Below, piece after piece: positions 1-29,354 of a stretch of DNA of 29,354 bases. Source of the DNA: a virus. The position numbers and the translations under genes were made by a program. The notes beneath the pieces are model-generated. The model saw only the letters and a list, made by a program, of their open reading frames with translations. It ran no database searches and was not told the DNA's origin. The stretch's first letter is position 1, and each line of letters starts with the position of its first letter. The stretch covers positions 1-29,354 of the IMG/VR virus record IMGVR_UViG_3300025322_000122, one strand, 5' to 3'.

Positions 1-188
1 GCCTGGGCGAAGTTGCCACCGGCGTACAGTGCCTTCCGCGCCATCGGCATGTTGCCGCCAGCGGCAGCCCGTCCCGCCTCAAGCAACACATTCCGTTCGC
101 GCTGGGTGTTGCCCAGCTCATAGCCCTTGGTTGCGGAGCTCAACCAATCCGACGCGTCAGGAATGTAAGGCTGCAGCAACCCAGGCAT
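1..188 (-). CDS. Ejection-like virion protein, partial (N-terminal 62 residues)
   Basis: The reading frame opens with ATG at 188 and stays open to the window edge, so only the N-terminus is visible (begins MPGLLQPYIPDASDWLSS). The start codon overlaps the TGA stop of the gene upstream (ATGA), which supports it. The visible part is Gln/Ala/Gly-rich and ends in a GGNMPMARKALYAGGNF segment. This style resembles phage internal or ejection proteins that deliver DNA into the cell. In P22 the genes after gp26/gp14 are the ejection genes gp7, gp20 and gp16, so position agrees. The specific identity is inferred from context and composition, not from a diagnostic motif. Confidence 0.55.
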   Translation of the reverse strand, partial: MPGLLQPYIPDASDWLSSATKGYELGNTQRERNVLLEAGRAAAGGNMPMARKALYAGGNFAQ

Positions 189-856
189 CAGAGGAACCTC
201 CCCGCATAGTTGGCGCCGCTGGCCACGTTGCCAGCCCCGAGCATGCCCGTGCCAGCACCATACCCTTGCTGCCACATATTGTAATTTGCGAGATTAGACA
301 GGCCGCCAGTGAGAGCATTTCCGGCCCCAGTAATGCCCTGCCCCATCGTCAGGCCAGCCTGCGAGAGCAATCCGGCCTGGGTGGCCGCTGACTGCGTACC
401 CGTGCCGGTCAGTGACGTAGCAGCCGTGCGCCCGGTATCCACCAGGCCGCCAATCTGGGCGAGGCGCTTGTTGTAGGCGTCGAGCATATTGCGCTGGCCA
501 TAGTCGTAGAGCGCGGCGCGGACATTGCCGCCGCTGGAGCCGGTGAGCGCATACTTGTCGTTCACCGCCCCAAGCCCGGCCTGCTGCGCGGCGAGCCAGC
601 CCGGATCGCTCTGGAAATTGGAATAGAAAGCCTGCTGCTCTTCCGGCGTGCCGAGGCCAATAGCCTGCTGATATTTTGACAGAGCCCCAGTGCCTGCCTG
701 CATGTACGGCGACAGGAGCTCTTCGTTGCGTTGCTGTTGCGCTGCAACGGCGGCAGCCGCCTTTTTCTGACCCTTTGCCGCCTGCGATGCGCCATAGATC
801 TGCGAGCCAGCCCCGATCGCCGCAGCGCCGATGATGGCGGCCGTCGTCCCAATCAT
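188..856 (-). CDS. DNA-ejection/internal virion protein (P22 gp7-like position)
   Basis: 222 residues. The N-terminus (residues 3-30) is a small-residue hydrophobic stretch, followed by an Ala/Gln-rich helix, a GTPEEQQAFYSNFQSDPGW segment, then a Gly/Ala-rich C-terminal half with repeated LTGxG and AGLL elements. Such low-complexity Ala/Gly composition with one hydrophobic segment is usual for podoviral ejection proteins, which leave the head and help DNA cross the envelope. The gene follows the acetyltransferase gene with a one-base TAATG overlap and overlaps the next gene by ATGA. I did not find a diagnostic motif; the call rests on composition and on its place at the end of the tail module. 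Confidence 0.6.
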   Translation of the reverse strand: MIGTTAAIIGAAAIGAGSQIYGASQAAKGQKKAAAAVAAQQQRNEELLSPYMQAGTGALSKYQQAIGLGTPEEQQAFYSNFQSDPGWLAAQQAGLGAVNDKYALTGSSGGNVRAALYDYGQRNMLDAYNKRLAQIGGLVDTGRTAATSLTGTGTQSAATQAGLLSQAGLTMGQGITGAGNALTGGLSNLANYNMWQQGYGAGTGMLGAGNVASGANYAGRFL

Positions 857-1293
857 TACAGCAAATCCTTAATAAACTGCTGTTCCAGCGGCTTGTAACC
901 CATGCGGGTATAGAGAGATGAGACTGGCGCGCCTTCCGGCGCTACCACCAGCGCTTTCGCGATGCCCCGGCTGATCGCCCAATGCTCTGCTTCCAGCAGC
1001 AAGCGCACACCTGAGCCGCGCGCATCCGGCGCGACGTACCAAAACAGCTCGCTCATCACCTTGTCGCCGGAATGCGGATGGCGCGTCGCGATCGCGCCGA
1101 GCATGCCGACGATCTCGCCTTGCCGCTCATCGATGAGCACGAGCCCATGCTCAGCCTGGATGAGATTCCTCGCAAGCTGTGCCTGGGCGTGGCGATTGAC
1201 GCTCAGATGCCACGAATAGCCGCTCTCCACCATGAACTGCACGCCGAGCTCAACGAGCTGCGGCACATCGGCCAGGGTCGCAGCTCGGATCAT
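856..1293 (-). CDS. GNAT-family N-acetyltransferase
   Basis: 145 residues with a complete GNAT fold signature. Motif A with the acetyl-CoA pyrophosphate loop is at residues 91-99 (ARGSGVRLL), preceded by the strand SELFWYVAPD. Motif B, LYTRMGY, is at 127-133. The protein should transfer an acetyl group from acetyl-CoA to an amine; the substrate cannot be read from the sequence. It sits inside the tail/ejection operon, starting in an ATGA overlap with the fibre-like gene and ending in TAATG with the ejection gene, so it is made late in infection. It may modify a virion or host protein. The family call is firm, the role open. Confidence 0.88.
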   Translation of the reverse strand: MIRAATLADVPQLVELGVQFMVESGYSWHLSVNRHAQAQLARNLIQAEHGLVLIDERQGEIVGMLGAIATRHPHSGDKVMSELFWYVAPDARGSGVRLLLEAEHWAISRGIAKALVVAPEGAPVSSLYTRMGYKPLEQQFIKDLL

Positions 1294-2003
1294 AAAAAAC
1301 CGAAAAGCGCATATGTACCACTGTCAATACTTCCAGAAGAAAAAGTTATTCTAAGGGCGTTTATTGCTGAACTATTAAAAAAATGACCAATCATTGAGTA
1401 AAACGCAACACCAGACACATCCATACCCATAATATACATTGGATAACTACCACCATGATAATTAAATATATCTAGAGATATGTTCCAAGACGAAGACGAC
1501 GCTCTAGTAACTATATCACTTATCATTGAGTCAGTTGACGGCGACGTAAAAACAGTAGAATTGTATGTATTTACCGACGAGTTCCTATAGCTACCTGTAT
1601 TAAAAGTAGATCCGTTATCTGTAGAAGCCCTAACGACGGGCCGCTGATCGGCTCCACTGTTGTGACTTATGTTACTTATAAATAAATTAAGATGAAGGTA
1701 GTGATTTGGTATATTCGTGATATCAAAAGATGCCGCAGATGGCAGGGAGCCGCTCGCAATTGTGATAACGCCACCACCGTAAACAGGATTAGCAGATGCC
1801 CCCTTTGTGATTAGCCGTTGGTTTGCAATTCCTGATCCAAGCGCCTGCCAATTATTGGCTCCACGGTAAAGAATATCGCCCTGTGATGCCCCAATGTAAT
1901 CAAGTATTTTTTCAAATCGTGAAAAATATGCATCCCATTCTAGATTTAGCCGTCCTGTCTCAGGATTGACAACTTGTTTGTTCTCTGGGCGTATAATACT
2001 CAT
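1290..2003 (-). CDS. Tail fibre/needle-like receptor-binding protein
   Basis: 237 residues. The N-terminal 50 residues form a short charged segment (ETGRLNLEWDAYFSRFEKIL), likely the attachment helix. A fibre-type stretch follows (GDILYRGANNWQALGSG, then QRLITKGASANPV), a pattern common in phage tail fibres. Residues 80-237 are Ser/Thr/Asn/Gly-rich and look like a beta-structured tip. It lies directly after the gp10-like gene, where P22 has the gp26 tail needle, so it may be the needle or its tip. The DNA is visibly AT-rich compared with both neighbours, especially 1300-1750, which suggests the receptor-binding part was acquired separately. Start ATG overlaps the upstream stop (ATGA). Confidence 0.6.
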   Translation of the reverse strand: MSIIRPENKQVVNPETGRLNLEWDAYFSRFEKILDYIGASQGDILYRGANNWQALGSGIANQRLITKGASANPVYGGGVITIASGSLPSAASFDITNIPNHYLHLNLFISNISHNSGADQRPVVRASTDNGSTFNTGSYRNSSVNTYNSTVFTSPSTDSMISDIVTRASSSSWNISLDIFNYHGGSYPMYIMGMDVSGVAFYSMIGHFFNSSAINALRITFSSGSIDSGTYALFGFL

Positions 2004-3454
2004 CGGGTACCTCTCGCGTGCACATACGCCTGAGTGAGGCCCTTAAGCACAGCCGCCGACGCCCGAAACCGCCAGATACGCCCCTTTTTGGTGCAGCGCC
2101 CCCAGCGGTTCAGGCGTATCGTCTGATCGCGCTCGCCTAGCCGTCCAATCGACTGCGTGCGCTCGCACTGGAAGGTAGCGCCGCCGTCGTCAGAAAAATC
2201 AATCATAAGTACCGGATTGGCATCGCTCTCCGTGGTACTGTTGAGTCCCACCCCGGAAATAATGTCAACCTCCACGCCATCGACGAGAAGCCGGTTGGGG
2301 AACTTATGGGAATGCGGACAGTGTGCCTCGAACACAAGTTCTGTGCCATCCTCAGTGTAGCTGTCAGCGTTAATGTAATACAGCTTGCCGTTGCTCTCGT
2401 TTCCGACGATGTACTTTCCGGAGAACTGTATTGCATAATTGGCAATCCAATGGTCATCCCCATAGGACTGCCGTTCGAACCACGCATTTTCTAGCCCTGT
2501 CTTTCTGGCTGTCGCCACATCGAGGCAATAGGTAAAATTGGCCCCCTTCAGCGTGTAGATCTCGTGCCCCTGGAAACTGTGCACGGAGCCAACCATAGTC
2601 GCGCGCTGCGCGTCCGTGAGACCGGCAATCGCCCGCTCCACGGCATGATTTGAGGCACGCTCAGCGGCGCCGTCCCTGCCATAGCGGACGATGTTGTTGT
2701 GATCGACCCAGATCAGCGCCTTTTCGAATTTGGCCACCGTATGCGGCCCAGTCAGCCCGAGTTCGATATCCTGCTGTACCGCGGAGAACGGAAACGGCTG
2801 TCCGGCAAGGGAGGTATCCGGTTGCCAGATTTCCAGGCTTTTCGTGCCAAACGCGTAGAAAAATCCGGCGTTCACGAATACGCGAACAAGGCGGTCCGCG
2901 CTCGAATTCATGTTGTCGAACGCGAGCGCGTTGATTGATGTCGCATCTTCAAAATCAGAGCAATACACCTGCCCGGTAGAGATGCCGAACAACATTCTAC
3001 CCTTCAGATAGTCGATGCTGTTCGGAGCCGGAAGATCGGTATCCGCATTCAGTGTGATCGTCGATGAGCTCAGCACATAGTACTGTCCGTCAGAGGTCAC
3101 GATACCAATCTGTGGTGTCGTCGCGCGGTTTCTTGCGAGAAACACCCGGCCGGAGCCGCTCAGCGACCCAATCAGTGTAGTGGTTCCAGAACCGTCGAAT
3201 GACGCCACCTGGTTGCCCAGAAACGCAATCAACTCGGCGTCGGATAGCTCGATCAGGCCGCGCTCGGCACCAGCATACGTTGTTCCTGCCGTGTCCCATC
3301 GGGTCAGGCCTGGCGCACCATAGAGGGTGAACGGTGTTTTCCCGCTCTCGCCATTGATCTCGGTGTAGCCGTTGATCAGCCGCGCGCCAGCCACCTGGCC
3401 ACTGCGGCCCCGAACGGTCGCCGAGGGCAGTACCAGCGGTATAGGCGTGCTCAT
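2000..3454 (-). CDS. P22 gp10-like packaged-DNA stabilisation protein (tail hub)
   Basis: 484 residues, close to the P22 gp10 length. The N-terminus (PLVLPSATVRGRSGQVAGARLINGYTEI, shown here only as its key idea: a variable-loop strand ending in LINGYTE) and the following GAPGLTRW segment are typical of the gp10 family. The middle carries IDYLKGRMLFG and SLEIWQP motifs found in this family. In P22, gp10 binds beneath gp4 and closes the portal channel after packaging. The gene is read directly after the gp4-like gene with ATGA overlap, matching P22 order. Family recognition is by sequence feel and synteny. Confidence 0.82.
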   Translation of the reverse strand: MSTPIPLVLPSATVRGRSGQVAGARLINGYTEINGESGKTPFTLYGAPGLTRWDTAGTTYAGAERGLIELSDAELIAFLGNQVASFDGSGTTTLIGSLSGSGRVFLARNRATTPQIGIVTSDGQYYVLSSSTITLNADTDLPAPNSIDYLKGRMLFGISTGQVYCSDFEDATSINALAFDNMNSSADRLVRVFVNAGFFYAFGTKSLEIWQPDTSLAGQPFPFSAVQQDIELGLTGPHTVAKFEKALIWVDHNNIVRYGRDGAAERASNHAVERAIAGLTDAQRATMVGSVHSFQGHEIYTLKGANFTYCLDVATARKTGLENAWFERQSYGDDHWIANYAIQFSGKYIVGNESNGKLYYINADSYTEDGTELVFEAHCPHSHKFPNRLLVDGVEVDIISGVGLNSTTESDANPVLMIDFSDDGGATFQCERTQSIGRLGERDQTIRLNRWGRCTKKGRIWRFRASAAVLKGLTQAYVHARGTR

Positions 3455-4134
3455 GAGCGCCCCGGCACAAAGCGCGTAACTGGCTCACGCTCGAAGTCTT
3501 GCGCCTCGTCGCCAAGCTGCTCGGCACGCATGAGGATGCGATTGGCCACCTCACCCTCAATGCCGTAGGAGTCGAGCAGCCGCGCGGCTAAACCATAACC
3601 AATTGTCTCCAGCTCCTCCTGCGGGATGTCGATATCGTTGGCGAGGTCGTCCAGATCATCCGTGCGCTTATGATACGTGACCTTGAACGTCTCGGTCGTT
3701 ACCGTCGCCTTGACCGGCCACACATATAGCGTAGGAGCGCCGCGCTGCGGATCGAAATAATATTGCGTGGGCGTGCCGGTGGAGGTCTTGCTTGGCAAAT
3801 CGAAGTATTCTTGCCGTGTGAACAACCGCATGGGGAGATCATTGCTGCTGGTGTCGCGATAGCGGATCGACATGATGCGCAGCGGATTGAGCGTCGCGGC
3901 GAGATCGTAGGACGCTGTCGCCGCAACGAGCGATACGCTGCCCTCGACACGCTTCCAGAGGAACGGCCCTCGCCGCTGCCACGTCTTGAGCATCAAGTTC
4001 AGCTCCTGCAGCGCGGCGGCCGCTTCGTCGGCGTCGAGCGCCTGCGTCAGGGCGAGCACGTTGAGTTTCTGCAGCGCATAAACGATCACCTGACGGGCTG
4101 TCAGTGAAAAATCGTAGGAATTGGAGAGAGCCAT
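3451..4134 (-). CDS. P22 gp4-like head-completion/packaged-DNA stabilisation protein
   Basis: 227 residues. The N-terminal helices (ARQVIVYALQKLNVL, then DADEAAAALQELNLMLKTW) match the P22 tail accessory factor gp4 family, which forms the ring below the portal. A WKRVEGSVSLV strand, LFTRQEYFDLPSK, and the PTQYYFDPQRGAPTLYVWP block follow and are typical of this family in many podoviruses. The C-terminus ends in a charged tail. The start ATG at 4134 shares one base with the stop of the zinc-ribbon gene (TAATG), and the stop overlaps the gp10-like start (ATGA). P22 gp4 also has muralytic activity; whether this protein does is not visible. Confidence 0.82.
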   Translation of the reverse strand: MALSNSYDFSLTARQVIVYALQKLNVLALTQALDADEAAAALQELNLMLKTWQRRGPFLWKRVEGSVSLVAATASYDLAATLNPLRIMSIRYRDTSSNDLPMRLFTRQEYFDLPSKTSTGTPTQYYFDPQRGAPTLYVWPVKATVTTETFKVTYHKRTDDLDDLANDIDIPQEELETIGYGLAARLLDSYGIEGEVANRILMRAEQLGDEAQDFEREPVTRFVPGRS

Positions 4135-4379
4135 TAGAGATCGTCAGCCGTCACTTCATTGGCGGAGAGGAAGACATCGTCTGGATTATTGGCGAACGGT
4201 ACATTTTGGTCATCGCGCACGCCGCGCACGAAGTCCTGCGGGTGCCGCGGCTCCCAGCAACGCCGGCACACGCGAAGACCGGTCCACTCAAGTTGGATGT
4301 CGCTGGCGTAATGCGTGAAGCCGCAGCGCTGGCACTTATAAAGCCAGTCGCCCGCGCGCCACGTGTTACGGATGGCCAT
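4134..4379 (-). CDS. Small zinc-ribbon protein
   Basis: 81 residues with two CxxC knuckles, Cys16/Cys19 and Cys38/Cys41, spaced like a one-zinc ribbon. The first lies in a YKCQRCGFTHYASD segment and the second in a VCRRCWEPRHPQDF segment; the latter resembles small phage proteins found beside gp4-type genes. The C-terminus is acidic (residues 60-81). Its position immediately before gp4 with a one-base overlap suggests a structural or assembly role, but no function is known to me. A zinc-binding call is well supported by the cysteines; the role is unknown. Confidence 0.7.
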   Translation of the reverse strand: MAIRNTWRAGDWLYKCQRCGFTHYASDIQLEWTGLRVCRRCWEPRHPQDFVRGVRDDQNVPFANNPDDVFLSANEVTADDL

Positions 4380-4405
4380 GAGATTACCTCAATGAACGAA
4401 AGCGG

Positions 4406-4470
4406 CGGGATGCCGCAGGGTCAATAACGGCATCCCGAACCTGACGCGGTACGTGGGAGGGCGCGTCAGG
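4406..4470 (-). other. Two adjacent perfect stem-loops between late genes
   Basis: 4406-4415 and 4428-4437 form a perfect 10-bp inverted repeat with a 12-base loop. 4440-4448 and 4462-4470 form a perfect 9-bp repeat, the second one spanning the stop codon of the 126-aa gene. Neither is followed by a T-run on the minus strand, so a simple intrinsic terminator is unlikely; mRNA processing or protection of the 3' end is a fair guess. Confidence 0.55.
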
Positions 4471-4846
4471 ATTTCTTGATCATATGCAGCGTGATCGTAT
4501 ACGTACTGCCGATGTCGAAGCCGCGCGTAGTCAACACAATGTCGCCGGTGACACCAGTGCCGCTTTCGGCACTATTCTGCAGCAACGCGCGCTCAAAGCA
4601 CAGATCTTCTTGCCCTTCCAGCTCGGCGAACGGCACCGAAGAATCAGCCCCCCAGGCAAGCGTGACTTGCCCTCCGCTGACGGCATATTCGATCTTGCGC
4701 AGCGCCACACGACGCGCAGGCGGCAGCAGTTCAGAAATGTCAACCTTGACGACATCGCTTTCCTGAACCGCATCCGTTGCTCTGCCGGTCAAATGGACGA
4801 TAGCATTACGCTCGCCAGTGTGGACGATTTGAATCGTGGTATCCAT
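4466..4846 (-). CDS. Small late protein, probable structural, function unknown
   Basis: 126 residues, predicted mainly beta: alternating strands such as NAIVHLTGRAT, VKVDISELL, ALRKIEYAVSGGQVTLAWG and DIVLTTRGF. A bulky hydrophobic-charged end (TITLHMIKKS) closes it. No catalytic motif, signal peptide or membrane segment is visible. It lies between the paralogous pair and the zinc-ribbon gene in the head/tail module. I do not recognise a named family; homologues in other podoviruses are likely to be labelled hypothetical. A virion or head-tail accessory role is inference from position. Confidence 0.65.
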   Translation of the reverse strand: MDTTIQIVHTGERNAIVHLTGRATDAVQESDVVKVDISELLPPARRVALRKIEYAVSGGQVTLAWGADSSVPFAELEGQEDLCFERALLQNSAESGTGVTGDIVLTTRGFDIGSTYTITLHMIKKS

Positions 4847-4857
4847 GTTGCTCCAGA

Positions 4858-5397
4858 CTACAGTTCGAATTCAGCCCAAACGAGCGAGATTTGATATGTC
4901 TCTGAGTCGGTTTGCGACTTGCCAGTACCGATATAGACACCTGGAGGCACTATAACAGTTCCATCAAAATCATAATTTCCAAGATATGCCGTGCTCTGGA
5001 TGTGCCCAAAACCCAATGATTTCAGGAACGCTGGCGCGGTAGTTGTTGCAGAAAGCGTGAATCGCATCGCGCTTGCCTGACCGTGCCCCAAATAGGCGTT
5101 CTGCGATGCAGTAGCCGTGAAGGCGCTGATTGGCCCTCCAGACGCCACTTGAGCCCCAACGTTGTGTAGGACAGATAACGCAAATGCATCAGTGTGCTGC
5201 CCGACAGAGGCAGAAGTTAAGGCCATGTGGATATGCAGCAAAACCGCCAGCTTGTTGGAACCAACGGGATTCCAAAGCCCGAATTTTTGCGCTGTGCCAT
5301 TAAATTCTGGCAAGGTGGTACCAGCGGCAGTCGTGGAGCCGATGAAGACGCGGCCAGCGGCAACCTCAGCGGCATATTTTCCGGCAGAAATGCCCAT
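4858..5397 (-). CDS. Structural protein, tandem paralogue B
   Basis: 179 residues, starting MGISAGKYAAEVAAGRVFIG. It aligns from its first residue with the gene just upstream (5410-5958): both share GKY(A/V)xEVAAGRVFIGST(T/A)AAGT, a middle NA(Y/L)LGxGxASxMRF block, and a C-terminal DFxGxxxxPPGxxx segment ending in WAE(F/V)x(L/F). The two genes lie 12 bases apart, so they arose by tandem duplication. The beta-rich, Gly/Ala/Thr-rich composition suggests a virion surface or decoration protein. No known family could be named. The pair may form a heteromer, or the copies may have split roles. Confidence 0.68.
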   Translation of the reverse strand: MGISAGKYAAEVAAGRVFIGSTTAAGTTLPEFNGTAQKFGLWNPVGSNKLAVLLHIHMALTSASVGQHTDAFALSVLHNVGAQVASGGPISAFTATASQNAYLGHGQASAMRFTLSATTTAPAFLKSLGFGHIQSTAYLGNYDFDGTVIVPPGVYIGTGKSQTDSETYQISLVWAEFEL

Positions 5398-5409
5398 AGT
5401 GGGTCACGC

Positions 5410-5958
5410 TCAGAATGGCACTTCCGCCCACGCAATTGACATTGAGAACAGCGCGGTCTGCGCGATCGATGAGCAGACAAAGAACAGTTGGCCCGGTGGA
5501 ATGATGATTGAGCCTTCAAAATCCAGGTTCCAGCCGAAAATGCCGTTTCCAGCGGTAGCGAACTCAATGCTGTGCCCAGAGAACATCGCCGCGGTACCGC
5601 CTGCCGTCAGTGTCGTTGTACCAGCAGGGCAGAACCTCATACTGGAAGCGTTGCCGCCCCCAAGAAGCGCATTCTTCGGGGTGCCGTCGTTGAATGCCGA
5701 CAATGGGGCTGCCGTCCCAATTGCATAGCCAACGTTCTGGTTCGCAAAACCCAGAGACCCTAGCGCGATTGTGCCGGAGGTGTAACCGCCCTTGAACCAT
5801 AGCGGAATTGCGTATTTGCCGGGATCAGTGTTCCAGATGCCGAACGTTACGGCCGTGCCGGTGGAGATCGGAAATGCCGTACCAGCAGCAGCAGTGGAGC
5901 CAATAAAGACGCGGCCAGCCGCGACTTCCGAAACGTATTTACCGGATGAAAGAGCCAT
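5410..5958 (-). CDS. Structural protein, tandem paralogue A
   Basis: 182 residues from ATG 5958, chosen because an AGGTGG ribosome-binding site lies six bases upstream and because this start aligns with the paralogue's start; a GTG at 5967 is an in-frame alternative. It shares the EVAAGRVFIGST N-terminus, the NALLGGGNASSMRF block and the FEGSIIIPPGQ segment with the downstream gene. The protein is rich in Gly, Ala, Thr and Phe with predicted beta structure and no membrane or signal sequence. It sits in the capsid-proximal late module and is probably a virion component, possibly a head decoration or fibre protein. Confidence 0.7.
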   Translation of the reverse strand: MALSSGKYVSEVAAGRVFIGSTAAAGTAFPISTGTAVTFGIWNTDPGKYAIPLWFKGGYTSGTIALGSLGFANQNVGYAIGTAAPLSAFNDGTPKNALLGGGNASSMRFCPAGTTTLTAGGTAAMFSGHSIEFATAGNGIFGWNLDFEGSIIIPPGQLFFVCSSIAQTALFSMSIAWAEVPF

Positions 5959-5967
5959 TTTAGCCAC

Positions 5968-6153
5968 CTATTTGCCGAGTTTCTTGAGAGTCTGCGCGAG
6001 CCTGGCGCGCTGGCCGAGTAGGCCGCCTTTGCCTGCGGCCGCGGCGAGCTTCGCCGCGGGAATGTTCTTGCCCGGCTTGGCGCCGAGCGACTTGCGGAGG
6101 GTGCCCGGCTTCTTGATGGCGCCCTTAATCCATTTTTTCGGAGGCTTGCCCAT
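5968..6153 (-). CDS. Small basic phage protein of the KKWIKGAIKKPG type
   Basis: 61 residues from ATG 6153. A longer in-frame start at 6213 exists, but it would run into the coding sequence of the upstream beta-helix gene, and the internal start fits the family. The protein is strongly basic: MGKPPKKWIKGAIKKPGTL, then IPAAKLAAAAGKGG and a C-terminal RARLAQTLKKLGK. Proteins with a KKWI..AIKKPG N-terminus recur in tailed phages, usually between structural genes, with no established function. Basic charge suggests nucleic-acid or capsid-interior binding, which is inference. Confidence 0.72.
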   Translation of the reverse strand: MGKPPKKWIKGAIKKPGTLRKSLGAKPGKNIPAAKLAAAAGKGGLLGQRARLAQTLKKLGK

Positions 6154-6154
6154 A

Positions 6155-7144
6155 TCAAGACGCGGCCACAGCCACGGCCAAGCCAGAGGTCGCGGCGGTC
6201 GGCGCGGCGCCATCGATGTAGACGCGGCCGGACACCGTCGCGGCTTCCCAATCGGTCGCGCCGATCAGCGTACAATTGCGCAGCATGACGAGACCGTTCG
6301 GAGAGGTACCGGTCGCTACCGCAAACGCCTCAGTCATTGTGGTAGCCGCCGACTGAATCGGGTTGATAAACCAGCAGTTTTCGAACAACACCCAGCGGTC
6401 GATGCCCGTGGCCGGAATGTTGACAAACGACATCCCAGCCGCCTCAGCATAGGAGAGGATGATGCAGTTGCGGAAGGTGTTGCGCGTTGCACCGCCGGAC
6501 AGCACCATTTCGTAGGTGGCTGCCGTGCCGCGGGCGATCGTGTCGAGCCCAATCACGCAGTTTTCAAAGAGGTTCTCACTGCCGGTCAACTTGAGGCTGT
6601 AATTGTCGGCGGTGTCCATTGTGTCATGGCCAATGCCGGCGAAGTGGCAATTGACAAAATGGTTGCGCTGGCCGCTTACCAGCACCGCGCCCTTGGAGGT
6701 GGCATCATCGACGCCGTGAAACACGTGGATGTTGGCAATCAGGCAGTTGTCAGCGCTGACCGTAAACAGGTCATCGACGTTGGTGGCGGTGGAGAGCTGG
6801 GCAATGCGGGAGCGCTGCGCGACCTGGTTGCCGGAGTTGACGCCGATGAGGTGCACGCCGTCCTTCGCCCACGCCAGGGCAGAGGACTGATAATCCGTGG
6901 TATTCGCCGCGGTGTTGGAACTCGCGATCATGAACACGGTGTCGTTGTGATCAGCCGTCGCCAGCGTCTGCGCCTTGGATAGCGTGGCCAGCGGCTGCTT
7001 GACGTTGGTGCCCCGGTTGCCGTCAGAGCCCCCGGAATCTGTTCCAGGCGCGCAGAAAAATGCCTTGGATGCGCGGCCAAACGGAATGGACGGCAGCAGC
7101 GGCACGCCGCCCATTGCAAAGGCCATATCGCCGAAAGTCGTCAT
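6155..7144 (-). CDS. Right-handed beta-helix virion protein
   Basis: 329 residues. The N-terminus GGVPLLPSIPFGRASKAFFC is followed by a PGTDSGGSDGNRGTNVKQPLATLSKA block, the usual entry into a pectate-lyase-like helix. Then come ladder rungs: HLIGVNSG, CLIANIHVFHG, NHFVNCHFAG, NLFENCVIG, NTFRNCIILSY, VLFENCWFIN, LVMLRNCTLIG, with stacked Asn/Cys at each turn. Beta-helices in phages often bind or cut polysaccharide or decorate the capsid. Its position right after the major capsid gene rather than after the tail genes favours a head-associated or decoration role. No catalytic residues could be assigned. Confidence 0.75.
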   Translation of the reverse strand: MTTFGDMAFAMGGVPLLPSIPFGRASKAFFCAPGTDSGGSDGNRGTNVKQPLATLSKAQTLATADHNDTVFMIASSNTAANTTDYQSSALAWAKDGVHLIGVNSGNQVAQRSRIAQLSTATNVDDLFTVSADNCLIANIHVFHGVDDATSKGAVLVSGQRNHFVNCHFAGIGHDTMDTADNYSLKLTGSENLFENCVIGLDTIARGTAATYEMVLSGGATRNTFRNCIILSYAEAAGMSFVNIPATGIDRWVLFENCWFINPIQSAATTMTEAFAVATGTSPNGLVMLRNCTLIGATDWEAATVSGRVYIDGAAPTAATSGLAVAVAAS

Positions 7145-7160
7145 GATAGTCTCCAGAAAC

Positions 7161-7287
7161 GCGCACGGCAGCGGAGACGGCTAGGGAATGACGGGTCCCT
7201 CTACCGTGCGCCTGTTGCAGATTGTGGATGGTTGTCCGTCGTCAAACGGCGTTGTGTATGAGTTTTGCTTAAATCCAATACACAACG
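7161..7287 (-). other. Structured intergenic region downstream of the capsid gene
   Basis: 7161-7168 and 7204-7211 are perfect 8-bp inverted repeats with a further AGGG/CCCT pair inside. 7250-7259 and 7278-7287 form a perfect 10-bp repeat with an 18-base loop, five bases past the capsid stop codon. On the minus strand no T-run follows either stem. They may protect the abundant capsid mRNA or act as partial terminators that lower expression of the downstream genes. Confidence 0.5.
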
Positions 7288-7291
7288 TGGG

Positions 7292-8200
7292 TTAGATGCC
7301 CGCGGAAGCGTAATAACCGCGGAAGTCCGTGTGGCCAACGCTAAAGCGCATGTAGGACGCAGCCTTGGCATTCTTCGTGTTGAAGTCGTTGTCCTGGTCG
7401 AACATCATTTCCTGGCGATTCATGAATATTGCCCCGTTGGGGCAGTTGGTTTTTACGAAATACGCGTCGGAGTCGGTCAGATAAGGGTTCACAATCGGCG
7501 CCTTGCCAAGCAGTCCCATCGTGCGGATAGCATTCACGGCATTATTCGCGGTGTCGTTTTGGTATTCCGACTTAAGCACTCTGGTTGCCTCAAACGCCAG
7601 CGCGGTCGGAATGACCAGATCATTCGGCCGCAACACGATATTGAGTCCGCGACTGTTCTTCGCGTTCATCACCTGGATCAGAAGATCTTCAAGCGTGGCT
7701 TCGGAGAAGTCCGCAGACGGATTGAGTTCGTTGGACTGCGTGCCGTCCACGGTCGGATGATCCGTCGCAAACGCTTCTTTAGCGTCTCCGTACGTGTACA
7801 AACTATTGAACCCGCGATTGAAGAAGTTGGAAGCGACAATCTGCCGTGTGGTCTCCATCGAGAACGCCAGCGCGGTGGTGCGGCGGCGCCCGACGACCTC
7901 ATACAGGCAGTCCTGCTGCTCCTCAAAGGTGGCGATCCAGCCCAGTGCATAGGCGACGTGCGTATATTTCGTCACCGTGCCCTGGGTCTCAGAGTCGAAC
8001 GAGATCGATCCGCCCTGGGTTTTCACAGGCGCCAGGCCGAAGCCGGTCACCTCGGCATCCTCTTCATACGCCTTCTTGGAGCCAATAACCTCAAACATTG
8101 CCGTGTGGAATTTCGGATGTTTGTCGTATTCGCGGCCCCACCAACGGCGCATCCCCTCCCAAAGTGCCTTGGGATGGTTGCCAGTGCTAATAACGGTCAT
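7292..8200 (-). CDS. Major capsid protein (HK97-fold type)
   Basis: 302 residues. The N-terminus (TGNHPKALWEGMRRWWGREY) and FEVIGSKKAYEEDAEVTGFGLAPV, the KYTHVAYALGWIATFEEQQDCLYEV block, and NRGFNSLYTYGDAKEAFATDHPTVDG match a capsid family common in phages with this module, where the HPTVDGT turn is frequent. The TALAFEATRVLKSE segment and a C-terminal DFRGYYASAGI follow. The gene lies after the decoration-like protein and the scaffold, the usual order. HK97 fold is inferred from the family; the exact subfamily was not checked. Confidence 0.85.
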   Translation of the reverse strand: MTVISTGNHPKALWEGMRRWWGREYDKHPKFHTAMFEVIGSKKAYEEDAEVTGFGLAPVKTQGGSISFDSETQGTVTKYTHVAYALGWIATFEEQQDCLYEVVGRRRTTALAFSMETTRQIVASNFFNRGFNSLYTYGDAKEAFATDHPTVDGTQSNELNPSADFSEATLEDLLIQVMNAKNSRGLNIVLRPNDLVIPTALAFEATRVLKSEYQNDTANNAVNAIRTMGLLGKAPIVNPYLTDSDAYFVKTNCPNGAIFMNRQEMMFDQDNDFNTKNAKAASYMRFSVGHTDFRGYYASAGI

Positions 8201-8211
8201 TTGTGTTCTCC

Positions 8212-8808
8212 TTATGCACCGGCTGAGGCATCGACGTAGAAGTGATTGTTCAGCCGAACAATCCAGTCCGCGTTGTTGCCAATGTCATTGTCCGGGGTGT
8301 CGTCGAGGCCAACAATAATTACGTCCTCAGTTCCGTCGCCTGACGCCGTTACTGTCGCCATCGAAATTTCGATGGACGATTTACCGCTAGTCGTCGAACC
8401 GGATGTAAAAGCGGTGAGGTCCGCGGCATTGCCGACGATGCTGGCTGTAGGAACGGCCGCAGCGTCGTCCTGAACTGCGAACAGAAGGTTCGGATCGTCG
8501 GCGACGAGCAGATAGCGTTCCGTAGAAGCCGCCCGGTAGATGGTCGCATCGCGGCCGACGCCGCCGGCGCCACCAAGAGGTTCGACCCCCACCACAACGC
8601 CAACAACCGCGTTGCCAGTCGAGACGTTGCCTGTGACCGACATCACGCCCCGAGTATCAGCCGAGCCAGCGGGTTTCACTAGTCCGCCGAGATAGATTGC
8701 GGTGCTATCCGTAGACGGAACATAATAGCGGTTGGCCTGCCCGTTCCACGGCGCGCCATTCAAGTACCGCCGAGGCCAGAGGCCACGCGGGGTATCAGCA
8801 TTTGCCAT
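8212..8808 (-). CDS. Head decoration/accessory-like structural protein
   Basis: 198 residues, rich in Ala, Gly, Val and Thr. It begins MANADTPRGLWPRRYLNGAP, then NRYYVPSTDSTAIYLGGLV and the GNAVVGVVVGVEPLGG beta block, followed by YLLVADDPNLLFAVQDDAAA. This layout (a tag-like N-terminus, then beta sandwich) is seen in small proteins encoded immediately upstream of capsid genes, and often they coat or cement the capsid. It is read 11 bases before the capsid gene. The assignment is by position and composition; biochemical function is unproven. Confidence 0.68.
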   Translation of the reverse strand: MANADTPRGLWPRRYLNGAPWNGQANRYYVPSTDSTAIYLGGLVKPAGSADTRGVMSVTGNVSTGNAVVGVVVGVEPLGGAGGVGRDATIYRAASTERYLLVADDPNLLFAVQDDAAAVPTASIVGNAADLTAFTSGSTTSGKSSIEISMATVTASGDGTEDVIIVGLDDTPDNDIGNNADWIVRLNNHFYVDASAGA

Positions 8809-8858
8809 GTGAGAAAGTCTCCAGATTGCGAGGATGGCGCAGCCGCGTGGCCAGCCAG

Positions 8859-9434
8859 TTACGCTTTGTTTTCGGTGATCCGGATACCGCCCGCGGGCGT
8901 ATAGAAGCCGTCCTGCGTGACAACCTCGCCCTTCGCGTTGGTAACCTGGCCGCCCCTGATGGCGGACATGCGTTCATCCAGCGCGGCTTGGTGCTCGCGC
9001 TTGTCCTCTTCGTCGTAGTCCTTGCGCTTGCGCACCAGATAGGCACGCAGCGGATTGCCAAATTGATCTACGCCCGCGTGACGCTCGATGCGGGAACCTG
9101 GCCCGGTATTGCGCGCGTCGCTTTCAGTCTCGGCGTCCTCGACAAAGTCCCAATCGTCATGCCGTGTTTTTTGTGAAACACGGCCGGGTCGATCCACAAG
9201 CCAGTGATAGCGCCAGTTGAGATCATTCTTCAGATGATCTGGCAGCGAAAACCGGAGGTTTGAATCCAGGCCGCTTCCCTGGCGCCGGCGGCGTTCACCA
9301 CGGATCGCGTCTGCGCGCTTGGGCTTCGGCTCCTCTGTTGTCGAGTTGTGCGAGCCCTGCGAAACTACGGCGGCTGGTGGCCGCCCCCGGCGGACCTGCT
9401 TGGCGACATTCAGGTCGTTTGAATCAAAAGACAT
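8859..9434 (-). CDS. Conserved small head-module protein, function unknown
   Basis: 191 residues, very hydrophilic: an N-terminal stretch with basic patch (ADAIRGERRRRQGSG, about residues 41-55), the LDSNLRFSLPDHLKNDLNWRYHWL block around 56-79, then a charged helical region (KRKDYDEEDKREHQAALDERM) and a C-terminal beta tail ending GGIRITENKA. Proteins like this are encoded between scaffold and capsid in several podovirus-type prophages. No enzyme motif is visible. It may help capsid assembly or be packaged; this is inference. The start lies three bases after the scaffold stop. Confidence 0.65.
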   Translation of the reverse strand: MSFDSNDLNVAKQVRRGRPPAAVVSQGSHNSTTEEPKPKRADAIRGERRRRQGSGLDSNLRFSLPDHLKNDLNWRYHWLVDRPGRVSQKTRHDDWDFVEDAETESDARNTGPGSRIERHAGVDQFGNPLRAYLVRKRKDYDEEDKREHQAALDERMSAIRGGQVTNAKGEVVTQDGFYTPAGGIRITENKA

Positions 9435-9437
9435 GCG

Positions 9438-10289
9438 TCAACTCCAATACGCCGATGCGGCGTCGGCTTTGTCCTTGTACAGCCCTTCGCTGATATGCCT
9501 TTCGAGGATGTTTTTTTCCTCGGACGGTATATCACCCCACGCCTTGCCCCCGCCGCGAGTTGAGGTGCCTTGCCGCTGCCCGCCAGTTTCAACGGCGTTG
9601 CGGCCTCCACCGCCGTTCTCAGACGCCTTCGTGAACTTTTCAGGAAAGCGCCGCATCAACTCCCGTTTCGTCCTGGCCAAATTTTGCGCGACCGTCAGCT
9701 CTGGTTCATCGTCGAGCAGTGCTTCGTGAATACCTTGGGCCGCCCGGTTCAAAACCTTGTCCTTGAGAAACCACGGATTCGCATCAACCCACCGCTCGAC
9801 ATCGGGATGCACTTCCTCCGCCTTAGGCGCAGCGCGCGTCTGCGGAGAGCTTTTGCCCGCCGTGTCAGCTTCGCGTTCTAAGTTATAGAGCTGTTCCTCG
9901 GCTGCATTCAGCCGGTCATATTCTGCGGTATCGCCGATCTCGACGGCTGACCGCCGGGCTGCCTCAATGTCGCGATACAGCTTTTGCCTCTGGGCAAGAC
10001 TGAGCCGCTCCATGCGCTGCAGCCGTTGTTCAAACGCCTGCCGTTCCTGGTTCTGCGCCTTCTCCAGGCCCTTCACACGACGCTCCGTGCGCGTCAGCTC
10101 CTGGCGCAGGTAGCGCGGATCGCTGCGCTTGATGTATTCCTCGGCGTCGTGCCAAGCGTCCGGCTCGCCGTCGAACTCGTCCAATGGCTTCCAGCCCCAT
10201 TCGCGGGCTTTTGCCTCAATGTTGGTTTTTTCCTTCGGATCGGGTGCACTGGTTTCCGACGTCTCGGCGTCAGCTTCTTCGTGATCCAT
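9438..10289 (-). CDS. Scaffolding protein
   Basis: 283 residues, highly charged and helical with no hydrophobic core: acidic N-terminus (EEADAETSETSAPDPKE), a long coiled-coil-like region at about residues 60-145 (KGLEKAQNQERQAFEQRLQRMERLSLAQRQ), WVDANPWFLKDKVL around 167-180, and a Gly-rich C-terminal linker before a GDIPSEEKNILERHI helix. This matches phage scaffolding proteins, which bind the coat protein inside the procapsid. The position between portal and capsid genes is as in P22 gp8. ATG 10289 is the only convincing start and directly follows a T-run of a hairpin (see separate entry). Confidence 0.82.
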   Translation of the reverse strand: MDHEEADAETSETSAPDPKEKTNIEAKAREWGWKPLDEFDGEPDAWHDAEEYIKRSDPRYLRQELTRTERRVKGLEKAQNQERQAFEQRLQRMERLSLAQRQKLYRDIEAARRSAVEIGDTAEYDRLNAAEEQLYNLEREADTAGKSSPQTRAAPKAEEVHPDVERWVDANPWFLKDKVLNRAAQGIHEALLDDEPELTVAQNLARTKRELMRRFPEKFTKASENGGGGRNAVETGGQRQGTSTRGGGKAWGDIPSEEKNILERHISEGLYKDKADAASAYWS

Positions 10290-10310
10290 AAAAAAACCGC
10301 CCTGTGGCGG
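10290..10310 (-). terminator. Terminator/attenuator abutting the scaffold start
   Basis: On the minus strand a CCGCC/GGCGG stem (10297-10301 with 10306-10310) with a 4-base loop is followed by seven T residues (10290-10296), and the ATG of the scaffold gene follows directly. The right arm GGGCGG is also the only Shine-Dalgarno-like sequence, so the stem may both end transcripts and mask ribosome binding. Confidence 0.7.
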
Positions 10311-10338
10311 CCCTCTGTCTAGTACTTGTTCGGTCTAT

Positions 10339-10752
10339 TCAATCCGGAAAATGAAGAATTGCAGCAATGTCCTTGTCGTTGATCAGCCGATATTCCAGCC
10401 GTTCCTTGTGGCCCTTCGCATTCGTAAAATGCTGGCCCTTGATATTGATGCCGGCATATCTGGCGAAAACCACACGGTCTCCGACTTCGGGAAGTCGCAC
10501 ATGGTCTGGCCAATCATGATACGAAAATGCCGCTGGCGACATAGAGACTACCCTGCCGGTCATACTTGCAGCACGATAGCGTTCGTTTACTTCATCTGGC
10601 GTTGCCAGCCCAGCGCGACGAAAACTGGCTATGACATCGCTTTCGTCAGGCAGCACTAAAACCTTGAACTCACACGGACTTATTCCGCACCTCTCGGTGT
10701 CTATTAGCGCCATTGCGAGTTCTTCAACGTCCATGTCGTCACTCTGCATCAT
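10339..10752 (-). CDS. GroES-like co-chaperonin
   Basis: 137 residues. The layout follows Cpn10: an initial strand CEFKVLVLPDE (27-37, compare LHDRVIVKR in GroES), GRVVSMSPAAF (67-77, compare the GEVLAVG strand), PEVGDRVVFARYAG (88-101, compare VKVGDIVIF), and a C-terminal LEYRLINDKDIAAIL (119-133, compare VLIMSESDILAIV). Residues 38-66 would hold the mobile loop; it is not hydrophobic in the standard IVL way, so GroEL binding is uncertain. Phage co-chaperonins (T4 gp31 and its kin) adapt the host chaperonin to fold the coat protein. Start overlaps the upstream stop (ATGA), and it lies just before scaffold and capsid. Confidence 0.72.
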   Translation of the reverse strand: MMQSDDMDVEELAMALIDTERCGISPCEFKVLVLPDESDVIASFRRAGLATPDEVNERYRAASMTGRVVSMSPAAFSYHDWPDHVRLPEVGDRVVFARYAGINIKGQHFTNAKGHKERLEYRLINDKDIAAILHFPD

Positions 10753-11027
10753 CAGTCCTTCAATAATTTTTTCATTTCCTCTGCAAGTGCTTCCTGGTCC
10801 TCAATTGCGGCCAGAAAGTCGGCCAATCGTGCGCGGGCTAACCAGCGCAAAACATCGGCGCGCTCGCGCATCTTCGCGTGCTCCGTTGGATTAGGACATG
10901 CTCCCCATCCACGCACTGCAAACGCTCCGAATGTCCGCGCCACTTCCCCCGGCAGAAACTCGCCAAAAAACCACTGTGCAACCGGGGATGCCGTCCATTC
11001 TTCCCATTCGTCAGGTTTCGGGATCAT
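10752..11027 (-). CDS. Small late protein of unknown function
   Basis: 91 residues: a Trp-rich start (DEWEEWTASPVAQWFFGEFL), a short Gly-Cys segment (GWGACPNPTEHAKM), and a helical Arg/Ala-rich C-terminus ending in KKLLKD. No motif of known function is visible. It is coupled to the portal gene by an ATGA overlap and to the co-chaperonin-like gene by another, so it is clearly expressed as part of the late operon. A role in head assembly is possible but not shown. Confidence 0.65.
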   Translation of the reverse strand: MIPKPDEWEEWTASPVAQWFFGEFLPGEVARTFGAFAVRGWGACPNPTEHAKMRERADVLRWLARARLADFLAAIEDQEALAEEMKKLLKD

Positions 11028-13141
11028 GCCTCTTCCGCCTCATCGACAAGTGCGGCTGCCTCAGCTTCTTGCTGCGTTTTGCGCAGTTGCGCCTCCTGCA
11101 TGGCGCGCTGTAGCGCCTCGTCCTGATCCACAGCACCGCTCATCATCCGGGCGTGATCGGCTGCGGTGCGGTGCATTATGTCTTGCCGCTCGGCCTCTAT
11201 CTTGCCCGCCTGCGCGGTCTCTCTAGCGGCTGCCGCCTCGGTCTGCTTGATCTTGGCTTGCGCCCCGGCCATCATCACCGGATCAGGCTCTTGCTGTTGA
11301 GCAAATAGCTGATCGATGTCCTCAACTCTCGCCGCCTGATAAATGCGGCGGACAGTCTCCACTGGATTATGCACCTGCGGGAATTTCAGCGCGGTGTCCA
11401 TCACCAGCTGTGCCTGAGCCATTTTCTGCGCATCGGTGACCTGGGAGGGATCAGCGACAGGCATGATATCAAAGCCGCGAGCGTCGTAATCGGCCGCCAT
11501 CGTGGGTTGCTGCAGCTGCCGGAGGATCTCTGGCGGCAACTGTTGCTGCCCCGATTGCTGTCCTGGCTCCTGCGCAGCCTGAGCCGCTTGCTGCTGCATC
11601 TGCTGCATGGCAGCGACTATCTGCTGCGGCGGCTCCCAATCGATGATTTCGGCGTATTCCTCTTCGTTTGGATAGCGCCGGTTCAGATCGTAGATGAGCT
11701 TCCCTTCCTGAGTCAGCGAGCGGAATAACCGCTTGATTATGCTGGTGAAGACCTTTAAACCCTGCTCGATCAGAGCCAGCAGCGTGGTTGGCTGCATGGT
11801 CTGGGCGCGGGCTTCGCCGGTCAGCACATCCTGCACGCTCGCGATCCCCTTGGCGGCCTCAATAAGCATGCCGAGCAGCTGAAAGAGGACGGGCGACGGC
11901 CCCGCGAATTGATGCGGCACGATGGCGTCGCGAATTTTCTGACCGGCAACGCCGACCATCTTCCATTCGTTCAGTGCGATACGGAGCTGCTGACTATCGA
12001 TGTTCAGGCCGCTGCCGATAAAGCCGCCTCCCGCGTTCTGCAGGTGTCCAGCGTCGATCATCTGATTGAGAGAGGTATTCACCGCCTCGTTGATCGCGCG
12101 CAGCAGCCGTCCAAACCCGATGCCGTAAAAGCCCCCGTTTGGGTCAGGAAGGAACGGGTAATGGACGAAGTAGTCGCGGCGGTCGATGCGGACTATCTTT
12201 CCGTCCCGCTGCCTAACGCGGATGTCTTCCACATCGAAATTCGCGTATACCCGAACCACCTTGCCACTATCCTTGTGCACCGTGACAATCCACGGCTCAC
12301 GGCACCCATCGCCGTCGAGGTCCTCCCAGCGGTGTTGCTCCAGGAACAGATGGGGCGCGTCAGCATCGCCGGGCGAATGCTGTGGCGACTCCGTTGCCGT
12401 GCTGTTGGGCACGGCCTGGCCGTACTCGAATTCAGTATACGTCCCACCCCTGATTTTGCCGTCAATCTCGTACGGATACAGCTCGAACTCGTGCGTGATC
12501 CGCGCCGCACGGTTGAGAGATTTTGTGGCTTGGTTGACCACCACATGCATGGCGCTGACCATCTCGGCCCTCACCTCGCCTGCCTCGGCATCCCAGCAAA
12601 TTTTTCGAAAACCATCACCGAGGATTGGCATCTGATGGACGAGCGTATCGGTGTCGCTCTCCCAGTCCGGCATACGGAGCACCTGGCTCGACATATGCGT
12701 CGTGACGCGCTCGCCACGCGCCAGTTTTTCGCCATGCGGATCACGGCCGATGATCTTGGCCCGCCAGATGCGATCGCCGCTGACCACAGCTGGATACGCC
12801 CGCGCACCGAATTGCAGCGCTGCCGTGGTCATCAAGGGGAATTTGACGTTGCTCGCCCCCTCGAAAGGGTAGTTCTTCGACTCCGTTTTTTGCAGCACCG
12901 CGGCCATGGCCAGCCGTGCCTCTTGCTCCCAATCTGCGCGGCTGGTGCGGTCCAGCTGCCACTCATCGACGACACGCGCACCGATCTGGCTCAACGTGTC
13001 AGCGTCGAACTCGCTCCACACGTTGATGGCATCTTCGGCTGACCAGCGGGCGAGTTGCTCAAGAATTCGCTCGCCTTCGCTGGCCCTTCCATCCTCTTCG
13101 GACAGACCGTCGTCGTCTTCGAATGTTTCAATGAACGCCAT
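11024..13141 (-). CDS. Portal protein (P22 gp1-like)
   Basis: 705 residues from ATG 13141, which overlaps the preceding TGA; P22 portal is of similar size. Seen in order: an acidic N-terminus, RADWEQEARLAMAAVLQK, KNYPFEGASNVKFPLMTTA (a hallmark of this portal family), QVLRMPDWESDTDTLVHQMP, VHYPFLPDPNGGFYGIGFGRLL, and NTSLNQMIDAGHLQNAGGGFI. The last 170 residues are a Gln-rich helical barrel-like tail (IVAAMQQMQQQAAQAAQEPG). The portal forms the dodecameric ring through which DNA is packaged and ejected. Position between terminase and scaffold matches P22. Confidence 0.88.
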   Translation of the reverse strand: MAFIETFEDDDGLSEEDGRASEGERILEQLARWSAEDAINVWSEFDADTLSQIGARVVDEWQLDRTSRADWEQEARLAMAAVLQKTESKNYPFEGASNVKFPLMTTAALQFGARAYPAVVSGDRIWRAKIIGRDPHGEKLARGERVTTHMSSQVLRMPDWESDTDTLVHQMPILGDGFRKICWDAEAGEVRAEMVSAMHVVVNQATKSLNRAARITHEFELYPYEIDGKIRGGTYTEFEYGQAVPNSTATESPQHSPGDADAPHLFLEQHRWEDLDGDGCREPWIVTVHKDSGKVVRVYANFDVEDIRVRQRDGKIVRIDRRDYFVHYPFLPDPNGGFYGIGFGRLLRAINEAVNTSLNQMIDAGHLQNAGGGFIGSGLNIDSQQLRIALNEWKMVGVAGQKIRDAIVPHQFAGPSPVLFQLLGMLIEAAKGIASVQDVLTGEARAQTMQPTTLLALIEQGLKVFTSIIKRLFRSLTQEGKLIYDLNRRYPNEEEYAEIIDWEPPQQIVAAMQQMQQQAAQAAQEPGQQSGQQQLPPEILRQLQQPTMAADYDARGFDIMPVADPSQVTDAQKMAQAQLVMDTALKFPQVHNPVETVRRIYQAARVEDIDQLFAQQQEPDPVMMAGAQAKIKQTEAAAARETAQAGKIEAERQDIMHRTAADHARMMSGAVDQDEALQRAMQEAQLRKTQQEAEAAALVDEAEEA

Positions 13142-13455
13142 CAACTGCGGCTCATAATTTCATAAACTTCGTGCTTGGCGTTGTTGCGCCGTAGCGCCTC
13201 CGCCGTAAATTCCGGCAGAGTATTTCTGCAAGGTTCACAGTCGCTATGCACGTAAATAGTGTAGTTCCTAGACCTATCAAAGCACATCAAAACAAACCCG
13301 CCGATTTCTATGTTATAATCCTCGCGTAGCCAGTCAACGGATTGGTCGAATTTCGATAAAACCGCTACATTGCGCTCTGGAACACTACCACGAAAAATGC
13401 GCAGATCTGCGCCACCCTTGAGCCTCACGCGTCCAATGCGGCAATGAGGTGACAT
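13141..13455 (-). CDS. Small late protein of unknown function
   Basis: 104 residues from ATG 13455. Its sequence has a basic beginning (CRIGRVRLKGGADLRIFRG), then VLSKFDQSVDWLREDYN and a beta stretch (IGGFVLMCFDRSRNYTIYVHSD) with a CEPC pair. Nothing recognisable as a catalytic site or membrane segment is present. The stop overlaps the portal start (ATGA), and the gene begins a few bases after the membrane/coiled-coil gene. I do not recognise the family. The region is less GC-rich than the terminase gene. Confidence 0.62.
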   Translation of the reverse strand: MSPHCRIGRVRLKGGADLRIFRGSVPERNVAVLSKFDQSVDWLREDYNIEIGGFVLMCFDRSRNYTIYVHSDCEPCRNTLPEFTAEALRRNNAKHEVYEIMSRS

Positions 13456-13458
13456 CAA

Positions 13459-13740
13459 TTACCTGCGCCGACGAGACGAAAATACAGGATGTTCCTGCAA
13501 CTCATTGCGGATTTCGGTGAGCGTTGTAGCCATCGCTGTCAGCCGTTCTTCGAGCCGGCTAACCCTGTCCATTTCGCGGCTCATACGGGACTGCTCCGCT
13601 TCCGTACGTGCCAGTCGATCTGACACACTGGTCACGCGATCGGTGTTTATCCCCCAGGAGATGCCGACTGCCACGGCGACACCAATCAGAGACGCCAGCC
13701 AACTGGGAATTGGCGCGGGCGCCATGCAATGATCTGCCAT
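13459..13740 (-). CDS. Membrane-anchored coiled-coil protein
   Basis: 93 residues. One predicted transmembrane helix at about residues 12-30 (SWLASLIGVAVAVGISWGI) is followed by a long amphipathic helix (DRLARTEAEQSRMSREMDRVSRLEERL) with coiled-coil character, ending in basic residues (SSRRRR). Such small proteins next to terminase genes in phages are often annotated as hypothetical or holin/spanin-like. A holin role would fit one membrane helix and a charged C-terminus, yet no endolysin is present in the window, so this is only a suggestion. The start could also be at an internal Met (MAPAPIPS). Confidence 0.6.
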   Translation of the reverse strand: MADHCMAPAPIPSWLASLIGVAVAVGISWGINTDRVTSVSDRLARTEAEQSRMSREMDRVSRLEERLTAMATTLTEIRNELQEHPVFSSRRRR

Positions 13741-13788
13741 AAGACGTATTAGCGTCCAGCGCGCCGAGCGGCGTATCGCGTGGCCATG

Positions 13789-15180
13789 TTAATATCCTGT
13801 AATCGACGATCGGCCGTGCACCTGACTAGCCCGGCGCCGCTCTTCATCGTCCGCACGCGGGCGGTTGATTATCGACGGGAACAGCTCGGTGTACGCCCAT
13901 ACCAGCGCGTCAACGCGGTCTGCCGTGGTGTCGCCCTCAATACCCGCCGGCGTGAAGAGCACCATCTGATCTTCCAACGCGGCGAATGTGCCGACGTGGC
14001 TCACACGGCCCTGCTCGTACAGCGCCGCAATCGGCTCAGCTCGCGTGACCTTGCCCCGGCTGGCGTGCACCAGTATGACCGGCAGTAGCGGCCGCTCGGC
14101 ACGCAAGACCGCCTCCACCATCGCGCCGCCCTGGTTGGCCTCCGCAACGACAACGTCCGCCTGCAGTAGATCAAACGCGGATATTGCGCGCCGTGCCCAG
14201 CCCATAGGACCGAGACGGCAGCTGTAGTCCCCCAGCGTGTAGCCGCGGCCATCGATGCCGAGGCCCGCGCCGATAATGCCGGTTTCGGCACCCTCTTCCG
14301 GAAACGCCCGGTTGGGGTCGGCTGTGGCCGGGTCAACACCAATGATGACCCGCGCCATGTCTGGCAGCTTGGCCCCGGCCGCTATCCGGCAATCGTCCAG
14401 ACCTCGCCGTGTCCACAGCGCGCCGGGCACGTCATCAAGAATCTCGCCCGACAGCTCCTGGCGGCCTAAGCGGGTCCCCTCATACCGCGCCGTGATGCGC
14501 TTTATGAATTTCTCCGAGAGGTTGAACCGGTTCTCGGTGGTGACCCCGCGTGTCGTTACGGTGCTCGGATCGGCCATCAGCTGCTTGATGATCTCGATCG
14601 GCCGCGGCGTTGTGGTGACAATCTGCCGGGGATCGTCGCCAAGCCGGAGTCCGAACTGCAGCATGTCCCACGCCTGATCGGCGTATCTCCACTTGGCGAG
14701 TTCGTCGGCCCATGCCGCGTCATGCTGTGGGCCGCGCAGCTGGTCGGGGTCCTCGCCGCTGTACAGCGTCGCCACCGCGCCATTTGGCCAGGTCAGGCGG
14801 CGTTTGGATGGCTCATAGGCCGGCCGGAACGCCTTGGGATGCACATTGAGCACGCCGCTCTCCCCCTCGACAATCACGTCGCGGCAATCCGCGGCAGTCT
14901 CGCCGATCAGCGCCAGGCGGCCATATTTTCCGCCCTGCAGCGGGGTATCGCCACACACGACGCTGCGCACCCATTCGGCAGCGGTCCGGGTTTTCCCCCA
15001 GCCTCTCCCCGCGAGAACCAGCCACGTCGCCCAGGCCCCCGCCGGTGGAAGTTGCTCAGGACGCGCCCAAAACGGCCAGTGGTACAGGAGTTGCTCCCGA
15101 ACGTCAGGCGCCAGCTTCGCAATCTCCTTCATCCTCGCCGGTTCTGGCAGCGAGGCGAGTAATTCGGCCGGTGAACGCAT
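13789..15180 (-). CDS. terL: Terminase large subunit
   Basis: 463 residues. The ATPase Walker A is GRGWGKT at residues 58-64; Walker B ends in AAWADE at 155-160; a coupling-type motif TTTPRP lies at 189-194. The C-terminal nuclease shows Asp283 (VIIGVDPA), Glu347 (VVVAEANQGG) and Asp421/Asp424 (DRVDALVWA). The protein packages phage DNA into the procapsid and cuts it. It overlaps the small-subunit gene; if it starts at 15180 the overlap is 77 bases, and an internal ATG at 15132 (MKEIAKLAP) would shorten it to 29. The N-terminal choice is therefore uncertain. Confidence 0.92.
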   Translation of the reverse strand: MRSPAELLASLPEPARMKEIAKLAPDVREQLLYHWPFWARPEQLPPAGAWATWLVLAGRGWGKTRTAAEWVRSVVCGDTPLQGGKYGRLALIGETAADCRDVIVEGESGVLNVHPKAFRPAYEPSKRRLTWPNGAVATLYSGEDPDQLRGPQHDAAWADELAKWRYADQAWDMLQFGLRLGDDPRQIVTTTPRPIEIIKQLMADPSTVTTRGVTTENRFNLSEKFIKRITARYEGTRLGRQELSGEILDDVPGALWTRRGLDDCRIAAGAKLPDMARVIIGVDPATADPNRAFPEEGAETGIIGAGLGIDGRGYTLGDYSCRLGPMGWARRAISAFDLLQADVVVAEANQGGAMVEAVLRAERPLLPVILVHASRGKVTRAEPIAALYEQGRVSHVGTFAALEDQMVLFTPAGIEGDTTADRVDALVWAYTELFPSIINRPRADDEERRRASQVHGRSSITGY

Positions 15181-15493
15181 CGAGCTTCAGGTTGACGTTG
15201 ATCGGGCTTTCGTCGTCGCCGCCAATCGGCTGCGTCGGCTTGCCCCAAGCGCGATCGAGGATAGCGTTACTGGCGGGGACCGATGCTCTAGGATCATCAG
15301 ACCGCATCCAGTAGGCCAGACGTGTGACTGCCTCGACGCTGTATGAGCGGGCGAGGTCCCGGACCTCCATCGCCACGCGCGGCCGTCCGCCTGGGTTGCC
15401 GGATTTACCCTTTTGAAACTGCCCGGCGCCCGTGTCGCCATCTGCGCGCGTCGGCCGGCCGGTCCGTCCAGTCGTCTTTTTTTGGGCCGCCAT
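15104..15493 (-). CDS. terS: Terminase small subunit-like protein (DUF5681-type)
   Basis: 129 residues with the QFQKGKSGNPGGRPR motif at residues 25-39 (DUF5681-type), which recurs in phage and plasmid DNA-binding proteins. A helical middle (VRDLARSYSVEAVTRLAYWM) and a C-terminal oligomer-type segment (VNLKLDAFTGRITRL) follow. Directly upstream of and overlapping terL, it should recognise the packaging start site. The basic N-terminal 24 residues could contact DNA. The call combines motif and position. Confidence 0.8.
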   Translation of the reverse strand: MAAQKKTTGRTGRPTRADGDTGAGQFQKGKSGNPGGRPRVAMEVRDLARSYSVEAVTRLAYWMRSDDPRASVPASNAILDRAWGKPTQPIGGDDESPINVNLKLDAFTGRITRLAARTGEDEGDCEAGA

Positions 15494-15499
15494 CGCTGA

Positions 15500-15610
15500 C
15501 TATTTGCAGCCCTTTTTCGTACCGCCCTTCATGCTTCCTTTGCCCTTCATACCGCCATATGCCCCCTTGGGCGCGGCTTTCTCAGGCTTCGGTTTCGATC
15601 CCTTTGGCAT
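15500..15610 (-). CDS. 36-residue Lys/Gly-rich peptide
   Basis: Translation from ATG 15610 gives a 36-residue basic peptide (starts MPKGSKPKPEKAAPKGAYGG, ends GGTKKGCK), stopping at TAG 15500-15502. A GGGAA ribosome-binding site precedes the start, and the gene stops seven bases before the small terminase start codon. Gly/Lys-rich mini-proteins at the head of late operons are known in phages but seldom characterised. The composition suggests nucleic-acid binding. It is too short for most gene finders. Confidence 0.6.
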   Translation of the reverse strand: MPKGSKPKPEKAAPKGAYGGMKGKGSMKGGTKKGCK

Positions 15611-15623
15611 ATCGTTTTCCCAA

Positions 15624-15648
15624 TAAAAAAGGCCCGCCGAAGCGAGCC
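15624..15648 (-). terminator. Strong rho-independent terminator upstream of the terminase genes
   Basis: On the minus strand GGCTCGC-TTCG-GCGGGCC forms a 7-bp stem with a stable TTCG tetraloop, followed by six T residues and TATT (stem 15631-15648, T-run 15625-15630). It would stop transcripts entering the late operon unless antitermination occurs. Confidence 0.9.
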
Positions 15649-15717
15649 TACAGGCGCAGTGCGCCAATATAACGATTTGAGGTTATTTCATGTCGCGGCG
15701 GTTGTCTATCTCTTTTT

Positions 15718-15891
15718 TCAACCGCCATCCAAAGGGCAGCTCTCCATCTCATTGAGCAACGCGGCAACCGCTTCCGCTTGTGCCCGCGTGAAGCTAACGC
15801 CATGCACATCCGCAACGCCTGAAACATGCCAGTCGCTGCACCCCGTGTCACCGCAATTACAGCGCAACGCTTGATACTGGATTTTTTTCAT
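15718..15891 (-). CDS. Small Cys-rich phage protein
   Basis: 57 residues from ATG 15891 (MKKIQYQALRCNCGDTGCSD). Three cysteines lie in the CNCGDTGC cluster at residues 11-18, followed by WHVSGVADVHGVSFTRAQAEAVAALLN, a pattern I associate with small phage proteins of unknown function. It starts three bases after the stop of the XRE-type gene. The cysteines may bind zinc, but a fourth good ligand is not obvious except His22. The gene is missed by length-limited ORF calls, yet its codon pattern and spacing support it. Confidence 0.65.
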   Translation of the reverse strand: MKKIQYQALRCNCGDTGCSDWHVSGVADVHGVSFTRAQAEAVAALLNEMESCPLDGG

Positions 15892-15894
15892 CGC

Positions 15895-16161
15895 TCATCG
15901 CCCCTTTCCATCGCCCCTGTCCATCGCCCTCAGTTCCTGCGCAAGCGCAATCAGCCAATCAGACCGGCGCTCGTAGCCGAGCACCGCGCCCACCGTAAAC
16001 AGCGTGTCGGCTGGTAACCACTGCCGGCCGGTCTCAGCCCGCGACAAATTGACCTCTGAAGTACAGCCGCAGGCATCCGCCACCTGGCGCAGCGTCAGAC
16101 CACGCCCTTGGCGCAGCCGCCGCATTGCGGCCCCCATCGCTTCAACTCCGGTTGCCACCAT
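15895..16161 (-). CDS. XRE-type helix-turn-helix regulator
   Basis: 88 residues from ATG 16161, preferred because an AAAGGAAG ribosome-binding site precedes it; an ATG at 16179 lacks one. The helix-turn-helix reads MRRLRQGRGLTLRQVADACGC at about residues 13-33 with recognition helix around TSEVNLSRAETGRQW, then a VGAVLGY helix, typical of Cro/CI-like domains. It likely represses a promoter nearby, perhaps the divergent pair at 16490-16560. Placement beside a small autonomous cassette makes it a possible cassette regulator, comparable in style to anti-CRISPR-associated regulators, but this is not shown. Confidence 0.75.
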   Translation of the reverse strand: MVATGVEAMGAAMRRLRQGRGLTLRQVADACGCTSEVNLSRAETGRQWLPADTLFTVGAVLGYERRSDWLIALAQELRAMDRGDGKGR

Positions 16162-16205
16162 TCTTCCTTTCAAATGCATACGAGCGGCCAGCTCAGCATA
16201 ATGGT

Positions 16206-16457
16206 TCAGTCCTCCAACAGCTCGCGCAGCGACCTCTTAGGAGCAGCAATTTTTGCGGCCACAGTTTTAATTGGCCGATCGCTAGGCTGTATCGGCGCGG
16301 CATGCTGATGCCCACAAGCTCGGTGTTTTTTCAGCGACATCTGATCTGGCTTCGCTTTCTTGTTACGCTGCTTCGTTGCTGGCTGGTCGCCAAACATTTT
16401 TTGATAGCGCCGTTCTGCAGCAGCCAAACGACGCCTAAACTTTTTTCCTGGTGCCAT
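16206..16457 (-). CDS. Small basic protein of unknown function
   Basis: 83 residues, strongly basic in the first half (MAPGKKFRRRLAAAERRYQKMFGDQ, then QRNKKAKPDQMSLKKHR) and ending in a short LRELLED helix. No known domain is seen. The gene is the first one behind a good minus-strand promoter (16490-16517), with a modest GGGA ribosome-binding site. It may bind nucleic acid. A plus-strand frame crosses the same bases but lacks a sensible start and composition. Confidence 0.55.
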   Translation of the reverse strand: MAPGKKFRRRLAAAERRYQKMFGDQPATKQRNKKAKPDQMSLKKHRACGHQHAAPIQPSDRPIKTVAAKIAAPKRSLRELLED

Positions 16458-16489
16458 TACGTCTATCCCGTGGCGTTAGCGATCCTCGG

Positions 16490-16517
16490 ATCATACCCCA
16501 CAAAAAACTTACGTCAA
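16490..16517 (-). promoter_or_regulatory. Minus-strand promoter (candidate late promoter)
   Basis: On the minus strand a TTGACG -35 element (16512-16517) is followed after 16 bases by a TATGAT -10 element (16490-16495). Transcription would begin near 16483 and run leftward through the small genes to the terminator at 15624 and the terminase operon. Confidence 0.75.
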
Positions 16518-16530
16518 ACGTATTTTGCGC

Positions 16531-16559
16531 TTGCGTCCGTCTGCGTGTTACGTTATATG
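16531..16559 (+). promoter_or_regulatory. Plus-strand promoter of the small cassette
   Basis: TTGCGT (16531-16536) and TATATG (16554-16559) are separated by 17 bases and point into the three-gene plus-strand cassette. It is back-to-back with the leftward promoter, 14 bases between their -35 elements, so one protein could control both. The match is only moderate. Confidence 0.5.
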
Positions 16560-16598
16560 TATGTGTATGGACAGCAGTAAACAACGGGAGAAGAGGTG

Positions 16599-16877
16599 AT
16601 GAGCAACCAACGGAGAAATCGGATGACGATTATTAATTTCTTCACTGATGAGAGTTTTGCAGCCGACGACGAAAACTTAGCGTGTACTGCAGAATTTAAG
16701 TCGACTGGCTACGGTGATAATGAAGTAGATTGCTGGAGCGTTCGTATCGCGGACAGCAATTCTCCGACAGAACATCCCGTCATAAACGAGAATACGACTG
16801 GGACGGGTGAGAAGCACTTCGATACGGAAGATGAGTTAATTGAGTGGATGTCACGTTTCGGATATCGGCCCGTTTAA
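16599..16877 (+). CDS. Small acidic protein, function unknown (moron cassette gene 1)
   Basis: 92 residues from ATG 16599; a second start at 16623 (MTIINFFTDES) also has a ribosome-binding site (GGAG 16612-16615). From 16623 I count about 18 Asp/Glu against 5 Lys/Arg in 84 residues, a strongly acidic protein, and its end is EDELIEWMSRFGYRPV. Acidic small proteins in phage accessory cassettes can be DNA mimics (anti-restriction or anti-CRISPR), but I see no family match, so this is only a possibility. The base composition is less GC-rich than the surrounding phage genes. Confidence 0.6.
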   Translation: MSNQRRNRMTIINFFTDESFAADDENLACTAEFKSTGYGDNEVDCWSVRIADSNSPTEHPVINENTTGTGEKHFDTEDELIEWMSRFGYRPV

Positions 16878-16961
16878 CCTAAGCGAAACCTAGGGCGGCT
16901 GCGGTCGCCCGATGGTCGCACCGATGTGGTGGTTGGTGCCTGATGAGCAACTGAGGAAGAG

Positions 16962-17201
16962 ATGATGGCATCAATGAGTGAAAAATTTACATTCAGACGG
17001 CCTCGTGGACACGAATACGACGTACTGGCGAAGACTCGCGGGTGGACCGCTGATTATCGCGCTTGGCGCGAATGCATCGATGACATGCAAGAAGCTCGCT
17101 TTGCCATGAGCGGGACTGCTTTGGAATGTGCCCTTGACGCAGCAGAGCTGAAATATGCGCTAGCTACAAACGGCCGCTGTCCTGTTTTCAGCATTGATTG
17201 A
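16962..17201 (+). CDS. Small protein of unknown function (moron cassette gene 2)
   Basis: 79 residues. An AGGAAGAG ribosome-binding site lies just upstream of the ATGATG start pair, so either 16962 or 16965 may be used. The sequence is mixed charged: KFTFRRPRGHEYDVLAKTRGW, then YRAWRECIDDMQEARFAMSG and an alpha-helical ALECALDAAELKYAL. No domain is recognised. It is the second gene of the self-contained plus-strand cassette. Confidence 0.6.
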   Translation: MMASMSEKFTFRRPRGHEYDVLAKTRGWTADYRAWRECIDDMQEARFAMSGTALECALDAAELKYALATNGRCPVFSID

Positions 17202-17234
17202 CGGCTCAAAGATCAGCGGCAACAGGGGAAAAAG

Positions 17235-17612
17235 ATGAGCATCGAATCACTGGACGAATTTACGTTAGCCTTTATCGAGGCAGCGTTGTGGAGCACAACA
17301 TGCGGCGGTGTACCGCTTGATCAGAATTACAGCGTTGAGGACATAGACCCTCGCTCTCTGGCAGCACTCGTGAAGGACTGCGCGGCGTTCCAGGCGCATC
17401 CTGCTTATCTGGCCATGCTTGAGGCTGATGAAGCCATCATGCCAATGATAGGCAACAGCAGTCGCGCACAGCTAGCCGGGTTCGATTTTTGGCTGACGCG
17501 TTGCAGGTATAGCGTAGGCTTTTGGGATGGTAAGTGGCACGAACCGCATGGTTCGGCCTTGGATAAGCTGGCGAAAAGTTTTCCCGCGCTCGGCGGCAAG
17601 CGAGACGGCTGA
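17235..17612 (+). CDS. Conserved phage protein (FDFWLTR/GFWDGK type, moron cassette gene 3)
   Basis: 125 residues: SIESLDEFTLAFIEAALWSTTC start, VPLDQNYSVEDIDPRSLAALVKDC in the middle, then FDFWLTRCRYSVGFWDGKW and a C-terminal LDKLAKSFPALGG. Proteins with an ALW...N/D-Y...DI.P..L...DC.....FWLTR...GFWD layout recur in many temperate phages with no assigned function. The ribosome-binding site CAGGGGAAAAAG precedes ATG 17235. The gene ends just before a strong terminator. Confidence 0.75.
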   Translation: MSIESLDEFTLAFIEAALWSTTCGGVPLDQNYSVEDIDPRSLAALVKDCAAFQAHPAYLAMLEADEAIMPMIGNSSRAQLAGFDFWLTRCRYSVGFWDGKWHEPHGSALDKLAKSFPALGGKRDG

Positions 17613-17629
17613 CTGTGAAGCCATACCAG

Positions 17630-17668
17630 AAACCGCTGCGATTATTCCAGTCTTCGCAGCGGTTTTTT
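17630..17668 (+). terminator. Terminator of the plus-strand cassette
   Basis: AAACCGCTGCGA (17630-17641) pairs with TCGCAGCGGTTT (17654-17665), a perfect 12-bp stem with a 12-base loop, followed by TTT and CTTT. It ends the three-gene cassette and faces the end of the convergent early gene at 17702. Confidence 0.9.
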
Positions 17669-17701
17669 CTTTGCAACCTGTGGTAACCTGCTCTGAGTAA
17701 T

Positions 17702-18253
17702 TTACAACCACTTCCGCTTGCTGCGCGGAATTGACCGCTGCAGCGCCACTAACCGCGACGCCACCTTGACCAACCGATCCCGCCAGGCCACAGCCTTGTT
17801 TTTGTACGAGGGGGCGAGCATGATCCCGAGCTGAGCATCCGACAGCGCACGCTCATCGCGCGACTGCTGCAAGCAGAACTGAGCCAAAATGTTCAGCTCG
17901 GCCGCTGTCAGCCACCGTTTCACCTCTGCATGCCACCGCAACGGCTGAAACAGCCGGTCAGGTAGTGGGGCCATACCCAACCTCGTCCCCCGCACCCGAT
18001 CGCCGGCATAGTCCTGCGCCCTGGCGTTGCCGTTAAGGGCACCTTCCATGACGGCGTATTGTTCAAGCGCGTCGGCCTGGGCATCGTCCAGCATCTTGTC
18101 GAGCGGCGTGAGGTGGATGTCGCCTGCCTCGATCATTTCCAATCGCACGGCTCGCGGTGTCAGCGGCAGTGCGATACGACGCCGCCAGACCGGCGCCATC
18201 GGCGTTGCGAGATTGGTACGAATGCACGAATGCTGTTTACGCTGCTCTCTCAT
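17702..18253 (-). CDS. Last gene of leftward early operon, function unknown (positional Q analogue)
   Basis: 183 residues from ATG 18253, chosen because GGAAAGGG lies six bases upstream; a longer frame up to 18364 would translate the iteron repeats and is unlikely. The protein is basic at both ends (REQRKQH start, RSKRKWL end), with a helical middle (LDKMLDDAQADALEQYAVM) and a C-terminal HTH-like stretch (LTAAELNILAQFCLQQ; DAQLGIMLAPSYKNKAVAWRDRLVKVASRL). I do not recognise the family. It is the last early gene before the late promoter, where lambdoid phages carry the antiterminator Q, so a late-gene activator is a reasonable but unproven guess. Confidence 0.65.
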   Translation of the reverse strand: MREQRKQHSCIRTNLATPMAPVWRRRIALPLTPRAVRLEMIEAGDIHLTPLDKMLDDAQADALEQYAVMEGALNGNARAQDYAGDRVRGTRLGMAPLPDRLFQPLRWHAEVKRWLTAAELNILAQFCLQQSRDERALSDAQLGIMLAPSYKNKAVAWRDRLVKVASRLVALQRSIPRSKRKWL

Positions 18254-18269
18254 CGCCAACCCTTTCCAA

Positions 18270-18452
18270 GTGACCCAGTGACCCAGTGACCCAGTGACCC
18301 ACAGCGATCCCCCCCTCCCCGGACTCTCTATTCTCTTCTTCTTTTTTTTATGATTTAGGGTCACTAGGGGTCACTGGGTCACTGCCACACCTAAAACTGT
18401 TGCTCACCACCACATTTTGACAGTGACCTCCCCAGTGACCTCCCCAGTGACC
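18270..18452. repeat. Iteron cluster, candidate replication origin
   Basis: Ten copies of the core GTGACC/GGTCAC: four direct 8-bp units (GTGACCCA at 18270-18301), three inverted units (GGGTCACT at 18358, 18368 and 18376), and three direct units with 12-bp period (CAGTGACC at 18421, 18433 and 18445). A pyrimidine-rich stretch (about 18308-18349) lies between the first two groups. It sits next to the replication-protein gene, as iteron origins usually do. Confidence 0.72.
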
Positions 18453-18453
18453 C

Positions 18454-19650
18454 CTACACCTTTTTCCACCAATTCTTGCCGTTTGATCGCTGAGCCATGT
18501 GCCAGCCCGCTTTCTTCATGCATCGAGTGACCCTATCAATCACCCGCTGGTCGAGCTTATCGGCCTTGATCTCAAGGGCGCCCGCAGCAACGGCAGCGAT
18601 AGTCGTACGGTAGTCATCTATCCCTGGCAGCCTCTTATCCTTCGCTTCGCTTTCCAGCCAACTCGCGACCAAGTGCTCCCATTCGTCCACCGGCGTTCTC
18701 AGGGCTTGCTCCTGGCCTGCTGCTGCCCACAGATGACGCGGCAGACGAATACTTTCGTCAGCGTCTTCGCAAAGCGCCGCCTCCGCCCACAGCTGGTCAC
18801 GATCGCGAGTCAGCCTTACGATGTCGAATTGTTCGATTGCAACTGGCCAGAAACGGCGGTTTCCAGTTGTTGACAGCAGATAGTTGTCCTCGTTTGTGCT
18901 GCCAACAAATATGCACTGACGCTGAAAATGCGTTGTCTCTTCTTTGTATTTCAGCGTTGATGAATCGACGCGCCGCGATAGAAACTTTTTCAACGTCGTT
19001 ACATCGGCCCGGCGCATGCCATCCAGATCGGCACATTCCACGATCCATTTGCCGCGCAGCTGCTCGATAACCTCCCGAGGCTTTTCAGTCAGGGGAGCTT
19101 CGTCGGTAAACCACGCTTCGCCGGCCAGCACGAGAAACGCAGTGGATTTGTTCCGTCCCTCTGGGCTTTCCAGAACAACCATCTCATCGAATTTACAACC
19201 CGGCTGTCGCACGCGTCGCACCGCTGCCATCAGGCAAATACGCCCAACCGCCCGCACAAATTCGGTGTCTTTGGCGCCCCCATAGCTAATCAGCCACGTG
19301 TTGAGACGCTCGACGCCGTCCCATCGCAAGCTGACACTGGCGAGATAGTCACGCACCGGATGGAACCGCGCGCGTCGGGCCGCCGCTTTTATGATGCGCC
19401 TGAAATCGACGATTGCCAGTTTGAGATAGTATTCGCGCGCGATCAGCAGATAGAGCTCGTCAACGGCATCGTCATCAAGCCTCGGGCCATAGCCTTCGAG
19501 TCCCTCGATGCGATATTCCCCTCCGAACTCGTCGTATCGCAAAACAACACCTGCCCAGGCCAGTGCCTTGAGCAGATTGCCTTCGGATTTCAACAGCCGC
19601 CCTTCGCGGTCCCGCTCCAGCTCGTCATAGGGATGCTTGTTATCCAACAT
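18454..19650 (-). CDS. VapE-type replication helicase/ATPase
   Basis: 398 residues. The virulence-associated-E domain is shown by a FHPVRDYLASVSLRWDGVERLNTWL block at about residues 96-120, the P-loop ESPEGRNKST at 161-170 (lacking the usual second glycine), a Walker B-like WIVECADLD at 202-210 and KKFLSRRVDSSTLKYKEE, then FVGSTNEDNYL and NRRFWPV. These are the sensor-type motifs of the family, related to SF3 helicases. VapE proteins act as phage/PICI replication initiators or helicases and often recognise iterons; the adjacent iteron cluster supports this. The N-terminal DNA-binding domain before residue 90 is not a full primase, so priming may come from the host. Confidence 0.82.
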   Translation of the reverse strand: MLDNKHPYDELERDREGRLLKSEGNLLKALAWAGVVLRYDEFGGEYRIEGLEGYGPRLDDDAVDELYLLIAREYYLKLAIVDFRRIIKAAARRARFHPVRDYLASVSLRWDGVERLNTWLISYGGAKDTEFVRAVGRICLMAAVRRVRQPGCKFDEMVVLESPEGRNKSTAFLVLAGEAWFTDEAPLTEKPREVIEQLRGKWIVECADLDGMRRADVTTLKKFLSRRVDSSTLKYKEETTHFQRQCIFVGSTNEDNYLLSTTGNRRFWPVAIEQFDIVRLTRDRDQLWAEAALCEDADESIRLPRHLWAAAGQEQALRTPVDEWEHLVASWLESEAKDKRLPGIDDYRTTIAAVAAGALEIKADKLDQRVIDRVTRCMKKAGWHMAQRSNGKNWWKKV

Positions 19651-19921
19651 CCGCGCCGCTCTTTGGAGTGAGGCTCCACGTATCGCCTGGCCTGGTGCCG
19701 ATATCGAAGACGGTCGGAATGCCCAGCTCCTGCAACGCCATCAGCGCTTGCTTCGGCGTAATCAGGCCGTGTCGCAGGGATACCCCGATTGCAGCGATAT
19801 CGGCCTCAAGGAGCCGCGCGCGGATCAGTGCCGCACGCAACGAGGCAAGAAGCGCCTCACGAAGAGGATCGCCGGTCCTCGTATTCGCTGCTTGTGGCGG
19901 GCCGTCGCGCTCTTGCGCCAT
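19640..19921 (-). CDS. Small protein of unknown function between SSB and VapE genes
   Basis: 93 residues from ATG 19921; an upstream TTG/GTG is possible. It starts with a hydrophilic segment (AQERDGPPQAANTRTG), then a helical REALLASLRAALIRARLLEAD and IAAIGVSLRHGLITPKQALMAL. A GLITPKQALMALQELGI stretch could form a small helical domain, possibly helix-turn-helix. The end overlaps the VapE gene start by 11 bases. The function is unknown; an accessory to replication is a contextual guess. Confidence 0.6.
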   Translation of the reverse strand: MAQERDGPPQAANTRTGDPLREALLASLRAALIRARLLEADIAAIGVSLRHGLITPKQALMALQELGIPTVFDIGTRPGDTWSLTPKSGADVG

Positions 19922-19929
19922 GTGCACAC

Positions 19930-20340
19930 TCAAAATGGTATGGGATCATCGAACGGCAATGGCGCGTTTACATCCGCGTTAGTCTTGGTCTTGGCCGGCG
20001 CCTCGCCCTTCGGGGATCGAGGCTTCTTTGGGCGTTTCGCTCCGATCAATCCCAGCGGCTGGATCACCGACGCCACAACGCTCAAACCGCTCCGCGGGCC
20101 GTCTGGGGCGTCCCAGCTCCGGAGCTTGATCTTGCCCTCCACATAAACCTGAGTGGAGGCGGACAACTGCGGCACCAGCTCGCCGATGTGCCCCAGAAAC
20201 GCGGCGACCTGCACCCACTGCTGGTCTGGCTCTTCACCGACCACCACCGAAAAGCTGAGCCATTCGCGGCCCGACTTCGCCGTGCGGAGCTGGGCATCCC
20301 GGCCGACCGTGCCCGTAAACGCTGCCTCTATCCCCTTCAC
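19930..20340 (-). CDS. ssb: Single-stranded DNA-binding protein
   Basis: 136 residues starting at GTG 20340, which overlaps the TGA of the GcrA-like gene (GTGA), so the two are translationally coupled. An OB-fold is clear: GIEAAFTGTVGRDAQLRTAKSGREWLSFSVVV, then WVQVAAF, and VYVEGKIKLRSWDAPDG. The C-terminus ends in the acidic tip FDDPIPF, the docking tail to which partner proteins of SSB bind. The family is certain. It would coat single-stranded phage DNA during VapE-driven replication and could help the RecT/exonuclease pathway. Confidence 0.92.
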   Translation of the reverse strand: MKGIEAAFTGTVGRDAQLRTAKSGREWLSFSVVVGEEPDQQWVQVAAFLGHIGELVPQLSASTQVYVEGKIKLRSWDAPDGPRSGLSVVASVIQPLGLIGAKRPKKPRSPKGEAPAKTKTNADVNAPLPFDDPIPF

Positions 20341-20852
20341 CTCACACCCGCCTTCACGGCCAAGCGCTTCGGCGGGCGTATCGACACGTGCTGATGATGC
20401 GCGCAATAGGACTTCCCTGAGAGCCGCTGTGCACCGCAATAGAGATACGGCCCCCCATCATTTACCGGCCAGCGGCATTGATGACGGCCACGTTTTTCGA
20501 GCGTCACCAGCTGGCTGCCAGGAATGTCCGGCATAACGGCGGGCTCGGGCTTGGGGGCGGGCTCGAGCCCGCGCGGCGTGGCGACAACAGGCGCAGATGG
20601 GGACGGGGACGGCTTCCCCCGGCGTGGCAACGGAACCAGCCTCGGCGGCAGTGGTGGCGTTTCTGCCCTCACCCGCTGCCGTAGTAGGGGAAGCTTCATG
20701 ATCGGCTTGGGCAATTTGAGCCGATGCACCTTTCCTATGATAGCATTGCGTGAGTATCCCAGGCGTTCACCGACCATTGAGGCCGAGTACCCCTCCGCCC
20801 ATAACGTCTTCAGGCGCGCGATCTTTTGCGCAGGCCAGCTATCTGTCGTCAT
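20337..20852 (-). CDS. GcrA-like cell-cycle regulator
   Basis: 171 residues from ATG 20852, like the 173 residues of Caulobacter GcrA. The N-terminal helix-turn-helix has KIARLKTLWAEGYSASMVG (10-28) and RLGYSRNAIIGKVHRLKL (30-47), the core GcrA pattern. The C-terminal part has CRWPV (126-130), YLYCG (136-140) and GKSYCAHH (146-153), as in GcrA proteins. GcrA, with sigma70, activates genes at GANTC sites methylated by CcrM. A phage copy may tune its own early or late promoters to the host cell cycle, or redirect host transcription. The middle linker is Pro-rich. Confidence 0.85.
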   Translation of the reverse strand: MTTDSWPAQKIARLKTLWAEGYSASMVGERLGYSRNAIIGKVHRLKLPKPIMKLPLLRQRVRAETPPLPPRLVPLPRRGKPSPSPSAPVVATPRGLEPAPKPEPAVMPDIPGSQLVTLEKRGRHQCRWPVNDGGPYLYCGAQRLSGKSYCAHHQHVSIRPPKRLAVKAGVR

Positions 20853-21495
20853 TGACCCCATCCCGCCGCGACGTGGCAAATAGCCCAAACCGCCGCATTG
20901 CGCTGCCCACTGCATCAACGGATTCCCCCAGATACGCCGCGATCCGCGCCGCGCTCATGCCCTGCCGCGATAATGCAGCTATACGCCGTTGCCGTGTCAC
21001 GCCCCACCGGGCAGGCCGCCCGCTGGGAGTGCCCTTGATGCCATGCCGTCGGCAAACGCTTCTCACCCCTTCGTAACTGAGGCCCAACTTGTGCGCCATT
21101 TGCGCGATACTGAACCCTTCAGCACGCATAGCGTTTATGGCGCCTAAATACTTTCCCGCCCTGCCGCGCCTAGCAAATGCTGGCAATTCCGGCAGATAGC
21201 GCAAGCGACAATAATGCAACTGGTTGCCCGTGAGGCCTGTCTCTTGTTCTGTTTGGAGTCTCGTCATGCCGGCCAGCAGGCAGGTCCGGACACTGTCGAT
21301 CCTCTCGGCCGGCCAAATCGAACTTTCCCGCGGGCGGTTGCTGCGGTTACCGCTGCGCATGCATGCCCAACAGCGTGGCTCATATCGCCCTCCGTTAGGA
21401 TTCTGACATTTGCGCCAACGGAATTCAGATGGCGGTTTGACCCGGCCACATTCCGCGCAACGCCGGGCTGTGTTGTGGATGTCAGACATCACCAT
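20839..21495 (-). CDS. Zinc-ribbon plus triple helix-turn-helix protein
   Basis: 218 residues from ATG 21495 (GGAGG site upstream; the next Met at 21489 is an alternative). Cys13/Cys16 and Cys42/Cys45 form a zinc ribbon (RRCAECGRVK, PRCWACMRSG). Three helix-turn-helix-like segments follow at about 64-101 (ERIDSVRTCLLAGMTRL), 119-153 (AINAMRAEGFSIAQMA, then YEGVRSVCRRHGI) and 170-204 (RIAALSRQGMSAARIAAYLG). Each resembles the GcrA/homeodomain-like fold. It probably binds DNA; its start overlaps the upstream gene by 14 bases and its end overlaps the GcrA-like start. I do not know a named family with this order. Confidence 0.72.
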   Translation of the reverse strand: MVMSDIHNTARRCAECGRVKPPSEFRWRKCQNPNGGRYEPRCWACMRSGNRSNRPRESSIWPAERIDSVRTCLLAGMTRLQTEQETGLTGNQLHYCRLRYLPELPAFARRGRAGKYLGAINAMRAEGFSIAQMAHKLGLSYEGVRSVCRRHGIKGTPSGRPARWGVTRQRRIAALSRQGMSAARIAAYLGESVDAVGSAMRRFGLFATSRRDGVNDDR

Positions 21496-21733
21496 CTGTC
21501 TCACCCTCCACGCTTCCACGCGGCCGCCAGGCGCAACACCACCAATCTTCGCCAACGGGCGGGAAACAGCTTTGCACGACAGGAACTTGCGGATGCACCC
21601 CCGTAGACACGATACTCTGCGGTTGAGCCATGCCGACGCAAATCAGCATCGGAGGATTGGCGCGGCATACGCCGTCGTGCATCCTCATGTATTGTTCCGA
21701 AGCATACGCTCCGCATTCTTTACATTTTCGCAT
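21482..21733 (-). CDS. Small Cys-rich protein, function unknown
   Basis: 83 residues from ATG 21733; an AAGG ribosome-binding site precedes it within the stop region of the Cro-like gene. Cysteines lie in KCKECGAY at the N-terminus, then at HDGVCRANPP, with further Cys in the WWCCAW segment near residue 70. The first part (KCKECGAYASEQYMRMHDGVC) resembles a C2HC-type finger. It may bind zinc and act as regulator, but no family could be named. The gene is the second of the leftward early operon. Confidence 0.58.
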   Translation of the reverse strand: MRKCKECGAYASEQYMRMHDGVCRANPPMLICVGMAQPQSIVSTGVHPQVPVVQSCFPPVGEDWWCCAWRPRGSVEGETDGDV

Positions 21734-22025
21734 CTGTTCCAACCTTCTTAGCGTGGATCGCTAGGCGTCGTGCCCGGTGCCGGGCACGAAACTCCGCGGC
21801 CCGGAATCGGGTTGCCATAGTCATCTGGTCGAACGTCACCCGAACGCCGTGCACCCGTTCCAGGGCGACAACAAACTCCGGCCACCACCACGGCGGGATG
21901 AAATTGCGCCGGCGCCATTGAGCCACGGTTTTTTCAGTGATTTCGGCTACACGGAGATCTGCGGCGAGATCGTTGTCGGTCCGCCAGATGGCGCACAGCT
22001 CCGCGTGAGTTACGAATGCTTCCAT
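21720..22025 (-). CDS. Cro-like helix-turn-helix protein
   Basis: 101 residues from ATG 22025; a start at 22040 is possible. It has a short N-terminal stretch (EAFVTHAELCAIWRTDNDLAADLR), a helix-turn-helix-like EITEKTVAQWRRRNFIPPWWWPEFVVALERV (about residues 27-58) and a basic tail (FRARHRARRLAIHAKK). It is first in the leftward early operon and is divergent from the repressor across the operators, so it is the Cro counterpart. It should bind the same operators and lower repressor synthesis early in infection. Confidence 0.72.
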   Translation of the reverse strand: MEAFVTHAELCAIWRTDNDLAADLRVAEITEKTVAQWRRRNFIPPWWWPEFVVALERVHGVRVTFDQMTMATRFRAAEFRARHRARRLAIHAKKVGTDAKM

Positions 22026-22035
22026 GCCCGGAATG

Positions 22036-22098
22036 TGCACTCATAGTACCAATTGCGTCAATACCAATAGTATGCTAAATGCAGGTACTATAAGTTCC
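22036..22098. promoter_or_regulatory. Right operator cluster (three repressor sites)
   Basis: Three sites of the GGTACTATNAGTNCC type lie at 22036-22050 (inverse GGTACTATGAGTGCA), about 22060-22074 (weaker, CATACTATTGGTATT) and 22084-22098 (GGTACTATAAGTTCC). Their starts are 24 bases apart, as in lambda OR. They span the divergent region between the Cro-like gene and the repressor. A TGCTAAAT extended -10 element (22073-22080) may serve the repressor, giving a leader of only about 10 bases; the leftward promoter is less clear. Confidence 0.75.
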
Positions 22099-22099
22099 C

Positions 22100-22852
22100 A
22101 TGACCCATCAAACGTTCTCCAAAGATGACCTAGCGAAGCGGCTCGTTATCGCGATGGAACGCACGTTTCCGTCGTCCAAGGCGGCCGCAGATGTGCTGTG
22201 CCAACTAACCGGGCTTAGTCCCCATACATTACGTGCGCACAAACGAGGGACACGAGTCCCGACACCAGAAACGCTGGCCATCTATGCCCGCGCCATGAAT
22301 ACGACCGTTGAACGGCTGCTCTACGGTGGCGAGAGGAGCGGAAAGGCGAGCAAATTTAACCAATTAACCCGAGATGTTGAGACACCCCCTTCCCATAATG
22401 AGACAGTCAGGCATATTGTTGTTCTGACGGCAACACAACTAGCAAAAAATCCCCCTGCCGTTAACAGCAGGCTAGATATGCACAGTCAGACGATGCCGAT
22501 CCCCAGTGAATTCGGCGCTGCCATTAGTGATGATGCATTTGTTTACCAAATCCCAGTAGATGACTCATCTATGATGGGAGCCAAATGTGAAGTCCAATTA
22601 CGTCCAAATACGTATCTCATTGTCGATCGCACTGCACCAATCAATCCCGGAAATCTCGCGCTAGTCCTTTGGGAGGGGATCGCAAGACCTTTGGCGCGCT
22701 GTTTTCAGAGTGCTCTGCCGTTTTCGGCTGGCAAGCCATTCCGGTTGATCGCCGCCAATCCCAATTTTGCGGATTTGGAAGTCGCATCGAAGCGAGAGCG
22801 CAAGCTATGTCTCGCGACATGGCGTATACGGTACGCATGGACGGAACTCTAA
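22100..22852 (+). CDS. CI-like prophage repressor with S24 peptidase domain
   Basis: 250 residues. The N-terminal helix-turn-helix covers about residues 25-60 (SKAAADVLCQLTGLSPHTLRAHKRG). The S24 domain follows from about 135, with the conserved DDSSMMG box (154-160; Ser157 the nucleophile) and the strand TYLIVDRTAPINPGNLALVL (171-190). Where LexA/CI proteins carry the catalytic Lys, this protein has IARPLARCF (194-202) with Arg in place of Lys, and no obvious Ala-Gly cleavage site is seen. RecA-dependent self-cleavage may therefore be lost or altered. Almost no Shine-Dalgarno precedes ATG 22100, in line with a short leader as for lambda cI. Confidence 0.85.
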   Translation: MTHQTFSKDDLAKRLVIAMERTFPSSKAAADVLCQLTGLSPHTLRAHKRGTRVPTPETLAIYARAMNTTVERLLYGGERSGKASKFNQLTRDVETPPSHNETVRHIVVLTATQLAKNPPAVNSRLDMHSQTMPIPSEFGAAISDDAFVYQIPVDDSSMMGAKCEVQLRPNTYLIVDRTAPINPGNLALVLWEGIARPLARCFQSALPFSAGKPFRLIAANPNFADLEVASKRERKLCLATWRIRYAWTEL

Positions 22853-22917
22853 GTTCCAAAAGGCGCGTACTATGAGTCAAAAACCACTTGACACTCATAG
22901 TACCAATCCCGTTTAAT
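22843..22917 (+). promoter_or_regulatory. Left operator cluster and strong early promoter (PL-like)
   Basis: Operators at 22843-22857 (GGAACTCTAAGTTCC, arms perfectly palindromic, covering the repressor stop codon), 22866-22880 and 22890-22904 (ACTCATAGTACC, inverse orientation) repeat with 23-24 base spacing. A consensus -35 TTGACA (22888-22893) and TTTAAT -10 (22912-22917) with 18-base spacer drive the rightward early operon. The third site lies in the spacer, so bound repressor would block transcription. Confidence 0.82.
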
Positions 22918-22931
22918 GATGTCACACGCAG

Positions 22932-23001
22932 CGTGTACAGCCGTACACGATGAGTGCCCCTCACCGGACTTGGGAGGGCCGCCGATAACCGGCCCTCTCC
23001 C
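22932..23001 (+). promoter_or_regulatory. Leader RNA hairpins after the early promoter (nut/put-like)
   Basis: CGTGTAC-AGCC-GTACACG (22932-22949) is a 7-bp stem with 4-base loop, starting about 8 bases after the likely transcription start. A GC-rich hairpin (GGGAGGGCCG at 22972-22981 with CGGCCCTCTCCC at 22990-23001, one bulge) follows, ending in TTT. Two consecutive leader hairpins resemble put or nut signals for antitermination, or an attenuator. Confidence 0.5.
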
Positions 23002-23034
23002 TTTCCGGCATCATTAACTTTCGGGAAATACGCC

Positions 23035-23367
23035 ATGTTTTCCATTGAGACAGCTTACCAACGCGGGCCGGATGGCCACCTCACATTCCTTCTCGCCGAA
23101 GAGGTCGAAGACGACCACGAGTGCTGGTGTGAGCTCGAAGTCATTTTTGCACCCACCGCCTTTTATGCACCAGAGCCCGATGTCGGCGCAGGCCTGGACT
23201 GGGATGGCGATATTGATGAAATCCGGATGCGCACCTTTGGCGCTCCGAGGTTGCTCCAGGATGCGTCACGCGATAATGCGCGGGCGTTCTTGCTGCGGCA
23301 TTACGGTGACGATTTGTACCAGTCTGGCAACGATACCGCCGAGCTGATGTTTTACGAGGCCGCTTGA
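23035..23367 (+). CDS. Early protein with FGAPxxLQDxSRDNARA motif
   Basis: 110 residues from ATG 23035. The N-terminus (FSIETAYQRGPDGHLTFLLAEEVEDDHECWCELEVIF) has beta strands rich in acidic residues; the DVGAGLDWDGDIDEIRMR segment follows, then FGAPRLLQDASRDNARAF at residues 68-85, and the end DDLYQSGNDTAELMFYEAA. The same peptide motif and 53 bp of related DNA recur inside the recT gene 2.4 kb downstream (see findings). No catalytic motif is recognised. It is the first gene of the rightward operon; the gene overlaps the next by a TGATG junction. Confidence 0.65.
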   Translation: MFSIETAYQRGPDGHLTFLLAEEVEDDHECWCELEVIFAPTAFYAPEPDVGAGLDWDGDIDEIRMRTFGAPRLLQDASRDNARAFLLRHYGDDLYQSGNDTAELMFYEAA

Positions 23368-23636
23368 TGAGTTCCCGCCACCCAACAGAACATACTCCCG
23401 CTGATTGTGGTGGTGGGAACTCGTTCCGGCCGATACGCGGCGCGCTCTATCTCCTCTGGTGCGCTGTCCGCGTGTCGGTCTGGATTTTGTACACGCGCAT
23501 GCGGGCGCGGACCGCAGAATTTAGTTCAAGTCTTTTTGTGGCTTGGGCCGTGGCTGGTGCAAGTCTGGGGATTACGGCCACAGTCATCACCCTCGCTTTG
23601 TGGTGGGATGCCATCAGGAAAGTTGTCGCCGGCTAG
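23367..23636 (+). CDS. Small membrane protein
   Basis: 89 residues from ATG 23367 (TGATG overlap with the upstream stop). Two likely membrane helices: about 25-42 (GALYLLWCAVRVSVWILY) and about 52-76 (SSLFVAWAVAGASLGITATVITLAL). The N-terminal 20 residues are polar and the loop between helices is basic (TRMRARTAEF), which suggests both ends outside and loop in the cytoplasm. It may be a superinfection-exclusion type membrane protein made early, but no sequence evidence identifies a function. Confidence 0.58.
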   Translation: MSSRHPTEHTPADCGGGNSFRPIRGALYLLWCAVRVSVWILYTRMRARTAEFSSSLFVAWAVAGASLGITATVITLALWWDAIRKVVAG

Positions 23637-23655
23637 CCCCAGACAGCCGGTACGC

Positions 23656-23689
23656 GGGCACATCTGGACATCATCTACCAGATGTGCCC
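23656..23689 (+). other. Strong intergenic hairpin in the early operon
   Basis: GGGCACATCTGG (23656-23667) pairs perfectly with CCAGATGTGCCC (23678-23689), a 12-bp stem with 10-base loop. It is followed by C-rich sequence, not a T-run, so it is not a standard terminator. It may be an RNA processing site or a protection element between the membrane-protein gene and the next small gene. Confidence 0.6.
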
Positions 23690-23713
23690 CCCCCAACTCT
23701 CAAGGATCACGCC

Positions 23714-23893
23714 ATGAATGATATCCTTCTGAATGATATCGAAACACGTGTCAGATGTCTTATTACTGACAGCTACGAGCTGTCTCTGGCTATCCGCAAG
23801 GTGGGCGTTTCGGAGCGCTCGTCAATTGCGATCTGTTGCGCCGTTTTCACCCTCATGAACTCTCTGCTGACGGGGGATCGCCATGACGATTGA
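23714..23893 (+). CDS. Small early protein, function unknown
   Basis: 59 residues from ATG 23714 with an AAGGA site 8 bases upstream; a much longer upstream frame would cross the hairpin and is not supported. The sequence is mainly helical (ILLNDIETRVRCLITDSYELSLAIRKVGV) with a hydrophobic SIAICCAVFTLMNSLL stretch near the end. The gene overlaps the exonuclease start by 11 bases, so translation is coupled. It could be an accessory of the recombination genes, comparable by position to small Bet/Gam-region genes, but no homologue is recognised. Confidence 0.6.
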   Translation: MNDILLNDIETRVRCLITDSYELSLAIRKVGVSERSSIAICCAVFTLMNSLLTGDRHDD

Positions 23894-24833
23894 ACGGCAC
23901 CAGGTGGAAGAAAGCCCCGAGGGGCGCGCCGCGTGGCTGAAGCTGCGCGAAGGGAACGTGAACGCCAGTGAGGTCGGTGCACTATTCGGAGACCATCCGT
24001 ATCTGACGGCGTTCGAGTTGTACACCAACAAAACCGGACTAATCAAAGGTCACGGGCCGGATGAAGGGGTATTGCGGCGCGGCCGTATCCTTGAGGGCGG
24101 GGTTGCCCAGGCCGTTGCCGAGGCCCGGCCCGATTGGCGCATCACGAAAGCCACTCACTATCTCAGTGATCGCGGCGCCCGCATCGGCGCCACGCCAGAC
24201 TTTATCGTCGAGTGCCCCCGGCGAGGCCGGGGCGTCCTGCAAACGAAAACCTGCGGCCCGATGCCTGCGCAGATGGCACATTGGGGGGTCTCCAAGATCT
24301 CGGATTGGGAGCACGAGGCATTCCCGCCGCTATGGATTCAACTGCAGACGCTCACAGAGCAGCTGCTTGAAGATGTGAGCTGGGGGGCGATTGGGGCGAT
24401 GCTCATCGATGGCAACACCCTGCCGCTCCGCATTTGCGAGTTCGACCGGCATACGGCGGCAGAAGGCCGCATTAAGGCGGCAGTTGCCAAATTCTGGACA
24501 GATGCCGCCGGCGGCGTTGCCCCCACACCGAATTACGCGCGGGATAACGACGTCGTGAGGGCGCTTTACCCAAATGCCAACGGCGAGACACTCGATCTCA
24601 GCGCGGACAACCGCATACAAGAGCTTCTCGCCGAATACGACGAGCTGCAGACACGCACGAAGGCCGATGATGCGGCGATGAAAGCTGTGAAGACAGAGAT
24701 ATTTTCCAAGCTTGGCCATGCGGGCAAGGCTTGTCTGCCAGGCTGGATCATCAAGGCGCCGACCATTTCGACCCACGGCTATACGGTCGGGCCGAAGACG
24801 TATCGCCGCCTGACTATCTGCCGGACACATTAA
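23883..24833 (+). CDS. YqaJ-type phage exonuclease
   Basis: 316 residues. The YqaJ nuclease core is plain: NASEVGALFGDHPYLTAFELY (27-47), the RRGRILEGGVAQAVAE segment with Glu71, GATPDFIVE with Asp106, and VLQTKT with Gln120 and Lys122. The last motif is normally E-x-K, so here Gln replaces the metal-binding Glu, a variation seen in some family members. A long C-terminal helical part (LLAEYDELQTRTKADDAAMKAVK) follows. Paired with RecT, it degrades one strand of a double-strand end to expose the partner strand for annealing, like lambda Exo/Bet. It lies just upstream of recT with 11 bases between. Confidence 0.87.
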   Translation: MTIERHQVEESPEGRAAWLKLREGNVNASEVGALFGDHPYLTAFELYTNKTGLIKGHGPDEGVLRRGRILEGGVAQAVAEARPDWRITKATHYLSDRGARIGATPDFIVECPRRGRGVLQTKTCGPMPAQMAHWGVSKISDWEHEAFPPLWIQLQTLTEQLLEDVSWGAIGAMLIDGNTLPLRICEFDRHTAAEGRIKAAVAKFWTDAAGGVAPTPNYARDNDVVRALYPNANGETLDLSADNRIQELLAEYDELQTRTKADDAAMKAVKTEIFSKLGHAGKACLPGWIIKAPTISTHGYTVGPKTYRRLTICRTH

Positions 24834-24844
24834 GGAGACCAGAA

Positions 24845-26137
24845 ATGAGCCTGTCAAGCCAAGCCGTGGCGACCACCCGCCAGCTGACTCCGGTGGAGAC
24901 CTACGCCATTCAGGTGATTGGCGATGACAGCCGCGAGGCCGAGTTGTGGCGGGCACTGCCCAGCCACATCCGGCCGGACCGGTTTAAGCGAAACCTCGTC
25001 AATCTTCTCATGCAGCGGCCGGAGATGCTCAGATATGATCCTCGGTTTGTCTACCGCGAGGTGTCGAAAGCTGCCGCACTTGGCCTGTTGCTCGATCCCC
25101 AGCTTGGTGAAGCTTACGTCGTTCCTGTCTGGAATGCCGTGGCCAAGAGGCAAGAACCCCAGCTGCGCGTCGGGTATCGCGGCCTGATCAAACTGGCGCG
25201 CCAATCGGGCGAAATCAAGAAAATCTACGCGCATGAAGTATGCGCCAACGATCACGTTGAATGCGAGCTGGGCCTGGATAAGCGCCTCGTTCATAGGCCG
25301 GATCTGTACGGCGATCGCGGCCCGGTCATCGGGTATTACGCGGTCGTCCATTACGCGACTGGCGAAACTGATTTTGAGCCGATGACGATTGATCAGATCC
25401 ACGCCATCCGTAACAAATCGGACGCCTGGCAGGCGTTTACGGCGGGCAAGATCAAGAGCACCCCTTGGGCGACCGACGAGGGGGAGATGGCCAAAAAAAC
25501 GGTCATTCGCCGCTTGTTGAAGCGCGTGCCGCAATCGCCGGAACTGTCCGATGCTATGGCATCGGAAGACCGCGCAGAGGATGTTGAGCGACGGCCCGCG
25601 CCTCGCCTTACCAGCGAGGGAAAGCAGCCCCGCACCATTCAAAGCACACTCGACAATTTTGCGACGACGCTTGACAGCGGCGCCTTTGGCGCACCGAAAA
25701 CACTGCAGGATGTGTCTCGCGATAATGCGCGGGCGACGACAGATACCGACGACGACCACTCGACGCTTGACAGCGGCGCCGAGCTAACGGAAGACTTCGT
25801 TGCAATGCAGGGGCATGGTTCCACGTCCCCTACGGCGCAACAGGAGTCTGCCGCTGTCATGGCGTCGGCGGTTGTTTCTCCTGCTGTCGGGACGGTGCCA
25901 GTCGAGACTGCCCATGTCGAGGCTAGCACCGTTTCTGACCCTATCGCCATAGCGCACCAGAACGGCCGCAACGCAGCGCTCGCTGGCCTGCCGCGCATCC
26001 TTCCAGACGGTTTCCATTACAAGAGCAGGCGCGCCGAGAAGGACGCCTGGTGTCAGGGCTACGACGAGGCAGCCCGGCCGGCCGCTGAGGATTTCTCTGA
26101 CGAGCTGCACCAAGCTGGCGCGGGGTTTGGCGTATGA
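24845..26137 (+). CDS. recT: RecT annealase with extended C-terminus
   Basis: 430 residues from ATG 24845 (AAGGAG 24833-24838 upstream), while RecT is normally about 270. The core (residues 30-240) shows LPSHIRPDRFKRNLVNLL, AALGLLLDPQLGEAYVVPV, QLRVGYRGLIKLARQSGEI and EGEMAKKTVIRRLLKRVP. The tail has an in-frame TLDSGA repeat at 275-280 and 307-312, and FGAPKTLQDVSRDNARA at 281-297, shared with the 110-aa early protein. Residues about 370-405 (AHQNGRNAALAG ... WCQGYDEA) resemble ribosome-modulation-factor/CrpP domains. Core function is clear; the tail is unusual. The end overlaps the RuvC-like gene (ATGA). Confidence 0.9.
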   Translation: MSLSSQAVATTRQLTPVETYAIQVIGDDSREAELWRALPSHIRPDRFKRNLVNLLMQRPEMLRYDPRFVYREVSKAAALGLLLDPQLGEAYVVPVWNAVAKRQEPQLRVGYRGLIKLARQSGEIKKIYAHEVCANDHVECELGLDKRLVHRPDLYGDRGPVIGYYAVVHYATGETDFEPMTIDQIHAIRNKSDAWQAFTAGKIKSTPWATDEGEMAKKTVIRRLLKRVPQSPELSDAMASEDRAEDVERRPAPRLTSEGKQPRTIQSTLDNFATTLDSGAFGAPKTLQDVSRDNARATTDTDDDHSTLDSGAELTEDFVAMQGHGSTSPTAQQESAAVMASAVVSPAVGTVPVETAHVEASTVSDPIAIAHQNGRNAALAGLPRILPDGFHYKSRRAEKDAWCQGYDEAARPAAEDFSDELHQAGAGFGV

Positions 26138-26589
26138 CCGTCCTCGCCCTCGATCTCGGTACCAAGTGCGGCTGGGCTCTCTATTTCGGGCCGGATGACG
26201 TGCAGCACGGCGTACAGGAGTTCCGCACTGGCCGGTTCGAGGGCGGCGGCATGCGCTGGCTACGGTTTCGGAAATGGCTCGATGATCTGGACGCCACAGC
26301 CGGCGCGATCCACGCCATCTATTTCGAAGAGGTGCGCGGCCATAAAGGCGTAGACGCGGCGCACCTCTATGGCGGCTTTCTCGCCGCTCTGACGGCGTGG
26401 GCCGAAAAGCGCGCCATCCCATACCAGGGTGTGCCTGTTGGCACCATCAAGCGCCATGCCACGGGCAAGGGCAACGCGGGTAAGCCTGCGGTGATTGCCG
26501 CGATGGAGGCCAAGGGCTTCGCGCCGCGGGATGATAACGACGCTGATGCGCTAGCACTGTTGATGTTTGCAATTAGAGAGTGTGCATGA
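26134..26589 (+). CDS. RuvC-like Holliday-junction resolvase
   Basis: 151 residues of the phage RuvC-like type. Acidic residues fit the RNase H-fold site: Asp7 (VLALDLGTKCGWAL), Glu65/Glu66 (AIYFEEVRGHKG), and Asp136/Asp138 (DDNDADALAL). The central LYGGFLAALTAWAEKRAIPYQGVPVGTIKRHATGKG block is typical. It should cut branched DNA left by recombination or replication, before packaging. The start overlaps recT (ATGA) and the end overlaps the GapR-like gene (ATGATG), so this recombination cluster is one operon. Confidence 0.86.
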   Translation: MTVLALDLGTKCGWALYFGPDDVQHGVQEFRTGRFEGGGMRWLRFRKWLDDLDATAGAIHAIYFEEVRGHKGVDAAHLYGGFLAALTAWAEKRAIPYQGVPVGTIKRHATGKGNAGKPAVIAAMEAKGFAPRDDNDADALALLMFAIRECA

Positions 26590-26981
26590 TGGCGAACGTT
26601 TCCGAACTAGAACGCCGTGCAGCGCGCCGGGTCAATCTACTTACCCAGATCGGCGACCTGCAGGATGATCTCAAGACCCTAAAGGCCGAAGACAAGATGG
26701 ACGGCTTCAACGAGAAAGCATTGGGCCAGTGCGTCAAGGAGCTCATGAACGGCAGCGAGTACCAGGCCGAGCAGCTGCAGTTTGAGCTGGAGCTAGACAG
26801 CTACCGGACGGCGGTCGGCTTGCCGGTGACGCTGGAAACTGCGCAGAGGAATATACGCGAGAATACCTTCAATACCTCAACAGCTGCCGCAGGGGCGAGG
26901 CTTCAGGCTGTTCTCGATGGCATACAAGGGGAGGTTTCGGTCACCTTGGCCCCTGCGGCAGAAAAGGAGCCGGCAGCATGA
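26586..26981 (+). CDS. GapR-like (DUF2312-type) nucleoid-associated protein
   Basis: 131 residues from ATG 26586. Residues 10-80 resemble the GapR core: an amphipathic helix (RRAARRVNLLTQIGDLQDDLKTLKAEDK), then GFNEKALGQCVKEL (compare GFDVKTLRKVVR in GapR), an ELELDSYRTAVGLP end (compare LDLYLSALG). GapR is an Alphaproteobacterial protein that binds overtwisted DNA ahead of replication forks. The C-terminal 50 residues (ENTFNTSTAAAGARLQAVL) are extra and absent in the short GapR. The gene would help replication or protect replicating phage DNA. Homology is my reading from memory, so moderate confidence. Confidence 0.62.
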   Translation: MMANVSELERRAARRVNLLTQIGDLQDDLKTLKAEDKMDGFNEKALGQCVKELMNGSEYQAEQLQFELELDSYRTAVGLPVTLETAQRNIRENTFNTSTAAAGARLQAVLDGIQGEVSVTLAPAAEKEPAA

Positions 26982-27217
26982 GCGCACTCATTCGCAAAGC
27001 AGTAGGCGACGGCACGGCCGACCTATGTTCGCCGCTTGAGCTAACGGGGATGCTCGATCGTGGCGAGCGCGCGGAATACGAGAACAAGCACTGGCCAGAG
27101 ATGGTGCACGTCAGCCAAGGTTTCCGCGCGCTTGTCTCTGCAGCATACGCCGCAATCTACCGCCCAGCAACGTCAGGGCACAATGCGGCGGCAGCCATTG
27201 AGGTGTGCCCGCAATGA
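26978..27217 (+). CDS. Small protein of unknown function
   Basis: 79 residues; ATG 26978 overlaps the upstream stop (ATGA). The sequence LIRKAVGDGTADLCSPLELTGMLDRGERAEYENKHWPEM has no recognisable domain; it continues to SAAYAAIYRPATSGHNAAAAIEV. The stop overlaps the excisionase-like start (ATGA), so it is part of the same operon. It may be an accessory of recombination or excision but nothing in it says which. Confidence 0.6.
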   Translation: MSALIRKAVGDGTADLCSPLELTGMLDRGERAEYENKHWPEMVHVSQGFRALVSAAYAAIYRPATSGHNAAAAIEVCPQ

Positions 27218-27501
27218 GATCGGAGAGGAACAACGCGCTCTATGTCTCACGCGAGACTGGGGCGCAGCGTCTCGATATCTGTCCGCGGACATGGGACGAC
27301 TGGGTCAAGGCAGGAATCCTACCTAAACCGTACCGCCTGGGGATTTCGGGGACAACGCCCCGTTGGCTCTGGACGGAAGTAGACGAATGGATCTCCCGCC
27401 GTGCAGGGTCACAGGTTCCAGCAGTCGATACCACTTTTAACATCGAGGCACTAAGGGGGCGTTATGGGCAGACGTCGCACCGAAGGACGGAATCTCCCTG
27501 A
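27214..27501 (+). CDS. Excisionase/AlpA-like helix-turn-helix protein
   Basis: 95 residues from ATG 27214, which overlaps the upstream stop. A winged-helix DNA-binding unit of the excisionase type reads YVSRETGAQRLDICPRTWDDWVKAGILPKPYRLGISG, then PRWLWTEVDEWISRRAG. This pattern is the classical Xis/AlpA plan: a recognition helix, a short wing and W..EVD.W. The gene directly precedes and overlaps the integrase by 38 bases, so it probably directs excision or integration direction. It could instead be a small activator of the early operon. Confidence 0.75.
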   Translation: MRSERNNALYVSRETGAQRLDICPRTWDDWVKAGILPKPYRLGISGTTPRWLWTEVDEWISRRAGSQVPAVDTTFNIEALRGRYGQTSHRRTESP

Positions 27502-28537
27502 GGGGGTGTACTACGCAACCAACAAAAGGGGCATCCGATACTACTACTACGCGCCGAAACGCGGGACGGGCAAAGCGGGCGAGCGTGTCGCTCTCGGCAA
27601 AGATCCTACCGACCCGGAGTTTCACAGGCGCCTGCATGCCGCGATGCATATGCCAACACACGATGGCGGCACTTTTGCGGCGCTGATCCGCGAATACATG
27701 GCCAGTCCCGAATGGGCAGACCTGCGGCCGGCTACCCAGCGAAACTACTCCTACAATTTCGCTCGCCTGCTGGACGTTGCAGCGGCAATGCTGGTCGCTG
27801 ACATGGGCGAGCATCACATTTACCAAATGCGCGACGCGATGGCGTTACGGCCGCACTCTGCGAATAAATTCCTGCAGGTGCTGGACACGCTTTTTAAGTG
27901 GGGAATCAAGCGTGGCTATCGCAAGAATAAAGAAAACCCCGCCGCTGACGTAGACAATCTGAAGGCTAAGACGGACGGCACGCATCCCTGGCCGGACGAC
28001 GCATACGGCTACGTGCAAGCGAATGCCCCAGAGGCGCTACAGCGAATGGCATTCCTCGGCCGGGCCACCGGGCAGCGCGAGGCTGACCTCGTCCGGATGA
28101 CAATTGCCAATGTCGCGCATGATGGCGTGCATCTGCGCATCAGCAAATTGCGGGACAAGCCGCATTTTGTGCCGCTGCTCCGGGAAGAGATAGCGACTAT
28201 CCGCCAGTGGTCAGTCCATCCGAGCGGCCGTCTGCTTATGACAGCGCAGAACGCAGAATTCACCGAGATGGCACTACGCAGCCATTGGAACCGCTGGCGG
28301 CGGGCGCAACCGGCCCTTGCTGGTCTGAAGCTGACAATTCACGGGCTGCGCGCTACGGCGATCTGCGACAGACGGCTGGCCGGGTCCAGCGATGGAGAGA
28401 TATCTGCGGATATCGGGATATCCGTGGGGCAGATACAGAGCTACACTAAGCACATCGACAAGCAACGTGTGGCCCGGAGCTCGCGTGACAAGCGCGAGGG
28501 CGGCGGGAAGATTATCAAATTTGGGAGCAAGCGATGA
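27464..28537 (+). CDS. int: Tyrosine integrase
   Basis: 357 residues. The N-terminal arm-binding domain has GVYYATNKRGIRYYYYAPKRG (about 14-34); the core-binding domain spans about 67-165 (FAALIREYMASPEW; ATQRNYSYNFARLLD). The catalytic residues visible are Arg205 (GQREADLV), His293 and Arg296 (IHGLRATA), and Tyr327 (GQIQSYTKHID). It joins attP with attB by strand exchange and needs arm sites, which fit the four repeats at 28801-28996. It starts in the tail of the excisionase-like gene and overlaps the next gene (ATGA). Confidence 0.93.
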   Translation: MGRRRTEGRNLPEGVYYATNKRGIRYYYYAPKRGTGKAGERVALGKDPTDPEFHRRLHAAMHMPTHDGGTFAALIREYMASPEWADLRPATQRNYSYNFARLLDVAAAMLVADMGEHHIYQMRDAMALRPHSANKFLQVLDTLFKWGIKRGYRKNKENPAADVDNLKAKTDGTHPWPDDAYGYVQANAPEALQRMAFLGRATGQREADLVRMTIANVAHDGVHLRISKLRDKPHFVPLLREEIATIRQWSVHPSGRLLMTAQNAEFTEMALRSHWNRWRRAQPALAGLKLTIHGLRATAICDRRLAGSSDGEISADIGISVGQIQSYTKHIDKQRVARSSRDKREGGGKIIKFGSKR

Positions 28538-28806
28538 AATCCGAAGACCGGCAGAAAATAAATATTGGCTCTATCGTTCAGGCGAACCCGGAAACATGTG
28601 AATGGGGGCCATCGCTCGTCATCGTTACTGGATTGAAGCGGTGGGGCGTCACGGGCTACACACACATACCATTCCAGGGTGATGCTTTTATCCGTCTGAA
28701 GTGGGCGGACATTGAGGTCACAGGTGGCGTTGCTGTCTGGGATCACGATCGCGGATCAAGCGATGAAAAAGAACTCAAAGATAGCCCGGAACAAAGCGAG
28801 ATTTGA
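28534..28806 (+). CDS. Small conserved phage protein, function unknown
   Basis: 90 residues from ATG 28534 (ATGA overlap with int). It reads INIGSIVQANPETCEWGPSLVIVTGLKRWGVTGYTHIPFQGDAFIRLKW, then VTGGVAVWDHD and a charged C-terminus (DEKELKDSPEQSEI). Proteins with a G..V......CGP/EWGP...V......WG..G....P..G.A..R layout are recurrent in phages, without function. Its stop codon lies inside the first integrase arm repeat, so the gene end and attachment region overlap. Confidence 0.68.
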   Translation: MKSEDRQKINIGSIVQANPETCEWGPSLVIVTGLKRWGVTGYTHIPFQGDAFIRLKWADIEVTGGVAVWDHDRGSSDEKELKDSPEQSEI

Positions 28807-28996
28807 CAACACACTCCAGTAATTTGACAACACAAAATGCAAATATCGTGGAAAAACATAAACATAAAGAAAATACCCTCTCCCACGAGGGGAGAGGGCA
28901 AGTGTATTAAGGTATTGATTCCGCTCAATTCGTGTTGTCAAATCAATAGAGACATATAGCGAACAGGCGCAGAACGTAGAGTTTATTTGACAACAC
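28801..28996. repeat. Four perfect 12-bp repeats, probable integrase arm sites
   Basis: ATTTGACAACAC occurs at 28801-28812, 28822-28833 and 28985-28996, and inverted at 28932-28943. The first two start 21 bases apart, two helical turns. A degenerate inverted TGTTGTCAA lies at 29277-29285. The site next to int and the arm-binding domain of the integrase make them likely arm-type sites around attP or attR. The core crossover site was not found. Confidence 0.72.
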
Positions 28997-29193
28997 TAAA
29001 AATCTCGCTTGCCGTGACTTTTGTCTGGTGTTTTAATCCCACATCATCGTTTCTGGTCCTTCGATGATGTTTGCGGGGTCGGCGAACGGCAGTGGCCCAT
29101 GACGCCACTGCCGGACGCTGACGCAGCTTGCTGAACTTCGGGGGGAGAAAGCCCCCTTTATCCTCTCCCCCCTCTTTTTGTTAAGGCAAAGCA
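28807..29193. other. Noncoding attachment region with multiple stem-loops
   Basis: 387 bases without a convincing gene. It contains the last three arm repeats, a perfect 9-bp stem at 28876-28884/28890-28898 (CCCTCTCCC/GGGAGAGGG, followed on the minus strand by a T-rich run, so a minus-strand terminator-like element), a 9-bp stem 29041-29049/29062-29070, a 9-bp stem 29088-29096/29104-29112 and a weak G5/C5 stem at 29141-29145/29152-29156 followed by TTTA. No tRNA was recognised. Confidence 0.55.
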
Positions 29194-29354
29194 ATGCCTT
29201 CGTTTTCAGATGATCTCCCGGCAGGCAGGCAAGCAGAAATTGAGCTGAGAACATTTCTTGACGATCAGTGGAAGCATGTTGTCAATTCTGCTGTGGGGAT
29301 AAGCGTCAGACAATTTTCACCTTTAGTGATAGGTTTTTCAGAACGCCAAGGTAT
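29194..29354 (+). CDS. Unidentified gene, partial 5' end
   Basis: ATG 29194 has an AAGG site 7-8 bases upstream and opens a frame that runs to the window edge (begins MPSFSDDLPAGRQAEIELRT). About 53 residues are visible: a charged helix (FLDDQWKHVV) and a hydrophobic FSPLVIGF segment. It cannot be assigned. It may be the first gene beyond the phage attachment region, or another phage gene if the genome is permuted. A minus-strand frame (29033-29254) over the same bases looks less likely. Confidence 0.5.
   Translation, partial: MPSFSDDLPAGRQAEIELRTFLDDQWKHVVNSAVGISVRQFSPLVIGFSERQG

Follow-up and report, generated by a model that had tools for sequence, protein, structure and literature searches.

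The DNA analyzed is the IMG/VR record IMGVR_UViG_3300025322_000122 (29,354 bp; hereafter the window). Genes for a terminase, head and connector proteins, an integrase, RecT, and a repressor are found in the record, and the element is therefore assigned as a temperate tailed phage or prophage. The head genes recognized are those for a head protease/major head protein and for head closure, in addition to the gene for the terminase large subunit. The gene vapE (18454-19650, minus strand) encodes a VapE-type AAA+/SF3-like helicase of 398 amino acids in a frame of 428 codons, which is proposed as the initiator. The protein matches PF05272 (E = 5.6e-65) and no other of the helicase families compared. 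A gene for a single-strand binding protein (19930-20439, minus strand; PF00436, E = 6.6e-10) lies upstream of vapE. Homologues of a GcrA-like cell-cycle regulator and of an HNH/HTH-like protein are encoded in the early region at 20337-20918 and 20839-21555, respectively, both on the minus strand; the GcrA-like gene fits an alphaproteobacterial host. The next gene downstream of vapE (17702-18253, minus strand) has no Pfam or PHROGs match, and a related gene is present in L141, the locus with the best full-length VapE match (50% identical). No primase was recognized among the window genes searched.

An array of 10 GTGACC units at 18269-18453 fills the 200-bp intergenic region that runs from the vapE stop codon (18454) to the ATG of the next gene (18253). 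The units start at 18270, 18278, 18286, 18294, 18423, 18435, and 18447 on the plus strand and at 18359, 18369, and 18377 on the minus strand. These coordinates bear out the original prediction, in which ten such units were placed here as four direct, three inverted, and three direct copies with periods of 8, 8/10, and 12 bp; the measured spacings are 8,8,8 / 10,8 / 12,12. Most of the ten units are exact copies of AGTGACCC, which occurs nine times in the window, always within 18269-18533. Inner array 1 (18269-18300, plus strand) consists of four AGTGACCC units with an 8-bp period. Inner array 2 (18358-18383, minus strand) consists of three AGTGACCC units with spacings of 10 and 8 bp and faces inner array 1. 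The outer array (18422-18453, plus strand) consists of three AGTGACC(T/C) units with a 12-bp period and is separated from inner array 2 by a spacer of conserved length (18384-18421; 46 bp from unit start to unit start). An eleventh unit, an exact AGTGACCC that the original prediction had missed, lies within the 3' end of vapE (18526-18533, plus strand).

The array is the best 183-bp stretch of the window, with 10 copies of one 6-mer. In 100 first-order shuffles of the window the maximal number of copies of a 6-mer per 183 bp has a mean of 4.2 and a highest value of 5, and the window outside the array holds at most 4 copies of any 6-mer per 183 bp. Chance is thus ruled out as the source of the array. 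No match to the array region was obtained in a DNA-level search of phage and plasmid collections.

The centre between the facing inner arrays (18302-18357) is 79% pyrimidine, as expected from the pyrimidine-rich tract that had been described as interrupting the units, and is the proposed unwinding element. AT pairs make up 80% of its right half (18328-18357). The 40-bp stretch of the centre with the lowest calculated duplex stability begins at 18326 and ranks among the least stable 0.22% of the window. The facing iteron sets at 18269-18300 and 18358-18383 thus flank an AT-rich, putative melting region, an arrangement shared with the origins of PICIs and SaPIs. A change of GC skew had been suggested as a check on an origin at this site. 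The cumulative GC skew declines as far as about 22-23 kb and increases from there on, with its minimum located where the coding strand switches; no shift appears at 18.3 kb, so the skew lends no support to an origin at the array.

The structure of VapE was modeled with a mean pLDDT of 90. The model aligns end to end (residues 5-398) with PriRep1 in complex with dsDNA (7pds), with a Z score of 32.3 and an rmsd of 3.1 Å over 378 residues, and the sequence profile of VapE matches PriRep1 of 7pds with an E value of 1.4e-83. The next fold matches are NrS-1, the SaPI5 primase-helicase, and the pox D5 helicases, with Z scores of 11-14. Residues 345-398, encoded at 18457-18618 on the minus strand, have the secondary structure helix-helix-strand-strand of a winged helix in the model, and this C-terminal part is proposed as the repeat-binding domain. 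The 398-residue protein has no primase domain; the relative in L141 is encoded by a frame of 729 codons.

The region 3' of vapE was compared in 216 VapE relatives collected from virus and genome contigs. Together with the window these provide 217 loci, 198 of which have enough downstream sequence. An array was scored when one 6-mer occurred five or more times in the 450-bp tile directly 3' of vapE. Arrays are detected in this tile in 53% of the 198 loci, versus approximately 3% of other 450-bp tiles, and the tile is strictly the best of its locus in 103 loci. Among 54 further, previously unseen loci an array appears in 50%, compared with an average of approximately 5% elsewhere. For both sets taken together (252 VapE loci), an array is found in about half of the loci and in about 3-5% of other tiles; with this detector, no array is found in the remaining half or so. 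Eighteen annotated phage records chosen to cover diverse hosts were also examined; 17 carry VapE, and one, that of Streptococcus phage Sfi21, has a D5-type cousin helicase. In 11 of the 18 records, Sfi21 among them, no other tile equals the one 3' of the helicase gene, and the hosts of these 11 include Marinobacter, Corynebacterium, Bacteroides, Acutalibacter, Yersinia, Brevibacillus, Pasteurella, and Gardnerella. The arrays 3' of vapE thus span several bacterial phyla and unrelated gene contexts.

The letters of the core vary by lineage. GTGACC in the window is replaced by CTGCAC in L141 and by GTTCC, GTAAC, GGCAAC, GGACA, and others elsewhere. A 9-column EM motif finder gave excessively high null scores and was set aside. 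The spacing of units on the same strand peaks at 9 bp across the arrays, followed by 10, 8, and 12 bp. Facing pairs of tandem sets were identified 75 times in 65 loci, and the centre is AT-enriched over its own locus in 71 of these 75 pairs, by a mean of 13.7 percentage points. A signature was defined as an outer unit, a gap of 38-48 bp, an inner tandem set with a period of 7-10 bp, and a centre of 55-115 bp. It is present in 41 of 123 distinct arrays, versus a mean of 3.8 and a maximum of 10 when the order of gaps is shuffled within arrays, a significance that is somewhat optimistic because the signature was defined after the arrays had been inspected. A chance pattern is unlikely, since the members come from several bacterial phyla. 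The window bears the signature as 12,12 / 46 / 8,10 / 65 / 8,8,8. The mixed periods had originally been regarded as odd; their recurrence across arrays identifies them instead as the conserved part.

A sister phage (L221) carries blocks that are 86%, 69%, 73%, and 92% identical to the window on both sides of a segment (18209-19915) within which there is no similarity. This segment, replaced as one cassette, comprises vapE, the array, and the open reading frame at 19640-19933. The downstream gene at 17702-18253 (92% conserved), the single-strand binding protein gene, and the upstream regulators are kept. PF05272 has no match in the 36.9-kb L221 record, which is possibly a fragment. A gene for a helicase with DnaB_N and AAA_25 domains is found in place of vapE (L221, 3188-4980). 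The 3' end of that gene and the region downstream contain an array of their own, with 6-7 copies of ACCGAC/CGACAC (CCGACAC units), so that the plan of a helicase gene with a 3' array is seen again with an unrelated ATPase. Because vapE and the array are replaced together, in this one case, the array is tied to vapE and not to the neighbors that are kept. The product of gene 17702-18253 was rejected as the cognate binder of the repeats, because the gene is 92% conserved in L221 despite the different array there. The exchange suggests, from this single sequence comparison, that phages may change replication specificity by swapping the initiator and the origin together.

The L221 exchange also bears on whether the repeats could be operators that bind a transcription regulator, such as the GcrA-like or HTH proteins encoded upstream, and control the downstream genes. 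The array does immediately precede the start codon of gene 17702-18253, and regulator genes are encoded nearby. However, L221 retains these regulators and the downstream gene, yet the GTGACC array is gone along with vapE. Within the window the GTGACC core clusters at the array and nowhere else, scans for promoters and terminators gave nothing notable at the array, and arrays 3' of vapE also occur in the unrelated gene contexts noted above. An operator function is thus very unlikely.

Co-variation of the core with the protein was analyzed among array pairs with ATPase domains that are at least 60% identical. In these pairs the sharing of a core tracks the identity of the winged helix, given the identity of the ATPase (r = 0.17; permutation p = 0.016). 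In the reverse test of ATPase identity, given winged-helix identity, no association was obtained with the same close pairs (r = 0.04; p = 0.32). Columns 345-398 of VapE, taken as a group, show a stronger association with core sharing than the other columns (permutation p = 0.0005). When core distance was compared with protein distance over the whole, very divergent set in a wide Mantel test, the winged helix did not stand out from the ATPase. The co-variation is therefore moderate evidence, because the effect is not specific over all distances.

The closest parallel is with phage-inducible chromosomal islands. The origins of PICIs contain an AT-rich region flanked by two sets of iterons (PMC6092414). 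A plasmid carrying a PICI rep-ori replicates only with rep, and removal of the ori strongly lowers the number of colonies (PMC6092414). Rep-ori replicons of SaPIs have likewise been demonstrated by experiment (reviewed in PMC7581432). The window resembles the SaPI/PICI Rep-ori in that the array lies immediately 3' of the gene for the initiator helicase and in that two iteron sets surround an AT-rich region. As with the SaPI/PICI Rep, VapE is an AAA+ helicase with a predicted C-terminal DNA-binding domain, and it has the PriRep1 fold over 378 residues. Unlike these islands, the window has the terminase, head, and connector genes of a tailed temperate phage; its core is GTGACC, and its VapE is without a primase domain. 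The module is thus of the PICI type, but the element is not a PICI because phage structural genes are present.

A 302-bp noncoding region in the record of phage Sfi21 (NC_000872) is annotated as origin of replication and phage inhibitory sequence. It immediately follows the phage helicase gene, just as the array follows vapE in the window. Facing AGTTAC/AGTAAC repeats with an 8-bp period are separated by approximately 80 bp of AT-rich DNA, and an outer unit is 45 bp away. The spacings of 7,23,45,8,83,59,7,13 in Sfi21 compare with 12,12,46,8,10,65,8,8,8 in the window, and both carry the signature. The Sfi21 helicase differs in being of the Pox_D5/DUF5906 type (PF03288/PF19263) rather than PF05272; the core is also different, and the DNA is much more AT-rich.

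The isolated C-terminal domain of SCCmec Cch2 binds short repeats directly downstream of cch2 (PMC7581432). Cch2 resembles the window in combining a self-loading helicase with short repeats directly 3' of its gene, an interaction that in the window is only predicted. It differs in having only three AAGTG iterons with no facing sets reported, in belonging to a different helicase subfamily, and in residing in an SCCmec element rather than a phage.

Two other types of origin were rejected. Classical plasmid origins of the RepA/Pi/TrfA type use a winged-helix Rep without a helicase domain and iterons of approximately 17-22 bp with a spacing near two helical turns; the window has 8-bp units with periods of 8-12 bp, and the adjacent gene encodes a helicase. 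In origins of the lambda type the iterons are found within the gene of an O-type initiator; the window array is intergenic, beside vapE, with one unit only inside the gene end. No literature on such arrays in VapE phages was found in a search that covered part of the literature.

It could also be considered that VapE bound to the array acts chiefly as a repressor of its own operon, or that the array serves as an incompatibility or decoy element while replication starts elsewhere. Initiators can be titrated by iteron arrays, and the Sfi21 element is annotated both as an origin and as an inhibitory sequence. However, the array lies downstream of vapE rather than at the vapE promoter, and facing sets around an AT-rich centre are the anatomy expected of an origin, which is functional as such in PICIs (PMC6092414). 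This reading is accordingly held to be very unlikely. Although phage pac and parS sites can be short repeats and terminase genes are present in the same record, a packaging (pac/cos) or partition site that lies beside vapE by chance is exceedingly improbable, since the repeats change along with vapE in L221, changes of the core among relatives parallel those of the VapE winged helix, and the gene for the terminase large subunit is approximately 3 kb from the array.

Judged from sequence, the structure model, and analogy, this temperate phage very probably starts replication at the array, to which its VapE helicase would bind as the cognate protein. Five lines of evidence favor the original prediction of a candidate origin with VapE-binding sites and an unwinding element, with binding itself predicted: recurrence 3' of vapE, facing sets with AT-enriched centres, the geometry shared with Sfi21, PICIs, and SaPIs, co-exchange in L221, and the fold match to a Rep-dsDNA complex. 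The locus is a predicted initiator-plus-3'-origin module of the SaPI/PICI/Sfi21 type in a tailed phage.

The proposed mechanism begins with the C-terminal winged helix of VapE, which is seen in the predicted fold and would bind the GTGACC units. Two VapE assemblies would then load on the facing sets with 8-bp periods, and the outer set, with its 12-bp period approximately 46 bp away, would add sites to one of them. The three inner and three outer sites on that side might, as a guess, serve one hexamer. By analogy with SaPI Rep and SF3 initiators, the AT/pyrimidine-rich centre at 18326-18357 would melt and two helicase rings would unwind the DNA outward. The vapE gene and the array would constitute a single cassette for specificity and be exchanged together, as seen once in L221.

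This kind of origin is known, and the interesting part is the broader pattern of fixed geometry, changing core, and exchange of the module. We lean toward a single origin class for the VapE-type helicases of tailed phages across phyla, in which the core changes with the winged helix and the helicase and origin form an interchangeable cassette. The geometry of the class is an outer 12-bp set, a gap of approximately 44 bp, an inner 8-9-bp set, an AT-rich centre of 60-110 bp, and a second inner set. A layout reported as peculiar to phage-inducible islands is present in roughly half of the VapE loci that were examined, cultured tailed phages included. If the reading of a single origin class is correct, the cassette could determine which co-resident phages and satellites are compatible in replication, and the origins of many uncharacterized phages could be located from sequence. 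More than 100 natural pairs of core and winged helix were collected, which makes a DNA-recognition code for self-loading helicases directly testable.

Marinobacter phage PS3 (L288, 2925-3210) has a distant VapE (35% identical) together with a GTGACC/GGTCACC core. The array of this phage is a near-perfect mirror, with gaps of 23,33,18,80,18,33,23. Convergence of the PS3 core with the GTGACC core of the window is possible.
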